Assembly: GCA_949291545.1 (NCBI GenBank)
Contig: CASEWB010000011.1
Location: 62,001-126,000 of the forward strand
Reading direction: 5' to 3'
Length of the DNA stretch: 64,000 nt
Origin: an uncultured bacterium
Lineage (GTDB): Bacteria > Elusimicrobiota > Elusimicrobia > Elusimicrobiales > Elusimicrobiaceae
Below, piece by piece: positions 1-64,000 of the stretch. Under the pieces are notes generated by a model. It worked only from the letters and a program-made list of their open reading frames with translations. It ran no database searches and was not told the DNA's origin. Made by a program: the position numbers and the translations under genes. Within the stretch, counting starts at the first letter, position 1. Every line of letters begins with the position of its first letter.

Positions 1-176
1 AGATTGAATCTAAATCCTATGAGCTCGCGCACGCCAAAGACTACGGGTGGACCGCCAAACAGAAACAAGCCGTCCGGCAAGAATTGTTGCGCCTGCGGCA
101 AGAGCTAAAACGGCTGGAAGCGCAAACCGCCAGGCAGCCGGCCGCGGCCGGATTCGGCGGAGGGGTAATGCCATAG
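1..176 (+). CDS. C-terminal end of an unknown protein (partial)
   Basis: The window opens inside a reading frame (codons from base 3) that runs 57 residues to a TAG stop at 174-176. The visible tail is rich in Lys, Arg, Glu and Gln (for example KQKQAVRQELLRLRQELKRL), typical of an amphipathic coiled-coil helix, followed by a short Ala/Gly-rich end (AAAGFGGGVMP). It is followed by a strong terminator at 228-258, so it ends its transcription unit. I cannot assign a family from this fragment; the 5' part lies outside the window. Confidence 0.6.
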   Translation, partial: IESKSYELAHAKDYGWTAKQKQAVRQELLRLRQELKRLEAQTARQPAAAGFGGGVMP

Positions 177-227
177 CCGGCTGGCGGCCTTGCCGCATGT
201 CGGAGGACGGGGGCTGACTATTTTAGC

Positions 228-258
228 AAGATGCTTTCCGTTGGAAAGCATCTTTTTT
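228..258 (+). terminator. Intrinsic terminator after the partial first gene
   Basis: A 12-bp perfect stem (228-239 paired with 243-254), a GTT loop and a T run to 258. It separates the first gene from hisS. Confidence 0.9.
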
Positions 259-303
259 CACGGAAGGTTCGGCACATCTCCGCTGCCCTTTGCTCTCCTA
301 AAA

Positions 304-312
304 TGCTAAAAT
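304..312 (+). promoter_or_regulatory. hisS promoter, extended -10 (leaderless)
   Basis: TGC-TAAAAT (extended -10, hexamer 307-312) lies 8 nt before the hisS ATG. Transcription should start at or within 1-2 nt of the start codon. No Shine-Dalgarno is present. Confidence 0.6.
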
Positions 313-320
313 AAAGCTAT

Positions 321-1550
321 ATGGCTAAACTAGTACGCGGGTTTAGAGACATCTTTGAACCCCAATCCAAAAATTTTACCGAGCTGGAAAACTGCGCCCG
401 CGGCGTATTTTCCCTCTATGGGTTTGGCGAGCTGCGCCTGCCCACGGTGGAGCTGAAAGAACTCTACATCAAATCCACCGGCGAGACGACCGACATCGTA
501 CAAAAAGAAATGTACGCCTTTGAAGACGCCGGCCACCGCCAGCTGGCCATCCGCCCGGAAGGCACCCCCGGCGTGGTGCGTGCGTATTTGGAAAATAATT
601 TTACGCAAAACGCGCCCGTGCAAAAGTTTTATTACATCGGCAATATGTTCCGCGCGGAACGCCCGCAGGCGGGCCGCTACCGCGAGTTTGAACAAATCGG
701 CGCGGAATACATCGGCAACTCGGCCCCGGCGGCGGACGCCGAAGTGATTTTGATGTTGAAAGACATTGTTTCCCAATTTGGCGCCAAAAACTACAAAGTC
801 AAAATCAACAGTTTAGGCTGCGATAAATGCCGCCCGCTCTACCGCCAGGAACTGATTGATTTCCTGTCCAAAGAAAAAGACACCCTTTGCGAAAACTGCC
901 AAACGCGCTTGGAAAAAAATCCGCTGCGCGTGCTGGACTGCAAAATTGACGGAGCCCGTTTTGCGGGCCGCGTCCCCACGATGAAACTCTGCCCCGAATG
1001 CCAGGCCCACTTTGACGAAGTGCAGGCCCTGCTGAAAGGCAAAATTGATTTTGAAGTGGACCCGATGCTCGTGCGCGGGTTGGATTATTATTCCCGCACC
1101 GTGTTTGAATTCCAGGCGGGGGACGTTTCCCAAAACGCCATTGCCGCCGGCGGACGCTATGACACGCTGGTCAAAAATATGGGCGGCCCGGCCACCCCGG
1201 CCATCGGCTGGGCGATGGGCGCCGAACGCGTGATTATGGCCCGCGGCGAGACCGAACACCCGAAAGAAAAAAGCATTTATGTCGTGTCGCTGGAAAAGGA
1301 CTGCAACGAAACCGCTTTTAATTTGATGCAGGACTTGCGCCGCGCCGGCATCCGCACGGAAGGCGGCCTGTTTGACAAGAACGTCAAAGGCCAGATGAAA
1401 CAAGCCGACCGCTGCGGCGCCGCCTACGCGCTTATTTTGGGCGGCAACGAGCTTGCACAGCGCGCCGTGACGCTTAAGGACTTAACCACCGGCGAGCAGA
1501 AGCAAATTCCATTTGAAGCATTAATTGACGAGGTTAAAAAACTTTTATGA
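321..1550 (+). CDS. hisS: Histidyl-tRNA synthetase
   Basis: This class II synthetase charges tRNA-His with histidine in the cytoplasm. The 409-residue length is normal for bacterial HisRS. Visible signatures are motif 2 (FRAERPQAGRYREFEQIGAEY) and the histidine-specific motif VRGLDYYSRTVFEF near residue 250, followed by AAGGRYD and a C-terminal anticodon-binding domain. The region around residues 165-235 has several CxxC pairs (CDKC, CENC, CPEC). The ATG at 321 is chosen because the -10 box sits directly before it. Its TGA stop overlaps the aspS ATG (ATGA), so the two synthetases are translationally coupled. Confidence 0.96.
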   Translation: MAKLVRGFRDIFEPQSKNFTELENCARGVFSLYGFGELRLPTVELKELYIKSTGETTDIVQKEMYAFEDAGHRQLAIRPEGTPGVVRAYLENNFTQNAPVQKFYYIGNMFRAERPQAGRYREFEQIGAEYIGNSAPAADAEVILMLKDIVSQFGAKNYKVKINSLGCDKCRPLYRQELIDFLSKEKDTLCENCQTRLEKNPLRVLDCKIDGARFAGRVPTMKLCPECQAHFDEVQALLKGKIDFEVDPMLVRGLDYYSRTVFEFQAGDVSQNAIAAGGRYDTLVKNMGGPATPAIGWAMGAERVIMARGETEHPKEKSIYVVSLEKDCNETAFNLMQDLRRAGIRTEGGLFDKNVKGQMKQADRCGAAYALILGGNELAQRAVTLKDLTTGEQKQIPFEALIDEVKKLL

Positions 1551-3295
1551 AACGAACGAACTACTGCGGGGACATTACCGCTTCCCTGCTAGGCACCAAA
1601 CAAACCTTGTGCGGTTGGGTGAACAGCTACCGCAACCACGGGGGGGTGCTGTTTATTGATTTACGCGACCGCAGCGGCATTTGCCAAGTGGTGGTGGAAC
1701 CTTCCAAACCGTTTTTTGCGGAAGCTTCCGCCGTGCGCAACGAATATGTAATTGAAGTGACGGGCACCGTCAACCGCCGTATTGAAGGGGCCGTCAATAA
1801 AAATATGAAAACGGGCGAAGTGGAAGTCGTGGCGGAAGAATTTAGAGTGTTAAACACTTCTATTCCGCTTCCGTTTGACGTGGAAAAATCCCGCTCCGTA
1901 GCCGAAGAAATCCGCCTTAAATACCGCTACCTGGATTTACGCAACCCCAAGATGTACGCCAACTTGCTTTTGCGCCACCGCCTGATGCAGGCCGCGCGCC
2001 GCTATCTGGACGCCAACGGATTTTTGGAAGTGGAAACCCCGGTTTTAACACGCTCCACGCCCGAAGGCGCGCGCGACTATTTGGTGCCGTCCCGCGTGCA
2101 CCACGGCGAATTTTACGCCCTGCCGCAGAGCCCCCAGATGTTCAAGCAAACTTTAATGGCCAGCGGCATTGACCGCTACTTCCAGCTGGCCCGCTGCTTC
2201 CGCGACGAAGACCTCCGCGCCGACCGCCAGCCCGAACATACGCAGATTGATATGGAAATGTCGTTCGTAACGATTAACGACATTCACGAAATCGTAGAAG
2301 GGCTGATGCAAAAATTGTTTAAAACGGCCGGCAAAGAAATTGCCATTCCTTTCCCGAAACTTTCCTATCACGACGCAATGGAGAAATACGGCTCCGACAA
2401 GCCGGATTTGCGCTACACGCTGGAAATGAAAAACGTCAACGGCGTGTTCCAAAATACCGGGTTTAAAGTGTTTAAAGAAATCCTGGCCGCCGGCGGTGCC
2501 ATTCGCGCTATCCGCGGCGAAAAAGGCGCGGCGTATTCCCGCGGCCATTTGGACAAATTGACCGAACTCGTCAAGAAAAACGGCGCCAAGGGCCTTGTAT
2601 GGCTGAAAGTGAAAGGCGACGCGTTTGAGGGCCCGTCGGCCAAATTCTTTACGCCCGACGAAATGAACGGCGTAAAAGAAGCCGTTGGCGCGCAGGACGG
2701 GGACATTATTTTTATCGGCAGCGATGCCAATTTGCACACCTGCCAAACATTTATGGGCGCCTTGCGCAAGGAACTGGTCAAAGAGCTTCCGCGCGTAAGC
2801 GATTGGGCTTTTGCGTGGATTACCAACTTCCCGCTGTTGGAATACATCCCGGAAGAAGACCGCTGGGACGCCGCCCACAACCCCTTTACCGCCCCGGTGG
2901 AAGAAGATTTGCCTAACCTGGAAAAAGACCCCGGTTCCGTCCGTTCCTACCAGTTTGACCTGGTGCTTAACGGCAACGAACTGGCCTCCGGCTCCGTGCG
3001 CAACTGCCGCCGCGATGTGCAGGAACGCATTTTGGCCTTGATGAAACACTCCAAGGAAGAATCCGCCCGCCGCTTTGGTATGCTGTTAAACGCGCTGGAA
3101 GCCGGCGCGCCGCCACACGGCGGCATCGGGCTGGGGTTGGACCGCATTACCGCGCTGTTGGCGGGGGAAGATTCTATCCGCGAAGTAATCGCCTTCCCCA
3201 AAACGGCGCAGGCAGTCTGCCCGCTGACGGACTCGCCCAACACGGTGGACGATATCCAACTGAAAGAATTGGGTATCCAAATCGCAAAAGAGTAG
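1547..3295 (+). CDS. aspS: Aspartyl-tRNA synthetase
   Basis: Class II aspartyl-tRNA synthetase of 582 residues, the size of the bacterial form with an inserted GAD domain. Order: N-terminal OB-fold anticodon-binding domain (CGWVNSYRNHGGVLFIDLRDRSG), class II motif 2 (FRDEDLRADRQPEHTQID), the GAD insertion, and motif 3 near the C-terminus (GIGLGLDRI). Some bacterial AspRS also charge tRNA-Asn; the sequence alone does not tell which type this is. The start overlaps the hisS stop by 4 nt, and the hisS-aspS pair ends at the UUCG terminator just downstream. Confidence 0.97.
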   Translation: MKRTNYCGDITASLLGTKQTLCGWVNSYRNHGGVLFIDLRDRSGICQVVVEPSKPFFAEASAVRNEYVIEVTGTVNRRIEGAVNKNMKTGEVEVVAEEFRVLNTSIPLPFDVEKSRSVAEEIRLKYRYLDLRNPKMYANLLLRHRLMQAARRYLDANGFLEVETPVLTRSTPEGARDYLVPSRVHHGEFYALPQSPQMFKQTLMASGIDRYFQLARCFRDEDLRADRQPEHTQIDMEMSFVTINDIHEIVEGLMQKLFKTAGKEIAIPFPKLSYHDAMEKYGSDKPDLRYTLEMKNVNGVFQNTGFKVFKEILAAGGAIRAIRGEKGAAYSRGHLDKLTELVKKNGAKGLVWLKVKGDAFEGPSAKFFTPDEMNGVKEAVGAQDGDIIFIGSDANLHTCQTFMGALRKELVKELPRVSDWAFAWITNFPLLEYIPEEDRWDAAHNPFTAPVEEDLPNLEKDPGSVRSYQFDLVLNGNELASGSVRNCRRDVQERILALMKHSKEESARRFGMLLNALEAGAPPHGGIGLGLDRITALLAGEDSIREVIAFPKTAQAVCPLTDSPNTVDDIQLKELGIQIAKE

Positions 3296-3300
3296 TTTTT

Positions 3301-3326
3301 AAAACCCCGCTTCGGCGGGGTTTTTT
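3301..3326 (+). terminator. Intrinsic UUCG terminator after aspS
   Basis: Stem AAAACCCCGC / GCGGGGTTTT (3301-3310 with 3315-3324) capped by a TTCG tetraloop, with a T run. The hairpin after the winged-helix gene at 58952 is nearly identical. Confidence 0.92.
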
Positions 3327-3422
3327 ATAGGGAAGTTTTATTGCGCTGCTGGGCGCTTTGCGCTGGCGCAAAAGAGCGGGACGGGCCTTGCTGGCCCCTA
3401 CGCACGCGCGTTCGGAAAACTA

Positions 3423-3451
3423 ATGACAAATTACCCTTTTTGGGGTATAAT
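3423..3451 (+). promoter_or_regulatory. Strong consensus promoter, leaderless
   Basis: ATGACA (3423-3428), a 17-nt spacer and TATAAT (3446-3451), with the ATG of the lipoprotein gene 6 nt further on. This places +1 on the start codon. Confidence 0.8.
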
Positions 3452-3457
3452 TAGAAT

Positions 3458-4516
3458 ATGAAAATACCTCTTGCTTTGGCTCTCGTGTTTGGATTTTTTG
3501 CAGTGGGTTGCACCCCCGCGGAAGAAGATGTGCACCCCAAGCGCCGTTCGGCCCGTGCAGATAATTTGCAACGGTATGTGCACAAAGCGCATCAATTCCG
3601 CGCGCTTGCGCTGGCACGTTCTAAACCGATTGTGCAAGAGGGCGGCCTTTCGCCGGAAGTGCTAAAAGAACTGGTGCCTCCCGCCCAAGACACTCGCTTG
3701 TCGGCGTTGGTGTTTGCTCAAAAGAATGCACTGGAAAATGCCGTTAGGGAACATTTTGCCAGCCAAGCGGCGGACGAAACGGCCTCCTTGCTTACGCAGT
3801 TTCGGGACGAAGCCGTAGCCTTGGTGCAGGCGGCCCCCAACCCCCAGCAATTGGCGGCTGATCTAAACGCTAAAACGGCAGAATATTCCCAAAAGCTGGC
3901 TGCCTTTGCCGAAGAGCAAGGAGCTTCCTCTTGGGCAGTTCCGGCGGCGGAAGAACGTTTTTCCTCTAAGCAGCAACTGCAGTCCTCCGTGGCGGAAAAT
4001 TTGCAGGAAATAGAGCAGGATTATGGCCCCTTGTGCGCGCAAAAGGCGGGGCCTGTTTTGCAAAAGATGGTGGACGAATACGCCTTGGCGCTTTCTTCGG
4101 GGCAGGAGCAGGACGCCCTGCAGCGCGAACTAAGCCGGGTAGGAAACGACGCCGATAAGGCTTTTGCCTCCGTAGTGGCGGAATATGGCGACCCGGTGAT
4201 TGCTTTATCCGAGGGGCAGGCTTCTGCTTTGCGGGCGCGGCTGATAGAGATGCACCAACAGGTGGAAAAAGAATTTGAAAACTTATACGGGAAAGAAGCC
4301 GTCCTGCGTACGCGGGATATTTTTGAAAAATACAAAAGCACGGCGGATCGGTTAGTCCGCATGCCCGCGCGGTTAAGCCGTATGCAGGAGTCCCTCTTGC
4401 ACGCGGGGGAAAAATACCGCCAAGAAATGACGGCTTTGCAGGCCCGGCTAAATGAAGAATTGGAGATAAATGCCGCTAAAGTGCGCGGAACGCCGCTTTC
4501 GTTGGCTAAAAAATAA
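3458..4516 (+). CDS. Large helical lipoprotein, unknown function
   Basis: A 352-residue protein I do not recognise. It starts with a lipoprotein signal peptide (MKIPLALALVFGFFAVGC, lipobox Cys18), so it should be lipid-anchored on the periplasmic side. The rest is almost entirely predicted helix, rich in Ala, Gln, Glu and Leu with long charged heptad-like runs, which suggests coiled coils. It has a consensus leaderless promoter and is followed one base later by the gene at 4518, another long helical envelope protein, so the two probably work together. No enzymatic motif is visible. Confidence 0.85.
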   Translation: MKIPLALALVFGFFAVGCTPAEEDVHPKRRSARADNLQRYVHKAHQFRALALARSKPIVQEGGLSPEVLKELVPPAQDTRLSALVFAQKNALENAVREHFASQAADETASLLTQFRDEAVALVQAAPNPQQLAADLNAKTAEYSQKLAAFAEEQGASSWAVPAAEERFSSKQQLQSSVAENLQEIEQDYGPLCAQKAGPVLQKMVDEYALALSSGQEQDALQRELSRVGNDADKAFASVVAEYGDPVIALSEGQASALRARLIEMHQQVEKEFENLYGKEAVLRTRDIFEKYKSTADRLVRMPARLSRMQESLLHAGEKYRQEMTALQARLNEELEINAAKVRGTPLSLAKK

Positions 4517-4517
4517 T

Positions 4518-6323
4518 ATGGAAAAAAATAAACGGCTGTTAAAAATTGGATTTTTACTTGTGGTGCTCTTTGCGGTGGCGCTGGCTTTCCTGCGGACGGC
4601 TTCTTATCATGCAGCGTCCGGGCGGCAGGCACGCGCCGTGCAGGAAGCAGCGACCGAGCGCCAATTAGTGGAAAATTTAAAAGACGAAGAAATTTTGGGT
4701 ATTCCGCCCCAGCCGTCCACCGCCGGGGAACCCCTCACGAAAGAAGAAAAACGCGCACAAGCCGTCCAACGCTATACCCACCGGCCGGATTTGGGTGTTT
4801 CCGGGCAGGGGTATTCTTTCCACCCGGCCCCCAACACGGCGCCTCACGCTTATCAGGCGCTCCCTTCCGTTTCCACCGGGGCGCAGTTTAACCCTGGCAG
4901 CTACCGCCCGCAAGGGCTTTCCGCCGCAAATTACGGGCAATATGGCTCGGGGGCGGGTTATCCGGAAGGGGGGAACCCTTCGGCCCAAAATGTTCCTGCC
5001 CAGCCGGGGGTTTATCGGCCGACGGTTCAGGAGCAAATCCAAACTGAGCGGGAAAGGGCTTTTTCTCCCTTTTTAACCGGTATGAACCGCAAGCGGCAAG
5101 AACAGCTGCAAAACCAATTAAAAGGCCTTTCCAGCAATATTGACCGCGCTTTGGCTAAAGCCTTGTTGCCCCAAAACAAAAAAAATGCCAATATCGAAAA
5201 ATACCTCCAGCGCAATGCTTCTGCCTCGGCGGTTTCGTCGGGTCCGTTTGCGCCGGTGATGGAGCAGGTGGCCTCGCAAAAAGCGGGAGTAGTAAACAGT
5301 ATGGGCCAGGCCTTCGGGCAGGAAGCCGCGCAGGAAGCGGGAAAAGTGATGGACGACTTCCAAAGCGAAATGGCTTCTGCCGTCAATTCGCCTAATATGA
5401 GTTCCCAACAAATTGCTGAAAAAGTGAAACAAGTGGCGCGGAAGTACGAACAGAAACTGCAAAAAATGTCCAACGACAACAGTTTTAAAAAATTCCAGCA
5501 GGAACGCATTGAAAAAGATAATTTGCTTAAAGAAGAAATCAGCAAGCAATACGGCCCCGAAATTGCCACGCAAGCGAATAAAGCCATTGACGAAGCCCGC
5601 GAAAAAGATATGAAGCTGGCTATGCAGGGCCTGCCCGCCGAGGAATATTATAAACAGCAAATGGCGAACCAGCGCGACCGCCGAAAAGCGTTGGAAGAGA
5701 TTATCACCAAAAGCGGCAAATCCACCAAGGGCTTATTTGCAGCCGAAGATAATGTGGAACGCCAAGAAGTGCAGCAACGTCTGCAAGACGAAGAAGAAGG
5801 AAAAATTTTGGGCCGCAGCTACCGTACCGGCGAAACGGAATTAAAAGCCATAGACCAATCCCTGAAACAGGAACGCGACGAAAAGCTAAAAACCGCCGGC
5901 GAAGTGTATGGCGAAGAAGGTGCCCGCAGAATTGATGCTATTTATCAGAAATATTACAACGACTATATGAAAATTTGGCAAAATCCGGAAACGTCCAAAA
6001 CGGATAAACAGCAAGCTACTATGGAGCTGCGCCAGGGAGTAAATAAAGAATTGGACCAACTGCAAAACGACCCGCAGCTAAAAGAAGCCCGCATTAGCCG
6101 CCAGGTGGATAGTTCGCTCTCGCAAATTATGCAGGACCCGAACGTCCAAAAAGCCTCTGCCGAGCAAAAGGCGGCACTGGAACAACACGCCCGCACTGTT
6201 TTGCGAGAAATGTACGAACAGGCCAACCAAGTGATGTCCTCGGACCTGCCGGAAGCCGAAAAGCAAAAACAGCTCCAGCAAATCCAGGCCACGGCCCAGC
6301 GCAAATTGGCCGGGCAGGAGTAA
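4518..6323 (+). CDS. Single-pass membrane protein with long Gln/Lys/Glu coiled-coil body
   Basis: I place the start at the ATG at 4518 (601 residues). An upstream in-frame start at 4470 would overlap the preceding gene by 47 nt and put a charged stretch before the membrane helix. Residues about 8-26 (LKIGFLLVVLFAVALAFLR) form one N-terminal membrane segment. Residues about 60-160 are Pro/Gly/Tyr/Gln-rich and low in complexity; the remaining ~430 residues are charged coiled coil. No known domain is evident. It lies one base after the lipoprotein gene, and a hairpin follows. A structural or scaffolding role in the periplasm is only a guess. Confidence 0.83.
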   Translation: MEKNKRLLKIGFLLVVLFAVALAFLRTASYHAASGRQARAVQEAATERQLVENLKDEEILGIPPQPSTAGEPLTKEEKRAQAVQRYTHRPDLGVSGQGYSFHPAPNTAPHAYQALPSVSTGAQFNPGSYRPQGLSAANYGQYGSGAGYPEGGNPSAQNVPAQPGVYRPTVQEQIQTERERAFSPFLTGMNRKRQEQLQNQLKGLSSNIDRALAKALLPQNKKNANIEKYLQRNASASAVSSGPFAPVMEQVASQKAGVVNSMGQAFGQEAAQEAGKVMDDFQSEMASAVNSPNMSSQQIAEKVKQVARKYEQKLQKMSNDNSFKKFQQERIEKDNLLKEEISKQYGPEIATQANKAIDEAREKDMKLAMQGLPAEEYYKQQMANQRDRRKALEEIITKSGKSTKGLFAAEDNVERQEVQQRLQDEEEGKILGRSYRTGETELKAIDQSLKQERDEKLKTAGEVYGEEGARRIDAIYQKYYNDYMKIWQNPETSKTDKQQATMELRQGVNKELDQLQNDPQLKEARISRQVDSSLSQIMQDPNVQKASAEQKAALEQHARTVLREMYEQANQVMSSDLPEAEKQKQLQQIQATAQRKLAGQE

Positions 6324-6340
6324 CTTTTCCACCCACAATT

Positions 6341-6375
6341 AGGCCCCGGCTATAAATTGCCGGGGCCTGATTATT
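6341..6375 (+). terminator. Terminator-like hairpin after the coiled-coil pair
   Basis: Perfect 10-bp stem AGGCCCCGGC / GCCGGGGCCT (6341-6350 with 6359-6368) and a T-rich tail (GATTATTTG). The convergent gene has a second, weaker stem overlapping its own stop codon (6397-6405 with 6422-6430). Confidence 0.7.
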
Positions 6376-6428
6376 TGTAAAAACGCGTTTAGAATTAATC
6401 CTGCCCGCCGCAAGTGTTTTAGGCAGGA

Positions 6429-8528
6429 TTATTTATTGGAGGTGTTTTTGGCTTGGGAGGGGGAATAAAACTCCGCCAGCGGGAAATAGTGGTGCAGAAT
6501 TTCTTTGTAATCCTGCCCGTCCTCGGCGCGTCCGGCGGCGCCGGTTTGGTCGAACCCTACGCCGTGGCCCCAGCCGCCGCCGTAGAACACAAAAAATTCC
6601 AGTTCGTGGTTGCGGTAATTGGGTTCTACAATAAAATAACTGCTTCTAAGCATTCCCAAGCTTAAATTGTTGCGGATAACGTTTTCTTTATTCAAAATAA
6701 TGTTGCCTTTTGTCCCTTTTACCATTAAGCGGCTGACGTAGCCCGAACGTCCGCGGCGCAGGGGGATAATGCCCGTTACGCGGCCAATGTCTTTCTTCTT
6801 GCGTTTAATAACTTGGCTGACGTCTTCCACGTCCACGACGCGCGTCCACCGGAACGCCGCCAAACTGACGTGCTTATCGTAGCGGCTGTACGCGTCGTGC
6901 GGGTATTGCAGCAGTTCTTTAAAATGGTAGGGTTGTAAGGTGTCAAAATCAAAATCTTTATAATCCGATACCGGCTGCAGGTAGGGGGTTTCGTACCAAC
7001 CGGCTTCTTTAGCGCTTTGCGTTACGCCGCCGCAATTGGCCGAGAATACGCTTTCAATGGGTTTTTTCTTATAGCGCATAATCTCGCCCATGGTGCTTTC
7101 CACGGCCGCATTTCCGCGTTCGCTTTCGGAGCTGACACCGCCATACACTTGGCAGTTTTGCGTATCGCATAAATCGTACCCGTAATATTTATGTTTGCCT
7201 AAATGCTTCAGGGCATACGTCCGCGCCAAGACGGCTTGGGCGCGCAGGGCGTTCATAGGAAATTGGGTCGGCATTTCCGAAGCAATTACGCCCATTAGGT
7301 ATTCTTCGATATTTACAATATTAATGGGAATGAGCGTGTTGTGCGTGGTATTGTGGGTGATTTGAAGTTTGCCGCGGTATTCTTTATCGTCTACGCTGGC
7401 CCAAGTCATTCCCGCGCCGCTCATTACGTTTTTAACAATAATGGTGGTTCCTTCGTCCGGCGAGGAGGAAGACGGCGTAACGAGAATGGACTTTTGAAAA
7501 GGGATTCTTTTGTTTTTGGGGGATAGCAAATAGGTCTTACGGTCTTTTAGCACGGCAACCCAGCTTTCTTTGCCCTTGCCGGAAGCCAGGAATTTGCCTG
7601 TCTGCGCATCGGTAATTTTAAAATCGTGTGAGGGGATAAAATGCACTGTCTCGCGCGAGGAAGGGCGGCCGTTTTGGCGCATACCCAACCCTACTTTTAT
7701 TTCGTGTGTTGGGACGTTATCCGGCAGTACAACCGGTTTTACAATCGTATGTTTAAGCAGTTCTTTCCCGCCGATAATTTCTTTTTCGGAGCGGGAGAGG
7801 CGGGGTTTTAAGCGGGCCAAGGCTTCGTTTACTTCTTTGTTGCTTTTTTCGGAAGAGTAAATCATTCTGTACTGGCGGTAGGACTCGTTATAATTGCCCA
7901 GTTGTTCCAGCACGGCGGCGTAATGCTTTTTGGCTTCGATAAATTGGTGGTCGTACACGGTGGCTTTGCGGAATACTTCGGCGGCTTGTTTGTAGTCTTT
8001 GTCTTCCTCGTACAAAAGCCCTAATAGGTAGTTTGCCAAAGCCGGGTGGGTGCCGGCCCGCACAGCCATTTTTAAGTTATATTTGGCCAAGCGTTTTTCA
8101 TTCAGGCCCATTTGGGCGCGGGCTAAATTGATGTGAAAAAACCCCGCCCGTTTGGCGCTGGCTGGCAACATGGAAAGCAATTTTTCGGCGGTGCGGTATT
8201 GCCCGTCGGCCAGGTATGCTTCGGCTGCCATTTCCAGGGTTTCCCGGTCCTGCGGGTAAATTTTGTACGCGGCCGACATAATATCCACCGCTTGTTTGGG
8301 GTCGTTTTGCTCCAGCGCAATAAACGCGGCATTTAAGAAAGCTTGCCGGTCCTGCGTGTCTTTGGATAAAGCAATATACGCTTCCAGCGCTTCTTCGGGT
8401 TTATAGTCAAAATACAGTTCGCCCGCTTCTTTCAAGCGCTGCTGTGGGGTTTTTTGCGGGTCGTCTTCCGCTGCCAGAGGCTGGGATAAACCAATACAGC
8501 AACATAAAAAGAAAATAAAACGTTTCAC
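6429..8528 (-). CDS. TPR-SpoIID (LytB-type amidase-enhancer) domain secreted protein
   Basis: A 699-residue exported protein with a signal peptide (cut after PLAA). Residues about 25-230 are tetratricopeptide-like repeats (e.g. ALANYLLGLLYEEDKDYKQAAEVF). The C-terminal half is a SpoIID domain: EYLMGVIASEMPTQFPMNAL, FSANCGGVTQSA and GWGHGVGFDQTGAAGRA are its signature blocks. SpoIID-family proteins cleave or bind denuded peptidoglycan glycan strands; in non-sporulating bacteria they act in wall remodelling and division. The start is a GTG with GGAG five nt upstream and TATAAT at 8557-8562, giving a leader of about 22 nt. The TPR-SpoIID fusion suggests recruitment to a partner complex. Confidence 0.9.
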   Translation of the reverse strand: MKRFIFFLCCCIGLSQPLAAEDDPQKTPQQRLKEAGELYFDYKPEEALEAYIALSKDTQDRQAFLNAAFIALEQNDPKQAVDIMSAAYKIYPQDRETLEMAAEAYLADGQYRTAEKLLSMLPASAKRAGFFHINLARAQMGLNEKRLAKYNLKMAVRAGTHPALANYLLGLLYEEDKDYKQAAEVFRKATVYDHQFIEAKKHYAAVLEQLGNYNESYRQYRMIYSSEKSNKEVNEALARLKPRLSRSEKEIIGGKELLKHTIVKPVVLPDNVPTHEIKVGLGMRQNGRPSSRETVHFIPSHDFKITDAQTGKFLASGKGKESWVAVLKDRKTYLLSPKNKRIPFQKSILVTPSSSSPDEGTTIIVKNVMSGAGMTWASVDDKEYRGKLQITHNTTHNTLIPINIVNIEEYLMGVIASEMPTQFPMNALRAQAVLARTYALKHLGKHKYYGYDLCDTQNCQVYGGVSSESERGNAAVESTMGEIMRYKKKPIESVFSANCGGVTQSAKEAGWYETPYLQPVSDYKDFDFDTLQPYHFKELLQYPHDAYSRYDKHVSLAAFRWTRVVDVEDVSQVIKRKKKDIGRVTGIIPLRRGRSGYVSRLMVKGTKGNIILNKENVIRNNLSLGMLRSSYFIVEPNYRNHELEFFVFYGGGWGHGVGFDQTGAAGRAEDGQDYKEILHHYFPLAEFYSPSQAKNTSNK

Positions 8529-8556
8529 ACCGGCTCCAATAAAAAGGATTCTATAT

Positions 8557-8562
8557 ATTATA
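8557..8562 (-). promoter_or_regulatory. -10 box of the TPR-SpoIID gene
   Basis: TATAAT on the minus strand, about 22 nt of leader and a GGAG (8534-8537) before the GTG start. An ordinary leadered promoter, divergent from lipA. Confidence 0.6.
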
Positions 8563-8593
8563 TCGTTTTCGGCGGGGGTGGCGGCGGTTTTTG

Positions 8594-8599
8594 TATAAT
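8594..8599 (+). promoter_or_regulatory. lipA -10 box (leaderless)
   Basis: TATAAT 7 nt before the lipA ATG; there is no Shine-Dalgarno between them. Confidence 0.65.
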
Positions 8600-8606
8600 A
8601 AGTTTA

Positions 8607-9491
8607 ATGACGACACCTATGCCCCAGTGGCTTAAAGATTTAGTAGGCCGCAACAAAGCGGCTTTGCGTTTCTCCGCGGCGCTGCACGCCCAGCAGTCTA
8701 TTGATAAATTGACCTTGCACACCGTTTGCCACGCGGCCCGCTGCCCCAACAGGGGAGAATGTTTCAACTGCGGGGACGCGACTTTTATGGTATTGGGGGA
8801 CATTTGCACGCGCGGCTGCCGCTTTTGCGCTGTTACAAAGGCCCGCCCTTTGCCGCCCGAAGAAAATGAACCCGCCCGCGTGGCCCAGGCTATTAAAGAA
8901 TGGGCTATCCGCTATGCCGTGCTGACCATGCCCACGCGCGACGATTTGAAAGACGGCGGTGCGGCCCATTTTGCCCGCGTGATTGAGGCTATCCACTCCC
9001 TTACGCCGGACGTAAAAATAGAACCGTTGATTTCCGATTTGCGCGGCGACGAAGCCGCCCTTAAAACCGTATTGGACGCCCGTCCCGACGTATTGGCGCA
9101 CAATGTGGAAACGGTTCCGCAACTCTATCACGCCGTACGGGTGGGGGCGGATTACCACCGGACGCTGACGCTGTTGGAACGTTCCAAAAAATTAGCGCCG
9201 GATATTTTAACCAAAACCGGTTTTATGGTAGGCCTTGGGGAAACACCCCAGCAAGTGACCGCCTTAATGAAGGATTTGCGTTCTGTGGGGGTAGATTTGC
9301 TGACCATCGGACAGTATTTGGCCCCTTCGGCGGCGCACTATCCGGTGGCGCGCTACCCCGAACCGGCTGAATACCAAGCGTGGGAACAGGAAGCCCTTTC
9401 GCTGGGATTTAAAGGCGTGGCCAGCGGCCCGCTGGTGCGCAGCAGCTACCGCGCGGGGGCTTTGTATCGCAAAGCGGTATTGAGCAAATAA
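8607..9491 (+). CDS. lipA: Lipoyl synthase
   Basis: This radical SAM enzyme inserts two sulfurs into protein-bound octanoyl groups to make lipoyl cofactors. Both [4Fe-4S] sites are complete: the auxiliary CX4CX5C (Cys41, Cys46, Cys52, in CHAARCPNRGEC) and the radical SAM CX3CX2C (Cys67, Cys71, Cys74, in CTRGCRFC). The family C-terminal motif VRSSYRAG is present. The length of 294 residues is typical. It is monocistronic, with no lipB or dehydrogenase-complex gene nearby, so its lipoylated partner lies elsewhere (glycine cleavage or a 2-oxoacid dehydrogenase would be usual). Confidence 0.96.
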   Translation: MTTPMPQWLKDLVGRNKAALRFSAALHAQQSIDKLTLHTVCHAARCPNRGECFNCGDATFMVLGDICTRGCRFCAVTKARPLPPEENEPARVAQAIKEWAIRYAVLTMPTRDDLKDGGAAHFARVIEAIHSLTPDVKIEPLISDLRGDEAALKTVLDARPDVLAHNVETVPQLYHAVRVGADYHRTLTLLERSKKLAPDILTKTGFMVGLGETPQQVTALMKDLRSVGVDLLTIGQYLAPSAAHYPVARYPEPAEYQAWEQEALSLGFKGVASGPLVRSSYRAGALYRKAVLSK

Positions 9492-9504
9492 AGTGCGATA
9501 TTGG

Positions 9505-9510
9505 TATAAT
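9505..9510 (+). promoter_or_regulatory. -10 box of the small lipoprotein gene (leaderless)
   Basis: TATAAT 6 nt before the ATG at 9517, beginning 13 nt after the lipA stop. Confidence 0.65.
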
Positions 9511-9516
9511 AAAATT

Positions 9517-9873
9517 ATGAAGAAAAATTTGCTTTCTTTAGCAGTATTTAGCTTGCTGTTGGCCGCTTGTGCCGGGAATCCGCCTGCGTGGTGGAACCCC
9601 AGCAACTCTTATTCGTCCTCCGGCCAATCGGCACGGCCGCGGCCGGCGCAGGCGGCCTCTTCCGGCAATATTACGGTATCAGCCCCTGCGCAGGAGGAAA
9701 CTTTTATCCCGCAGGAAGAAGCCATTTCTACCCCGTTGCCCGACGAAAGTTATGAAGAAATGATTTTGACACCCCTGCAGGACGAAGAAACCGAAAACGC
9801 TTCCGGCGAGGCTTCGGCACAAAGTTCCCCGTCCGAAACGGGCCAGCTGCCGCCGCCGAGCGTGTTGGAATAA
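9517..9873 (+). CDS. Small Pro/Ser/Glu-rich lipoprotein, unknown function
   Basis: A 118-residue lipoprotein with signal MKKNLLSLAVFSLLLAAC (lipobox Cys18). The mature part is low-complexity, rich in Ser, Pro, Glu and Gln, with no domain I recognise; it is probably disordered. An in-frame start 24 nt upstream (9493) is less likely: it would place extra residues before the signal and lies upstream of the -10 box. Its own terminator follows, so it is monocistronic. Confidence 0.82.
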   Translation: MKKNLLSLAVFSLLLAACAGNPPAWWNPSNSYSSSGQSARPRPAQAASSGNITVSAPAQEETFIPQEEAISTPLPDESYEEMILTPLQDEETENASGEASAQSSPSETGQLPPPSVLE

Positions 9874-9887
9874 GTTTAAAGTATATA

Positions 9888-9911
9888 AACCCGGGTTTGC
9901 CCGGGCTTTTT
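9888..9911 (+). terminator. Intrinsic terminator after the small lipoprotein
   Basis: CCCGGG-TTTG-CCCGGG stem-loop (9890-9905) followed by CTTTTT. Confidence 0.85.
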
Positions 9912-9918
9912 GATGGGG

Positions 9919-9962
9919 AAATATAAAAGCGGAACCCCCCGGTTAACAAAACCGAGGGGTTC
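9919..9962 (-). terminator. Terminator of the orphan ncRNA
   Basis: On the minus strand, GAACCCC-CGGTT arms (9950-9962 with 9932-9944, one central mismatch) flank an AACAA-type loop and lead into CGCTTTTATATTT. Confidence 0.85.
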
Positions 9963-10411
9963 ACCTTGACGTCTCCATTATTACTCCTCACTGCGTCATC
10001 TACTGCTCTCAGGATAGGCCCAACCATCTTACACCGGGACTTATGCCGCTTACTGTTTCCACCCGGCCGAAGCAATTACATCAACCGCCGGAAACAACGT
10101 ACACACGAACTAGCACGACTTCCATTACCTTTCCGCCGCACTACACCGCTTTACAACTCCGCGTCGGCACGCTTACAACCAAGCGGGAACAACACTTATC
10201 GCCCTGCCCCGCCCGCGGCCAGATACGCCCGGCTATACGCCTTTACCAGTTCCCGGACAGTTATGTAACCTAACCATCCTGACTTTGCCTAGCGCGTATG
10301 CCCACATCTTCCGGCCTCCGTGCCTTTACAACAACAGCAACACTACCTCACGTCACCGCTTTTGTCCGCTTACAAGCAGCCCCCGGCAGGGCCTACGGAC
10401 TAACTTCCTGT
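9925..10411 (-). ncRNA. Orphan structured non-coding RNA, about 490 nt
   Basis: This gap of about 600 nt between the small lipoprotein and glyS has no credible protein frame on either strand; the short open frames lack RBS and family signatures. The minus strand has a complete transcription unit: a -35 TTGAAA, 16-nt spacer, TATACT, then about 490 nt ending in a GC-rich hairpin with a U-rich tail. Inside are many short complementary arms and four copies of the word TTGTAA (complements at 10151-10156, 10173-10178, 10326-10331, 10370-10375), several within small hairpins such as CGCTT/AAGCG. It lacks the universal RNase P core (GAGGAAAGUCC, ACAGAA), the tmRNA ends and the SRP apical loop. I cannot name it. 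The flanking genes have their own terminators, so it is an independent RNA. Confidence 0.7.
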
Positions 10412-10417
10412 ATGGAT

Positions 10418-10445
10418 AGTATAGGCAGATTTAAAAAATTTTCAA
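10418..10445 (-). promoter_or_regulatory. Promoter of the orphan ncRNA
   Basis: TTGAAA (complement 10440-10445), a 16-nt spacer and TATACT (complement 10418-10423). Predicted +1 is near 10411. Confidence 0.75.
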
Positions 10446-10493
10446 GGCCTTTTTTGAAAAATAGTTTTTCGACGATAAACCCTTACCCAAGCA

Positions 10494-10526
10494 ACAAAAA
10501 ACCCGCGCTCTTTTGCAGGGCGCGGG
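10494..10526 (-). terminator. Terminator after glyS
   Basis: GCGCGGG / CCCGCGC stem (10502-10508 with 10520-10526) followed on the minus strand by a TTTTTT run. Confidence 0.85.
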
Positions 10527-10543
10527 CTTAAGCAAGCTTTTTG

Positions 10544-12622
10544 TTACAGGCGCGTAATATCCGCCACCGTTTGCGTCAAGTAGCGGCGCACCCGGGCCAA
10601 AAGCGCCAGGCGGTTCTGCCTTACGGCAGGGTCCTGGGCGTTTACCATTACATCCTTAAAGAAATTTTCCAGCGGTTCTTTAAATGCGCTGTACGTTTTA
10701 AGAATGTTGAGGTAGCCCTCCTTGGTTTGGGCCGTATGCACCGTGCAGCCCAGCGAAGCGTCCACTTCGTGGATTTTGTCGTACAGGGCTTTTTCGGCCG
10801 GGAGTTCAAACAAGCTTTCGTTTACGTCCTCGGTTACATTTTCGGCTTTTTTAAGGATATTGCACACGCGTTTGGCCGGTTCCAAAATTTGGGCAAAATC
10901 TTCACCTGTTTTGACCGTTTCCAACGCGCTTACCAAGGCTTCCACCTGTGTTAAAGGCATTTCGTACCAGTTCGCCACGGCATTTAGCGTGGCGGCTTTG
11001 TGCCCGCGCTGTTCCAGCACCAAGGCCAACCGCTGGAATAAAAAGCCCGGAAGTTCTTTTAACCCTTTATCCGGCGTGCCCGCAGGATACAACGAGGCGG
11101 ATTTTTCCACCAATTGCTTTAGGGAAACGTTCATTTCCTTTTCCAGCAAAATGCGCACCGCGCCAAACGCCTGGCGGCGCAGGGCGAAGGGGTCCTCGCT
11201 GCCGGTGGGAATCTGCCCGATTAAGAAGTTGCCCGTCAGCGTGTCCATTTTGCCCGCCAGCGAAACGATGCACCCTTCTTCGGTGGAGGGGAGTTCGGAG
11301 GAGGAGGTAAGCGGGAAATAAAATTCTTCCATCGCTTTGGCGGCTTCGGGGTGGCCTTCCAGCGCGGCATATTGGCCGCCCATATAGCCCTGAAGTTCCG
11401 GGAACTCGTATACAACGTGGCTGGCTAAATCGGCGTATGCGTGCGAGGCGGCATAATCCACCGCGTCTTTTAGCGCGGGTTTATGTAAGGTTTCGCACAG
11501 CCAGTTGGCCAATTTTTGGGTGCGTTCGGACTTTTCGTACATCGAACCCAAGCCTTCCAAAAATTGTACGTTTTTGAGTTTTTCTTTAAATTTTTCCAAG
11601 CCGTCTTTTTTGTCGTTTTCAAAAAAGAACACCGCGTCCGACAGGCGGGCGGACATCACTTTTTTAAACCCGTCGCGCACTTCGTTCTGGTTGGCGGAGA
11701 TACCGTCCCGCACGGCGATAAAGTAGGGCTGCAGCTCCCCTTTGTCGTTGGTGACGGGAAACATTTTAATTTGTTTTTTAAGCACCGTGGTCACCAAATC
11801 TTTGGGGAGGGTTAAAAATTTAATTTCAAAATCGCCGCCCACGGCTACCGGGTGCTCGGTAAACCAAACGGTTTCTTCAATTAGTTCCGGGTCCAGATCC
11901 GCTTGATAACCGCGGATTTTTGCTTCGTTGGATACCGTTTTGATAAGCGCCTCTTGGCGTTCCTGCGGCAAGGCCAAAATAGGCTGCGGTTGGGAACGGA
12001 GCAAATCGGCGTAGTAGGCTTTGTCGGCCTTGGCTACTTTAATCGGTTTGCGGCCGAAAGAGGAAAGCGGATAAGTGTTGCGGTTGGATTCCACACCCGC
12101 CACGGAGAATTTAATCACTTTTTCGCCGTAGAGGCCAATCAGCGAGCGGATGGGGCGGCCGTAGCGCAGGCCGGAGTCTTCCCAAATCATATTTTTGGCA
12201 AATTCCAACCCGGTTACAATGCGGGTAAAAATTTCCGGCAGCAATTTGACGGTCTTTTCGCCTTTGATTTTAACTACCGCATAAATAAAGGGGCCTTTTT
12301 CCGTTTCTACAATCGTCAGCTTTTCCGGTGCAATACCGTTCTTTTGCGCAAAGCCGGCGCTCTGGGGGGTAAAGTTGCCGTTGGCGTCTTTTAACAGTTT
12401 GGCCGGCGGCCCTTTGACTTCTTTTTGTACGTCGGCCGATTTTTCGGAGATGTCTTCAACCAATACCACCAAGCGGCGGTAGGTTCCAAAAGAATCCACC
12501 GACTTGTATGAAATTCTTTTTTCGTCCAAAATCTGGGCGGTAAGTTCTTTTAGCTGCTTTAAGGCAGGCGCCATAAAGCGGGCGGGCAAATGTTCTACGC
12601 CAATTTCCAGTAACGCGTTCAT
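10544..12622 (-). CDS. glyS: Glycyl-tRNA synthetase beta subunit
   Basis: The beta chain of the bacterial alpha2beta2 glycyl-tRNA synthetase, 692 residues, near the usual length. It binds tRNA-Gly. It opens with the family sequence [21 protein letters not shown] and contains the conserved HD-like core (e.g. [21 protein letters not shown]) and a C-terminal DALR/anticodon-like helical region ending [16 protein letters not shown]. The start overlaps the glyQ stop by 4 nt, ensuring balanced subunit production, and a terminator follows. Confidence 0.96.
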
Positions 12623-13506
12623 TGGGCGGCCTCCTCGTTTTTAGCTTCTTTTCCTTCTACGCTTTCCACATACGCCTTGGCGCAAGCTTTGGCCAAGTTG
12701 CGGATTTTGGTAATGTTGTTGGTGCGGTCCGACACGGAAATCGCGCCGCGGGCTTCCAACATATTAAAATAGTGCGAAAGTTTCATTGCATTGTCGTATG
12801 CCGGCAGGTAGAGGCCTTTTTTGCACAGAGCAAAGCATTCTTCCTCACATTCCTGGATATAGCGGCGCAGGTGCTCCACATTGGATTCTTCAAAGTAATA
12901 ATGCGAAAACTGGCGCTCGCCTTCGTGGTGTACGTCGCGGTAGGTGATTTCGTCATTCCAGCGAATATCAAACACGTTATCCACTTTTTGGCAGTACATA
13001 GCAATGCGTTCCAACCCGTAGGTAATTTCTACCGTAATCGGGTTTAGCGCATAGCCTGCCATATTCTGAAAATAGGTAAACTGGGTAATTTCCATACCGT
13101 CGAGCCAAATTTCCCAGCCGACGCCGGACGCGCCCAAGGTGGGGGACTGCCAATCGTCCTCAATCCAACGTACGTCGTGTTGTTTGGGGTCGAGGCCGAT
13201 GGCTTTTAACGAATTTAAATAAATTTCTTGAATATTAGCCGGGGCGGGCTTCATAATTACTTGATACTGGTAATATTTGCCCAAGCGGTTGGGGTTTTCG
13301 CCATAGCGGCCATCGGCCGGGCGGCGGCAGGGCTCCACATACGCGCGTTTGACGGGTTTTTTAGTTAAAGAGCCGAAAAAGGTTTCCGGGTTATAGGTGC
13401 CGGCGCCTTTTTCAACGTCGTAGGGCTGAACGAGGACGCAGCCTTGTTTAGTCCAATAGGTGTTTAAGGCGGATATCATATCCTGAAAATTCATACCGTT
13501 TTTCAT
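12619..13506 (-). CDS. glyQ: Glycyl-tRNA synthetase alpha subunit
   Basis: Catalytic alpha chain of the two-subunit glycyl-tRNA synthetase, 295 residues. Signatures: [22 protein letters not shown] and the motif [29 protein letters not shown]. The ATG at 13506 is used; a second in-frame ATG is 12 nt downstream. On the minus strand TATAAT ends 10 nt upstream of the start, so the leader is at most a few nt. It forms an operon with glyS. Confidence 0.96.
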
Positions 13507-13568
13507 AGGTAATTACATTATATAAAATACGGACACGCCGCGCTGGGCTTTGCACCGGCAAAAACTGC

Positions 13569-13574
13569 TATAAT
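13569..13574 (+). promoter_or_regulatory. HAD gene promoter, extended -10 (leaderless)
   Basis: TGC-TATAAT with the ATG 7 nt downstream. Confidence 0.65.
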
Positions 13575-13581
13575 ACACTAT

Positions 13582-14241
13582 ATGATTACGACGGTTATTT
13601 TTGATATGGACGGCTTGCTGTTTGATACGGAACGGATTTATTTTGACTGCTACCAAAAAGCCGCCGCAGAAGACGGGCTGGATTTTACTTATGAATTGTT
13701 TGAATCGTGCGTGGGCATCAGCCGCGCCGATGCCGCCAATTTTATCCGTCAGCATTTTGGGCCCCGGGCCGATATTGAAAAAATGCACGCCCGCACCGGG
13801 GAAATTTTTGAAGCTTATCTCGCCGCTAATGGGGAAGTGCACTTCCGCCCCGGAGCAAAAGAAGCGGTGGAGTTTTTTTACCACCGGGGGCTGAAAGTGG
13901 CGCTGGCGTCTTCCAATATTACGCGGTGGGTGATGTATTTATTGGAAAAGAAGGATATAAAAAAATACTTTTCTTCCGTTACCACTTCCGACGATGTGTC
14001 CCACCCCAAGCCGGACCCGGAAGTGTATTTGAAAACCGCCCAAAAATTGGGGGTGGACGTAAGCGAATGCTTGGTGTTTGAAGACTCCGTCGCCGGCGCT
14101 ACGGCCGCCATTACCGCCCGTATGCGCACCTGTGTGGTGCCGCAAATCAAACAACCCACCCAATATATCCGGGAAAACGCATTTAAAATTTATCACTCCC
14201 TCCAAGACATTTACCCGGATATGGACGAGCTGTTGTCCTAA
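13582..14241 (+). CDS. HAD-family phosphatase / beta-phosphoglucomutase-like
   Basis: A 219-residue haloacid dehalogenase superfamily hydrolase. Motif I is DMDGLLFDTE (two catalytic Asp), motif II is ALASSN, and motif III/IV is SHPKPDPEVY ... CLVFEDSVAGATAA. The helical cap between motifs I and II makes it subfamily I, close to beta-phosphoglucomutase and sugar-phosphate phosphatases. The substrate cannot be told from sequence. It is monocistronic and leaderless, between the divergent glyQ and a shared terminator with the convergent gene at 14300. Confidence 0.92.
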   Translation: MITTVIFDMDGLLFDTERIYFDCYQKAAAEDGLDFTYELFESCVGISRADAANFIRQHFGPRADIEKMHARTGEIFEAYLAANGEVHFRPGAKEAVEFFYHRGLKVALASSNITRWVMYLLEKKDIKKYFSSVTTSDDVSHPKPDPEVYLKTAQKLGVDVSECLVFEDSVAGATAAITARMRTCVVPQIKQPTQYIRENAFKIYHSLQDIYPDMDELLS

Positions 14242-14255
14242 CCCTGTTTTGCCAT

Positions 14256-14287
14256 AAAAAAAGCCCCGGTATATCCCGGGGCTTTTT
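14256..14287. terminator. Bidirectional terminator
   Basis: AAAAAGCCCCGG / CCGGGGCTTTTT (14258-14269 with 14276-14287) serves both the HAD gene (+) and the secreted protein gene (-). Confidence 0.92.
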
Positions 14288-14299
14288 CGCTTATAAAAA

Positions 14300-14917
14300 C
14301 TATTTTACGGAAAGCTGCTTCCAATTGGACTGCAATTCTTCCAAGTTTTCAATGTCGGCCGGATCGTTATAGTTTAACGTGATAACTTTATTTTGCGGAT
14401 TGATAACCAGCCAGAACATGGCGTTGTCGTAGTTCAGCAGCAAGAGCACCGCTTGTTTGTATTGGCGGGCTTCCACCGGGATTTCTTTCCCGCTGAAGAA
14501 GCGCTGCAAAAAGGCTACTTCTTGGGCCGACAATTTGCAAAAATCGTTCGGCACCACAGCCGTCAAAGCGTAGTGTTCAAACAATTTATTGGCAACGGCC
14601 GCTTGTTTAAGGGTGCTGTAATTGCTTTTGCATTGATTGATGGCATTGGCAGACATTTTGCCGCGTTTGGTTAATGAAGCAAAAGAATTTTCCACCTTCT
14701 TATAGGCTTGTGCCTGCGCATTGATGCGGCGCACCTGCGCCCCAACTGACACACCCAACACAGAAGAAGACCCCTCGTTGTTTACGCGGGTATTTTCGTA
14801 TTGCAACACTTCTTTCCACGAAAGGGTTTTGGACGCACTTTGCCCGGCAAATACCGCCGCCGGAGAAACCGCCACCGCTACTGCTGCAAGAATTCCCAAC
14901 CAGTTTTTGTGATACAT
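14300..14917 (-). CDS. Secreted protein of unknown function (GGNCC-motif regulon member)
   Basis: A 205-residue exported protein with signal peptide MYHKNWLGILAAVAVAVSPA and a probable cut after AVFA. The mature part is mostly helical (QYKKVENSFASLTKR region) with two Cys (in NQCKSNY and NDFCKLS) that could form a periplasmic disulfide. It belongs to no family I know. The start is set by GGGAGGA four nt upstream. Its promoter carries the 13-bp GGTCC-AAA-GGCCC element 23 bp before the -10 box, shared with three other promoters in the window. Confidence 0.85.
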   Translation of the reverse strand: MYHKNWLGILAAVAVAVSPAAVFAGQSASKTLSWKEVLQYENTRVNNEGSSSVLGVSVGAQVRRINAQAQAYKKVENSFASLTKRGKMSANAINQCKSNYSTLKQAAVANKLFEHYALTAVVPNDFCKLSAQEVAFLQRFFSGKEIPVEARQYKQAVLLLLNYDNAMFWLVINPQNKVITLNYNDPADIENLEELQSNWKQLSVK

Positions 14918-14944
14918 AAAATCCTCCCACAGGTCTATACATAC

Positions 14945-15004
14945 ATTATTAGAAAAAAAACACTACATAACAAGGGCCTTTGGACCTAATAAGGCCTAGG
15001 ACCT
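14945..15004 (-). promoter_or_regulatory. GGNCC-element promoter of the 14300 gene
   Basis: On the minus strand: upstream GGTCC and GGCC copies (to 15004), then GGTCCAAAGGCCC (complement 14974-14986), abutting TTGTTA, then 17 nt, then AATAAT (complement 14945-14950). The distance from the 13-mer to the -10 is exactly 23 nt, as at 15795, 45230 and 51033. Confidence 0.7.
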
Positions 15005-15015
15005 ATACCCCGCTT

Positions 15016-15732
15016 TTACGGCATTGCCGGCGCTTGCGGCAGGAACGGATTGGGCTGTACGGCGGCCAAATCGTCTGGCGCCAAAACGGGTTCCGCATCG
15101 TCCAACGTGAAATTTTTAAGCGTTTGAAGCGGGAACGAGAGATATTGGTTTAAAAAGCGGCGGCAGACGCTGTTGCACTTGGCCAAAGAGAGCATTTCTT
15201 CCGGAGAGGAAAAAACCAACGAAGATAATTTATCCTCGTGCATACGCCGCCAAAATTCCGCAGGTATTTTCAGCACCGGTTTGTCTAATCCAAACCCGGC
15301 CAGCGTCATTAAACGCAGGGTAAATGCCGCGGCAAAAGCAGGGTTGGGCTCGCCGTATTCCAGTTCGGTTAAAGAGGAAAGCAACAGCTCGAACTTTGCC
15401 TCGCTGGGCTGGTGCAGGGGGGTTAAACGTTGGAAAAGTTCGCAAAAATGCATTGCCAGCGTGGTCCGTTTTAAATGGCGGCGCACTTCACAAAACACTT
15501 GGTGGATTTTCCCGCCGGTTACAGTTCCCACGGTTCCTCCCCGCCGGACATAAATGCGGTAATCCCCATATACAAACGGCTCGCTTAAGGCTTTTAATTT
15601 GCCGGTCGGGCGCGCTACGCCGGGCAGCCGGACGTTGATGCGCCCGTGCTGGCGGGTGTAGAGCGAAACAATACGGTCCGCTTCCCGAAAAGGTTGGCGG
15701 TAGAGAATGATTCCCGAGTCGGTAAATACCAT
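15016..15732 (-). CDS. recO: DNA repair protein RecO
   Basis: RecO loads RecA onto SSB-coated DNA in the RecFOR pathway and anneals complementary strands. The 238-residue protein begins MVFTDSGIILYRQPFREADRI and has the N-terminal OB-fold (VSLYTRQHGRINVRLPGVAR) and the helical C-terminal region (HFCELFQRL, LRLMTLAGFGL). The usual zinc-finger cysteines are not clearly conserved. I reject the longer frame starting at 15849 because it runs through the promoter region; the ATG at 15732 has TGC-TATGCT 6 nt upstream and looks leaderless. Confidence 0.88.
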   Translation of the reverse strand: MVFTDSGIILYRQPFREADRIVSLYTRQHGRINVRLPGVARPTGKLKALSEPFVYGDYRIYVRRGGTVGTVTGGKIHQVFCEVRRHLKRTTLAMHFCELFQRLTPLHQPSEAKFELLLSSLTELEYGEPNPAFAAAFTLRLMTLAGFGLDKPVLKIPAEFWRRMHEDKLSSLVFSSPEEMLSLAKCNSVCRRFLNQYLSFPLQTLKNFTLDDAEPVLAPDDLAAVQPNPFLPQAPAMP

Positions 15733-15738
15733 AATAAC

Positions 15739-15747
15739 AGCATAGCA
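15739..15747 (-). promoter_or_regulatory. recO extended -10 box (leaderless)
   Basis: TGC-TATGCT on the minus strand (hexamer complement 15739-15744), 6 nt before the recO ATG. Confidence 0.55.
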
Positions 15748-15794
15748 AATTTGACACGGCCGCGGCATAGGGGCAAAAGGCCTAGCTAATTTTG

Positions 15795-15836
15795 GGCCTT
15801 TTGGCCCTTGTGGCCCGTCGTTGAATTTGAAAAAAT
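15795..15836 (+). promoter_or_regulatory. GGNCC-element promoter of the 15844 gene
   Basis: GGCCTTTTGGCCC (15795-15807) directly followed by the -35 TTGTGG, a 17-nt spacer and AAAAAT (15831-15836). The ATG follows 7 nt later. The -10 is weak (4 of 6), so activation by a bound protein or an alternative sigma factor is plausible. Confidence 0.65.
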
Positions 15837-15843
15837 AAACTAT

Positions 15844-17154
15844 ATGCAAAAATTTAATTTTAATTTAGCAGTCCGTTTGTTGGGGGCCCTTTTACTAATT
15901 ACTGCGCCGCTTGCGGCGTTTGCTCAAAAGAATAAAATAGTAAAGGATATTTTCCAAGCGGCCCCGGCGGCGGCTTTGGAGCAAAAAGCCGCGGCGCAGT
16001 TGCCTAAAACCGTACTTAGCACGCCGTATGCCGGCGCCCCTTTTTGCCGGGAGGCCGGGTCCCGCCAGCTGCAATTTCGCTTTGCGGGGGAGCCCGTCCA
16101 GTTGGAAATTCCTTTCCCGTCGGAAAATCTCCCGGCGGATCCTCGCGTCAGCCAAGCCGTGCAAGCCAAACTAAACCAACTGATTGCTGGGGGGCGTAAG
16201 CTTTCCCGCCCGGCAATTGCCGCCTCGGAAGCGGCTTCGGCGGCTGCCATTCGCACCCTTCCCAGCGGCGAAAGCGTCCGCCTGCTCCCGTTAAGTGCCC
16301 GCCATTTTAAACGCACGCATCAACTGCGCGCCACAGTTAATTATTTTAAAATGACGACGCCCAAACCCGTTGTTCTTCGGGTACGCCGCACGGGGGAAAA
16401 AGTAACCGTTTTTTTAAATGACCGTTTGCGCTATTTTTCGGATGTGGGGCAAGCCTGCCCGGCAGGGAGCTTTTTGCTTCGGTACGAAGATGGCCGTACG
16501 GCCTTTTTTACGCCCCAGCAAGCGCCCCAGTCCCTAAAGGAAGCCTATCACAAGGCCTATCACGCGTTGCACTTTCCGCTGGCTCCTCAAGCCGTCTTTT
16601 TTGAAGGTATGTCCGCTCCGGCGATACCGGAAATAAGCCGCCTGGCCCAGGTGTTTGTGCCGGGCAATCCGTACGCGGACGTTTATGCCTTGCCCGCGCA
16701 CCCGGTTTCGGGGAAGCCGGTTCAAGTGGCGGTTTTAAAAAAGAATGTGCGTTTGGCCGGTTTAGATCCCTTAAACCCAGGTACTATGGCAGTAGCCTAT
16801 CCGGACGGCACCTTTGATGTACACCCGGCGGGTTTGGTTCCGCCCGTCCTGCAGGAAAAAATTGCCGCAGCGCAGCCCCTGCACTCCGCCCGGAAAATTT
16901 ACCGGGACCACAACCAACTGGCCCGTGATTTGCACCAATCCGCCCAGAAGGGAACGCCTTACGCCAGCCGCGTGTGGGGAGAGGTGATTGCGTATGAAAT
17001 CCCGCCCCAAACCTATTATCAGCCGGAAGGCCGCACGGGGGAATTTTTAAACACACAGCAAAAAATGGTAATCTACTGTCCTAAGCAAGATCAAGGGCAA
17101 ATTGTTGATAAAACAGTCTTAAACAACCCTTTGTTCTTTACGCCGCTACCCTAG
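15844..17154 (+). CDS. Secreted protein of unknown function (GGNCC-motif regulon member)
   Basis: A 436-residue exported protein with signal peptide MQKFNFNLAVRLLGALLLIT, probably cut after AAFA. The body has no domain I recognise: an Ala-rich N-terminal third, beta-rich middle segments (VVLRVRRTGEKVTVFLNDRL) and repeated proline turns. An in-frame start at 15808 would place 12 residues ahead of the signal and sits upstream of the -10, so 15844 is preferred. The promoter carries the 13-bp GGNCC element. No partner follows; the next gene is rpmH on its own promoter. Confidence 0.8.
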   Translation: MQKFNFNLAVRLLGALLLITAPLAAFAQKNKIVKDIFQAAPAAALEQKAAAQLPKTVLSTPYAGAPFCREAGSRQLQFRFAGEPVQLEIPFPSENLPADPRVSQAVQAKLNQLIAGGRKLSRPAIAASEAASAAAIRTLPSGESVRLLPLSARHFKRTHQLRATVNYFKMTTPKPVVLRVRRTGEKVTVFLNDRLRYFSDVGQACPAGSFLLRYEDGRTAFFTPQQAPQSLKEAYHKAYHALHFPLAPQAVFFEGMSAPAIPEISRLAQVFVPGNPYADVYALPAHPVSGKPVQVAVLKKNVRLAGLDPLNPGTMAVAYPDGTFDVHPAGLVPPVLQEKIAAAQPLHSARKIYRDHNQLARDLHQSAQKGTPYASRVWGEVIAYEIPPQTYYQPEGRTGEFLNTQQKMVIYCPKQDQGQIVDKTVLNNPLFFTPLP

Positions 17155-17205
17155 TTGGTATTGCAGGCGGGGTTTAGCCAAAAACGCTTGGGAAACGTAA
17201 ATTTG

Positions 17206-17235
17206 TTGGCAAAGCTGTAAAAGAAAAGATATAAT
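17206..17235 (+). promoter_or_regulatory. rpmH promoter
   Basis: TTGGCA (17206-17211), 18-nt spacer and TATAAT (17230-17235). The leader is about 90 nt. It holds TAGGAG near 17276, too far from the rpmH ATG to be its RBS, and a CCGG-TTTT-CCGG hairpin. Confidence 0.6.
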
Positions 17236-17333
17236 ATCAGTACGTTTCACACAGAAACCATTTTAAATTAATTAATAGGAGATACGTTTTTTCCAGTCCG
17301 GTTTTCCGGGCCAGAATTAACGTTTAAGATAAT

Positions 17334-17474
17334 ATGTTACCGACCTACAGACCTAATAAAAGAAGACGCGCCAAACACATCGGATTCAGAGCCAGAATGG
17401 CTACCGCTGGTGGCAGAAAAGTCCTCAGCGCCAGAAGAGCCAAAGGCCGCCACGAACTGATCAGAGCCGCCTAA
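17334..17474 (+). CDS. rpmH: 50S ribosomal protein L34
   Basis: A 46-residue, very basic protein starting [20 protein letters not shown] and ending GRHELIRAA; the pattern TYRPNxxRRxxxxGFRxRMxTxxGRxVLxxRRAKGR is the L34 signature. No clear Shine-Dalgarno lies just before the ATG. It heads the usual rpmH-rnpA-yidD-yidC-jag run, with rnpA starting 4 nt after the stop. Confidence 0.96.
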
Positions 17475-17478
17475 GCGT

Positions 17479-17850
17479 ATGCCGTCAAACGGTCTGCCGC
17501 GTAAGAGCCGCCTGCACCTGAAAAAAGATTTCCAAAGGGTTATCCAGGGCGGCGAGAAACTGCAATATAGAGGAATTATACTGTGGTGGCGGTCCGGCCC
17601 CGGTGCAGGAAAGCCGGCCCGTTTTGCGGTAGTGGTGTCCAGGAGACTGGGCCCGGCGGTTGTACGCAACCGCGCCAAAAGACTTTTAAGAGAAGCTTTT
17701 AGATTAAACCAAAAAAACATTCAGCCAGGGACTGACCTTGTTTTCAGCCCCCGGGAAAGCGAAACATTAACCCATGTGCACGCAGCGCAGGAAGCGCTCA
17801 AGACACTGTGCGGCAAAGCCGCTTTATTAATTAACTCTTCAGAAAAATAG
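17479..17850 (+). CDS. rnpA: Ribonuclease P protein component
   Basis: The protein subunit of RNase P, which matures tRNA 5' ends with its RNA partner. It has 123 residues with the signature block [15 protein letters not shown] and the N-terminal [12 protein letters not shown]. Its RNA partner (rnpB) is not in this window: the orphan RNA at 9.9-10.4 kb lacks the conserved RNase P core. Normal position between rpmH and yidD. Confidence 0.94.
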
Positions 17851-17878
17851 CTGTAACCCTATATTATTGAAGGGCCCT

Positions 17879-18115
17879 ATGAAAAAGATTTCGCTTTTAT
17901 TAAAGGATTTGTTGCTTTTGCTTCTCAACATATTTATGTTGACGGTGCGCCCTTTGCTGGGGCCCCGCGGCGTGTGCCGGTTCGTGCCGACGTGCAGCCA
18001 GTATGCCAGACAAGCCATTGCCAAATATGGTGCGTTTAAAGGCGGGTGGTTGGCGTTGGTGCGGGTGTTAAAATGCCATCCTTTTCATCCGGGCGGATAC
18101 GACCCGGTGCCTTAG
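17879..18115 (+). CDS. yidD: Membrane protein insertion efficiency factor YidD
   Basis: A 78-residue YidD with the conserved core [11 protein letters not shown] and [10 protein letters not shown] at the end. It assists YidC-dependent membrane insertion. The ATG at 17879 is preferred over the upstream TTG at 17867. The N-terminal segment ([18 protein letters not shown]) is a hydrophobic, likely membrane-associated helix. It sits between rnpA and yidC as in most bacteria. Confidence 0.93.
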
Positions 18116-18194
18116 TATGTTTTTCTGGTAAAAGCTTCCTCTTAAACGCCGCGGCGGCATAGGCTGCCGGCGGCTGTAAAATAAGAGGAGTTTT

Positions 18195-19799
18195 ATGAAC
18201 AACAGACAGTTTTTAATTACCGCGATGTTGTTCTTGCTTATTCTGACGGGCTACAACCAGTTTGTTGCCCTCCCCAAAGCCCGCGCCGCCAAAGAAGCAG
18301 CCGAAGCGCAGCTAAAAAAGCAAGAACAAACCGCCCAGCAGTCCAGCGCCCAAAGCGTGCTGACAGCTTCTTCCCTCGTAACCAAAGAAAAGCCTTCCGC
18401 TCCCAAGCCCGAAGAATTGTTTACGCTCAATATGCCTCAGGCCGACGTGACTTTTTCTTCCAAAGGGGCGGGTATCAAAACCTATCTGTTTAAAGACGTA
18501 GTAGAAGACGTCAACTTGACCCCGTACGAAGGCGAGGGCTATTTTGCCACTATGCCGCAGGTGGACTTTGCCGAATTTGCCCGCACGAAAGACTCTATTA
18601 CCTTCGTGGGGGACATTGTGCCCGGGTTCAGCATCTACAAAACCTTCCGTTTTAACGAAAACGGCATTAACAATGTGTCCGTTACGTTTGAAAATAAAAC
18701 CGCCCAAAACTTGACCGTAGCCCCGTGGAGCTGGAACTTTGGCCCCGGGTTGGGCACGGTAAAAAGCGAAATGAATGACAATTCCCGCGAATCCAAGGCG
18801 GTATATTTGGTGCAGGAAGAAGGGAAAAAGAAACCCACCCTGGAAACCTTCAAAAAAGGGTCCGACCAGCCCGAACTGCCCTGGATGTGGGCAGGGGTGG
18901 AAAACCGCTATTTCCTGTCCGTTCTTATTCCGCAAGGCTGGAAACCCGGCGACTTGAGCGCCTCGTCCGAAAAAGTAGGCACGCAAAAACGGCTGTGGGG
19001 CCTGTTGGGCTCCGGCCCGCTGGAAGGGCCCAAGTTTGGCATTGCTGTGCCGGGCGTAACGGTGGAAGCCCATTCCAAGGTGGAATATAAGTCAGATTTT
19101 TATTTTGGACCGAAAGACTATAAAGCATTCTTGCAACTGCCGTATCATTTGGACCGTTCCATTGCGTTCGGGTTCTTCGGCGCGTTGGGTAAAATTGCCC
19201 GCAACGTGCTGGAAACCTTCTACGGTTGGACCGGCAACTACGGTGTGGCCATTATTATGATGACCGTTCTGCTGCAGCTGATTTTGTTCAAATTTACGCT
19301 GATGCAGTTAAAATCCGCCGCCCAAATGAGAAAAATTCAGCCCGAAATGAAACGCATCCAGGAAAAATACAAAGGCAACGCGGAGGCGCTCAACCGCGAA
19401 ACGCTGGCCCTGTACCGCAAGTATAAGGTCAACCCGCTGGCCGGCTGCCTGCCGATGTTAATCCAGCTGCCTATTTTCCTGGCGTTGTTCAACGCCCTGC
19501 GGACGTCGTGGTCCTTGCACGGGGCGAAGTTTGTGTTTTGGATTACGGACCTGTCGTCTAAAGATCCGTACTACCTGTTGCCTATTTTGATGGGTGTTGT
19601 GATGTATTTCCAGCAAAAAGGCAATATTCCCGCCGGGACGGACCCGGCCCAAGCCGCCATGTTTAAGTATATGCCGCTTATTTTTACCCTGCTGTTTATG
19701 AACTTCCCGTCCGGGTTAGTGCTGTACTGGCTGACCAACAGCTTAATTACCTACGGGATTCAGACGTTCGTCAACAGGAACCTGGCCAAAGCCCATTAA
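18195..19799 (+). CDS. yidC: Membrane protein insertase YidC
   Basis: A 534-residue insertase of the Gram-negative type: an N-terminal membrane anchor (FLITAMLFLLILTGYNQF), a large periplasmic beta domain (residues about 60-330), then five conserved membrane helices (YGVAIIMMTVLLQLILFKFT ... NPLAGCLPMLIQLPIFLALF ... YMPLIFTLLFMNFPSGLVLYW). The cytoplasmic hairpin contains KMRKIQP-like QMRKIQPEMKRIQEKYK. The start has AGAGGAG seven nt upstream. The large periplasmic domain supports an outer-membrane-bearing host. Confidence 0.97.
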   Translation: MNNRQFLITAMLFLLILTGYNQFVALPKARAAKEAAEAQLKKQEQTAQQSSAQSVLTASSLVTKEKPSAPKPEELFTLNMPQADVTFSSKGAGIKTYLFKDVVEDVNLTPYEGEGYFATMPQVDFAEFARTKDSITFVGDIVPGFSIYKTFRFNENGINNVSVTFENKTAQNLTVAPWSWNFGPGLGTVKSEMNDNSRESKAVYLVQEEGKKKPTLETFKKGSDQPELPWMWAGVENRYFLSVLIPQGWKPGDLSASSEKVGTQKRLWGLLGSGPLEGPKFGIAVPGVTVEAHSKVEYKSDFYFGPKDYKAFLQLPYHLDRSIAFGFFGALGKIARNVLETFYGWTGNYGVAIIMMTVLLQLILFKFTLMQLKSAAQMRKIQPEMKRIQEKYKGNAEALNRETLALYRKYKVNPLAGCLPMLIQLPIFLALFNALRTSWSLHGAKFVFWITDLSSKDPYYLLPILMGVVMYFQQKGNIPAGTDPAQAAMFKYMPLIFTLLFMNFPSGLVLYWLTNSLITYGIQTFVNRNLAKAH

Positions 19800-19817
19800 T
19801 TAAGGAGCCAATTTACT

Positions 19818-21212
19818 ATGCCTAGCAAAATTAAAGTACAAGCAAAAGAAGTGTCCGAAGCTATTGCCAAAGGACTAAAAGAATTAGGTTTAAGACGTGA
19901 CCAAGTGGAAGTGACCGTTTTGGAAAGCCCCAAAAAAGGCTTTTTGGGGATTGGTTCCCGCCCGGCCGTGGTGGAACTGCGCCAAAAACGCTGGAGCACG
20001 GCGGATTTGGATTCCCAAATCTATATGGACGTGCCGAAAAAACGTTCTTCCAAGTCTTCCCGCGGTGGGCGCAACCGCAAGGACCGGGGCGAAGCTTCCC
20101 GCGGGCGCCGCAACAACCGCCGCAGCGAACGCTTTGCCGGGGAAGTGCGCGAAGTGCGTGAAAAACTGCCCAAAGCCAATGAACCCCAGCTTCTGCCCAG
20201 CGAGGCTATCCAGCATGCGGTCATTCCGGAAAATCTCAAAGCCCCTATGCAGGAAGCCAAAGACTATTTGGAAAAAGTGCTTACCCACATGGGCGTAAAA
20301 GTGGAAAATTTAAACGTTTGGTGGGACGAAAAACAACAGCGCATTTTGCTTACGTTTGACTGCGACCACCCGGCCATCGTCATTGGCAAAGAAGGCAAAA
20401 CGTTGGAAGCTATCCAGTACCTGGCCACCTTGGCCTTAAGCCGTCATTTCGACAAACCGATTTCCGTTATCACCGATACCCAAAACTATTGGCGCAAAGC
20501 GGAAGACAAAATTGACGCCGAAATTGCCAAAGGAATTGATATGATTAAACGCGGCCACAGCGTGTTCCGCTTCCGCCCGATGAGCGCCCAGCTGCGCCGC
20601 TATATCCACCGCGCTGTGGAAGGCAACGAATTTGTTTCCACCGCTTCGGAAGGGGAAGGCAAATGGCGCAAAGTAACCCTGCGCCCGACGGAAAAAGCGC
20701 TGGAAGCGCTCCGCGCCAATACGGCCCCGGCGGATTTTGTGCCCGGCGTAATCGGCGAAGACATTCCCGAAGAAACGCCCGCCCAGCAAGCCGTAGCCGA
20801 AGCGGAAGCCGAAAAAGCCTTGAACGAATACCACGAATCCTGCTCTTGCTGCAGCGGGGAAGCCGCTCCGGAAGCAACTCCCGCCCCGGCTGTTCAGCCG
20901 CAAGCTGCCCAACAGCCCACGGGAGAAGCCTCGCAAGCAGCTGCCGCCGAAGCCGCTCCGGTATGCGAACCGACCCCGGCGCAGGAAACGGTAACCGTGC
21001 AGGAAACAATTACCGTACAAGAAACGGTGACGGTAACCCCGGCAGAAACGCCTGCGGCGCAGGAACAGCCGTCTGCGGCCGCGGAGCAAACTCCGGCGGC
21101 GGAAACCGTCCAACCGGCGGCCCAACAGCCTGCCGCGGCAGAACAACCGGCCTGCAACTGCGGCCCGCTGTTTGAAACGCCTGCGGAAAATAACGCTAAC
21201 GAAACGAAGTAA
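19818..21212 (+). CDS. jag: Jag/KhpB-type RNA-binding protein with long low-complexity tail
   Basis: A 464-residue protein: Jag-N domain (residues 1-55, with the loop KKGFLGIGSRPAVVEL), a basic linker, then KH (about 135-205, HPAIVIGKEGKTLEAIQ) and R3H (about 215-275, MSAQLRRYIHRAVEG). Jag/KhpB binds RNA, acts with YidC and KhpA, and affects cell elongation. Family members usually end soon after R3H; this one adds about 160 residues rich in Ala, Pro, Glu and Gln, with three tandem QET-V/I-TV repeats and Cys clusters (SCSCC; CNC near the end). It follows yidC by 18 nt, with GGAG upstream. Confidence 0.92.
   Translation: MPSKIKVQAKEVSEAIAKGLKELGLRRDQVEVTVLESPKKGFLGIGSRPAVVELRQKRWSTADLDSQIYMDVPKKRSSKSSRGGRNRKDRGEASRGRRNNRRSERFAGEVREVREKLPKANEPQLLPSEAIQHAVIPENLKAPMQEAKDYLEKVLTHMGVKVENLNVWWDEKQQRILLTFDCDHPAIVIGKEGKTLEAIQYLATLALSRHFDKPISVITDTQNYWRKAEDKIDAEIAKGIDMIKRGHSVFRFRPMSAQLRRYIHRAVEGNEFVSTASEGEGKWRKVTLRPTEKALEALRANTAPADFVPGVIGEDIPEETPAQQAVAEAEAEKALNEYHESCSCCSGEAAPEATPAPAVQPQAAQQPTGEASQAAAAEAAPVCEPTPAQETVTVQETITVQETVTVTPAETPAAQEQPSAAAEQTPAAETVQPAAQQPAAAEQPACNCGPLFETPAENNANETK
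20982..21035 (+). repeat. Three 18-bp tandem repeats in the jag tail
   Basis: Three in-frame 18-bp units (20982-20999, 21000-21017, 21018-21035) encode QETVTV, QETITV and QETVTV. Divergence at third positions suggests age or selection on the peptide. Confidence 0.85.
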
Positions 21213-21244
21213 GTAACGGAAACATTTCGGTTGCTTAAATAATG

Positions 21245-21278
21245 CCCCGGCTCCTGCTAAAGAGCCGGGGGTTTTTTT
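21245..21278 (+). terminator. Terminator after jag
   Basis: CCCCGGCTC / GAGCCGGGG stem (21245-21253 with 21262-21270) and a T7 run. Confidence 0.92.
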
Positions 21279-21295
21279 AAGATTTGGCTGGGAGC

Positions 21296-21326
21296 AAAAA
21301 ACCGCGGGAATATCCCGCGGTTTTTT
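21296..21326. terminator. Terminator of the flavoprotein gene (bidirectional)
   Basis: A 14-bp perfect stem AAAAAACCGCGGGA / TCCCGCGGTTTTTT with a 3-nt loop. Confidence 0.92.
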
Positions 21327-21344
21327 GGATAGTTTTCCACGCGT

Positions 21345-21899
21345 TTAAAGCGTTTTTCCCAGTTCCAACGCTTCTTTTAATTTACCGGTTTTGATAATTT
21401 CGCCCGCGTCCCAAGTGCCGCCGGCCAGCAGCATGCCGCGGTCCGTCCATTTTAAATAGTCTGCAATGGATTTGTAAGTTGCTTTTAATCCTTCATAATC
21501 TCCGTCGGCTTCGTTTCCTTCGGCGGCGGCCAACAGCACGCATTCTTTAATTTTCAGCTTGCGCGGCGCGTTGGGTTTCATATACGAATAAAGTTTGTCT
21601 ACCGCGGCCTTGAGTTGGGCCGTCATGGTAAACCAGTACAAAGGCGTGCAAAAGACCAGCACATCGGCTTCTTCCAGCATAGGGGCGAGTTTTTCAAATT
21701 CGTCCGGGAATATGCACGGTTTGCCGTTGGTCCAGCATTTATCGCATGCTTTGCAGGGCAAAATGGGGTGGAAAGCCGTTTCAAACACTTGTACCGTGTG
21801 CCCGGCGGCTTTTACGCCTTGGATAAACGCGTCCGCCAATAGCGCGCTGTTGCCCAGTTGCCGGGGGCTTCCCGTCAAAACCAACACTTTTTTAGCCAT
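21345..21899 (-). CDS. NAD(P)H-dependent FMN reductase / iron-sulfur flavoprotein-like
   Basis: A 184-residue flavodoxin-fold protein. The FMN phosphate loop is GSPRQLGNSALLADAF near the N-terminus; CKACDKCWTNGKPC (residues about 50-63) resembles the Cys cluster of iron-sulfur flavoproteins; FCTPLYWFTMTAQLKAAVDK is the conserved NADPH-dependent FMN reductase block. It likely moves electrons in redox or detoxification reactions; the true acceptor is unknown. RBS GGGAGA. The leader of about 70 nt holds two hairpins. Confidence 0.88.
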   Translation of the reverse strand: MAKKVLVLTGSPRQLGNSALLADAFIQGVKAAGHTVQVFETAFHPILPCKACDKCWTNGKPCIFPDEFEKLAPMLEEADVLVFCTPLYWFTMTAQLKAAVDKLYSYMKPNAPRKLKIKECVLLAAAEGNEADGDYEGLKATYKSIADYLKWTDRGMLLAGGTWDAGEIIKTGKLKEALELGKTL

Positions 21900-21920
21900 A
21901 AAATCATTCTCCCTTAATAT

Positions 21921-21978
21921 GCCCGAATTTTCGGGCTTATCAAAAGGCCTCAGGGGCCTTTCCGTCTACCCCAGTATA
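21921..21978 (-). promoter_or_regulatory. Promoter and two-hairpin leader of the flavoprotein gene
   Basis: TATACT (complement 21973-21978) is followed by AAAGGCC-CCTGA-GGCCTTT and GCCCGA-ATTT-TCGGGC stem-loops before GGGAGA. It does not match the FMN riboswitch fold. Confidence 0.45.
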
Positions 21979-22062
21979 GCTTATTTTGCTCCTTTTTTGC
22001 GCACCGGCAAAAAAATGCAATTTTACGAGGAGAAAAAACCTCCCAAAAACACCCCCAAAAAG

Positions 22063-22071
22063 TGATAAAAT
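22063..22071 (+). promoter_or_regulatory. mnmE operon promoter, extended -10 (leaderless)
   Basis: TGA-TAAAAT with the mnmE ATG 6 nt after the hexamer. This is the only clear promoter for the 12.8 kb operon to murG. Confidence 0.65.
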
Positions 22072-22077
22072 ATACCT

Positions 22078-23427
22078 ATGCAACATACCATCTGTGCCTT
22101 GGCTACGGGAACAGGCGGGGCGGTCGCTTTGGTGCGGCTGTCCGGCCCGGAAGCTTGCCGCATTTGGCAAGAGCTTTCCCACCGTACCCACTTGCCCGAA
22201 CCGCGCAAACAAATTTTGTGCACCCTATACGACGGGGAAGAAGTGCTGGATAAAGCGCTGGTAACGTATTTTCAGGCGCCGCACTCGTTTACGGGCGAGG
22301 ACGTGGTAGAATTTGCCGTGCACGCATCGCCCTATGTAAAGGGGCGGTTGCTTGAGCGGTTGTGCGCGCACGGGGCCGTGATGGCCAAGCGGGGGGAATT
22401 TTCCCAGCGGGCGTTTTTGAACGGCAAAATGGACCTTGTGGAGGCGCAGGGGCTGTGCGATTTGATAGCTTCGGGCAATAAAGCGTCGCATAAATTGGCG
22501 ATGGACTCGCTGGACGGCAAATTGTCTGCGCGGGTGACAGATATTAAAAAACGCCTGTCGGAACTGTTGGCGCAGATAGAAGTGCGCTTGGACGACGTGG
22601 ACGAAGAAATGACGCCTCTGTCCGACGAATTTATAAGCGGCGAAATAAACACCGTGCTTGTGCATATTAAAGCGTTGGCGGATACGTTTTCCGTCGGCAA
22701 GTACATTAAAGACGGGTTGAAAACGGCCCTTGTCGGCGCGCCCAACAGCGGCAAATCCAGCCTGCTTAATGCGTTGGTGGGGTTTGATAGGGCCATCGTG
22801 TCCGACCAAAGCGGCACCACGCGCGACACGGTGGAAGAAACGCTGGAGCTAAACGGCCAAAAAATTATTTTAACCGATACCGCCGGTATCCGCGAACACG
22901 CGTTGGACCCGGCCGAAAAGGAAGGTATGCGCCGCAGCCGCCGCGCCATGGAAAGGGCGGATTTAATTTTATTTGTGCTGGACGCGTCCCGCCCGCTTAC
23001 GCCGGAAGAACAGGAGCTCTGGCAGGCCATCCGCCGCCAGCAAAAACGCACGCTTATCGTGTGGAACAAAACCGATTTACAGTCCGCCCATCCGGCTTTG
23101 GAAGAAGCGGAAAAATACGAACAGGCGGAAGTGTCTTGCAAAACGGGCGAAGGGTTGGCTCATTTAAAAAAGCTTATTACAGCCGACGTAACCGAGGCGC
23201 AAACCGCCGACGGGCTGATGATTTCCAACCTGCGCCATTACGAAGCCTTGCTGCGCGCGCAGACGGAATTGGAAAGCGCGCTAATCCGCTTGCAAACGCA
23301 GGCGGGGGGAGAAATTTACGCCGAGCATTTGCGCGGCGCACTGAAACATTTGCAGGATTTGATTGGGGAAGTAACGCCCGACGACGTGTTGGGGATTATT
23401 TTCTCCAAGTTTTGTATGGGGAAATAA
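22078..23427 (+). CDS. mnmE: tRNA modification GTPase MnmE
   Basis: With MnmG it installs (carboxymethyl)aminomethyl groups at wobble uridine 34. The 449-residue protein has the N-terminal folate-binding domain (TICALATGTGGAVALVRLSG), central helices, an inserted G domain (P-loop GAPNSGKSS, switch GTTRDT, DTAGIR, NKTD) and the C-terminal Cys-Gly-Lys tail, here FCMGK rather than the common FCIGK. The mnmG ATG follows the stop codon directly. First gene of the operon; leaderless promoter. Confidence 0.97.
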   Translation: MQHTICALATGTGGAVALVRLSGPEACRIWQELSHRTHLPEPRKQILCTLYDGEEVLDKALVTYFQAPHSFTGEDVVEFAVHASPYVKGRLLERLCAHGAVMAKRGEFSQRAFLNGKMDLVEAQGLCDLIASGNKASHKLAMDSLDGKLSARVTDIKKRLSELLAQIEVRLDDVDEEMTPLSDEFISGEINTVLVHIKALADTFSVGKYIKDGLKTALVGAPNSGKSSLLNALVGFDRAIVSDQSGTTRDTVEETLELNGQKIILTDTAGIREHALDPAEKEGMRRSRRAMERADLILFVLDASRPLTPEEQELWQAIRRQQKRTLIVWNKTDLQSAHPALEEAEKYEQAEVSCKTGEGLAHLKKLITADVTEAQTADGLMISNLRHYEALLRAQTELESALIRLQTQAGGEIYAEHLRGALKHLQDLIGEVTPDDVLGIIFSKFCMGK

Positions 23428-25221
23428 ATGTTTGTTTGCGAAGATAAATACGATGTGGTAGTTATTGGTGCGGGGCACGCCGGCTGCGAGGCTGCGCTGG
23501 CTTCGGCCAAATTGGGGGCCAAGACGCTCCTGCTCACCCAAAGCCTGGACACGATTGCCCAAATGTCGTGCAACCCCTCTATCGGCGGGATTGCCAAAGG
23601 GCAAATTGTGCGCGAAATTGACGCTTTGGGCGGAGCCATGGGCCGCGTGACGGACCACGCCGCCTTGCACTACCATATGCTTAACACCGGCAAAGGCCCC
23701 GCCGTGCACTCTCCGCGCGTCCAGTGCGACAAAAAAGTCTATCAGTTTACTTTCAAGCATTTTTTGGAACTCCAACCCAATTTGGATATTATGCAGGACG
23801 AAGCCGTCAAAATCTCCGTGTCGGACAACGGCGTGGACGGCGTGCTGACCCTGCGCAATACGTTTTACCACACGAAAACCGTCATTTTGACGACGGGCAC
23901 TTTTCTGGCCGGCACCATTCACATCGGTACGGAAATGTTCCGCGGCGGCCGCTACAACGATATGCCCTCGGACGGCCTAGCCAAAAACCTGCGTGAAGAT
24001 TTACACTTAAATATCCTGCGCTTTAAAACCGGTACGCCCATGCGCATTAATGCGCGCGGGCTGGATTTTTCCAAATTCCGCCTGCAGCCGTCCGACAACC
24101 CCTTGCAGGCCATTTCGCACTTTACGGACGAAAAAGAACAGTCCAAACGCACTTTTTTAAGCTGCTACATCACCCGCACTACCCTGGAAACGGACAAAAT
24201 CCTGCGCGCCAATTTCCAGCGTTCGGCCATGTACAGCGGCAATATTCACGGCTTGGGGCCGCGGTATTGCCCGTCGGTGGAAGACAAAATTAAAAAATTC
24301 CCCGATGTTACCAGCCACCCGCTTTTCCTGGAGCCGGAAGGCTTCCACACCGAGGAATATTATATCCAGGGTTTTTCCACCAGCATGCCCGAGGACGTCC
24401 AGCGCGCGCTGATTAAATCCGTCCCCGGAATGGAAAACGCCTCCATTACCCGCCCCGGCTACGCCATTGAGTACGATTTTTCCGACCCGCGCGATTTGTA
24501 CCCTTCCCTGGAAAGCAAACGTATCCCGCGGCTGTTTATGGCGGGGCAGATTAACGGCACCACCGGCTACGAAGAAGCCGGCGGGCAGGGGATTATTGCC
24601 GGGATTAACGCCGCCTTAAAAGTGCAGGGCAAAGAACCTTTTGTTCTCCGCCGCGACGAAGCCTATATCGGCGTGCTGATTGACGATTTAATCAATAAAG
24701 GCGTCAACGAGCCGTACCGTATGTTCACGTCCCGCGCGGAATACCGCATTCTGTTGCGTAACGACAACGCCGATTTGCGCCTGACGCCGCACGCGTTTAA
24801 ACTGGGCCTGTTGGACGACAAATACAAAGCCCCGTTTGAAAAATACCAAGCGCTGTGCCAAAAGCTGATTGAACACCCCGCCGCGCCCGTGGACGAAAAC
24901 GAAACGGAGCTTTTCCCTTGGACGGTGGAAAAAGCACGCCGCCACGCGGATATTTACCACAAATACGCGGGATATTACGAACGCAACAAAAAAGACGCCG
25001 AGCGGCTGGCCGAGATGGACAGTATCAAAATCCCGGAGGGGTTCGATCCGTCCACCGTGCGCGGGCTGTTGTTTGAAAGCGCGCAAAAACTGGCGTCGGT
25101 CAAACCGCAAACCTTGGGCCAGGCGGGGCGTATTCCGGGCGTAACCCCGGCGGATTTGCAGTTGTTGGCCGTGCATATAGAACGCTTCCGGAGGCTTAAA
25201 AATGCAAGAGCAGCTCATTAA
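23428..25221 (+). CDS. mnmG: tRNA uridine-5-carboxymethylaminomethyl modification enzyme MnmG
   Basis: FAD-dependent partner of MnmE, 597 residues. It begins with the dinucleotide-binding loop VVIGAGHAGCEAALA and has the family motifs SCNPSIGGIAKGQIVREIDALGG, GTFLAGTIHIG and GQINGTTGYEEAGGQG, then helical tRNA-binding C-terminal domains. It starts directly after mnmE and overlaps rsmG by 20 nt. The start codon is fixed by the mnmE boundary. Confidence 0.97.
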   Translation: MFVCEDKYDVVVIGAGHAGCEAALASAKLGAKTLLLTQSLDTIAQMSCNPSIGGIAKGQIVREIDALGGAMGRVTDHAALHYHMLNTGKGPAVHSPRVQCDKKVYQFTFKHFLELQPNLDIMQDEAVKISVSDNGVDGVLTLRNTFYHTKTVILTTGTFLAGTIHIGTEMFRGGRYNDMPSDGLAKNLREDLHLNILRFKTGTPMRINARGLDFSKFRLQPSDNPLQAISHFTDEKEQSKRTFLSCYITRTTLETDKILRANFQRSAMYSGNIHGLGPRYCPSVEDKIKKFPDVTSHPLFLEPEGFHTEEYYIQGFSTSMPEDVQRALIKSVPGMENASITRPGYAIEYDFSDPRDLYPSLESKRIPRLFMAGQINGTTGYEEAGGQGIIAGINAALKVQGKEPFVLRRDEAYIGVLIDDLINKGVNEPYRMFTSRAEYRILLRNDNADLRLTPHAFKLGLLDDKYKAPFEKYQALCQKLIEHPAAPVDENETELFPWTVEKARRHADIYHKYAGYYERNKKDAERLAEMDSIKIPEGFDPSTVRGLLFESAQKLASVKPQTLGQAGRIPGVTPADLQLLAVHIERFRRLKNARAAH

Positions 25222-25849
25222 ATTTGCAGACACTTTGGGGCTGGCTCTTTCGCCCCGGCAAGCGCAAACGCTGGTGGACTATGCGCAGCTGGTGTGGAAG
25301 AAAAAGGATTTTTTGAATTTAACCAGCGCCGGCAGTTTGGAAGAAGTCCTCTCCCGCCATATTTGCGACGGCCTTACCGCCGCCGCCAAGATAAATGCTA
25401 TGGCGCATATTAAGGGCATTGCCCGCCCCCAAGTGGCGGACGCAGGCGCCGGGGCGGGATACATCGGCCTGACGGTGGCTATTGCGCTGGAACAGGCGGA
25501 TATCACGCTGATTGAAAGTATTGAAAAGCGCTGTTCATTTATGAACTGGGCGATTTTACAGTTAGGGTTAAAAAACGCCAAAGTAAAACAGGTGCGTTTG
25601 GGACAGGGTACAAAATTTGCTGTTGATTTTTTAACCGAACGCGCTATGGGGCAGCTGCCCGATATTTTGGCTGTTTGTTTGCACGCGGTTAGGCCGGGGG
25701 GCGTATTTATTGCGTTCCAAGGGGAATATCCGCAAACGCAAGGCTGCGATGCCGGCGCCTGTGGGGCGGTGTTATTGGGTACCGAGCGCTATACCCTGCC
25801 TTGCGACGACAAAAAACGCCACTTGGCATTATTTGAAAAACAAAAATAA
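25202..25849 (+). CDS. rsmG: 16S rRNA (guanine527-N7)-methyltransferase RsmG
   Basis: A 215-residue SAM-dependent methyltransferase (formerly GidB). The SAM-binding block is VADAGAGAGYIGLTVAIAL, followed by LIESIEKRCSFMNW. The N-terminal helices include the typical NLTS. The start overlaps mnmG by 20 nt and has GGAGG about 8 nt upstream. The downstream metallopeptidase gene begins at the next base after its stop. Confidence 0.93.
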   Translation: MQEQLIKFADTLGLALSPRQAQTLVDYAQLVWKKKDFLNLTSAGSLEEVLSRHICDGLTAAAKINAMAHIKGIARPQVADAGAGAGYIGLTVAIALEQADITLIESIEKRCSFMNWAILQLGLKNAKVKQVRLGQGTKFAVDFLTERAMGQLPDILAVCLHAVRPGGVFIAFQGEYPQTQGCDAGACGAVLLGTERYTLPCDDKKRHLALFEKQK

Positions 25850-27256
25850 ATGAGTACGGTTAAAAAACTGGTTTTCTTTTTGTGGTTATTAGCGGCGGTA
25901 TTGGTAGCGCCGCCGCTGTTGCGCTCGTTCGGCCTCAACCCGAAAGAAATGGTGAAAGATTTGTTTTCGGATACGCCGCGCCCAGATGTAATTGCTCCTG
26001 TGGTGCCTAAACCAGCTGAACCCAAAAAAGAACCGGTACTGGTGCCGGATAACGACGAGCGGGGCCGCGCGCGCGAATTGCGCCCGGATATTTCCGTTCC
26101 GCCGGCCCGCAAGGCAGAACCGGTAAAATCCGTGGAAGATACGGCCGTCTTATCCCCGGACGAGAAAGAATTTAACCAAATGATTGCTGGCTTGGAAAAC
26201 ATCGCCAGTATGGCTTCCACCAAAGCGCCGGAAGATAATATAGACGATTTGCCCGTACAGGCCTACCGCCCGCAGAATTCCGCCCAAAAAGTGCGCTGGC
26301 TGCCGCCGCCGCCCGGGTTTTCCACGGCGGACACGTTTAATTACTTGATTTACCGCGAAAAAAGCCCCGTCACCTCCACCATCAAAACCGTGTTAGACAA
26401 TATCCACGGAAATCTGATGCTGGATTTGACGCCGTTTACCATTGTCATTAAGCCCAATAAAATTTTGGTTATGCTTTTTGGCGAAAAAGACAGTTATATG
26501 AAATACACCAAACGCCCGGCTTGGTCGGGTGCGTCGTCAGACTTACGCTCGGATACGATGTATGTAATTGAAAGCAACAGTTTTTATCCGCTTTCCGTGC
26601 ACGAATTGACGCACTTATATTTTGACGGTTACTTCTTGCCCACTATTTCGCCGTTGTGGCTTTCGGAAGGAATGGCGGTCTATATGCAAATTAATACTAC
26701 TAAGAAAAAACCCAGCTGGGTAGACCGCAGCCTGCGCCGTATTTTAAAGGGAGAATATATCCCGTTTGAAGAAATGACCCAAGCCGAGGACTTAAGCTCC
26801 TATTCCACCCAGCAGGCGGAACTTTGGTACACGCAAGCATACAGCATTGTGGCTTATTTATTAAAAACCCGCACCCGGGACGAATTTTATAAACTGTGCA
26901 ATGAGTTAAAAGCCAAAACGCCGCTTCACCAAGCGCTATATAGGGCCTATGGTATGCCGTTTAACAAAGTAAGCGTGTTGGAAAATGTCTGGCGCCACGA
27001 CTTGCAAAAAGCTTACGAAGATGGCAAAATTTTGCAATCCGCCGCCAAAAAGAAAACGGACACGCAGGCCGTTACTAAACTGGCCTCCTCTGCAACGGCA
27101 ACGGCCCGCCAAACCACCGCCAAAGCGGATAATACGGCAAGCCCTGCTAAAGCGCAAACCAATGCCAAGCCGGCCGCTAAACCAACCCCGCAAAAGACCA
27201 AAATCAATAAGCTGCAACTGGTTCCGACAAATGGCTACAAAGGGGGATTTAACTAA
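25850..27256 (+). CDS. Membrane-anchored gluzincin metallopeptidase (peptidase MA-like)
   Basis: A 468-residue protein with one N-terminal membrane anchor (residues about 6-25), a Pro-rich linker, and a zinc peptidase core: H251-E-L-T-H255 followed by the gluzincin glutamate in WLSEGMAVYMQ (Glu273). Family resemblance is to peptidase MA-like metallohydrolases. The C-terminal 70 residues are Ala/Lys/Thr-rich and low in complexity. It likely faces the periplasm. It lies between rsmG and rsmH inside the wall-synthesis operon with no gap either side, suggesting a role in envelope growth. The substrate is unknown. Confidence 0.85.
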   Translation: MSTVKKLVFFLWLLAAVLVAPPLLRSFGLNPKEMVKDLFSDTPRPDVIAPVVPKPAEPKKEPVLVPDNDERGRARELRPDISVPPARKAEPVKSVEDTAVLSPDEKEFNQMIAGLENIASMASTKAPEDNIDDLPVQAYRPQNSAQKVRWLPPPPGFSTADTFNYLIYREKSPVTSTIKTVLDNIHGNLMLDLTPFTIVIKPNKILVMLFGEKDSYMKYTKRPAWSGASSDLRSDTMYVIESNSFYPLSVHELTHLYFDGYFLPTISPLWLSEGMAVYMQINTTKKKPSWVDRSLRRILKGEYIPFEEMTQAEDLSSYSTQQAELWYTQAYSIVAYLLKTRTRDEFYKLCNELKAKTPLHQALYRAYGMPFNKVSVLENVWRHDLQKAYEDGKILQSAAKKKTDTQAVTKLASSATATARQTTAKADNTASPAKAQTNAKPAAKPTPQKTKINKLQLVPTNGYKGGFN

Positions 27257-28143
27257 TGAACGAAACTTGGGTACACATTCCGATTATGGCCCCGCAAATA
27301 GCCGATATGCTTTTGACACAGCCCGGAGGGGTATATGTGGACGGCACCTTGGGGTTGGGCGGGCACGCCAAATTCTTTTTAACCCGCTTAAATGCCCAAG
27401 CGCGCATTTTGGGCTTTGATAAAGACGCCGAAGCCTTGCGTATGGCGCAGCAGCGCGTAAATGACCCGCGCTTGACGGTGTTTCACGCCAGTTATACGCA
27501 AGCCCCGCAGGAACTGCAAAAGTTGGGTTTAGAAGGGGCGGACGGCGCCTTGTTTGACCTGGGGTTAAGTTCCTACCAGTTGGATAACCCGGACCGCGGG
27601 TTTAGCATTGTGCACAACGGGCCGCTGGATATGCGCTTTGATCGCGATAATCCGCTGAGCGCGGCGGTTATTGTAAACACTTGGCCTATGGCCGAGCTGG
27701 AGCGGATTTTGAAAGAATACGGCGAGGAGCGCAACGCCACTCCCATTGCGCTGGCCATTATGCAGGCCCGGCGGCAGGGGGAAATAACCACCACCCAGCA
27801 ACTGGCTAAAATTGTGGAAGCCGTTTACGGCGGCCGGCGCGGGAAAACGCACCCGGCCACGCAAACCTTCCAAGCCTTGCGCATTGCGTGCAACCAAGAA
27901 TTGGAGGCCGTACAACAGGCGCTGGACTCGCTGGAAAAGATTGTAAAACCCGGCGGCCGCGCCGCAGTGCTGACGTTCCACTCGCTGGAAGACCGGTTGG
28001 TGAAAAACCGTTTTAAAGAATTGTCCAAATCGGGCGGGTGGCTGCTGGTAAACAAACACGCTTTGGCCCCGCAGTATGACGAAGTCCGCCAGAACCGGCG
28101 GGCCCGCAGCGCCAAACTGCGCGTGATTGGAAGGATTAGCTAA
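27256..28143 (+). CDS. rsmH: 16S rRNA (cytosine1402-N4)-methyltransferase RsmH
   Basis: A 295-residue RsmH (MraW). Signatures: VHIPIMAPQIADML at the N-terminus, the SAM loop YVDGTLGLGGHAKFFL, DLGLSSYQLDNPDRGFS and AVLTFHSLEDRLVKNRF. It is the usual first gene of the dcw (division and cell wall) cluster, but mraZ is not present before it. One-base overlaps (TAATG) join it to the peptidase gene before and ftsL after. Confidence 0.96.
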   Translation: MNETWVHIPIMAPQIADMLLTQPGGVYVDGTLGLGGHAKFFLTRLNAQARILGFDKDAEALRMAQQRVNDPRLTVFHASYTQAPQELQKLGLEGADGALFDLGLSSYQLDNPDRGFSIVHNGPLDMRFDRDNPLSAAVIVNTWPMAELERILKEYGEERNATPIALAIMQARRQGEITTTQQLAKIVEAVYGGRRGKTHPATQTFQALRIACNQELEAVQQALDSLEKIVKPGGRAAVLTFHSLEDRLVKNRFKELSKSGGWLLVNKHALAPQYDEVRQNRRARSAKLRVIGRIS

Positions 28144-28400
28144 TGAAACTTTTTGGAATTGTTTTTGTAATTGCTTTATTTGGGTTTGGGGTGGTAATGA
28201 TGCGTATCGAAATCAACCGTTCGGGCCGCACCATTAGCCAGCTGCAGAACGAAGTGGAAATTAAAGAAGCCCGCAACCAATACCTGCAGTTGGAAATTTC
28301 CCGCTTATCCAGCCCGGAAAACATCACCCGCCTGACACAGGAAAAATTAGGTATGGTGCCGGCTAAGCCGCACGAAATTGTGGTACTGGAAGAAAATTAA
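28143..28400 (+). CDS. ftsL: Cell division protein FtsL-like
   Basis: An 85-residue bitopic protein: a membrane helix at residues 3-20 (LFGIVFVIALFGFGVVMM), then a periplasmic coiled coil (ISQLQNEVEIKEARNQYLQL) ending in SRLSSPENITRLTQEKLGM. This layout and its place between rsmH and ftsI define FtsL. It would pair with FtsB in the division complex. It overlaps rsmH by one base; ftsI starts two bases after its stop. Confidence 0.88.
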   Translation: MKLFGIVFVIALFGFGVVMMRIEINRSGRTISQLQNEVEIKEARNQYLQLEISRLSSPENITRLTQEKLGMVPAKPHEIVVLEEN

Positions 28401-28401
28401 T

Positions 28402-30099
28402 ATGTTTAGAAAACCGGCTAACTCTCCTTTTGTGTTTAACGTCAAAAGCCGTATGCGCGTGGCGGGAATGGTTATTTTGCTGGCGCCGCTGGTTATTTTT
28501 GGACGATTGTTCTATATGCAGACGTTTTTGTACGAAGAGTTTTCCTCCAAAGCCGAGCGCGCTATCTACAATTATTTAGCCGAAGACCGCCTGCGCGGAA
28601 AAATTTTGGACGTAAATGGGCGCGAATTGGCGGAGTCCGTCCGCACCCATTCTTGCGGCATTAACAAGCGTTATGTGCAAAATAAAAGCAAGACGGTGGC
28701 GTTTCTGTCCGAGACATTGGAAATGCCCAAAAAGCAAATTTTGGATAAATGGAACCGCTCGTCCAATTTCTTTTTTATTGCCAAAAAAATTAAACCGGAT
28801 AAATACATCAAAATTTCCCAAATTCTGCGTACCCGGCTGGGGCAAGGACTGGAACTAACCCCGGAATACGAACGTATCCACCCGTATGGCAACAGCGCGC
28901 TGGATTTAATTGGAGCGTCGAACTCCAAAAATTACGGGCTTTCGGGCATTGAGCAAATGTACAACCGCGAGCTTAGCCAGGATATCAGCAAAAAACGCGC
29001 CAAACGCGCCCGCCGCGGCGAAATTATTTACGACCGCAAACTAAAAGAAGAACTGTCGGTGGCAAATGTGTATTTGACCATTGACGCCGTGGCCCAATTT
29101 TATGCCGAAAACGCCTTAAAAAAAGCGGTGGAAGACGTCGGCGGGGTGGAACACGCTATTGCGCTGGTGCAAGAAACTAAAACGGGCAAAATTTTGGCGG
29201 CCGCTTCTTACCCGGTTAAAGACGGGCAGTCTTTGGCTTTCCAGTTTACTTACGAGCCTGGGTCTACGTTTAAAACGATTGCCGTCTCGTCGGCGCTGGA
29301 CGCAGGGGTAGTGCGCGTGACGGATAGTATTGATATGTCCGGCCGCAAGTGGGAAATCGCCCGCGGCGTAGTGGTGCACGACAACCAGCATAAAAAAGAT
29401 TTTCTGTCCATTCCCGAAATTATGCAGTTGTCTTCCAACATTGGGGCGGGGAAAATTGCCCTGGAGTTAGGGGCTAAAAATTTGTTTTATTACATCAAGG
29501 CTTTTGGTTTTGGAACCAAGACCGATATCAATTTTAACGGCGAATCCAAAGGCAATGTGCCCCCATACAGCAAATGGACCAAAGTGGATACCGCTACCAA
29601 AGGGTATGGGTATGGGATAGCCGTAACCCCCATCCAGCTGATTAACGCCTATTCGGCCGTAGCAAACGGAGGGGTGCTGATGCAGCCGCATATTGTGGAC
29701 CGCATTGAATACGCGGGCGGAAAGGTGGAAAAGAAATCCAAGCCTGTTAAAATCCGCCGCGTGTTGCGGAAGGAAACTTCCGATACTATGAAAAAAGTCC
29801 TCCAAAGCGTGGTAGAGACAGGCTCCGGCAAGCGGGCGCGTATTACGGGGTATCAAGTAGCCGGCAAAACCGGCACAGCCGAAAAACTGAGCAAAGAAGG
29901 CGGCTATGCCAAACGCAGCCATGTGGCTTCTTTCTGCGGTTTTGCGCCCGTGTCCGACCCGCAATTTACCGTCCTGGTAGTGCTGGATAACCCAGCCAAA
30001 TACACCTTTGGCGGCACGGCCGCAGCGCCGGTGTTTAAAGAAATTATGGAACGTATGCTGGCTATGAAAGGTGTGGCGCCAGACCAGTTGGACTTTTAA
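28402..30099 (+). CDS. ftsI: Division-specific transpeptidase FtsI (PBP3)
   Basis: Class B penicillin-binding protein of 565 residues that cross-links septal peptidoglycan. It has an N-terminal membrane helix (MVILLAPLVIFGRLFYM), a dimerisation domain (RGKILDVNGRELAESV), and the transpeptidase with SxxK (Ser288-Thr-Phe-Lys291), SxN (Ser344-Ser-Asn346) and KTGT (489-492). No PASTA domain follows. The ATG at 28402 is chosen over an alternative start at 28378 that would overlap ftsL. It works with the SEDS protein FtsW, encoded further down the operon. Confidence 0.95.
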   Translation: MFRKPANSPFVFNVKSRMRVAGMVILLAPLVIFGRLFYMQTFLYEEFSSKAERAIYNYLAEDRLRGKILDVNGRELAESVRTHSCGINKRYVQNKSKTVAFLSETLEMPKKQILDKWNRSSNFFFIAKKIKPDKYIKISQILRTRLGQGLELTPEYERIHPYGNSALDLIGASNSKNYGLSGIEQMYNRELSQDISKKRAKRARRGEIIYDRKLKEELSVANVYLTIDAVAQFYAENALKKAVEDVGGVEHAIALVQETKTGKILAAASYPVKDGQSLAFQFTYEPGSTFKTIAVSSALDAGVVRVTDSIDMSGRKWEIARGVVVHDNQHKKDFLSIPEIMQLSSNIGAGKIALELGAKNLFYYIKAFGFGTKTDINFNGESKGNVPPYSKWTKVDTATKGYGYGIAVTPIQLINAYSAVANGGVLMQPHIVDRIEYAGGKVEKKSKPVKIRRVLRKETSDTMKKVLQSVVETGSGKRARITGYQVAGKTGTAEKLSKEGGYAKRSHVASFCGFAPVSDPQFTVLVVLDNPAKYTFGGTAAAPVFKEIMERMLAMKGVAPDQLDF

Positions 30100-30129
30100 C
30101 AACCGATTTGATTTTTGTAAGGAGTATGT

Positions 30130-31473
30130 ATGAAACTTGACTTAACCATCAGCAAAATAGCGAAAATTACCGGCGCGGAAGTAGTTTCCGCCGCTCCCCA
30201 AACAAAAGTAACTTCTTTTGTAACGGATTCCCGCGTAATCCGCCCCGGCGATGCGTTTATTGCGCTTAAAGGCAAAAACCACGATGCCCGCCAGTTTATC
30301 CCGGACGTACTGAAAAAGGGTGCCTCTGTGGTGCTGGCAGAAAAAGGATTTGAACTTCCCAAAAAGACCACCGCCTCTTTTCTGCTGGTGGAAGACTCTT
30401 TAAAAGCGCTGCAGGCATTGGCCAAATATCACCGTGTAAACAGCACCTTAAAAGTGGCAGCCATTACCGGTTCCAACGGCAAAAGCACCACCAAACAAAT
30501 GTTGCGTGCCATTTGCGAAACCGCCGGCGAAACCATCGCCAATATGGGCAATTTTAACAACCAGTTTGGGGTTCCGTTTTCCTTACTGGAAATCCAACCT
30601 AAACATAAATACGGTATTTTCGAATTGGGCGCCTCCCACCCGGGCGATATCGAAGAAACCGCTTCCTTGGCGGTGCCGGACGTAGCCGTAATTACCAATG
30701 TTTCGGCCGCTCATTTGGAATTTTTCCACGATTTGGAAACCGTTTACAAAACCAAAACCGAAATTGCCAAATGTTTAAATTTTGGCGGAACGCTGGTGTA
30801 TAATGCCGACGACGCTATGCTCTGCCGCTTGAATACCGATTTTAAAGGCAAGCGCATTTCGTTTGGTTTCCAGCCGGGAGCGGATTTGCAAATTTTGGAA
30901 ACGGAAAAATTTTCGTTTACTTATAAAGGCGAAGCGTATATGCTGGACCTGAAGCTGGAACACCACGACAAATTAAACGCCGCGGCCGCGGCGGCTGCCG
31001 CCATTGCGCTGGGGCTGTATATGGACAATGTAAAAAAAGGCCTCTTAAACTATACGCCTATGCCTATGCGCTTGGAACGCCTGCACCAAAAAGGCGTGGA
31101 GTTTATTTTGGATTGCTATAATGCCAACCCCGCCAGTATGCAAAACGCGTTGGAAATTTTAGGACGCGAAATTTCCAAGCCGCGCATAGCCGTACTGGGT
31201 GATATGAAAGAACTGGGGGAAACCTCCAAAGAATACCACCGCCTGGTGGCGCGCCAAGTGCTGGATAATGGCGTGGAATATGCCTTTTTGGCCGGCCCGG
31301 AAATGAAGTATGCCTACGAAAAACTAAAGAATGCCCCCGGTGTAAAAGCCTTTTACGCGGCTACCCCGGCCGGCTGGACCAAAGAACTCTCCGCAGCGCT
31401 TAAAAAGGGCGGCACTTGTTTGGTCAAGGCCTCTCGGTCTATGAATTTTGAAAACATACTCAAGGAGATTTAA
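30130..31473 (+). CDS. murF: UDP-N-acetylmuramoyl-tripeptide--D-alanyl-D-alanine ligase
   Basis: MurF adds D-Ala-D-Ala to the UDP-MurNAc tripeptide. It has 447 residues with the Mur ligase N-domain (TDSRVIRPGDAFIALKG), ATP loop ITGSNGKSTTKQML, ELGASHPGDIEETA and the C-terminal DCYNANPASMQNAL. In most dcw clusters murE comes between ftsI and murF; it is absent here. TAAGGAG lies upstream of the ATG. Confidence 0.95.
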   Translation: MKLDLTISKIAKITGAEVVSAAPQTKVTSFVTDSRVIRPGDAFIALKGKNHDARQFIPDVLKKGASVVLAEKGFELPKKTTASFLLVEDSLKALQALAKYHRVNSTLKVAAITGSNGKSTTKQMLRAICETAGETIANMGNFNNQFGVPFSLLEIQPKHKYGIFELGASHPGDIEETASLAVPDVAVITNVSAAHLEFFHDLETVYKTKTEIAKCLNFGGTLVYNADDAMLCRLNTDFKGKRISFGFQPGADLQILETEKFSFTYKGEAYMLDLKLEHHDKLNAAAAAAAAIALGLYMDNVKKGLLNYTPMPMRLERLHQKGVEFILDCYNANPASMQNALEILGREISKPRIAVLGDMKELGETSKEYHRLVARQVLDNGVEYAFLAGPEMKYAYEKLKNAPGVKAFYAATPAGWTKELSAALKKGGTCLVKASRSMNFENILKEI

Positions 31474-31478
31474 CCCCC

Positions 31479-32564
31479 ATGTTATACTACCTCTCGTTGT
31501 TTACGGATAATTTTAGTTTCCTAAACATCTTTAGCTACATTACTTTCCGCACGGGCGCGGCGATTGTAACGTCGTTTTTGCTTACGTTGCTGATAGGCCC
31601 GAAAGTGGTGGCTAAGCTGCGTTCGTACAAAATTCAGCAAATCGAACGCGAATACGGCCCGGCGTCGCACCTATCCAAAAGCGGTACGCCGACGATGGGA
31701 GGATTGCTGATTTTTGTCAGCTTGGTAGTGAGCGTGTTGTTATGGGCGCGGCTGGAGAGCAATTATATTTGGTTGCTTTTGTTTACCACGCTTACGCTGG
31801 GTATTGCCGGCGTGATGGACGATTACACCAAGCTGGTTAAAAAGAACCCGGAAGGTATGAAGTCTTCCATCAAATTGGCCATTCAGCTTTTTACGGCTAT
31901 TGTGGTGGTGGGGTATTTGGCTATGAACCCGCCCAATGGGGAGTATGCCACCTCGCTGATTATCCCGTATATGAGCAAAATGTTTATTGATTTGTCGGTA
32001 TTCTATTTTGCCTTTGCAATGTTGGTGATTGTGGGCTCCTCCAATGCCACGAACTTGACGGACGGTTTGGACGGCCTGGCCAGCGGGTGTATGGTATTTA
32101 CGGCGGCCACTTATGCTATTGTGGCGTATTTAGCGGGGAATATTCATTTTGCCGATTACTTAAAAATTATCTATGTCCCGGGAGCGGGGGAAATTACCGT
32201 GTTTATGGGCGCGTTGATCGGGGCGTGCGCCGGGTTCTTGTGGTTTAACGCCTATCCAGCCCAAGTATTTATGGGGGATACGAGCTCGCTGTTTTTGGGC
32301 GGTGTAATTGGCACGGCGGCCCTGTGTGTTAAGCAGGAGCTTTTGTTGCCGATTGCCGGCGGTATTTTTGTGTTGGAAACCGTATCGGTTATGTTGCAAA
32401 TGGGGTATTTCAAGCTCACCCACGGCAAGCGGCTTTTTAAAATGACGCCCATTCACCACCATTTTGAACTCTTGGGCGTGCCGGAGCCGAAAGTTATCGT
32501 ACGGTTTTGGATTGTGGGAGCCATGCTGATGCTGTTGGCGTTGGCGTCTTTAAAAATCAGGTAA
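31479..32564 (+). CDS. mraY: Phospho-N-acetylmuramoyl-pentapeptide transferase MraY
   Basis: An integral membrane enzyme of 361 residues with about ten helices. It transfers phospho-MurNAc-pentapeptide to undecaprenyl phosphate, making lipid I. Signatures: SKSGTPTMGGLLIF, GVMDDYTKLVKK (the Asp pair), NATNLTDGLDGLASG and TPIHHHFELLG. It lies five nt after murF and three nt before ftsW. The murD gene often found next is missing. Confidence 0.96.
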   Translation: MLYYLSLFTDNFSFLNIFSYITFRTGAAIVTSFLLTLLIGPKVVAKLRSYKIQQIEREYGPASHLSKSGTPTMGGLLIFVSLVVSVLLWARLESNYIWLLLFTTLTLGIAGVMDDYTKLVKKNPEGMKSSIKLAIQLFTAIVVVGYLAMNPPNGEYATSLIIPYMSKMFIDLSVFYFAFAMLVIVGSSNATNLTDGLDGLASGCMVFTAATYAIVAYLAGNIHFADYLKIIYVPGAGEITVFMGALIGACAGFLWFNAYPAQVFMGDTSSLFLGGVIGTAALCVKQELLLPIAGGIFVLETVSVMLQMGYFKLTHGKRLFKMTPIHHHFELLGVPEPKVIVRFWIVGAMLMLLALASLKIR

Positions 32565-32567
32565 TTT

Positions 32568-33806
32568 ATGGTTAAGTTGTTTAACAAAGCACCAAAGCGG
32601 CGCAATAATTTTATCAAACGAACGCCGGCCCTGTATAAGGACCGCAGCGCCGCGTTTATGCCGCAACACCGCCGAAAAGACGACTGGAAACCCCTGCGCT
32701 TGGATAAAAGGCTGGCTTTTATTACCTTTGCGTTTGTATTGTTTGGGTTGTTGTTCACCTATTCTTCCAGTGCGTTTGACTCCACTGCCTTTTTTAAACG
32801 CCAGCTTTTGTTTGATGTAATGGGCGTGGCGGCGGCGTTGTTTTTGTCCCAAACCTACGATAAACTGCAACGGCTGAAAATATTTTCTCCTATGAACTTG
32901 ATGTACGCCACCTGGGTGTTGCTGGTGATTGTATTGTTTACGCGGGAACAGGCCAATGTGCACCGCTGGATTGATTTTGGCTTTTTTAAACTGCAGCCTT
33001 CGGAAATTGCCAAAGTAACGCTGGTGATTTATGTAGCACACTATTTGGACAGTGTTTCCGGCCGGCTGGCCAAAAACTGGAAGTTGCTCATTAAACCGAT
33101 GGCGGTAGCCGGTATTACGCTGGCGCTGATCTTGGCCGAAAAAGACATCGGTACCCCTACCTTAATGGGGGCCGTGTTTGTATTTATGCTGTTGGTGGCC
33201 GGAGCCAAGTGGATACACCTGGCGGTGCCGGCAATAGCCGTTTCGCCCATTATTGTGCACCAGCTTTTGTTTGTAGCCTATCGGCGGGAGCGGTTGTTCT
33301 CGTTTCTGAACCCGTTTGCTAAAGCGGGCACCAGCGGCTACCAGTTGGTACAGTCTTTTTTGGCCATTGGCTCGGGCGGCTGGTTCGGCAAAGGCTTGGG
33401 CAACAGCGAGCTAAAACTGGAATACTTGCCGGCGGCACATACGGACTTTATTTTTTCCATTATGTGCGAAGAATTAGGCCTTTTGCGGGTAGTGGTGATT
33501 TTGGCCTTTTTCTGTTGGCTGTTAGTGCGTGGCATTAGTTTGGCGCGCGTAGCCAAAACGACGTTTCACAGCCTGGTTATATTTGGGCTGACTATTACCA
33601 TTTGTATGCAGGCGTTTTTTAATATGGCTATGGCCGTAGGGTTGCTGCCCACTAAAGGGATTGCCTTGCCGTTCTTTTCGTATGGCGGGTCCTCGGTTAT
33701 TATGACGTTGGTGATGATGGGCATTATTCTGAACATGGCGGCCGTAGACAACACCCAAAACAACCTGCGTGAAGACATTACAAATTACAAAAATAGGAAT
33801 AAATAA
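32568..33806 (+). CDS. ftsW: SEDS-family peptidoglycan polymerase FtsW
   Basis: A 412-residue SEDS glycosyltransferase with about ten membrane helices; it polymerises lipid II at the septum with FtsI. Signatures: VHRWIDFGFFKLQPSEIAKV, YRRERLFSFLNPF, GYQLVQSFLAIGSGG and FFSYGGSSVIMTLVMMGI. A basic cytoplasmic N-tail of about 45 residues (FNKAPKRRNNFIKR) comes before the first helix. It is followed four nt later by murG. Confidence 0.95.
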   Translation: MVKLFNKAPKRRNNFIKRTPALYKDRSAAFMPQHRRKDDWKPLRLDKRLAFITFAFVLFGLLFTYSSSAFDSTAFFKRQLLFDVMGVAAALFLSQTYDKLQRLKIFSPMNLMYATWVLLVIVLFTREQANVHRWIDFGFFKLQPSEIAKVTLVIYVAHYLDSVSGRLAKNWKLLIKPMAVAGITLALILAEKDIGTPTLMGAVFVFMLLVAGAKWIHLAVPAIAVSPIIVHQLLFVAYRRERLFSFLNPFAKAGTSGYQLVQSFLAIGSGGWFGKGLGNSELKLEYLPAAHTDFIFSIMCEELGLLRVVVILAFFCWLLVRGISLARVAKTTFHSLVIFGLTITICMQAFFNMAMAVGLLPTKGIALPFFSYGGSSVIMTLVMMGIILNMAAVDNTQNNLREDITNYKNRNK

Positions 33807-33810
33807 CTTT

Positions 33811-34899
33811 ATGAACAGACGCTTCTTAATCGCTTCCGGGGGAACCGGAGGACATTTCTACCCTGGGTTGGCTTTAGGCAAAGAACTCCGCCGCCAGGGA
33901 TTGGCCGTATTGTTTATTGTGCGGAAAAACGACCCCGCGGCCCAAGTATTGGAAACGCATAAACTGCGCTACCGGGAAATTGATTTTATGGGGTTGCCGC
34001 GTTCCATTAATCCCTTGCGCCATTTGCGTTTTGTGGGGAAGTTTTTTAAATCCCTGCGGGAAACCCGCCGTATCATTAAAGAATTCCGCCCGGACGCAGC
34101 TATCGGAACGGGGGGATATATTTCGTTCCCGCTGGTGTTTATGGCCCATTTTTGCGGGATTAAAACCGCCGTGCACGATTCCAATGCCCGGCTGGGGCTG
34201 GCCAATAAAATTTGCGGCCATTTTGCCGATTTGTTCATGCTGGGCTTGCCTATTAATAAACGCTTGAAAAACGCCGTCTTGACAAGCACTCCCATTCGCC
34301 GGGAATTTGCCGATATGCCCGATAAAGCCGCCGTTTTGGAAGGTTTAGGGCTGGACCCCGCCAAACGCACGGCGCTTATTTTTGGCGGCAGCCAAGGGGC
34401 CAAGGGCCTAAACGGCGCGTGTGCGGAAATTGTGGCTAAGCTTTCCAAACGTTCCGCTAACTGGCAGTTTATTCATATCACCGGAGAACGCTGGTTTGGC
34501 GTCATTCGGGAAAGTTATGCCGGCTTACACAATGTAGCGGTGTTGCCGTATTCGCACGAAATTTACGCATTAATGCGCGTGGCGGATTTGGCAGTTTGCC
34601 GCAGCGGCGCCAGCACCTTGGCGGAGCTGATGTATTGCCGTTTGCCTGCTATTTTGGTGCCGTTCCCGCACGCGGCGGCGGACCACCAGTACTATAACGC
34701 CAAAATCTTGGCGGACGCCGGCTGCGCACGGGTGATAAGAGAAGACAAAAATTTGAAAGATAACTTGTGGCGAGTGTTTACACGCCTGACAGGCCGCAAC
34801 CGGGAATTGTTTGCTATGCGCGGCGCCTATAAACGGCTGCGAATTCCAAACCCAATGACGGCCGCCAAGGCAATTGTCAAACGTTTGCGCAATTTATAA
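33811..34899 (+). CDS. murG: UDP-GlcNAc--lipid I N-acetylglucosaminyltransferase MurG
   Basis: MurG makes lipid II from lipid I at the inner membrane face. It has 362 residues from the ATG at 33811 (an earlier in-frame GTG at 33769 lies inside ftsW). Signatures: IASGGTGGHFYPGLALG, GTGGYISFPLVFMA, FGGSQGAKGLN, CRSGASTLAEL and PFPHAAADHQYYNA. Last gene of the mnmE operon: a UUCG terminator follows, with no murC, murB, ddl or ftsQAZ. Confidence 0.96.
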   Translation: MNRRFLIASGGTGGHFYPGLALGKELRRQGLAVLFIVRKNDPAAQVLETHKLRYREIDFMGLPRSINPLRHLRFVGKFFKSLRETRRIIKEFRPDAAIGTGGYISFPLVFMAHFCGIKTAVHDSNARLGLANKICGHFADLFMLGLPINKRLKNAVLTSTPIRREFADMPDKAAVLEGLGLDPAKRTALIFGGSQGAKGLNGACAEIVAKLSKRSANWQFIHITGERWFGVIRESYAGLHNVAVLPYSHEIYALMRVADLAVCRSGASTLAELMYCRLPAILVPFPHAAADHQYYNAKILADAGCARVIREDKNLKDNLWRVFTRLTGRNRELFAMRGAYKRLRIPNPMTAAKAIVKRLRNL

Positions 34900-34910
34900 C
34901 GGTTTGTGTT

Positions 34911-34937
34911 TCCTCCGCTTCGGCGGAGGATTTTTTT
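34911..34937 (+). terminator. UUCG terminator of the mnmE-murG operon
   Basis: TCCTCCGC-TTCG-GCGGAGGA followed by T7. Confidence 0.94.
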
Positions 34938-34972
34938 GTCGGGTATGTAAAATCAAATGTCTTACCCCAATA

Positions 34973-35001
34973 AAAAACCCCGGCTAAAAGCCGGGGTTTT
35001 T
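34973..35001 (-). terminator. Terminator of the pilin gene
   Basis: AAAAACCCCGGC / GCCGGGGTTTTT stem with a TAAAA-type loop and a T run on the minus strand. Confidence 0.9.
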
Positions 35002-35013
35002 AAAACCGACGGA

Positions 35014-35487
35014 TTAAATACCCGTAAAGAATTTGCACATTTGTTCGCCGGTTTCCTGGTCCGTATTGCCGGTGGAGCAGCCTTTTAGAGCTCCGCCGTT
35101 GCCGCTTAAATCCGGCTTTTGCCACAGCTTATAGATATAGGAAGAAACATTCCCCGTATCGGTACGATACACATCTACGGTTCCTTCGGCCCCGCCCAGC
35201 TGGTAAACAAACAAGTCCGTCGTATAGGCTGTTCCGGCGGAATTCCAGGTGCCGCCGCGCAAATCCACATCGGCGATTTGGTTTTTATTGGTGATGGTTG
35301 TTTCATTCGGATTGGCTTGAAAATAACGTTGCGACGCGTCAACAATCGCCTTGGCGTTAATCATTGCTTCCGAAATGCGGGATTTTTCCACCGCCATTTC
35401 ATACTGCGGCAGTGCAATGGCCGACAAAATGCCAATAATCAGCACTACTACCATTAATTCAATTAAAGTAAAGCCCTGGTTCTTCAT
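35014..35487 (-). CDS. Type IV pilin / pseudopilin (PilE-like)
   Basis: A 157-residue prepilin with the short leader MKNQG, the cleavage site G|FTLIELMVVVLIIGILSA (Glu5 of the mature protein present) and a long N-terminal helix. The C-terminal globular half has a Cys pair (KGCSTG ... EQMCKFF) able to close the usual D-loop disulfide. A prepilin peptidase would cut and methylate it before assembly into a pilus or pseudopilus. It is a lone gene with its own promoter, RBS AAGGAGA and terminator; no pilus assembly genes are nearby. Elusimicrobium genomes are known for many scattered pilin-like genes. Confidence 0.92.
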   Translation of the reverse strand: MKNQGFTLIELMVVVLIIGILSAIALPQYEMAVEKSRISEAMINAKAIVDASQRYFQANPNETTITNKNQIADVDLRGGTWNSAGTAYTTDLFVYQLGGAEGTVDVYRTDTGNVSSYIYKLWQKPDLSGNGGALKGCSTGNTDQETGEQMCKFFTGI

Positions 35488-35520
35488 ACGTTCTCCTTAC
35501 AATAAATTACTGCTAAAAAT

Positions 35521-35548
35521 AGTATACAAATTTTAACTTCGTTCTCAA
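35521..35548 (-). promoter_or_regulatory. Pilin promoter
   Basis: TTGAGA (complement 35543-35548), a 16-nt spacer and TATACT (complement 35521-35526), followed by an AAGGAGA leader. Confidence 0.75.
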
Positions 35549-35563
35549 GCTGTAATTTAACGG

Positions 35564-35592
35564 TTGATTTTAAAGCGCAAAAGTATTATACT
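35564..35592 (+). promoter_or_regulatory. arsR-cadA promoter
   Basis: TTGATT (35564-35569), 17-nt spacer and TATACT (35587-35592). Predicted +1 is near 35599, inside the operator palindrome. Confidence 0.8.
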
Positions 35593-35593
35593 T

Positions 35594-35617
35594 ATATATG
35601 AACATATGTTCATATAT
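35594..35617 (+). promoter_or_regulatory. ArsR/SmtB-type operator
   Basis: A perfect 24-bp palindrome centred on AACAT|ATGTT and containing ATGAACATATGTTCAT, as for ArsR/SmtB/CzrA operators. It covers the start of transcription, so bound repressor would block initiation. Confidence 0.85.
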
Positions 35618-35640
35618 TAAATTATTTCGGAAATTATTTT

Positions 35641-35982
35641 ATGATTAAACCCACTCCCAAGAAAAAATTCCACGTCTGCAAGCCTTCTTTGCAGCTGCCA
35701 GAGGAAACCCTCTACGACTTGGCCGACTTGTTTAAAGTCTTTGGCGACAGCACCCGCCTGCGCATTTTGTGCGCCCTGTTTGGGTGTGAACAATGCGTCC
35801 AGCATATTGCGGACGAACTGCAAATGACGCATTCTGCCATTTCCCATCAACTGCGTTTTTTAAAACAAAACAAACTAGTTAAAAGCCGCCGGGAGGGGAA
35901 AACGGTTTTTTATTCTTTGGCGGACGAACACGTCAAACGGATTTTTGACCAAGGGCTGGAACACGTTCAGGAGGGGTTATGA
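35641..35982 (+). CDS. ArsR/SmtB-family zinc-responsive repressor
   Basis: A 113-residue winged-helix metal sensor. The recognition helix is in MTHSAISHQLRFLKQNKLV, followed by the wing REGKTVFYSL. The C-terminal helix has the alpha-5 zinc ligands of SmtB/CzrA: Asp95-x-His97 and His108-x-x-Glu111 (DEH ... HVQE). Cysteines (CEQC) lie near the alpha-3 site, so a second metal is possible. It should bind the palindrome just upstream and release it when zinc (or Cd/Co) rises. The stop overlaps the ATPase start (ATGA). Proposed role: autorepressor of the efflux pump. Confidence 0.92.
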   Translation: MIKPTPKKKFHVCKPSLQLPEETLYDLADLFKVFGDSTRLRILCALFGCEQCVQHIADELQMTHSAISHQLRFLKQNKLVKSRREGKTVFYSLADEHVKRIFDQGLEHVQEGL

Positions 35983-37898
35983 ATACAACTGCCAAACATA
36001 CTCAAGCCGGTTCCTGCTGCACCGCATGCGCTTGTGCGCACGGGCATAGCCACCCGAGCCATGCCCAAGAATGGAAAAAACTGCTTGTTGCCGGGATATT
36101 GTTTGCTGCGGCACTTTTTTGCCCGGCAGGCGGGTGGGTAAAAACAGTCCTTTTTGCGGCTTCTTATTTTGTATGCGGAACGGAGGTGCTGCTTAAATCG
36201 GCGCGCAATATCCGGGCGGGGGAAGTATTTGACGAAAATTTTTTGATGGCTTTAGCTACGTTTGGCGCCTGGGCCATTGGGGAATATCCGGAAGCCGCGG
36301 CGGTGATGTTGTTCTACCAAACCGGGGAATTACTGCAAGAATATGCAGCCGGCAAATCACGCAGGAGCATTGTAAAATTAATGGATTTGCGGCCAGAATT
36401 TGCCCGGGTGGTGCGCCAAGGAAGCGAAGCCCAAATCAACCCGCGTGACGTGATGGTGGGGGAAATTACCCGCGTGCGCCCCGGGGAACGGATTGCTTTG
36501 GACGGGGTGGTTGTAAATGGGGAAGGCCAACTGGACGCCTCCGCCCTGACAGGGGAGGCGCGGCCCGTCAGCGTTTACAGCGGCAAAGAAGTGCTGGCCG
36601 GAAGCATTAGTGTAAACGCCACATTGGATATCCGCACCCAAAAAAGCTACGAAAATTCGGCCGTTGCCAAAATTTTGGAACTGGCCGAAAATGCCGCCAA
36701 CAAAAAATCCACGGCCGAAAAATTCATTACCCGTTTTGCCCGCATTTACACGCCGGCTGTGGTGGCGGTGGCTGTATTAGTGGCGGTGCTCCCGCCGCTT
36801 ATTTGGGCGGACGCAGCGTTTAAAACCTGGTTTTACCGCGCGCTTATTTTCTTGGTTATCTCTTGTCCGTGCGCCTTGGTGCTGTCGGTTCCGTTGGGTT
36901 TTTTTGGCGGGATTGGCGGTGCGGCTAAAAACGGTATTTTAATCAAAGGGGGATCGTATTTAGAAAGGCTGGCGCACATTTATACGTTGGCGTTTGATAA
37001 AACGGGCACCCTTACCCAAGGCGTGTTTGAAGTAACTTCCATCGTGCCGGCACCCGGTGCAACGCAGGAGGAGCTGCTGCGGCTGGGGGCGCTTGCGGAA
37101 AAACATTCCAATCACCCAATTGCCAAAGCCGTGTTGGATAAAGCCCGCCAAGCAGTCATTATTCCAAGCAAAGAAATCCGCCTGACGGAACACGCTGGCG
37201 AAGGGGTGGAAGCCTCCTGTGAAGAAAGCGTCATTTTAGCGGGGAATACCCGCCTGATGGAGCGCTTTAACGTGCCGGGAGTGCAGGCGGGAACAGGGAC
37301 CTGCGTCTATATTGCGCAAAACGGACAATACAAAGGCCGCCTGGAAGTAGGCGACCAACCCAAACCGGGAGCTAAAGAAGCGCTTAAAATATTGCAAAAA
37401 CAGGTTAAACAAACGGTTATTTTAAGCGGAGACGCGCCGGAAGCGGTTGCCAAAACGGCGCAAGAATTGGGCATTGTACACGCATACGGGGGGTTGCTCC
37501 CTGCTGGAAAAGTGGAAAAGCTGGAAGCCCTTATGCACGCGGCCCCCAAGGGCGCAGTAACGGCTTTTGCCGGGGACGGAATTAATGATGCCCCCGTATT
37601 GGCGCGGGCGGACTTAGCCCTTGCGATGGGGGCTTTAGGCTCCGACGCCGCCATAGAAGCCGCCGACGTAGTACTGATGACGGACGAACTGAAAAAAATA
37701 AGTTTGGGTATCCGCATTGCTCGCAAAACCTTGCAAGTGGTAAAGCAAAATGTAGTATTTGCACTGGCGGTAAAAGCGGCCGTATTGGTGTTGGGCGTAA
37801 TGGGGTTTGCCAATATGTGGGCGGCAGTTTTTGCCGATGTGGGTGTGTCGCTGCTGGCGGTGTGCAATTCCCTCCGGCCGCTGTATTTTAAAGAATAA
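35979..37898 (+). CDS. P1B-type Zn/Cd/Pb-exporting ATPase (CadA/ZntA-like)
   Basis: A 639-residue heavy-metal pump. Motifs: TGEA (191-194, actuator), CPC (296-298, metal site in the sixth helix), DKTGT (phosphorylated Asp340), HP in SNHPIAKAV and GDGINDAP. CPC with this context suits Zn/Cd/Pb export. The N-terminus has no full heavy-metal-binding (HMA) domain, only a short Cys/His stretch (CCTACACAHGHSHPSH, residues 13-28) before the first helix. It is coupled to the repressor gene by a 4-nt overlap and followed by a bidirectional terminator. Confidence 0.95.
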   Translation: MNTTAKHTQAGSCCTACACAHGHSHPSHAQEWKKLLVAGILFAAALFCPAGGWVKTVLFAASYFVCGTEVLLKSARNIRAGEVFDENFLMALATFGAWAIGEYPEAAAVMLFYQTGELLQEYAAGKSRRSIVKLMDLRPEFARVVRQGSEAQINPRDVMVGEITRVRPGERIALDGVVVNGEGQLDASALTGEARPVSVYSGKEVLAGSISVNATLDIRTQKSYENSAVAKILELAENAANKKSTAEKFITRFARIYTPAVVAVAVLVAVLPPLIWADAAFKTWFYRALIFLVISCPCALVLSVPLGFFGGIGGAAKNGILIKGGSYLERLAHIYTLAFDKTGTLTQGVFEVTSIVPAPGATQEELLRLGALAEKHSNHPIAKAVLDKARQAVIIPSKEIRLTEHAGEGVEASCEESVILAGNTRLMERFNVPGVQAGTGTCVYIAQNGQYKGRLEVGDQPKPGAKEALKILQKQVKQTVILSGDAPEAVAKTAQELGIVHAYGGLLPAGKVEKLEALMHAAPKGAVTAFAGDGINDAPVLARADLALAMGALGSDAAIEAADVVLMTDELKKISLGIRIARKTLQVVKQNVVFALAVKAAVLVLGVMGFANMWAAVFADVGVSLLAVCNSLRPLYFKE

Positions 37899-37913
37899 AG
37901 CCGGCAGCCTAAT

Positions 37914-37945
37914 AAAAATCCCGCTTTTATCAAGCGGGATTTTTT
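37914..37945. terminator. Bidirectional terminator (cadA-like / mltG)
   Basis: AAAAATCCCGCTT / AAGCGGGATTTTT stem (37914-37926 with 37932-37944). Confidence 0.92.
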
Positions 37946-37954
37946 ATAGCTAAA

Positions 37955-38920
37955 TTATCTGCCCCGGATACGCCGGATATTGCGGCGGTGTTCGTCGTAG
38001 GTTTTAGAAAACACATGCCGTCCGCCCGTATCGGCTACGAAATAGAGCGCATCAAAATTTTTCTCCGGGTTGAGCACGCCCAAAACGGACTCGCGGCTGG
38101 GGTTGCAAATCGGCCCTGGCGGCAAGCCTCCGTTGCGGTAAGTGTTGTAGGGGGAATTTACGCGTAAATCTTTATAGGTAAGGCCTTTTTTCCAGTAGCG
38201 GTTTTCTTTCATATTGTATCCCAATGCATACTGCACCGTGGGGTCCGCTTCCAGGCGCTTGCCAATGCGAAAACGGTTCAAATACACCGCCGCAATTTTG
38301 GGCCGCTCGTCGTGCACAACGGCTTCCCGCTCTACAATAGAAGCCACCGTGAGTACTTGCTTTTCGGTTAAATCCGTGGGGTACTGTCTAAACAGCGGCG
38401 CAATGTTTTTGCGGTATTGGGCCAGCATTTCGTCCACTACTTTTTGGGCGGGGGTGTTTTCGGCAAACAAATAAGTGGACGGGAACAAATAGCCTTCCAA
38501 GTTTTTTTCGCGCACAATGTCCAAAAAATCCCGCGCATTGGTAATGCCTTTTTCGGCCAACAGGTCGGCCATTTCTTCGCTGCGCCAACCTTCCAAAAAA
38601 GTTACTTTTTCGTAGTGAATGCACTTGCCGCTTTTAATGCAATTAATCACCTCAAACGACGAAGTGTTCTTGCGCAAATCAAAGCGCCCGGCTTTTAAGT
38701 CTTTTGCCGAAGAGGTAAGGCGCATCAACGCTTTAAAAAACAGCTCGCTGCGGATAATACCCTTTTCCTTAAGCATTCGGGCTACTTCCGCACCGCTTTG
38801 CCCTTGCTCTATCTTTACCACCACCAGCGGGCCTTTGCTAAAAAAGCACGCTTTCAGCGTCCAACAGCCGCCCAGCAGTACACATAAAGCCAAACACAAC
38901 AAAAAAATAAACTTTTTCAT
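37955..38920 (-). CDS. mltG: Endolytic murein transglycosylase MltG
   Basis: MltG (YceG) cuts nascent glycan strands to set their length. It has 321 residues with an N-terminal membrane or lipoprotein-like segment (FLLCLALCVLLGGCW; a lipobox reading is possible), a LysM-like domain (EQGQSGAEVARMLKEKGII) and the catalytic domain with ASIVEREA (catalytic Glu) and YNTYRNGGLPPGPICNPS. It starts six nt after the tyrS stop, so the two form an operon. Confidence 0.95.
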   Translation of the reverse strand: MKKFIFLLCLALCVLLGGCWTLKACFFSKGPLVVVKIEQGQSGAEVARMLKEKGIIRSELFFKALMRLTSSAKDLKAGRFDLRKNTSSFEVINCIKSGKCIHYEKVTFLEGWRSEEMADLLAEKGITNARDFLDIVREKNLEGYLFPSTYLFAENTPAQKVVDEMLAQYRKNIAPLFRQYPTDLTEKQVLTVASIVEREAVVHDERPKIAAVYLNRFRIGKRLEADPTVQYALGYNMKENRYWKKGLTYKDLRVNSPYNTYRNGGLPPGPICNPSRESVLGVLNPEKNFDALYFVADTGGRHVFSKTYDEHRRNIRRIRGR

Positions 38921-38926
38921 TTTTTA

Positions 38927-40087
38927 TTACTTTACCAATTTAAAGAAATAACGTTTGCCCACTTGCAGTACGTCACCCGTTTCAAACGTCAGCGGCCCGT
39001 CGGCCGTTACCTTTTCGCCTTTTAAACGCACGGCGCCTTGGTCGATTAATCCGCGGGCTTTGTTTTTGCTCTGCGCCGCGCCCGCCGCAAAAATCACGGC
39101 AGAAAGCAGGGCGCCCTCTTCGGGTTTAAACTGCGGCATATCGGTAGGAAGTTCTTTTTTAGAGAACACTTTTTCGAAATTTTCCAACGCTGCCGCAGCC
39201 GCTTCCTGGCTGTGGAAGCGCGCCACCAGCAGGCCGGCCAGTTTCTTTTTGGCGGCCATGGGGTGCATGGTTTTTATTTCGTCCATATTTTCGGACGTTA
39301 AAAGCTCGTAGTACATCGGCATCAATTCGTCCGGGATAGACATCAGCTTGCCAAACATATCGCCCGGTTCGTCGTTAAGGCCTACATAATTGCCGTAGGA
39401 CTTGGACATTTTCTTTACGCCGTCCAGCCCCACCAACAGCGGCACCGTGATAGCCACCTGCGGTTCCTGCCCGTGGTTCTTTTGCAGTTGGCGGCCAACA
39501 AGCAGGTTAAAAATCTGGTCCGTCCCACCCAGTTCCACATCGGCCTGCAGGGCTACGGAATCCTGCCCCTGGAACAAGCTGTAAAGCACTTCCAGCATAC
39601 TGATAGGGTTCCCGGCGGCCATACGTTTTTTAAAATCGTCGCGTTCCAAAACTTGCGCCACCGTTACTTTTTGCAAAGTTTGCAACAATTCTTTGCCGGT
39701 GGTAAAAGGTTCCAGCCATTCGCTGTTAAAGCGGATTTCCGTTTTGGCCGGATCAAGCACTTTGAAAGCTTGGTCGGTATAGGTTTTGGCGTTTTCCAAA
39801 ATTTTCTCACGCGGGAGAACAGGGCGGGTGGAATCGCGGCCGGAAGGATCCCCCACGGCGGCGGTAAAATCGCCAATTACGAGCACGGCTTTGTGCCCCA
39901 AATCCTGAAAACGGCGCAGAAGCGAAAGCGCCACACTGTGCCCCAGGTGCAGGTCTGCGCTGGTAGGGTCGCACCCTAATTTTACTTTTAAGGTTTTTCC
40001 GCTTTCCAGTTTTTTGGCTAAATCGGCTTTGGAAACCACATCTACGCAGCCGCGCGTTAAAAAATTGATTTGTTCTTCTACAGTCAT
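38927..40087 (-). CDS. tyrS: Tyrosyl-tRNA synthetase
   Basis: A class I synthetase of 386 residues. The HIGH-type motif is CDPTSADLHLGHSVALS, the KMSKS motif is GVKKMSKSYGNYVGL, and a C-terminal S4 RNA-binding domain ends the protein (ARGLIDQGAVRLKGEKVTADG). The layout fits the TyrZ-type bacterial enzyme. GGAG lies about 10 nt before the ATG and a TAAAAT box about 40 nt upstream, so this is a leadered message. mltG follows in the same operon. Confidence 0.95.
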   Translation of the reverse strand: MTVEEQINFLTRGCVDVVSKADLAKKLESGKTLKVKLGCDPTSADLHLGHSVALSLLRRFQDLGHKAVLVIGDFTAAVGDPSGRDSTRPVLPREKILENAKTYTDQAFKVLDPAKTEIRFNSEWLEPFTTGKELLQTLQKVTVAQVLERDDFKKRMAAGNPISMLEVLYSLFQGQDSVALQADVELGGTDQIFNLLVGRQLQKNHGQEPQVAITVPLLVGLDGVKKMSKSYGNYVGLNDEPGDMFGKLMSIPDELMPMYYELLTSENMDEIKTMHPMAAKKKLAGLLVARFHSQEAAAAALENFEKVFSKKELPTDMPQFKPEEGALLSAVIFAAGAAQSKNKARGLIDQGAVRLKGEKVTADGPLTFETGDVLQVGKRYFFKLVK

Positions 40088-40140
40088 TCTATGTTCTCCA
40101 TCTAAACGGGCTATTTTTTATATTTTACCATATACAAACC

Positions 40141-40170
40141 AAAACCGCCCGCCGAAAACACGGCGGGCGG
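40141..40170 (-). terminator. Terminator after the second DUF805 gene
   Basis: CCGCCCGCCG / CGGCGGGCGG perfect 10-bp stem with a 6-nt loop; short TTTT tail on the minus strand. Confidence 0.8.
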
Positions 40171-40189
40171 CCTCTTGCCAAAAAACATT

Positions 40190-40519
40190 TTAATATCCGG
40201 CAGGCGGCCCAAACCGGTTGAACCCGCGTTCACCCGGCCATACGCATACCACCAGCACCGCAGGCGGAAACACTAGCTGCAGCAAAAACCACCACCCGCT
40301 AATCCCCATATCGTGCAGCCGCCGCACAGACGAAATCCAGTACGATAAAAGCGCCAGCAGCAGTATCCCGCTTCCAAAAAACAAGAATACCAACGCCACC
40401 GGGTTCAAACTTTCGCCTTTTCCACCGGCCGCCACCAACAACGAGCCAATTCCATACAGTACCAACACCACAAACAACCGCAACAGATAGCCTAATCTTC
40501 CCAGCCTTATATTCATCAT
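40190..40519 (-). CDS. DUF805 membrane protein (short)
   Basis: A 109-residue protein with three or four membrane helices. It has the DUF805 marks SVRRLHDMGISGWWFLLQL and, at the end, RGFNRFGPPAGY. Function of the family is unknown. Two adjacent ATGs (40519 and 40516) are possible starts; AGGGGGT upstream fits either. It follows a second DUF805 gene by 64 nt, at the end of the gmk-priA operon. Confidence 0.88.
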   Translation of the reverse strand: MMNIRLGRLGYLLRLFVVLVLYGIGSLLVAAGGKGESLNPVALVFLFFGSGILLLALLSYWISSVRRLHDMGISGWWFLLQLVFPPAVLVVCVWPGERGFNRFGPPAGY

Positions 40520-40583
40520 ACATACCCCCTGTATTGTTTACAGTCTACTACAATTTACGCCTTTTGGTTCCCTTAAAAAAGGA

Positions 40584-41150
40584 TTAGCGAAATTGGGTGG
40601 AGAAAACCGCCGTTTGAATTTTGGAATTCTGCATACGGGAAACAACCGTCTGCCCCAGCGAAAAAACCACTATCCCCGCAATCAGTACGCCCAATACCCA
40701 CGAGCGGGCTGCAAAAAAATGGGGGAAAAACGGCCCCGCTTCTTGACCAAAGCGGTTTGGCCCCGGCGTTCCTTTTTTAAGGGACAGTGCTAAAAACACC
40801 GCCATTCCCAACCCGGTAAATACCCACCACAGCTGGGGCCAAACAAACGCACCCGCCGTGACGGCAATCAAATAGCCTACATACCACCAACCGGACAAAT
40901 TTAAATCGTGCAGCCGCCGGAAAAACACCGCCAAAGACAGCCACACCAACACCAGCGAAACCGGTATCATTAATAAGCCTACCACTACCAGCACAATCGA
41001 TTTGGCCAAGTCCATTTCTCCGCTGAAGGGCACCAACAGCAAGGGGCCTGCCGTCAGTAAAAAAGACACCGCCTGTACCGCCAAGCCGACGGCGGCAAAT
41101 TCTTCCCGTCCGGACCGGGTGAAAAAGTTGAACAAGTTGAGCAATTTCAT
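40584..41150 (-). CDS. DUF805 membrane protein (long)
   Basis: A 188-residue membrane protein of the DUF805 family: FFRRLHDLNLSGWWYVGYLI and PGPNRFGQEAG are the family signatures. Beyond the common core it adds a C-terminal membrane helix (SWVLGVLIAGIVVFSLGQTV) and a short tail. RBS AAGGAG; it starts 9 nt after priA. It may be a paralogue of the next gene. Function is unknown. Confidence 0.88.
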   Translation of the reverse strand: MKLLNLFNFFTRSGREEFAAVGLAVQAVSFLLTAGPLLLVPFSGEMDLAKSIVLVVVGLLMIPVSLVLVWLSLAVFFRRLHDLNLSGWWYVGYLIAVTAGAFVWPQLWWVFTGLGMAVFLALSLKKGTPGPNRFGQEAGPFFPHFFAARSWVLGVLIAGIVVFSLGQTVVSRMQNSKIQTAVFSTQFR

Positions 41151-41159
41151 ATTTTCTCC

Positions 41160-43130
41160 TTAATAAAAATCGTATGGATCGGCCGACACTTTTACCGCCG
41201 CTTTTTTAGCCGGTACAAAAGAATCTAGTTCAGCCAATAACTCCAGCCAGCGGGCTTCGTCTGTCTTAAAAAGCAGGTATTGCTTTTTAAACACGTCCGT
41301 TTTTTTGGCGCACCACACCGGGCCGAGCGTTTCCAGCGCAAGCGGTGCCGCCAAACGTTTGATACGCGCCGTTTCGGCATTTAGCAGCGCGGACTCTTTG
41401 GCTTTGATAAGCACTTTAATCAAGCGTACAAAAGGAGGATACAAAAAACTTTCCCGCAAGGCAAGTTCCGTTTCGGCGGCGGACTGATAGTCCCCTTGAA
41501 AGAGGGGGGAATAGTCGTAGGCTTCTTTGTCGGCGGCTTGGATAATCAGCCGCCCGCCCTCCACGCCGGATAAATGCCCCCGTAAAGCAAAGAGCATTTG
41601 ACCGTATTTTTCGGACGCGCGGAAATCCGGCCCGTCCAGCTCCAGTTCCGCGTCCAACACCGCAGCCAGCGTTACCTTGGCCCCGCGCAGTGCGCCAGAG
41701 GCCAAACGCGTACCCACAATAATGTCGGCCCGCCCGCTTTTTAGGGCGTTCAAGGCCTCAAAGCCTTGGCCGGATTTGGTCTTTAAGGTATCGGAATCCA
41801 AGCGCAGCAAATGCGCTTTGGGGAACAGCTTGGTCAGCTCCGTAACGATTTTTTGCGTTCCGCCGCCGCGTGATTTAAAAATCAGGTTGTGGCACTGCGG
41901 GCACTGCTGCTGCAAGGTTTCGGTATGGCCGCATTTTTTGCAGACTAATCGGTCCCCGTGCTCGGGCGTGTTTTCGCGCGCCAAAATGGCTCCGCATTTT
42001 TTACACTTGGCATAAGCGCCGCAGTTTAAACAATAATAAGCATTGGAATAGCCGCGGCGGTTCAAAATTAACAGGGAAGTTTCCTTGCGCCGAATATTTT
42101 CGGCCAGTTGCTCCAACAAAAATTCCGATAAAAAGCGGCTCTTTTCACTTCTTTTGTCCGTAAGTTTAATTTGCGGTGTAAAAGCGTGCCCGGGCACGGG
42201 GTGCGTAAACGGGAGGGACAAAACCGCCCCGTCCTGCACCATTTTTAACAGTTCCGCACTGGGTGTAGCCGAGGCAAACAACAACACCGCCCCGTGCATT
42301 TTGGCGCGGAACAACAGCAAATCGCGCAAGTGGTAGTAGGGTTTGTTTTCTTCTTGTTTATAATTGTCGTCCCCTTCGTCCAATACGGCGGCTAGACGCA
42401 GGTTTTTAAAGGGGAGCAGCGCGCCCGAGCGGGTGGAAATAACCACGCAGGGAAGCCCGTTGGAAACAGCCGAAAAGTATTTTTTCTTTTTGCTTAAAAG
42501 CATACGGCTGTGCCAACAGAAAACGTTATCCGGGCCGAAGCGGTCCTCGGCTTCTTCAATAAATTGCCGCGCGGCCGCGATATCGGGCACGGTAATAAGC
42601 ACCTGCCCGTAACCGGCCAGCACTTCGCCCGCCAGACGCAAAACCGTTTCTGTTTTGCCTGTATACGAAGGGCCGTTTAAAAGCACCGGGTGGAATTCAT
42701 ACGCAGGGAAAGAACGTACCGTTTTTAAGGCGGCTTCCTGCGAGGGGGTTAATTGAAATGACGGCGTTTTTACGTCTATATGGACGGAAGTGGGGGCATT
42801 ATCCAACTTAAAATAAGGCTGCGGCGGCACCAAGGCAAACAAAATTTGCCCAATGGGGCCGCCCCAACGGGACTTCATAAAGCGCATTAAAGGAAATAAA
42901 TCCGACCCGAACAACGGGCGTTTGTCCACTACGGAAGCGATTTCTTTTAGTTTGACGTTTTTGGGGGCCGTGCATATTTCGCTTACCGCTGTAACCATAC
43001 CGCCCGTCAGCACCGGGCCAAACGGCGCCGTTACGCGCACGCCGGGGAAAATTTTGTCTTCCAGCTCGGCGGGAACGGCGTAGTCAAAATCGCGGTCCAG
43101 CGGCACGTCATACACTACTTTGCAAAACAT
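41160..43130 (-). CDS. priA: Primosomal replication restart helicase PriA
   Basis: PriA recognises stalled forks and reloads the replisome. It has 656 residues, shorter than the ~730 of E. coli. Domains: N-terminal DNA-binding region, helicase with GPSYTGKT (Walker A, 153-160), STRSGALLPFKNL and YKQEENKPYYHLRDL, and eight zinc-binding Cys (CLNCGAYAKCKKC ... CKKCGHTETLQQQCPQC). The Walker B box reads DEGD (251-254), not the usual DEEH, and Walker A differs from the common GVTGSGKT. It sits in an operon after udg. Confidence 0.93.
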   Translation of the reverse strand: MFCKVVYDVPLDRDFDYAVPAELEDKIFPGVRVTAPFGPVLTGGMVTAVSEICTAPKNVKLKEIASVVDKRPLFGSDLFPLMRFMKSRWGGPIGQILFALVPPQPYFKLDNAPTSVHIDVKTPSFQLTPSQEAALKTVRSFPAYEFHPVLLNGPSYTGKTETVLRLAGEVLAGYGQVLITVPDIAAARQFIEEAEDRFGPDNVFCWHSRMLLSKKKKYFSAVSNGLPCVVISTRSGALLPFKNLRLAAVLDEGDDNYKQEENKPYYHLRDLLLFRAKMHGAVLLFASATPSAELLKMVQDGAVLSLPFTHPVPGHAFTPQIKLTDKRSEKSRFLSEFLLEQLAENIRRKETSLLILNRRGYSNAYYCLNCGAYAKCKKCGAILARENTPEHGDRLVCKKCGHTETLQQQCPQCHNLIFKSRGGGTQKIVTELTKLFPKAHLLRLDSDTLKTKSGQGFEALNALKSGRADIIVGTRLASGALRGAKVTLAAVLDAELELDGPDFRASEKYGQMLFALRGHLSGVEGGRLIIQAADKEAYDYSPLFQGDYQSAAETELALRESFLYPPFVRLIKVLIKAKESALLNAETARIKRLAAPLALETLGPVWCAKKTDVFKKQYLLFKTDEARWLELLAELDSFVPAKKAAVKVSADPYDFY

Positions 43131-43146
43131 AGATAAGGTGGAAAAT

Positions 43147-44067
43147 TTACTTACGGGCGCCCTTTAAACCCAATTGGTCCATTACCATTTGCAGGTCCGT
43201 CCAGGCGTCTTTTTTCCAGCCGGGGTTGCGTAAGAGCGCGGCCGGGTGGAAAGTGGCTAAAATTTTAATCGGGCGCGGCAAGGAAACACTGTCCAAGTGT
43301 AAATCATAAAATTTACCGCGCAAAGCCCCCAGGGATTTAGCATCCGCAATAAGCGCTTTGGCCGCTACACCGCCCAAAGCTATCACATATTTGGGGCAAA
43401 TGACGGCGATTTGTTTTTCAATATATTTGCGGCAGCAGGCAATTTCCTCCGCGTTGGGGGCACGGTCGTTACCGTGTTTTTCGGGGTGGAGGGGGTCCGT
43501 CATGGGGTGGCATTTGGCAATGTTGGCAATAAACACTTGCTCACGCGTAAGGCCCATAGCTACAATCATTTTATCCAGCAACTGCCCGGCGCGGCCCACA
43601 AACGGGCGGCCTTGGCGGTCTTCGTCGAAACCGGGGCCTTCGCCCACAAACATCACATCGGCATTTACGTTGCCTTCGCCGGGAACGGCGTTTAAACGTG
43701 TTGCGCCCAGCGGGCAGCGGGTGCAAGTTTTAATAGTTTCAGCCAATTGGGCCAATTCGGCAGTTTTTTGGGCGGTGTTCATAGGCAATTGTGTAGCGGC
43801 GGAAGGGGGCTGCTGGATTGCGGCCGGGCCGGCGGCAGAAGACGTTTGGGGCGTTTGCCGGGGGGAAACCACCGCACGGGGGAATTCCACCGTCAGCGTT
43901 TCGCCTTCGGGCATTTTAGGAAGCGGCTTAGAGGCCGGTTGTTCCCCGCCGGAAACAACGGCGGCCGCGCGCGAAGGCGCAGCCGCCGTGATAAATTCGT
44001 CCTCGTCCTGGGCGGCTAGAAAAGTTTTTAAGTCCGAAGCCAGCCGGCGCAGCGAATCGTTTGCCAT
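43147..44067 (-). CDS. Uracil-DNA glycosylase, family 4-like (Fe-S)
   Basis: A 306-residue UDG that removes uracil from DNA. The C-terminal ~200 residues form the enzyme: Fe-S cysteines (CTRCPLG, then AKCHP and ACCRKY), GEGPGFDEDRQGRPFVGRAGQLLD (uracil pocket) and HPAALLRNP near the end. The N-terminal ~100 residues are Pro/Ala/Ser/Thr-rich and low in complexity, a common linker in this family. It lies between rpoZ (3 nt) and priA (16 nt) in the same operon. Confidence 0.92.
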   Translation of the reverse strand: MANDSLRRLASDLKTFLAAQDEDEFITAAAPSRAAAVVSGGEQPASKPLPKMPEGETLTVEFPRAVVSPRQTPQTSSAAGPAAIQQPPSAATQLPMNTAQKTAELAQLAETIKTCTRCPLGATRLNAVPGEGNVNADVMFVGEGPGFDEDRQGRPFVGRAGQLLDKMIVAMGLTREQVFIANIAKCHPMTDPLHPEKHGNDRAPNAEEIACCRKYIEKQIAVICPKYVIALGGVAAKALIADAKSLGALRGKFYDLHLDSVSLPRPIKILATFHPAALLRNPGWKKDAWTDLQMVMDQLGLKGARK

Positions 44068-44070
44068 AAC

Positions 44071-44367
44071 TTACAGTTTCATCGGTTCTTTGGCTTTGCG
44101 TTCCGCTTCTTTGCGGGCTTCTTCCTGGGCTTTGAGTTCGGCTTCCAGGTTTTCTTTGCTGATGCGGAGCACTTCGTCTTTAGAAATGCGGTTGGACAAA
44201 ATATCGTCCAACGCTACTTTAATAACGACGGCGTTAGGCTGGTTTTTGTACTCGTCTTTTTTCTTGAGTTCCTTGGCCCAAATGGACGCCAACACCACTA
44301 CGTCGTAGCGGTCACCGTCAAAATTCATCAGCTTGGCGTCAAATTCTTTATCGTATTTTACGGACAT
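44071..44367 (-). CDS. rpoZ: RNA polymerase omega subunit (RpoZ-like)
   Basis: A 98-residue protein whose core RYDVVVLASIWAKELKKKDEY ... ALDDILSNRI resembles omega, and it follows gmk as rpoZ does in many bacteria. Omega helps fold the beta' subunit. The C-terminal third is a Lys/Glu/Ala-rich helix (KAQEEARKEAERKAKEP). GAGGGAG lies just upstream of the ATG. The sequence match is modest, so the call leans on the gene neighbourhood. Confidence 0.8.
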   Translation of the reverse strand: MSVKYDKEFDAKLMNFDGDRYDVVVLASIWAKELKKKDEYKNQPNAVVIKVALDDILSNRISKDEVLRISKENLEAELKAQEEARKEAERKAKEPMKL

Positions 44368-44383
44368 ATTTCGCTCCCTCGTT

Positions 44384-44977
44384 TTACTTCAGGTTTTTAA
44401 TTTTTAAATCCTGCCGGCATACCCGGCACTGCTCGGCCGCAATAATGCCTGCCATCTGGTCTACGGCTTCTCCCAAATCATCGTTTAGCAAGGCATAATC
44501 GTAATGGTCCAACTCCAACATTTCTTTTTTAGCCGTTTCCAGGCGGATTTCGATATCCTGGGTGTTGTCGTTGCGGCCCAAAATGCGTTTTTTAAGTTCT
44601 TTTAAACTGGGCGGAACAATAAACACGGTGGCGGCATCGGGATATTGGGCTTTTACGGTGCGCGCGCCCTGCACGTCAATCACCAAAATAGGGCAAATGC
44701 CTTTTTTCATTAGCCCGTCTACGGATTTTTTAGGAATGCCGTAATAGTGCGTATGCACTTGGGCCCATTCCAACATTTGGCCTTTTTTGATGGCCTGTTC
44801 AAACTGTTTGATGCTCCAAAACAAATAATCCACACCGTCTTTTTCCCCGGTGCGGGGGGCACGGGTAGTGGCGGTAATTACGCGCGAGACAGTATGGTTG
44901 CGCTTTAGTACCGCGTCCACAATCGTCGTCTTGCCGGCGCCGGACGGAGAAGATACAATGATGGGAAAAGGTTTCAT
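44384..44977 (-). CDS. gmk: Guanylate kinase
   Basis: A 197-residue enzyme that phosphorylates GMP to GDP. P-loop SSPSGAGKTTIVDAVL, GMP-binding ATTRAPRTGEKDGVDYLF, and the lid IRLETAKKEMLE. The ATG at 44977 has TAAAAT 6 nt upstream (leaderless). It heads the operon gmk-rpoZ-udg-priA-DUF805-DUF805. Confidence 0.96.
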   Translation of the reverse strand: MKPFPIIVSSPSGAGKTTIVDAVLKRNHTVSRVITATTRAPRTGEKDGVDYLFWSIKQFEQAIKKGQMLEWAQVHTHYYGIPKKSVDGLMKKGICPILVIDVQGARTVKAQYPDAATVFIVPPSLKELKKRILGRNDNTQDIEIRLETAKKEMLELDHYDYALLNDDLGEAVDQMAGIIAAEQCRVCRQDLKIKNLK

Positions 44978-44983
44978 TGTTAT

Positions 44984-45012
44984 ATTTTAGTAAATAATCC
45001 CGGCGGCGTAAA
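44984..45012 (-). promoter_or_regulatory. gmk operon promoter (leaderless)
   Basis: TTTACG (complement 45007-45012), 17-nt spacer and TAAAAT (complement 44984-44989), 6 nt before the ATG. Confidence 0.65.
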
Positions 45013-45035
45013 GAGGAGCAACCGCTGCGGCGGGA

Positions 45036-45067
45036 ACAAAAAGAACCGCCTGCCAGGAGGCAGGCGG
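45036..45067 (-). terminator. Terminator of the 30-codon microprotein gene
   Basis: CCGCCTGCC / GGCAGGCGG perfect stem (45046-45054 with 45059-45067) followed on the minus strand by TTCTTTTT. Confidence 0.9.
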
Positions 45068-45082
45068 CAAGGAGAAAAAATC

Positions 45083-45175
45083 CTATGCGGCTACAAACGG
45101 GGTTTGGGAACCTTGGGTAGAAACAGCAATAAATTCCATACTCATAATTAAAAATTTATCAGCGGATAGTTGCAT
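45083..45175 (-). CDS. 30-residue microprotein (GGNCC-motif regulon member)
   Basis: A small open frame encoding MQLSADKFLIMSMEFIAVST plus ten more residues ending PFVAA. Support: a full AGGAGG 9 nt before the ATG, a promoter with the 13-bp GGNCC element and CATACT -10 (complement 45201-45206), and a strong terminator 16 nt after the stop. The centre (FLIMSMEFIAV) is hydrophobic but too short to call a secure membrane helix. No known family; could be a regulatory peptide, small envelope peptide or peptide precursor. No modifying enzyme gene lies next to it. Confidence 0.7.
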   Translation of the reverse strand: MQLSADKFLIMSMEFIAVSTQGSQTPFVAA

Positions 45176-45200
45176 ATTGTTTTTCCTCCTGTATACCAAC

Positions 45201-45290
45201 AGTATGCCTGTTTAAGAGAGGAAAAACCAGGGCCCTTGGTCCCACCGGCAGGGGGAAAAAGGTCCTATGGCAAAAGGGACCTTGCGTCCT
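45201..45290 (-). promoter_or_regulatory. GGNCC-element promoter of the 30-codon microprotein
   Basis: Minus strand: further GGNCC copies (to 45290), then GGACCAAGGGCCC (complement 45230-45242), 23 nt, CATACT (complement 45201-45206). The stretch CTGCCGG-TGGGACCAA before it matches the region upstream of the 51116 gene. Confidence 0.7.
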
Positions 45291-45813
45291 ATAAACCGCG
45301 CAGCTTTAAGTAGGCGACTATTTTGTAATGTTTGTATTTTTCGGCCAGGGCGGCAGGCGTCATACCGGCGGCATCTTTTAAGCGCAGGTCCGCCCCGTGT
45401 TCCACCAGGGTTTTAATTACCTTTACCCCGCTTTGGCAGGCCGCGGCCGCGTGCAGAGGGGTTCCGCCAAAATTGTCCAATTTATTGATAGAAGCACCCC
45501 GTTTTAATAAATGCCGGCACATACTGTCCAACCCGCATTCGGCGGCGATATGCAGCGGCGTTTGGCCGTCGTCTGTTTCCATATCCAGCCGGTAAGATTG
45601 TTTTAACAGCTTATCTACGGCGTGAAAATCATTTTGAAATACAGCTTGGTGCAGGGGAAAGCGGTTTAATTCCGTGCTTAAAAATTCGACAATAGGGGGG
45701 GTTACTCCTATATAAAGATGTTTCTTGCGGCTGCGTTGTACAGCCAAAACAAATATCCACCCAGCTGCTAATAATAAAACGAAAACGAGCAAATTCATAA
45801 AAATCCTCAGCAC
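45289..45813 (-). CDS. Membrane-anchored ankyrin-repeat protein
   Basis: A 174-residue protein with one N-terminal membrane helix (FMNLLVFVLLLAAGWIFVLAV) and three to four ankyrin repeats: DGQTPLHIAAECGLDSMCRHLL, FGGTPLHAAAACQSG, GMTPAALAEKYKHYKIVAYL. Ankyrin repeats bind other proteins; the partner is unknown. AGGA precedes the ATG. A second membrane-anchored ankyrin gene at 46336 and a TRL lipoprotein lie beside it, all on the same strand. Confidence 0.9.
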   Translation of the reverse strand: MLRIFMNLLVFVLLLAAGWIFVLAVQRSRKKHLYIGVTPPIVEFLSTELNRFPLHQAVFQNDFHAVDKLLKQSYRLDMETDDGQTPLHIAAECGLDSMCRHLLKRGASINKLDNFGGTPLHAAAACQSGVKVIKTLVEHGADLRLKDAAGMTPAALAEKYKHYKIVAYLKLRGL

Positions 45814-45898
45814 GAAACAGTTTAGCGAAATACAAAAGAGTGCTTCGGTCTATATAATGACAAGGGGCCGAGGAAACCCCAGCCCCTTTTTTGACAGA

Positions 45899-46201
45899 TT
45901 AATACCCAGTTACGACTGTGCAGACTTCGGAGTAGACGGCATAGCTCTTGATGTCTTTGTCGATAGAAGCCACTTTCGTGATTTTGCCATTTTTTTTGGC
46001 CGCTTCCACAGACATATCACCCGAGATATACAGCCCCAAGATATTCGTTGCACAGGCGCGGCCCGTTTTGGTGCCGGCGGTTTCGGTGGCGTTCATCGGC
46101 TGTTGGGTAAAAGCGAACAACGCCGTGCCCACTTCCGTGCTGGGGGTAGCGCACGCGGCTAACATACCCGCGGCAAAAACCATCAATAACACCTTTTTCA
46201 T
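45899..46201 (-). CDS. TRL-like family lipoprotein
   Basis: A 100-residue lipoprotein: signal MKKVLLMVFAAGMLAAC (Cys17), then a short conserved body with GRACATNILGLYISGDMSVEAAKKNGKITKVASID, typical of TRL-like proteins (named for a family near tRNA-Leu genes). Function is unknown. The leader of about 70 nt has two hairpins before GAAGGAG. Monocistronic, between two ankyrin genes. Confidence 0.88.
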   Translation of the reverse strand: MKKVLLMVFAAGMLAACATPSTEVGTALFAFTQQPMNATETAGTKTGRACATNILGLYISGDMSVEAAKKNGKITKVASIDKDIKSYAVYSEVCTVVTGY

Positions 46202-46204
46202 GGA

Positions 46205-46280
46205 ACAGTCTCCTTCGTAGCCCCTTTGCGGGGCCTAAGATATGATGATTGATAAAACAATCATCTGAAAGAGTATAGCA
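46205..46280 (-). promoter_or_regulatory. Promoter and structured leader of the TRL gene
   Basis: Minus strand: TGC-TATACT (hexamer complement 46272-46277), then hairpins GATGATTG/CAATCATC and GCCCC/GGGGC, then GAAGGAG before the ATG. Confidence 0.5.
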
Positions 46281-46335
46281 AAACAGAAATTAAAATGCTA
46301 TTAAATTTTTATTTGCCTGGTACTCCCGCCGGTGG

Positions 46336-46899
46336 TTACCGAGGGTCGCTTTTGCAAGATTGCAGGAACATCAGCGTTTCCTGCCGCCCCAAACGGGCTG
46401 CATAATCCAGCGGGGTTTGGCCTTCATTATCCAGCACTTGCACATTCGCCCCATATTTAATCAGCCGCGCGCAAAACTTCTTGCGCCCCAGCGCGGCTGC
46501 AATATGCAGCGGGGTAATCCCGCCCTGCACGGGTGCATTTACACAGGCCGCACGGGTTTGTTCCGGCAAAAAGCGCAACCCGTCCAGCAGGTCTTCGCGT
46601 TGCTCCACTACGGCCTTAGCCAACGGAGCTTTATAAATACGGTCCAATAACTCGGGCGGGAAAAGTTTTTCCGCTTGCCGGCGGGTTATCCTATTGTTAA
46701 AATAAAGTCCAATCCGAAATAAAGCCCCTACTACAGCACAAATAAAAACGATTAAGCCGATTTTAAAATAACCGGCGGATATAGCAGAAGAGCGGTGGGC
46801 GTTTATCCAGTTGACCGCCGAGCCAAACCCTAAGATACTCCCCACAAACACAGCCCCGGCCAGAAGGCCCCAAAAAAGCAGTAACAATTTATCTTTCAT
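46336..46899 (-). CDS. Membrane-anchored ankyrin-repeat protein
   Basis: A 187-residue protein with two N-terminal membrane helices (LLLLFWGLLAGAVFVGSILG and FKIGLIVFICAVVGALFRIG), a basic linker, and ankyrin repeats (GGITPLHIAAALGRKKFCARLI, EGQTPLDYAARLGRQETLMF). Same general plan as the 45289 protein but not a close copy. Oddly, its ATG lies right at the end of the ppdK terminator (TTTTTATTATT-ATG), with no RBS or separate promoter visible, so expression may depend on read-through. Confidence 0.88.
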   Translation of the reverse strand: MKDKLLLLFWGLLAGAVFVGSILGFGSAVNWINAHRSSAISAGYFKIGLIVFICAVVGALFRIGLYFNNRITRRQAEKLFPPELLDRIYKAPLAKAVVEQREDLLDGLRFLPEQTRAACVNAPVQGGITPLHIAAALGRKKFCARLIKYGANVQVLDNEGQTPLDYAARLGRQETLMFLQSCKSDPR

Positions 46900-46938
46900 A
46901 ATAATAAAAAGGCTTCCCCCGACAAAAGGGGGAAGCCT
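46900..46938 (-). terminator. Terminator of ppdK
   Basis: AGGCTTCCCCC / GGGGGAAGCCT perfect 11-bp stem (46910-46920 with 46928-46938) and a TTTTTATTATT tail that abuts the next ATG. Confidence 0.92.
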
Positions 46939-46952
46939 GGCAACAGATAATT

Positions 46953-49751
46953 TTATTTGCGTTTTTTGGCCAATACGTCTTTGGCGGCCGCTTGCGCAGC
47001 AGCCAAGCGGGCTATCGGCACGCGGAAAGCCGAGCAGGACACATAGGTGAACCCTTCGCGATGGCAGAATTCCACGCTGGCCGGGTCACCGCCGTGTTCG
47101 CCGCAGATACCGACTTTGAGGTTCGGTTTGGCTTCGCGCCCTTCGCAGACGGCGTGTTCAATCAGCATGCCTACGCCGCGCTGATCCAAGGTTTGGAACG
47201 GATCGGCTTCCAAAATACCCTGTTTTAAATATTCGGGCAGGAAAGAACCGATATCGTCGCGCGAGAAACCAAAGGTCATTTGCGTAAGGTCGTTGGTACC
47301 GAAGGAGAAGAAATCCGCTTCGCCGGCTACTTCGTAGGCGAGGACTGCCGCACGGGGGATTTCAATCATGGTACCCACGGAGAAGTTGAGCTTTTTGACT
47401 TTCGTCTTGGCGACCACTTCTTCGTATGCGGCGCGGATGAGCTTCTTTTGGCTGATGATTTCGTTGACGTCGCAGGTCAGCGGGATCATGACTTCGGGCT
47501 GAGCTTTTACGCCTTCTTTAATCAGTTCGGCCGCGGACTCAAAAATCGCGCGGGACTGCATGGTGGTAATTTCCGGATAGGTTACGCCCAAGCGGATACC
47601 GCGGTGCCCCATCATTGGGTTGACTTCGTGCAGGCCGGCGGCGCGTTCTTTGAACACGTCCATCGTAATACCCAGCGCTTTGGCCAGTTCGGCCTGTTTT
47701 TCGGGCAAGGTGGGCACAAATTCGTGCAGGGGCGGGTCCATAAGGCGCACCGTCACGCCGTAGCCGGACATAGCTTTCATGGTGGCTTTGATTTCTTTCT
47801 TCATGTACGGGAAGAGTTCTTCCACCGCGGCTTTGCGTTCTGCTTCGCTGCCGGAAAGAATCATTTTGCGCAGAATGAAAAGCGGCTTGTCGGAATTTTT
47901 GCCGTAGAACATATGTTCAATGCGGAACAAGCCAATGCCTTCGGCCCCAAATTTGCGGGCTTTAATGGCGTCGTCTTCCGTATCGGCGTTGGCGCGTACT
48001 TTTAAGGTGCGCACTTTGTCGCACAGAGCCAGGAAGGCCGTCAAGTTTTTGTTTCCTTCGCCGGCATCTAACATTTTCAGCGCGCCCTCATACACATTTC
48101 CTTTCGTGCCGTTCAAGGTCAGTTCGTCGCCTTCTTTAAAGGTTTTGCCGCCCATTTTGACGGTTTTGGCGTTTAAGTTGATTTCCAATTCGCCGCAGCC
48201 CACAATGCAGCATTTACCCCAGCCGCGCGCCACCAAGGCCGCGTGCGAGGTCATACCGCCGCGTTGGGTCAAAATACCGGCCGCCGCGCGCATACCTTCA
48301 ATGTCTTCGGGGTTGGTTTCTTCGCGCACTAAAATGGCGTTTTTGCCCGCTTCCTGCAGTTTAATGGCGTCTTGCGAGTTGAACACAATCGCACCCGCCG
48401 CACCGCCGGGGCCCGCAGGCAAGCCTTTGGCAATCGGCGTGACGCCGGCTTCGGCTTTGGGGTCGATGGCGGGCAGCAACAGTTCGCCCAGCTGCGCAGG
48501 CGTTACGCGCAGGACGGCTTCTTCTTTGCTAATCAGTCTTTCTTTTACCATATCCAACGCCATCTGCACGGCCGCGGTGCCGTTTCTTTTACCCACGCGG
48601 CACTGGAGCATCCACAGCTTTTGGTCTTCGATGGTAAATTCGATATCCAGCATATCGTGGAAGTGTTTTTCCAGCTTTTTCTGGATAGCGTCCAATTCCT
48701 TATATACCTTGGGCATTACTTTTTCCAAGGTGGGCAAGTGTTTGGAATGGGCGTTAGTGGACCATTTGTTCATAGGCGAGGGGGTGCGGATACCGGCCAC
48801 GACGTCTTCGCCCTGGGCGTTGATTAAATATTCGCCGTAGAAGTGGCTGTCGCCGTTGCCCGGGTTGCGCGTGAAGGCCACGCCGGTGGCGCTGGTGTCG
48901 CCCATATTGCCGAAAACCATCGTCTGCACGTTGACGGCGGTGCCCCAATCGTGCGGGATGTTTTCAATGTTGCGGTAGGCGATGGCGCGTTTGCCGTTCC
49001 AGGAGGCAAACACCGCGCCAATGGCGCCCCACAGCTGTTCCATCGGGTCGTCCGGGAAATCCTTTTTGAGTACTTTTTTGACGGTGGCTTTAAACGCGCC
49101 GCAAAGTTTTTTGAGTTCTTCGGCCGGGATATGCGTATCGTCCGACACGCCCAATTTGTGCTTTACTTCTTCCATCATTCCGTCTAAAATTTTGCGGATG
49201 CCTTCGCCGTCTTTGGGTTCAATGCCGGCGGCTTTTTCCATTACCACGTCGGAATACATCATAATCAAGCGGCGGTAGGCGTCGTACACAAAGCGCGGGT
49301 CACCGGTTTTGGCAATCATACCGGGAATGGTTTTTTCGGTCAGGCCGATGTTCAAAATGGTTTCCATCATACCCGGCATAGAAGCACGCGCGCCCGAGCG
49401 GACGGACACCAACAACGGGTTCTTTTCGGAACCGAATTGTTTTTTGGTTTCGCGTTCAATTTTTTTGAGGTTGGTTTCTACGTCGGCTTTTAAGGTTTTG
49501 GGATAAGTGCGTTTGTTATTCCAATAGTAGGTGCAAACTTCGGTAGTGATGGTGAATCCGGGGGGGACGGGGAGTTTTAACTGGCCGGACATTTCTGCCA
49601 GGTTGGCGCCTTTGCCGCCCAACAACTCTTTCATTTTGCCGTTTCCTTCGGCTTTACCCGCTCCAAACGAGTATACATATTTAACTGCTTTTTTTACGGC
49701 CTTTTTTGCGGCGGTTTTCGCAGCCGCTTTTTTAACGGTTTTTTTTACCAT
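46953..49751 (-). CDS. ppdK: Pyruvate, phosphate dikinase
   Basis: PPDK interconverts pyruvate + ATP + Pi and PEP + AMP + PPi; in fermenting anaerobes it often serves PPi-linked glycolysis. Length 932. Domains: ATP-grasp N-domain (LLGGKGANLAEMSGQLKLPVPPGFTITT), swivelling domain with the phospho-His in GGMTSHAALVARGWGKCCI, and the C-terminal PEP-binding barrel (MGHRGIRLGV ... SFGTNDLTQMTFGFSRDD ... GICGEHGGDP). The ATG at 49751 is preferred over 49769, because GGAGAG lies 10 nt upstream. It carries an unusual Lys/Ala-rich N-tail of about 25 residues (KKTVKKAAAKTAAKKAVKK). Confidence 0.96.
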   Translation of the reverse strand: MVKKTVKKAAAKTAAKKAVKKAVKYVYSFGAGKAEGNGKMKELLGGKGANLAEMSGQLKLPVPPGFTITTEVCTYYWNNKRTYPKTLKADVETNLKKIERETKKQFGSEKNPLLVSVRSGARASMPGMMETILNIGLTEKTIPGMIAKTGDPRFVYDAYRRLIMMYSDVVMEKAAGIEPKDGEGIRKILDGMMEEVKHKLGVSDDTHIPAEELKKLCGAFKATVKKVLKKDFPDDPMEQLWGAIGAVFASWNGKRAIAYRNIENIPHDWGTAVNVQTMVFGNMGDTSATGVAFTRNPGNGDSHFYGEYLINAQGEDVVAGIRTPSPMNKWSTNAHSKHLPTLEKVMPKVYKELDAIQKKLEKHFHDMLDIEFTIEDQKLWMLQCRVGKRNGTAAVQMALDMVKERLISKEEAVLRVTPAQLGELLLPAIDPKAEAGVTPIAKGLPAGPGGAAGAIVFNSQDAIKLQEAGKNAILVREETNPEDIEGMRAAAGILTQRGGMTSHAALVARGWGKCCIVGCGELEINLNAKTVKMGGKTFKEGDELTLNGTKGNVYEGALKMLDAGEGNKNLTAFLALCDKVRTLKVRANADTEDDAIKARKFGAEGIGLFRIEHMFYGKNSDKPLFILRKMILSGSEAERKAAVEELFPYMKKEIKATMKAMSGYGVTVRLMDPPLHEFVPTLPEKQAELAKALGITMDVFKERAAGLHEVNPMMGHRGIRLGVTYPEITTMQSRAIFESAAELIKEGVKAQPEVMIPLTCDVNEIISQKKLIRAAYEEVVAKTKVKKLNFSVGTMIEIPRAAVLAYEVAGEADFFSFGTNDLTQMTFGFSRDDIGSFLPEYLKQGILEADPFQTLDQRGVGMLIEHAVCEGREAKPNLKVGICGEHGGDPASVEFCHREGFTYVSCSAFRVPIARLAAAQAAAKDVLAKKRK

Positions 49752-49786
49752 ATGTGGTCGTCTCTCCATATAAAAATAACAGAGTA

Positions 49787-49821
49787 ACGGACGGAATGTC
49801 CGTTTGGTCCTCTATATTGTA
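49787..49821 (-). promoter_or_regulatory. ppdK promoter with inverted repeat in the leader
   Basis: TACAAT (complement 49816-49821) gives +1 near 49809; just downstream is ACGGAC-GGAAT-GTCCGT (49787-49803). It may be an operator or a leader hairpin. Confidence 0.5.
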
Positions 49822-49881
49822 ATACATTTCCGAAAGAAAAGAAAATTTTTTCTTAAAAGGCCAATTTCGCGGTTGTAAGGG

Positions 49882-50910
49882 TTATTTTTTCCCTTTTAAA
49901 TAATCGCCGTGGAAGCCGTACCCGTCCGACACCGTCCGCCCGATAGAGGCAAGGGGCTCTTTCCACGCGGCCGCGGCCGCGGCGCCCGGGTGCGGTTTGC
50001 CGGGATAGAGTGCGTAGTTGCGACAGAAAGTTTCGGCCGTTACGTTGGGCATAATTACGTTGGCCCCGCAGCGCAAAGCCAGCAGCCGCCCCTGCGGGTG
50101 GAGCGTTTCCATAGCCGTAGTGGCCGGGATATTGATATCCGGCAGCACCAGGCGCATGAGTGCCATCATTTTTAAGGATAATTCAAAATGGCCGGCGGCG
50201 CTTTCGGCGCTTAGCGGCGTATCCGGGTGGGGGATAAACGGCCCGATCCCCGCCATATCCACCGGAAGCGATTTAAAAAACAGCAAATCCTCCGCCAAGC
50301 TTTCCACCGTTTGTCCTGGCAAACCAACAAGCGAGCCGGAGCCCACTTCGTAGCCGAGTTCTTTTAAATCTTCCAAACAGCGCACGCGGTTATCCCAACT
50401 CATTTGCGGGTCCAGTTTTTCGTAGAGGGCTTTATCGGTCGTTTCAATACGCAGGAGGTAGCGGTCCGCCCCTGCCTGGCGGTAGGCGGCGTATTCTTCG
50501 CGCGTTTTTTCGCCCAGGCTAAGCGTAATGGCGGCACCCAACTGTTTAATGCGGCGGATAATATCCGCCATTTTGTCTGCGTCAAACCACAGGTCTTCGC
50601 CCGATTGCAAAACAACCGTTTTGTAGCCGTATGCCACAGCCTGGGCGGCCGTTTGCATAATTTCGTCGGGCGTCATGCGGTAGCGGGCCGCTTTGGTATT
50701 GGAGCGGCGGATACCGCAGTACATACAATCGTTTTTGCAATAATTGGAAAATTCTATCAGCCCGCGCAGGTAGACGGCGTCCCCCACAAATTGTTTACGC
50801 ACGGCATCGGCTGTTTTAAACAGCGCGTCCGGATCCGGCGCCGACAGCCAAGCAACCAGTTCGCTGCGGGTGAAAGGGGGATTTTTAAGTAAAGGGAAAG
50901 GCGTCGCCAT
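49882..50910 (-). CDS. hydE: [FeFe]-hydrogenase maturation radical SAM protein HydE
   Basis: A 342-residue radical SAM enzyme of the BioB-like fold; HydE acts with HydF and HydG to build the H-cluster of [FeFe]-hydrogenase. The cluster motif is Cys58-x3-Cys62-x2-Cys65 in IEFSNYCKNDCMYCGIRR, the HydE signature, and GSGSLVGLPGQT and TAMETLHPQGR fit the family. HydF, HydG and the hydrogenase are not in the window. PylB or BioB are less likely given the motif. The -10 TGC-TATACT lies 8 nt before the ATG. Confidence 0.9.
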   Translation of the reverse strand: MATPFPLLKNPPFTRSELVAWLSAPDPDALFKTADAVRKQFVGDAVYLRGLIEFSNYCKNDCMYCGIRRSNTKAARYRMTPDEIMQTAAQAVAYGYKTVVLQSGEDLWFDADKMADIIRRIKQLGAAITLSLGEKTREEYAAYRQAGADRYLLRIETTDKALYEKLDPQMSWDNRVRCLEDLKELGYEVGSGSLVGLPGQTVESLAEDLLFFKSLPVDMAGIGPFIPHPDTPLSAESAAGHFELSLKMMALMRLVLPDINIPATTAMETLHPQGRLLALRCGANVIMPNVTAETFCRNYALYPGKPHPGAAAAAAWKEPLASIGRTVSDGYGFHGDYLKGKK

Positions 50911-50918
50911 ATATTAGG

Positions 50919-50927
50919 AGTATAGCA
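50919..50927 (-). promoter_or_regulatory. hydE extended -10 box (near-leaderless)
   Basis: TGC-TATACT (hexamer complement 50919-50924). A TTGGGC -35 candidate at 50941-50946 overlaps the first GGNCC copy of the intergenic cluster. Confidence 0.6.
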
Positions 50928-50937
50928 AATTGCTTGT

Positions 50938-51074
50938 TAGGCCCAAAGTCCTAAAATGGCCTAGGCCCGGCGGAAAAATAAAATTAGGCCGTTTTTTACT
51001 TTTTGACTGGGCCCTAATTTCTGCCGGGGTTGGGCCTAATGACCCTGTTATTTTCTCGTCTAAAAGGCTATCTT
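50938..51074 (+). promoter_or_regulatory. GGNCC cluster and promoter of the 56-codon microprotein
   Basis: Several GGNCC-type words (for example TTAGGCCCAAAGTCCTAA, GGCCTAGGCCC, GGGCCC) precede GGCCTAATGACCC (51033-51045), then exactly 23 nt, then TATCTT (51069-51074). The leader of about 35 nt ends in AAGGAGG. Confidence 0.7.
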
Positions 51075-51115
51075 ATTAATATCAAGCAGGACAACTTAAA
51101 ACAAGGAGGCGCTGT

Positions 51116-51286
51116 ATGAATACCGTAACCAAAGAAACAATAACTGCCCAGTTGATCAAAAAGCAGCGCCTAGACCGTGAGTTCGCGTGGATCAGCCGGG
51201 AGTTTAAAGACTTCCACACTCTAGCCGATGTGGACATTTATAATACAGAACGCTACGCAGCATTGCATTTGGGGTACGTTTTTTAA
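51116..51286 (+). CDS. 56-residue microprotein (GGNCC-motif regulon member)
   Basis: A 56-residue open frame beginning MNTVTKETITAQLIKKQRLD and ending AALHLGYVF. It is charged and aromatic-rich with no signal peptide, so probably cytoplasmic and helical. It has AAGGAGG at 6-7 nt, its own promoter with the GGNCC element, and a strong terminator. No family is known to me. Divergent from hydE across a 205-nt control region. Confidence 0.75.
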   Translation: MNTVTKETITAQLIKKQRLDREFAWISREFKDFHTLADVDIYNTERYAALHLGYVF

Positions 51287-51321
51287 AAGTGTGTTTCTAA
51301 ACCTCCTACAAGAACACCCTG

Positions 51322-51355
51322 CGCCCGCCCGTAACCCCGGGCGGGCGTTCTTTTT
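51322..51355 (+). terminator. Terminator of the 56-codon microprotein gene
   Basis: CGCCCGCCCG / CGGGCGGGCG perfect 10-bp stem with a TTCTTTTT tail. Confidence 0.93.
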
Positions 51356-51417
51356 AAAAAAAACAGTGCATCTGCAGCGGATATTTGATAATATGTGACC
51401 AAGGAGGAGTTCTTACT

Positions 51418-52119
51418 ATGACGACTATATTTGTACGACGGTTCCTCACAGTCTTGTTCGGCCTAGGTTTGGTCCTATGCGCCGAATTGCCGGCTTTCTC
51501 TCAGGCGGCCAACTTAGCTGCCAAAGGCGCAGCTGCCTGGAGCAAAACGGCCGCAGTCCTGCCGGTTATCCGGCCTTCGTTTGCCTTGCAAGGGGTAAAA
51601 ATCTCACCGGTTTTAGGCAAACGTTCCAGCGAAATTCTCCACTTAAATTCCGCCCAGCAACAAGCGCTTGCCAATAAGATAGAACGGCAAGTATTCAACC
51701 AAAGCATAGAACGCAATTATTATACCGGGTATTACCGCCCAACAAATGTAGAAACGGGCAATGTGGTTTATTTGCAGCGGGTACAAAAAGAATTAAAAGC
51801 CTTGTATCCGCAAACCAAACGCCGTTTTGCGCCCGTTACGGCAAAAACCTTGGAAGAACTGCTGCAGGTATGGAAAACCGGCCCCGCGCCAGAAACCTAT
51901 ATGTCGGCGCGCGCGGCGGCAGAAGTTTTAGTCCTGCGCACCACGGCACGCCGCACGGGTTATTATGCATTGGCGGTAGAAAGCACCGCGGACTCCGGGC
52001 GGCCGCTGCACGATATTTTAATCCTGGACGTCAATAACGCCCGTTGGATTTCTTTGCGCAAAAGTTTAGCAACCGCCCACCCGGCGCGGTCTTTGCAGAA
52101 ACCGGCACAAGCGCAATAA
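51418..52119 (+). CDS. Secreted protein of unknown function
   Basis: A 233-residue exported protein. Signal peptide MTTIFVRRFLTVLFGLGLVL..., probably cut after AFS. The mature part has Ala-rich helices and ends in a Pro/Ala/Gln tail; a middle segment (YALAVESTADSGRPLHDILILDVNNARWISL) looks like a beta sheet. No domain recognised. AAGGAGGAG lies before the ATG at 51418, which is chosen over an in-frame start at 51385. It has no GGNCC element at its promoter but is similar in style to the other unknown exported proteins here. Confidence 0.8.
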   Translation: MTTIFVRRFLTVLFGLGLVLCAELPAFSQAANLAAKGAAAWSKTAAVLPVIRPSFALQGVKISPVLGKRSSEILHLNSAQQQALANKIERQVFNQSIERNYYTGYYRPTNVETGNVVYLQRVQKELKALYPQTKRRFAPVTAKTLEELLQVWKTGPAPETYMSARAAAEVLVLRTTARRTGYYALAVESTADSGRPLHDILILDVNNARWISLRKSLATAHPARSLQKPAQAQ

Positions 52120-52139
52120 ATTTGGGCAGTATATCTCCT

Positions 52140-52172
52140 AACGGCGGGGGGAGCTCCCTCCGCCGTTTTTGT
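52140..52172 (+). terminator. Terminator after the 51418 gene
   Basis: ACGGCGGGGGG-AGCT-CCCTCCGCCGT (one G-T pair) and a T run. Confidence 0.9.
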
Positions 52173-52226
52173 TTGAAAACATGCCATTCGTGCGCATAAT
52201 CGGTCCAGCGGGAGGGCCCCGCAATT

Positions 52227-52289
52227 TGCTATACTGTGTAAAAGGAAACAGGATAAAGGGCAGCTATATGTTCTTTATCCTTTTTATTT
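52227..52289 (+). promoter_or_regulatory. Promoter followed directly by a terminator (short RNA or attenuator)
   Basis: TGC-TATACT (hexamer 52230-52235), then, about 15 nt downstream, AGGATAAAG / CTTTATCCT (52250-52258 with 52273-52281) and TTTTATTT. This would give a transcript of about 45 nt just ahead of the rpsO promoter. Confidence 0.5.
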
Positions 52290-52291
52290 GG

Positions 52292-52413
52292 TATAATAAA
52301 TTGTACTTTACGAAGTATAAAAATTAACAATAGGAGAAGATTGGCCTCCGGCTCGGTATCCCTTGGGATAAGGAATGCTTGGTCGGCAGATTACAATCTA
52401 AGTGTACAATACA
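52292..52413 (+). promoter_or_regulatory. rpsO promoter and structured leader
   Basis: TATAAT (52292-52297), then about 110 nt of leader with the hairpin TATCC-CTTG-GGATA and flanking GC-rich arms (GGCCTCCGGC ... GGTCGGC). rpsO leaders in several phyla bind S15 for autoregulation; that this one does so is inference. Confidence 0.5.
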
Positions 52414-52683
52414 ATGGTACTTTCGATGCAAGACAGAAAAGACATCATCAGCAAATTCCAAGCCAGCGCTAACGACACCGGCTCTGCCGCCGTGCAAATT
52501 GCGCTCATTACGGAACGCATTCAGTATATTTCCAACCACCTCAAAGCCAACCCGAAAGATTATGCGGGTGAAAGAGGCCTGAACAAATTGGTCGGCCAGA
52601 GAAGACGCTTGCTCGCTTACCTCAAAAGAACCGACTTTGAAAAATATCAAAAAGTCACCCAAGAACTCAAATTAAGGAAATAA
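52414..52683 (+). CDS. rpsO: 30S ribosomal protein S15
   Basis: An 89-residue S15 beginning MVLSMQDRKDIISKF. Signatures: NDTGSAAVQIALITERI, and GLNKLVGQRRRLLAYLKR near the end. The ATG at 52414 matches the family start; an upstream in-frame GTG (52402) adds four residues and is less likely. S15 nucleates the 16S platform. It is followed by pnp six nt later, the classic pair. Confidence 0.96.
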   Translation: MVLSMQDRKDIISKFQASANDTGSAAVQIALITERIQYISNHLKANPKDYAGERGLNKLVGQRRRLLAYLKRTDFEKYQKVTQELKLRK

Positions 52684-52689
52684 CCTCTA

Positions 52690-54801
52690 ATGCAGAATTT
52701 CAACCATAAATTTGACATTCACAACGTGGAAGTGCCCGTTGGCAACCAAACGATTAAGCTGGAAACCGGCCTAATCGCCAAACAGTCCGACGGCGCTGTA
52801 GTCGCCACGATGGGTGAAACGATGGTGTTGGCCACCGCCGTTTCCACCAAGGAGCAAAAACCCGGCATTTCCGATTTTACTCCGCTTACCGTCAATTATA
52901 AAGAAAGAACCTACGCCGCGGGCAAAATCCCCGGCGGTTTTTTCAAACGCGAAGGCCGCGCCAGCAAAAAAGAAACGCTGTCTTCCCGTATTATTGACCG
53001 CACCATCCGCCCGATTTTCCCGGAAGGCTTCGCCTGCGAAACCAACGTTACGGCGATGGTAATCTCCAGCGACGATAAGCACGACGCCGACGTATTGTCC
53101 GTACTGGCTTCGTCTGCCGCGCTGGTCATTTCTTCCATTCCGTTCAACGAACCCGTTGCCGCCGTACGCATTGGCCGCAAAGACGGGCAGTACATCGTCA
53201 ACCCCACCAAAGAAGAACAAGAATTCTGCGATATGGACCTCGTGATTGCCGGTTCTGCGCAAGGCTTGTTGATGGTGGAAGGCGGCGCCAAAGAAGTGGA
53301 AGAAGAAGCCATCATTAAAGCGATGGAAATTGCCAAGCCGGAAATTGACAAAATGTGCGCGGCCCAAATGCAGCTGCGCGAAATGGCCGGCAAACCGAAA
53401 TTTGAATATGTCGTAGAAAAACTGCCGCAGGAAGTGGCGGACCTTGCCAACGGCAAATTCCGCGAAGAAGCCAAAAAAATCCTGCACGCGTTTTCCGACA
53501 AACAAACCCGCGATACGCAGGTTGCCCAGCTAAAAGCTTCGTTCACCGAAGAACTGACCCCGAACTATGGCGACAACGCCGCCACCTACGCGGGCATCGC
53601 GCTGGAAAACATTATGTATGAAGAATCCCGCAACCTGGTGCTGCACGAAGGCGTGCGCGTGGACGGCCGCAAACCCGACGAAATTAGACCCTTAAGCTCT
53701 ATGGTCGGTTTGTTGCCGCGCGCCCACGGTTCCGCGCTCTTTACCCGCGGGCAGACGCAGTCCTTGGCGGTTGCCACCCTGGGCACCCCGGACGACCAGC
53801 AAATGGTGGAAGGTTTGGACGATACCACCTACGAACGCTTTATGCTGCACTATAACTTCCCGGGTTTTGCTACCGGTGAATGCAAACCGGACCGCTCTCC
53901 GGGCCGCCGCGAAATCGGCCATGGGGAACTGGCTCGCCGCGCTTTGATGCCGCTGATTCCCAGCGAAGAAGAATTCCCGTACACGATCCGCGTCGTATCC
54001 GACATTATGGAATCCAACGGTTCTTCCTCTATGGCCAGCGTCTGCGGCGGTTCTTTGGCCCTGTTTGATGCGGGCGTGCCGATGAAATCGGCCTGCTCCG
54101 GCATTGCGATGGGCGCCATCTCCGGCGAAGGCAAATTTGTAGTGCTCTCCGATATTATGGGCCTGGAAGACCACCTGGGCGATATGGACTTTAAACTGAC
54201 CGGTTCCCGCAAGGGTATTACGGCGTTCCAGATGGACGTAAAACTCAAAACGGGTATTCCGCTGGACGTTTTGCGCCAAGCCATCTCCCAAGCCACTAAA
54301 GGCCGTATGTTCATTATGGACCATATGGAAAAAACCATTGCCGAACCGAAAAAAGCCATTTCCCGCTTTGCTCCGATTATCTACAAGATGCGGATCCCGG
54401 TGGACAAAATCGGCGCTTTGATCGGCCCCGGCGGCAAGAACATCAAACGCATTACGGAATCTACCGAAGCCAAGATTGATATTGCTGAAGACGGTATCGT
54501 TACCATCGCTGCCGCCAACAGCGACCGATTGGACCAGGCCAAAGCCGAAATTGAAATGATGACTGCTGAACCCGAAGTAAACAAAATTTACAAAGGCAAA
54601 GTAGTTTCCATTCAGCCTTTCGGCGCGTTTGTGGAAATCCTGCCCGGCAAGGACGGACTGCTGCACATTTCCGAAATTGAAAAACACCGCATCAACAAGG
54701 TGGAAGACGTGCTCAAACTCGGCGACATTGTAGAAGTAAAATGCGTCGAAATTGACAATAACGGAAAAGTGAGACTTTCCAGAAAAGCCTTGCTCAAATA
54801 G
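52690..54801 (+). CDS. pnp: Polyribonucleotide nucleotidyltransferase (PNPase)
   Basis: A 3'-5' phosphorolytic exoribonuclease of 703 residues. It has two RNase PH domains (RASKKETLSSRIIDRTIRP; LPRAHGSALFTRGQTQSLA, GRREIGHGELARRAL), a KH domain (IGALIGPGGKNIKRI) and a C-terminal S1 domain (GKVVSIQPFGAFVEILPGKDGLLHIS). It ends right after S1. It is translated with rpsO and ends at a strong terminator. Confidence 0.97.
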   Translation: MQNFNHKFDIHNVEVPVGNQTIKLETGLIAKQSDGAVVATMGETMVLATAVSTKEQKPGISDFTPLTVNYKERTYAAGKIPGGFFKREGRASKKETLSSRIIDRTIRPIFPEGFACETNVTAMVISSDDKHDADVLSVLASSAALVISSIPFNEPVAAVRIGRKDGQYIVNPTKEEQEFCDMDLVIAGSAQGLLMVEGGAKEVEEEAIIKAMEIAKPEIDKMCAAQMQLREMAGKPKFEYVVEKLPQEVADLANGKFREEAKKILHAFSDKQTRDTQVAQLKASFTEELTPNYGDNAATYAGIALENIMYEESRNLVLHEGVRVDGRKPDEIRPLSSMVGLLPRAHGSALFTRGQTQSLAVATLGTPDDQQMVEGLDDTTYERFMLHYNFPGFATGECKPDRSPGRREIGHGELARRALMPLIPSEEEFPYTIRVVSDIMESNGSSSMASVCGGSLALFDAGVPMKSACSGIAMGAISGEGKFVVLSDIMGLEDHLGDMDFKLTGSRKGITAFQMDVKLKTGIPLDVLRQAISQATKGRMFIMDHMEKTIAEPKKAISRFAPIIYKMRIPVDKIGALIGPGGKNIKRITESTEAKIDIAEDGIVTIAAANSDRLDQAKAEIEMMTAEPEVNKIYKGKVVSIQPFGAFVEILPGKDGLLHISEIEKHRINKVEDVLKLGDIVEVKCVEIDNNGKVRLSRKALLK

Positions 54802-54817
54802 TTTCTAAGTCACACAG

Positions 54818-54850
54818 ATCCCCGGGGAGTAACATTCCCCGGGGATTTTG
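54818..54850 (+). terminator. Terminator of rpsO-pnp
   Basis: ATCCCCGGGGA / TCCCCGGGGAT perfect 11-bp stem with a TTTTGTTTTTT tail. Confidence 0.94.
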
Positions 54851-54869
54851 TTTTTTAGAGGGGAAAAAT

Positions 54870-55532
54870 ATGTCTTTTGATATAGCGCACTGGATGGACG
54901 AACTCGTCCGCCGCCTGCAAGACACTTTTGGCGCCCGGTTGGCGGCTGTTGGATTGCAAGGCAGTTTTAAAAGGGGGGACTATCACCCCCACAGCGATAT
55001 AGATGCGGTCGTTATTTTGGATACGCTCTCCCCGGCCGACATAGCCGTCTATAAAACCTTACTGCGCCAAATGCCTCAATCGGCACACCCCGTGTGCGGT
55101 TTTTTGGGGGGAAAAGAAGACCTGAAAAACTGGTCCCGCGCGGAGCTTTTTCAATTTGCACAGGATACCCGCCTGTATTATGGCTTGCTGGAAAGCATCG
55201 TTCTGCCGCCCACCCGCACCGATGCCCTGCAGGCCGTTAAAAACGGGGCAGGAACGGTTTACCACGCATTGGTGCACACTTGGGTACATGGAACATTAAC
55301 AGCGGCTTTTTTGCAGGAATTAGGGAAAAATATGTTTTTCACCCTCCAAGCGGCGCACTATGTGCGCACGGGGCAATATATTTCCGACAAAAACACCCTC
55401 CTGCGCAGTTTATCCAGCCCCGAAGAACAGGCCGCCCTGCGCCTGTTGCAAACCCCGCCGGAGGAAAGCCAACTGCCAAAAGCGGCGCATACCTTATTGC
55501 GTTGTTGCCAGCAACTTTTGGCCCTTGCCTAA
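54870..55532 (+). CDS. Nucleotidyltransferase-domain protein
   Basis: A 220-residue protein with an N-terminal nucleotidyltransferase fold: GLQGSFKRGDYHPHSDIDAVVIL holds the GS and the metal-binding DxD. The C-terminal part is helical, as in aminoglycoside nucleotidyltransferases or HEPN-type partners. The acceptor is unknown; I do not call it a resistance gene. AGAGGGG precedes the ATG by about 8 nt. Monocistronic, between pnp and an exported-protein gene. Confidence 0.85.
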   Translation: MSFDIAHWMDELVRRLQDTFGARLAAVGLQGSFKRGDYHPHSDIDAVVILDTLSPADIAVYKTLLRQMPQSAHPVCGFLGGKEDLKNWSRAELFQFAQDTRLYYGLLESIVLPPTRTDALQAVKNGAGTVYHALVHTWVHGTLTAAFLQELGKNMFFTLQAAHYVRTGQYISDKNTLLRSLSSPEEQAALRLLQTPPEESQLPKAAHTLLRCCQQLLALA

Positions 55533-55548
55533 AAGACCCATGCTATTT

Positions 55549-55581
55549 GACCCTTGTCCGTATCGAAAACAAACTGATACT
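55549..55581 (+). promoter_or_regulatory. Half-site variant of the GGNCC promoter
   Basis: GACCC (55549-55553) abuts TTGTCC, then GATACT (55576-55581) 22 nt after the GACCC. The left half (GGNCY) is degenerate. The leader is short and ends in AGGAGGAG, as at 14917 and 45175. Confidence 0.5.
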
Positions 55582-55604
55582 ATTTATTAATAGGAGGAGC
55601 CAAA

Positions 55605-56567
55605 ATGAAACTTTTTAAATTAGCCGCTATGGCTTGCTTGTTGGCGCCGGTATGCGCCCAAGCCCAAGCCACTAAAACGATTCCGCTGGGCGGAAACTGG
55701 GGACTGGATACAAAAATTCCCGTCACTTTTGATAATGCTTCTTTTGCTAAACAATTTGCCTCTAAAATGAACGCCCTGCGCGCAATGCAGGCCGCCAACA
55801 ATGCACCTGTTGCTGTCAGTTTGCCTGCCCAGCCCGAAGCCGTCGAGCAACCCGTAGACAAAACGCTTTACACCCGGGATATCGTCAGCCGGGAAGAAAT
55901 CCTTAAGTCCGAAGCTTACCAAGTTACGCCCGTGCGGGAGTGGTATGTAAAAAAGAACTCTCCCAGTGCCTGTAAATTTTACAAAGGCTGGCTGGCCAGC
56001 GAGGATATGTCCTTTGTACAAAAAGGGGAAGCCCGCCGCTCCTGCGAAAGCACCATGGACAAAAAATACCAAACCCATACCTGTGCTATCTGCGGCCAGC
56101 CGATTAATGGCGCCTGCGGGGCCGTGTCTACTTGGAAAGACGCCCAAGGCACCCATTACGCCCACGCCGATTGCTTTGCCGCCCAACGCCACCAAGCGGC
56201 CCAAAACGCCCTGCTGCAAAACCTGGATATTACGGAGGAACGCTGCGAAGCTTTCGACCGCCAACAACAGCAGCGCCTCGCCGCTCAGCAGCAGTTAATG
56301 GCACAAATGAAAGACGCTTCGGAAGCTATCACCCTGCAAGCTGCGCAAGCGCCAACGGTCACTTTCCAGCCTGGTACGCGCCCGCTTAAAAAAGTCCGCC
56401 GGGAAGTAAACCGCTTCACTGCCCGCTACCAAGACGAATTGACCGCCGCGGCCAAAGCCAAACACAACGGCCAACCCTTGACCGCCAAACAAGTACAGCT
56501 GGTTCAAAAATTAAACGACCTGAGGGCCGAATTGCAACGGGCCGTTGAAAGAGAACAAGCCCAATAA
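55605..56567 (+). CDS. Secreted Cys/Gln-rich protein of unknown function
   Basis: A 320-residue exported protein with signal MKLFKLAAMACLLAPVCAQA. Near residue 155-200 is a zinc-ribbon or LIM-like cluster: CAICGQPINGACGAVSTWKD ... HYAHADC, six Cys/His in 35 residues. The C-terminal third is a Gln/Ala/Lys coiled coil (DRQQQQRLAAQQQLMAQMKD). A metal-binding or structural role is possible. AGGAGGAG is just upstream. Its promoter has the half-site variant of the GGNCC element; a UUCG terminator ends it. Confidence 0.82.
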   Translation: MKLFKLAAMACLLAPVCAQAQATKTIPLGGNWGLDTKIPVTFDNASFAKQFASKMNALRAMQAANNAPVAVSLPAQPEAVEQPVDKTLYTRDIVSREEILKSEAYQVTPVREWYVKKNSPSACKFYKGWLASEDMSFVQKGEARRSCESTMDKKYQTHTCAICGQPINGACGAVSTWKDAQGTHYAHADCFAAQRHQAAQNALLQNLDITEERCEAFDRQQQQRLAAQQQLMAQMKDASEAITLQAAQAPTVTFQPGTRPLKKVRREVNRFTARYQDELTAAAKAKHNGQPLTAKQVQLVQKLNDLRAELQRAVEREQAQ

Positions 56568-56571
56568 TTTT

Positions 56572-56596
56572 AAACCCCGGTTCGCCGGGGTTTTTT
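56572..56596 (+). terminator. UUCG terminator after the 55605 gene
   Basis: AACCCCGG-TTCG-CCGGGGTT and a T run. Confidence 0.92.
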
Positions 56597-56670
56597 ATGC
56601 CTTGTGGACATGTTTGCACCGTCCGCCTGCCGGGGCCCCTTTCTTGGAGTAAAAACCTGCGCCGCCCGCG

Positions 56671-56698
56671 CCGACATACCGCTGCAGTTTGGTATAAT
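56671..56698 (+). promoter_or_regulatory. Protease promoter (leaderless)
   Basis: CCGACA (56671-56676), 16-nt spacer and TATAAT (56693-56698); the ATG follows 6 nt later. Confidence 0.65.
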
Positions 56699-56704
56699 TT
56701 ACAT

Positions 56705-58123
56705 ATGGTTTGCTTTACGTCTTTTGCGCGGCGGATTTTTCCGCGCGCGGTGGTTATTTTATGCCTGCTCCTGCTGGCGGCGGGGTGCAACTATCACGGG
56801 CGGATCAAGCGCGGCATCTACCAAACGCCTTCGTTTGACGACAAAATAGAAGCGCGCGTGATGGTAGTGGCCGACAAATACATTCAACATTCTTTCACGT
56901 TTAAGGACCGCAACCTGACGCCGATCAACGCTTACATTATCCGTGTGGACGACGGCGCCGCTGTGGCCGCAGCCGACGCCTTGGGAACCCTTTTTAGCGA
57001 GGTGGACGTCAACCTTTATAAATACCGCCGAAATTACGACTATATCGCCGAGCTGGATTATAAAGTGGAAGAAGACAACGACTCGTTCTACCGTCCGGAA
57101 GCGGAAAACGGGCTGATTTTCTTTCGTAAATACATTGTCCCTAAGTTCCACACATACGTCATTTTAACGCTGCGCGATCCGCACACCCGCCAGCCGATAA
57201 TCCAACTGGCGGAAGATAGAGTCAGTTATTTGTCGTTTAATAACACCGCCATCGGTATTTATTGGCTAAACAAAATGACGCTTTCGCTTTTGTTCCCGGT
57301 TATGGCGCCGGCCTACACTTCGGCCGCGGGCAACAGCATACGCAAAACGCTGGAAGAAGACCTGCGCGCCTGCCTGCGCCGCATTATGAAAAATTTGGAA
57401 GAAAACCGCGTCCTTTTTATGCCCGGCCAGTCGGCCGGACACCCCCGCAACGACGGCCCCTACCGCAAACTATTGGAAAAAACGCTCTATGTGGAAACGC
57501 CCGCCGGCCACGGAACGGGCTTTTTTATCAGTCCGAACGGTTATTTTATCACCAATGCACACGTCGTGGAAAACTACCGCGACGCGCGTTATTATCTGTA
57601 TGAAGATCTACCCATTGACCCGCACCGCGCCGAACCGCCTTTCCGCTATGCGCGGGTGGTAAAAGTCAATCACGCGCGGGATTTGGCGCTTCTTAAGGCA
57701 GAGGGGAACTTTCCGTATTTTAAATTGGACAGCGACCGCTCCCACTACAAAACGGGGGAAAACGTCCTGGCGTTGGGTAACCCCAAAACCGAGCAGTTCT
57801 CCGTTACAAAAGGCATTATCAGCGCCCTAAAAAGCAACAACGGCCTGGACGTAATCCAAACCGATGCCGCCATCAGCAGCGGCAACAGCGGGGGCCCGCT
57901 GGTGCTGCAAAAAACGGGCGAAGTAGTAGGGGTAAACCAAAAGGTTATCAAGCCCCATTTGGCGGAGAACATCGGCTTTGCCATCACCGCTTTTGAAGTA
58001 AAACGAACGCTGGATATCGACCAGCCCATAGACGAAGAAAAACTCCGCCGGGAAGAAGTTTTATCCCTCCCGCAAACGCGCCGCGCGCCGGAGGATATGT
58101 ATCAAAACGAAAAAATTATGTAA
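56705..58123 (+). CDS. Lipoprotein with C-terminal trypsin-like (HtrA-type) protease domain
   Basis: A 472-residue lipoprotein (signal ending LLLLAAGC, Cys28). Residues about 40-240 form an unfamiliar domain. The C-terminal ~215 residues are an HtrA-type serine protease with a full triad: His286 (YFITNAHVV), Asp326 (ARDLALL) and Ser395 (SSGNSGGPL). No PDZ domain follows, unlike DegP/DegS. It should act at the periplasmic face of a membrane in protein quality control or processing. The ATG at 56705 is chosen because the -10 ends 6 nt before it; the earlier start at 56597 is upstream of the promoter. Confidence 0.9.
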   Translation: MVCFTSFARRIFPRAVVILCLLLLAAGCNYHGRIKRGIYQTPSFDDKIEARVMVVADKYIQHSFTFKDRNLTPINAYIIRVDDGAAVAAADALGTLFSEVDVNLYKYRRNYDYIAELDYKVEEDNDSFYRPEAENGLIFFRKYIVPKFHTYVILTLRDPHTRQPIIQLAEDRVSYLSFNNTAIGIYWLNKMTLSLLFPVMAPAYTSAAGNSIRKTLEEDLRACLRRIMKNLEENRVLFMPGQSAGHPRNDGPYRKLLEKTLYVETPAGHGTGFFISPNGYFITNAHVVENYRDARYYLYEDLPIDPHRAEPPFRYARVVKVNHARDLALLKAEGNFPYFKLDSDRSHYKTGENVLALGNPKTEQFSVTKGIISALKSNNGLDVIQTDAAISSGNSGGPLVLQKTGEVVGVNQKVIKPHLAENIGFAITAFEVKRTLDIDQPIDEEKLRREEVLSLPQTRRAPEDMYQNEKIM

Positions 58124-58174
58124 AATAAATAAAAGCAGTTTTGGTATCAATCTGAAACAGAGGTTATTTCTTTT

Positions 58175-58690
58175 ATGAAAAAAACAGCAACCAAAAAAGC
58201 GGCTTCGGCCAAAAAAGCCAACGAAGTTCGTAAGCCCGCCGTAAAGGAATCCCCGATTTTAAAGGAAGTCAAACAACTTTACGGTTTTATGCAGGACAAC
58301 AATTTGGACACCATTGAATACGACCAAAAAGGTTTGTACCTGCGCTTGGTAAAAGCCAAACCCGCCGTGGTGCCGGTGCCCGTTAGCGTGGGTGCTGTAG
58401 CTGGGCAGTCTGCCGCTGCTGGTGCGCCTGTGCCGGTGCAGGAACAGTATAAAGAAGTAATCAAATCGTCCTTAATGGGTATCTTCTTCCGTGGGTCCAC
58501 TCCTTCGGCCCCGCCGTTTGTAAAAGAAGGCGCCCGGGTGGAAAAAGGCGACGTCATTTGCTTGATTGAAGCTATGAAAGTATTTAACGAAATGCGTGCG
58601 GATTTCCCGTGCATTATCAAAAAAGTACTGGTGGAAAACGGCAAACCCGTCAAACAGGGTGATGCGCTGTTCGCCATTGAACGGGTATAA
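58175..58690 (+). CDS. accB: Biotin carboxyl carrier protein (AccB-like)
   Basis: A 171-residue biotin carrier of acetyl-CoA carboxylase, or a related carboxylase. The biotinylated lysine is Lys135 in CLIEAMKVFNEM; FVKEGARVEKGD and ENGKPVKQGDALF are the hammerhead edges. A Pro/Ala/Val linker comes before it. The N-terminus is Lys/Ala-rich (MKKTATKKAASAKKANEVRK). accC is not adjacent, so AccC would be encoded elsewhere. A TAAAAT box overlaps the end of the protease gene; the winged-helix gene follows 2 nt later. Confidence 0.92.
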   Translation: MKKTATKKAASAKKANEVRKPAVKESPILKEVKQLYGFMQDNNLDTIEYDQKGLYLRLVKAKPAVVPVPVSVGAVAGQSAAAGAPVPVQEQYKEVIKSSLMGIFFRGSTPSAPPFVKEGARVEKGDVICLIEAMKVFNEMRADFPCIIKKVLVENGKPVKQGDALFAIERV

Positions 58691-58692
58691 GT

Positions 58693-58947
58693 ATGACGCC
58701 TTTACAAGAAAACATTCAAACGGCGACTACCCGTATTACCGAATACTTGACGGAACACAAAACCGCTACTTCGTGGCAGCTTAAAATTATGTTTCGCTTG
58801 TCCAGTTCGGTGCTTTATTTGGCGTTAGGGGCCCTGCTGAACCAAGGGAAAATCTCCCTGGAAGCAGACGGGATTAATTACCACGTCACTTGGGGGCAAG
58901 AGCCCGCTTCGGTTCCGCCGGCAACGCCTATTCAAGAAAATATGTAA
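58693..58947 (+). CDS. Small winged-helix protein (DUF2582-like)
   Basis: An 84-residue protein with a compact winged-helix fold (TSWQLKIMFRLSSSVLYLALGALLNQGKI) resembling DUF2582. It starts 2 nt after accB and is probably co-transcribed with it. It may bind DNA; a regulatory role on the accB pathway is a guess. Confidence 0.78.
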   Translation: MTPLQENIQTATTRITEYLTEHKTATSWQLKIMFRLSSSVLYLALGALLNQGKISLEADGINYHVTWGQEPASVPPATPIQENM

Positions 58948-58951
58948 TGCT

Positions 58952-58976
58952 AAACCCCGCTTCGGCGGGGTTTTTT
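58952..58976 (+). terminator. UUCG terminator of accB operon
   Basis: AACCCCGC-TTCG-GCGGGGTT and T run, nearly identical to the aspS terminator. About 200 nt between this and ftsK show no gene or clear structure. Confidence 0.93.
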
Positions 58977-59177
58977 ATGTCTGTGCCCCGTTTTAGCCGC
59001 ACCTGCCTGCACCGCTGAGCCGGATTTTCAAAAGGCGGGGCAACCACCCTTCCCAAAATTATTTATTCCGCGCCTCTTTTGCGCCTTTTTTCCAATCGGC
59101 TGCGCCCAAGCGCCCAGGCAGGAAACACAATCCTTTTTTGGGACGGCGGAAATTTCCCCATACTTCGTAAAAAAATG

Positions 59178-59183
59178 TAAAAT
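59178..59183 (+). promoter_or_regulatory. ftsK operon -10 box (leaderless)
   Basis: TAAAAT (preceded by TG) 7 nt before the ftsK ATG; no Shine-Dalgarno. Confidence 0.6.
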
Positions 59184-59190
59184 AAATAAT

Positions 59191-61500
59191 ATGCCAAAGT
59201 ATTATTACGCCGCAAAAAAATCCAAAAAGAAAACCAAGAAAACATCCTCCCGCGCTTGGATGCGCACGGCCTTATATATTTTAGCCGGCGCCTTATGCCT
59301 GTGGTTGTTTTGTATTCTTTGGTTTAATATTTCCAAAGGGCCTGCCGGGGAAGCCGCCGCCTCTTATCTGTCCCAATTATTAGGGCAGGGGGCCGGGCTT
59401 ATTCCGCTGTTTTTGGCCTATTGGTTAATCCAAACCGTGCGTAATAAAAGCACCTCGTTTTTATTCTTTTTGCTGGGGGCTTCCGTCACACTGGCGGCGT
59501 TTTCCAGTTTATTAACGCTTTTAAAGCTTATTTTTACCGATTCCCTTATCAGCGGCGGCCGGGTAGGGCAAACCCTCTTTTACGCTTTAAAAGGGGTAAG
59601 CGGCACGGTGGGGGCAACCGTGTTTTCGCTGGCGTTGCTGTTGGTGGGGGTGCATATGCTGTTTGCCATTCCCTGGTCGGTAATTTTGCAAAAAACGGTG
59701 GAGTTTATCCGCAATGATTTTGACGGCTGGCTGGACGCCCGCGCCGAATTGAAACAACGCGTAAGCGAAGGACGCAGCGAACTAAAAGAAAAATCCGCCA
59801 AAGACGCTATCCGCCCGGTGGCGGAAGAAATCCACGAAGCGCCGGAAATCCACCGCTCCAAACCGGAAATCCGCCGCCCGGTGGCGGAGCAAATCACGCT
59901 GCCCCGCCACGAAGAAATGGCCGCCGGACATACGTTGCCGGAGCCGGCCGAACAACCTGCCGAACAAAACGGCGAAGTGAAAAAATTTGATCCTAAAACC
60001 TTTGTCCTGCCCTCCCTTGATTTGCTTAACGACCCGGTGGGGGACGGCATTGTGGGGCCGACGGACGACGAAATCGCTCAAGCCACCCGCCGCCTGGAAG
60101 ACACCTTAAAAAGTTTTGATATCCGCGCCAGCGTGACGGGCGTATCGCCGGGGCCGGTAGTCACCCGCTACGAAATCAAGCCCGATCCGGGCGTTACCAT
60201 AGCCTCTATCACGGCCCGCACGCAGGATATTCAGGCCAGTATGGAAGCGCGCGCAATCCGCGTGCAGGCTCCTATTCCGGGCAAAAACGCCGTCGGGTTT
60301 GAAATTCCCAACGAACGCCCGGTAATGGTAACTATGAAGGAGATTCTCCAATCCCCTGTTTATGCCGCATCCAAAGCCGTCATTCCTATTGCTTTGGGCC
60401 GTTATGCCGATGGCAATCCGGCCGGCTCTGTAGCCGAAAAATGGCCGCATATTTTGATTGCCGGCGCCACCAACAGCGGTAAATCCATTTGTTTGCATAC
60501 GATTATTATGTCCATCTTATACAAACACCGCCCGGACGAAGTAAAATTTTTAATGATTGACCCCAAACGCGTGGAACTGACCCTCTATGAAGGGATTCCG
60601 TACCTGTACGACCCTAAAACTTCGTGTGACGATGTGGACGTGGTAACCGATGCCCCCGGGGCGGCAAAATCGTTGCAGATGCTGGTAAAAGTAATGGAAA
60701 AACGCCTGCAAATTATGCAGCTGGCAAAAGTTAAAAACATCGAAGGTTACAACCAGTGGGCCCAGCAAAATAACGAAGAAAAAATGTTCTACATTTTTGT
60801 CATTATAGACGAAATGGCCGACTTGATGCTCCAAACCAAGGCCTCGATTGAAGATTCCGTCCAGCGTTTGGCGCAAATGGGCCGCGCACTGGGGATCCAC
60901 CTTATTTTGTGCACGCAGCGGCCGTCTGTAAAGGTGGTTACGGGCGTTATTAAGGCCAACCTGCCCTCGCGCATTGCATTGCAGGTAGCGTCGTCTATCG
61001 ACTCGAAAGTTATTTTGGACGCTACCGGTGCGGAAGATTTGCTGGGAAAAGGCGATATGCTGTTCCAAAGCACGTCCGACAAAACACCCCTGCGTATCCA
61101 AGGGGCGTATGTATCGGAAAAAGAAATCAAAGCGGTGGCCGATTTCCTGCGCGCACAAGGCGGGCCGGACTACCCGGTGCAAATCGTGGCGGAACACAAC
61201 CCCAACCAACGCCCGCAGGACGGACTAGGCACCAGCCCGGAAGAATTAATTCAAGCGCTCAATTTGATTAAAGAACGCCGCCGGGTATCGCAAGATTTGC
61301 TAAAAGCGCATTTTGGTTCCAGCGCGCGCGCGACCAATATGTTAAGCGTACTGGAAATGAAAGGGTATATTTCGAAACCGGAAGGTTCCAACCGCTGGGA
61401 AATTCATTACGAAATGATTGACCAGGCGCTGGAGGAATTAAACTCACTGCCGTACGACAAAAATTATCAGGAAGAGACCTATGAAACTGTGTATAGATAA
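59191..61500 (+). CDS. ftsK: DNA translocase FtsK
   Basis: A 769-residue septal DNA pump that clears chromosome ends at division. A basic N-tail (KKSKKKTKKTSSRA) is followed by four membrane helices, a linker of about 80 residues, then the RecA-type motor: AGATNSGKS (Walker A), VIIDEMADLM (Walker B), RIALQVASSIDSKVILD. The C-terminal winged-helix gamma domain (LKAHFGSSARATNMLSVLEM) should read orienting DNA motifs. First gene of ftsK-lolA-pgsA-pgpA-tolQ; overlaps lolA by 20 nt. Confidence 0.96.
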   Translation: MPKYYYAAKKSKKKTKKTSSRAWMRTALYILAGALCLWLFCILWFNISKGPAGEAAASYLSQLLGQGAGLIPLFLAYWLIQTVRNKSTSFLFFLLGASVTLAAFSSLLTLLKLIFTDSLISGGRVGQTLFYALKGVSGTVGATVFSLALLLVGVHMLFAIPWSVILQKTVEFIRNDFDGWLDARAELKQRVSEGRSELKEKSAKDAIRPVAEEIHEAPEIHRSKPEIRRPVAEQITLPRHEEMAAGHTLPEPAEQPAEQNGEVKKFDPKTFVLPSLDLLNDPVGDGIVGPTDDEIAQATRRLEDTLKSFDIRASVTGVSPGPVVTRYEIKPDPGVTIASITARTQDIQASMEARAIRVQAPIPGKNAVGFEIPNERPVMVTMKEILQSPVYAASKAVIPIALGRYADGNPAGSVAEKWPHILIAGATNSGKSICLHTIIMSILYKHRPDEVKFLMIDPKRVELTLYEGIPYLYDPKTSCDDVDVVTDAPGAAKSLQMLVKVMEKRLQIMQLAKVKNIEGYNQWAQQNNEEKMFYIFVIIDEMADLMLQTKASIEDSVQRLAQMGRALGIHLILCTQRPSVKVVTGVIKANLPSRIALQVASSIDSKVILDATGAEDLLGKGDMLFQSTSDKTPLRIQGAYVSEKEIKAVADFLRAQGGPDYPVQIVAEHNPNQRPQDGLGTSPEELIQALNLIKERRRVSQDLLKAHFGSSARATNMLSVLEMKGYISKPEGSNRWEIHYEMIDQALEELNSLPYDKNYQEETYETVYR

Positions 61501-62254
61501 ACTATTTCCCGCCGTATGCGCGGCCCTGTTGATGGCCGCGTGTTCGGATTCTAACCCCTCTGTGCCGGAACCTGCCCCGCAGGCGCCCGCGGCGCCCACC
61601 GCAGTACAGCAGCCGGAACCAGAACAACCCGCCCCGAAAGCAGCGGCCCCGGCCCAGCAGCCTGCCAAACCCGAAACCAAACCGTCCGTGCCGGATTTGT
61701 CTGCCGAAGAATTAGCCGCCCGCCTGAAACAGTGGGATAAAAAACTAAATACTTTGGAAACCGATTTTATACAAAACACCTCTTACGACGGGGTGGACGT
61801 CAGCCGTTCGAAAGGAAAATTATTTTATGACCGCACCAAAAACCGCTTGCGGTTGGATACCTTAAATCCGCACAACCTGCCGGAGCAAACGGCCATTACG
61901 GACAAAAAAGACATTGCTATTTTGGACGAAAACCACCAGCACGTTACCACCTTGTCGTGGGCGGAATGGCAGCAAGGCCAGCCCAACCAAGCGCTGTTTG
62001 ATTTTGGCAATTATACCGCCTTGGTGGACCGCCATAACGCTTCCGTGGAAAGCCAGGACGCCCAAACAGCCGTACTGGTGCTTGCCCCCAAAGAAGGGGA
62101 AGATTACACCCTTTATTTAACGCTTTCCAAAAAAGATTATTTCCCGCAAACCATTACCATTCGCTCCGAATTAATGGTTACGCGGGCCGATTTAAAAAAC
62201 ACCCACAAAAATACGCCGCTCCCGGCGGACGTATTCGGAGGATTCCATAAATGA
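61481..62254 (+). CDS. lolA: LolA-like outer-membrane lipoprotein carrier domain protein, itself a lipoprotein
   Basis: A 257-residue protein with the LolA fold in its C-terminal ~180 residues (LNTLETDFIQNTSYDGVDVSRSKGKLFYDRTKNRLRLD, then LPADVFGG). LolA normally ferries lipoproteins across the periplasm and is soluble. Here the signal ends in ALLMAAC, a good lipobox, followed by a Pro/Ala/Gln linker of about 50 residues, so this version may be tethered to a membrane. It follows ftsK as lolA does in many bacteria. A TGA/ATG overlap couples it to pgsA. Confidence 0.88.
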   Translation: MKLCIDKLFPAVCAALLMAACSDSNPSVPEPAPQAPAAPTAVQQPEPEQPAPKAAAPAQQPAKPETKPSVPDLSAEELAARLKQWDKKLNTLETDFIQNTSYDGVDVSRSKGKLFYDRTKNRLRLDTLNPHNLPEQTAITDKKDIAILDENHQHVTTLSWAEWQQGQPNQALFDFGNYTALVDRHNASVESQDAQTAVLVLAPKEGEDYTLYLTLSKKDYFPQTITIRSELMVTRADLKNTHKNTPLPADVFGGFHK

Positions 62255-62871
62255 TGACGCTTGCTAACAAAATTACGCTTACGCGCGCGGCGCTGGCTAT
62301 TGTAATGTTTTTGTTTATCATAATGCCTTTTGGCTGGGCGCGCTTATTTGCTACGCTTATTTTTATTATTGCCGCCAGCACGGATTGGGTGGACGGCAAA
62401 ATAGCTAGAGAAACCAACACCATTACGCCTTTTGGCGCCATTGTGGACCCGTTTGTGGACAAAATTTTAGTGGCGGCGGCGTTTTTTGCCTTTGTCGGCA
62501 TTAAAGAATTGGATATCCCAATTTGGGCCGTATTCTTTATTTTGCTGCGGGAACTGATGATTTCCACCCTGCGCGTCATTGCCGCACTGGAAGGCAAAGT
62601 GATGGCAGCCGAGCGGTGGGGGAAATTCAAAACCGTTATTCAAATGACGGCCGTAGGAACGATTTTCTTTGTGTTGGACGTATACCACCTGTCCCACATT
62701 TTAACGGGCGGCGCAAAAAGCACCTGCATTATTTTGTTTATTACCCTGCAAAAAGTACCTTATGCCATCACGGCTATTGCCGCGGTAATTACTTGGATTA
62801 GCGCGATTTCGTACTTAAAAAACAACTGGGAGCTGCTTAAAAAATCCTGGAGCCTGCCTGTATGCAAATAA
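62251..62871 (+). CDS. pgsA: CDP-diacylglycerol--glycerol-3-phosphate 3-phosphatidyltransferase
   Basis: A 206-residue membrane enzyme making phosphatidylglycerophosphate. The CDP-alcohol phosphotransferase motif is complete: Asp45, Asp48-Gly49, Ala52-Arg53, Gly62, Asp66 and Asp70 (STDWVDGKIAR ... FGAIVDPFVDK). About six helices. Two adjacent ATGs (62251, 62254) are possible; both have GGAGG upstream. It overlaps lolA and pgpA, which encodes the next step. Confidence 0.95.
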   Translation: MMTLANKITLTRAALAIVMFLFIIMPFGWARLFATLIFIIAASTDWVDGKIARETNTITPFGAIVDPFVDKILVAAAFFAFVGIKELDIPIWAVFFILLRELMISTLRVIAALEGKVMAAERWGKFKTVIQMTAVGTIFFVLDVYHLSHILTGGAKSTCIILFITLQKVPYAITAIAAVITWISAISYLKNNWELLKKSWSLPVCK

Positions 62872-63344
62872 TCGTGCGCGCTTTGGCAACGGGGTTGTTT
62901 GTCAGTTATTTGCCTCCTTTGGTATTTAAGTACAAAAAAAATACCGGCGCCGGTTTTTTGGGTACGCTGTGGGGGGTGTTGCTGGTGCTGGCCTTCCCGA
63001 CGGACCAATTGCTCTATTTAATTGCCATGCTGGCTTTTTGGGTATTTGCCGTAGTTATATGTAAAAAAGTACAATTTAAAGGATACACCGGCCACGACAA
63101 CCCCAAAATTATCATTGACGAAATGGCCGGGTATATTGCGGCCATGGCGTTTCTGCCCCGGACTTGGCCTTATTTGCTGGCGGCGTTTGTGCTGTTTCGG
63201 ACGTTCGACACGTTAAAACCCTGGCTGGTGAAAACCTTTGACCGCATGGAAAACGCCTTTGGCGTAGTGTTTGACGATGTGGCCGGGGGCCTGATGGCCA
63301 ATATCTTGATACAGATTTTTATTATATTTTTTATAAAAGGGTAA
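62862..63344 (+). CDS. pgpA: Phosphatidylglycerophosphatase A
   Basis: A 160-residue membrane phosphatase that converts PGP to phosphatidylglycerol, directly after PgsA in the pathway and in the operon (10-nt overlap). Signatures: HDNPKIIIDEMAGYIAAMAFLP, FRTFDTLKPWLVKTFDR, GVVFDDVAGGLMAN. Confidence 0.95.
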   Translation: MQIIVRALATGLFVSYLPPLVFKYKKNTGAGFLGTLWGVLLVLAFPTDQLLYLIAMLAFWVFAVVICKKVQFKGYTGHDNPKIIIDEMAGYIAAMAFLPRTWPYLLAAFVLFRTFDTLKPWLVKTFDRMENAFGVVFDDVAGGLMANILIQIFIIFFIKG

Positions 63345-63365
63345 ACCCTAAGGAGATAATTTGTT

Positions 63366-64000
63366 ATGGACTTTTCCAATATGACCAATGTGCGCGAGCT
63401 GTTAGCCGCCGGCGGACCGGTGCTGATTCTCTTGCTGCTTTTATCCGTTTATTCCATTTCCGTCATTTTAGAACGTTTTTTCAAATTGCGTTCGTCTATT
63501 TCGCTTTCGCGCAAATTAATTGCTTATTGCCGCCACCCGCTCCGCTCGGAAAATTACCAAAAAGTGGAAGACGCCTGCCGCAAAGATGTGGTAAAAAACA
63601 CTCCGGCTTCCGCCTTGCTTTTGCGTTTAGTGCAGGAACGCCACCGCCCGCAAGCGGAATTGGAAAAAATGGCGGATTCTATTATCGATTGGGAAATTTC
63701 CAAACTTCAGCGCCGCTTGACTGTATTGGGCACGCTGGGCAGCATTACGCCGTTTATCGGGTTGTTTGGGACGGTTATCGGTGTGATGCACGCGTTTAAA
63801 GATTTAGCCTCCACCACGGCCACCGGGGCCGGCGCTTCGGTTGTGGCGGCCGGTATTGCCGAGGCCCTTATCAACACGGCCGCCGGCTTGTTTGTAGCTA
63901 TTCCGGCGGTAATTGCGTATAACTACTTCCTTTCTAAAACGAATTATTTCGCCAAGGAAATGGAAAATGCGGCCAATGAAGTTATCTACCGCAAAGAAGA
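63366..64000 (+). CDS. TolQ/ExbB-family proton channel (partial at window end)
   Basis: The frame opens with ATG at 63366 (RBS AAGGAGA) and stays open to the window end (211 codons). It has an N-terminal membrane helix (GPVLILLLLLSVYSISVILE), then the TolQ/ExbB/MotA core: LGTLGSITPFIGLFGTVIGV and AGIAEALINTAAGLFVAIPAVIAYNYF. With a TolR/ExbD partner it would power outer-membrane processes by proton flow. Which of TolQ or ExbB it is depends on the next genes, outside the window. Confidence 0.93.
   Translation, partial: MDFSNMTNVRELLAAGGPVLILLLLLSVYSISVILERFFKLRSSISLSRKLIAYCRHPLRSENYQKVEDACRKDVVKNTPASALLLRLVQERHRPQAELEKMADSIIDWEISKLQRRLTVLGTLGSITPFIGLFGTVIGVMHAFKDLASTTATGAGASVVAAGIAEALINTAAGLFVAIPAVIAYNYFLSKTNYFAKEMENAANEVIYRKE

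Follow-up and report, generated by a model that had tools for sequence, protein, structure and literature searches.

A structured RNA of gut Elusimicrobiaceae that ends in a conserved five-codon reading frame and may offer a ribosome docking site

The region between glyS and the lipA operon in the window (the whole 64,000-nucleotide stretch of DNA analysed) contains a predicted RNA of ~487 nt, here named RNA-A (9925..10411, minus strand), delimited by promoter-to-terminator conservation in the genus and with its start placed from the -10 box. On one side lies glyS, encoding the glycyl-tRNA synthetase beta subunit (10544..12622, minus strand), with its own terminator at 10519-10502. On the other side, a small gene following lipA (9493..9873, plus strand) is convergent with RNA-A and also has its own terminator (9890-9905). 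The RNA-A promoter, TTGAAA-16-TATACT (10418..10445, minus strand), has its boxes at 10445-10440 and 10423-10418 and matches the consensus at 10 of 12 positions. The 16-nt spacer is exact in all 45 distinct readable homologous promoters, which combine TTGACA, TTGAAA, TTGATT or TTGAAT with TATACT or TATAAT. Three promoter-like sites were found at the locus compared to 0.5 expected from shuffles. A terminator scan against shuffles identified an intrinsic terminator hairpin with a 13-pair stem (9932..9962, minus strand; T tail to ~9921), the strongest of 5 terminator-like sites where 1.7 were expected. As RNA-A has its own promoter and terminator and both flanking genes are separately terminated, it is predicted to be transcribed as a separate unit, and the near-consensus promoter makes high abundance plausible.

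A preliminary description of this DNA had proposed an orphan structured RNA of ~490 nt with its own promoter and terminator. Both the predicted length and the two signals, each above shuffle expectation, agree with this proposal, as does the lack of a match in Rfam. Its characterisation of the RNA as GC-rich was overstated, G+C being ~55% and close to the local level. The transcribed strand does display a strong G-over-C skew, of 0.21 to 0.41 in 48/48 homologues; it is possible that C-rich Rho-loading sites are avoided in a mostly untranslated RNA. The hexamer TTGTAA indeed occurs four times, a number reached in 1 of 2000 shuffles; most homologues contain none or one copy, and hence the repeat is not a feature of the family.

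RNA-A homologues were collected from the lipA-to-glyS region across the genus, which we take to be Avelusimicrobium. A DNA search located full-length homologues in seven further genomes of the genus, at 78-92% identity, and an iterative profile search of the lipA-to-glyS regions recovered a complete or nearly complete RNA-A, promoter and terminator included, in most. With a covariance model of the 3' domain, strong matches (E < 1e-8) were obtained in 56 of the 66 genus genomes; across the 341 genomes of the phylum there were none outside the genus. With three further genus genomes that carry RNA-A by profile, the RNA is conserved in at least 59 of the 66 genomes of this genus of gut Elusimicrobiaceae (including UBA1436), at lengths from ~230 to 545 nt; among the remaining genus genomes, several sequences break off at the RNA-A locus. 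RNA-A was not found downstream of glyS in sister genera, and those weak covariance-model matches in other genera that were inspected proved to be the ends of protein genes with terminators. When 84,980 genomes were scanned with a degenerate motif, a minority of the matches lay outside Elusimicrobiota, and none of these was a family member by profile. Three matches in viral or phage contigs were likewise not RNA-A members.

The most constant neighbour is glyS, which adjoins RNA-A in nearly all carrying genomes and remains in place where lipA has moved off. The small post-lipA gene is adjacent in most genomes, not all; RNA-A is separated from lipA in some genomes and inverted relative to glyS in two.

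Compared with its dinucleotide shuffles, the minus strand has the better predicted fold (z = -3.85, with 0/100 shuffles as good), the signal of the plus strand being weaker (z = -2.0). For the 12-sequence clade of the window, RNAalifold yields 140 pairs, of which 27 display double compensatory changes, compared to a mean of 9.8 in shuffled controls; displacing the 3' partners by 1-3 columns leaves 4 to 8 such pairs. Of the cells counted, 98.0% are paired, a figure biased upward because the structure was derived from the same alignment, and the compensatory changes are the stronger evidence. This covariation supports the proposed fold. The structured domain is closed by a helix between UAGGCCC (10389..10395, minus strand) and GGGCCUA (10015..10021, minus strand), both strands of which are supported by covariation. 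The most conserved internal hairpin, GGUUGAUGUAAUUGCUUCGGCC (GGUUGAU...UUCGGCC; 10065..10086, minus strand), sits on an outer stem (10090-10095 / 10055-10060) whose sequence differs between clades while pairing is kept. An independent nine-sequence clade (locus L053 and relatives) also shows a closed domain, followed by an unpaired stretch with the Shine-Dalgarno (SD) sequence and mini-ORF and then the terminator; its closing helix consists of 12 pairs of different sequence in the same place. Covariation and folding in two clades thus point to a selected structure, one hallmark of a dual-function RNA.

RNA-A homologues share a common layout: a 5' domain, folded and variable and in most cases enclosed by a long-range helix, leads into a mostly single-stranded linker with the SD and a five-codon ORF, and the terminator hairpin follows from the stop codon. 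In the window, the 3' end reads AGGAG TAATA ATG GAG ACG TCA AGG TGA between closing helix and terminator, with the SD AGGAG at 9984..9988 and the mini-ORF (Met-Glu-Thr-Ser-Arg) at 9961..9978, both on the minus strand and the latter with its stop at the terminator base. The earlier view that no protein frame here is credible must be revised in light of this conserved feature, although no long ORF is conserved across RNA-A homologues. In 36/36 distinct versions of the region, an ATG accompanies an SD-like sequence and has a stop in frame near the terminator stem; within a clade these versions are related and hence not independent trials, the pattern recurring in many separate clades. The mini-ORF is 4-8 codons long and nearly always 5, the variants of 4 and 8 arising by whole-codon changes; some start with tandem ATGATG, and UGA, UAA and UAG all serve as stops. 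An in-frame stop lies just upstream in 38/41 cases, so the mini-ORF is not the tail of a longer reading frame. When the 15-nt interior was shuffled, a correctly placed stop with none earlier arose in ~6% of trials.

The encoded peptides include METSR, METLR, METSN, MQTSR, MDTAR, MKTQS, MKVHS and MKEST, as well as MTQTK, MNERK, MSNS, MGCCSGAV and others. Among close relatives (METSR, METLR, METSN, MQTSR, MDTAR), replacing changes outnumber silent changes. With frame, length, start and stop retained through this sequence drift, the identity of the mini-peptide is probably immaterial. Few stretches of RNA-A are as unpaired as the SD/ORF linker (median percentile 0.97 across 48 homologues). In the window's own clade the linker is less open, as the SD is pairable with an upstream UCCU (helix 17) and the ORF is predicted to be partly paired. 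This UCCU, just past the closing helix at 10010-10014, can pair with AGGA of the SD (9984-9988), and it can also pair with CAGGA at the 5' end of RNA-A; these alternative pairings could switch ribosome access on and off.

In two genomes (L229 and L230, at G026:C10 and G003:C34), RNA-A is shrunken to ~230 nt and inverted relative to glyS; it retains the promoter, the hairpin, the SD, the mini-ORF (MTPSN, MTPCN) and the terminator. Judged from these sequences, the mini-ORF is at least as persistent as the ornate domain. A further hallmark of a dual-function RNA, a selected frame on the same transcript, is thus seen both in the 36/36 regions and in the shrunken forms. An SD followed by a five-codon ORF is not enriched genome-wide (5 compared to 14 in the control), so this ending is specific. 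In the same genomes, neither the RNase P gene nor the tmRNA gene has a trailing mini-ORF.

Weak matches to the RNA-A covariance model led to a second locus (G000:C7:112682 and relatives), outside the window. RNA-B (L151:1184-1611 = G000:C7:112683-113110, minus strand) is a structured RNA that spans ~410-440 nt and has a promoter of its own; in the genomes inspected, it lies downstream of a gene with, by eye, an apparent HTH and S24/LexA-like region. Its fold includes 28 pairs with double changes, and no match to RNA-B was found in Rfam. RNA-B also ends in a mini-ORF abutting the terminator, usually of 6 codons (MEESTR at G000:C7; MEQSTN, MNKPVK and others elsewhere), with a poor SD match. The presence of two RNA families with the same ending in one genome argues against coincidence.

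We give an even chance to a model in which RNA-A is a structured RNA, transcribed on its own, that carries a docking site for a single ribosome, where we infer translation, expression and function from sequence. The linker comprises ~15-36 nt before the AUG plus the 18-nt ORF, similar in size to one ribosome footprint. A ribosome would initiate on this linker, read four more codons and be released before running off the end of the RNA, with the mini-ORF as short as the geometry of linker and footprint permits. Its occupancy would shield the one exposed segment of RNA-A from nuclease and/or keep the fold attached to the ribosome, where this domain may regulate translation. In the window's clade, docking may be gated or weak, given the SD pairing and partly paired ORF. 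More tentatively, and at somewhat less than an even chance, the RNAs of at least two families in each gut Elusimicrobiaceae genome could form a new class, the 'ribosome-docked' RNAs. In these, a freely evolving fold would be tethered to ribosomes via a footprint-sized linker whose ORF of 5-6 codons is locked between fold and terminator, and the RNAs would act on or sense translation.

The alternative that survives best, although we consider it unlikely, is that RNA-A is a conventional trans-acting structured ncRNA whose mini-ORF is a relic, or a nuclease block or termination aid, and is rarely translated. In most clades the fold is indeed the bigger element and clearly under selection, and SD accessibility varies. 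Such a reading does not readily account for a start, frame and stop that are kept through whole-codon length changes, nor for a mini-ORF that is kept when the folded domain shrinks to ~230 nt.

Less probable still, the mini-peptide itself could be the product, a five-residue signal or effector for which the structured RNA serves as an unusually large regulatory leader. Strict conservation of the frame would fit this proposal, and the peptides are mostly short and polar, with RNA-A MKEST and RNA-B MEESTR sharing the DNA stretch GAGTCGAC. A role for the peptide is possible given this recurrence of short polar peptides (METSR, MKEST, MEESTR). Free variation of the peptide among close relatives, with its excess of replacing over silent changes, argues against it, as does the neighbourhood: no processing or export gene lies beside RNA-A, the neighbours being glyS and the lipA operon.

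The position of the stop codon at the terminator base corresponds to leader-peptide geometry, and a ribosome on the mini-ORF might cover the 5' arm of the terminator and cause read-through into a downstream gene. We consider such an attenuator highly unlikely, as there is no conserved same-strand gene after RNA-A that could be regulated: the gene that follows runs convergently and is separately terminated, and the arrangement is itself variable, with RNA-A inverted relative to glyS or apart from lipA in the genomes noted above.

The preliminary description had also set RNA-A apart from RNase P, tmRNA, SRP and 6S RNA, and this holds. Searches of the RNA-A locus against Rfam 15, at gathering and permissive thresholds, returned chance-level matches only, with no relevant match even at permissive E-values, and the same was found for nine divergent RNA-A homologue loci. 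RNase P RNA (RF00010) and tmRNA (RF00023) were rejected as identities for RNA-A, the genome's own copies being located at G000:C6:44424-44769 and G000:C6:182212-182558, respectively; ARAGORN detected no tmRNA within the window. The 6S model (RF00013) does not match RNA-A, and Rfam identified no 6S RNA in 21 genomes (13 of this genus, including the genome studied here, and 8 of the same order), with a model that fails in many control genomes too. Despite its size, ornate fold and own promoter and terminator, RNA-A thus has a negligible chance of being a divergent known large RNA (RNase P, tmRNA, 6S, SRP, OLE, ROOL, GOLLD or a group I/II intron), given the lack of an Rfam match and the RNase P and tmRNA elsewhere in the same genome. 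Nothing was found in support of the catalytic or storage-type role suggested for it.

Should the ribosome docking model be correct, RNA-A would represent a new RNA architecture, in which a minimal reading frame is a handle for the ribosome rather than a coding sequence. It would also imply that selection can act solely on the position and frame of a very short ORF, with consequences for the interpretation of ribosome-profiling signals at tiny ORFs. RNA-A furthermore provides a clear and testable RNA system from a gut lineage, and the literature searched here apparently contains no description of the non-coding RNAs of this lineage.

Several known systems combine some of these properties. In dual-function small RNAs such as SgrS, RNAIII and Spot 42, one transcript contains both an RNA part and an ORF, and the ORFs encode peptides of ~15 residues or more with conserved sequence; RNA-A in contrast has 4-8 codons of drifting sequence in a fixed geometry. 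RNA-A resembles tmRNA (RF00023) in being a structured RNA with a short reading frame that meets the ribosome (as predicted for RNA-A), but has neither tRNA-like ends nor an Rfam match. In the portion of the account available to us, the ornate large RNAs OLE, ROOL and GOLLD (PMC12286853) are, like RNA-A, long, elaborately folded and supported by covariation, with a function that is poorly understood, and no mini-ORF of this kind is described there. RNA-A differs from them in being shorter, chromosomal beside glyS and devoid of an Rfam match, and in its conserved terminal mini-ORF. The nearest precedent for docking, by analogy, is the LEE4 leader, whose six-codon mini-ORF has a strong SD: a ribosome there shields the transcript from RNase E, SD occupancy being sufficient and the peptide irrelevant (PMC8708949). 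The LEE4 mini-ORF, the axe-txe minigene and ycbK (PMC8708949) all pair a strong SD with an ORF of 2-6 codons, similar to the ending of RNA-A; these precede a protein gene, whereas in RNA-A nothing but the terminator follows the mini-ORF, and there is no downstream cistron. In the literature searched, the combination seen in RNA-A is absent from both the ornate large RNAs and the mini-ORF leaders, and we hence propose that its architecture is categorically new, where a sceptic might see a variant of the dual-function RNAs.
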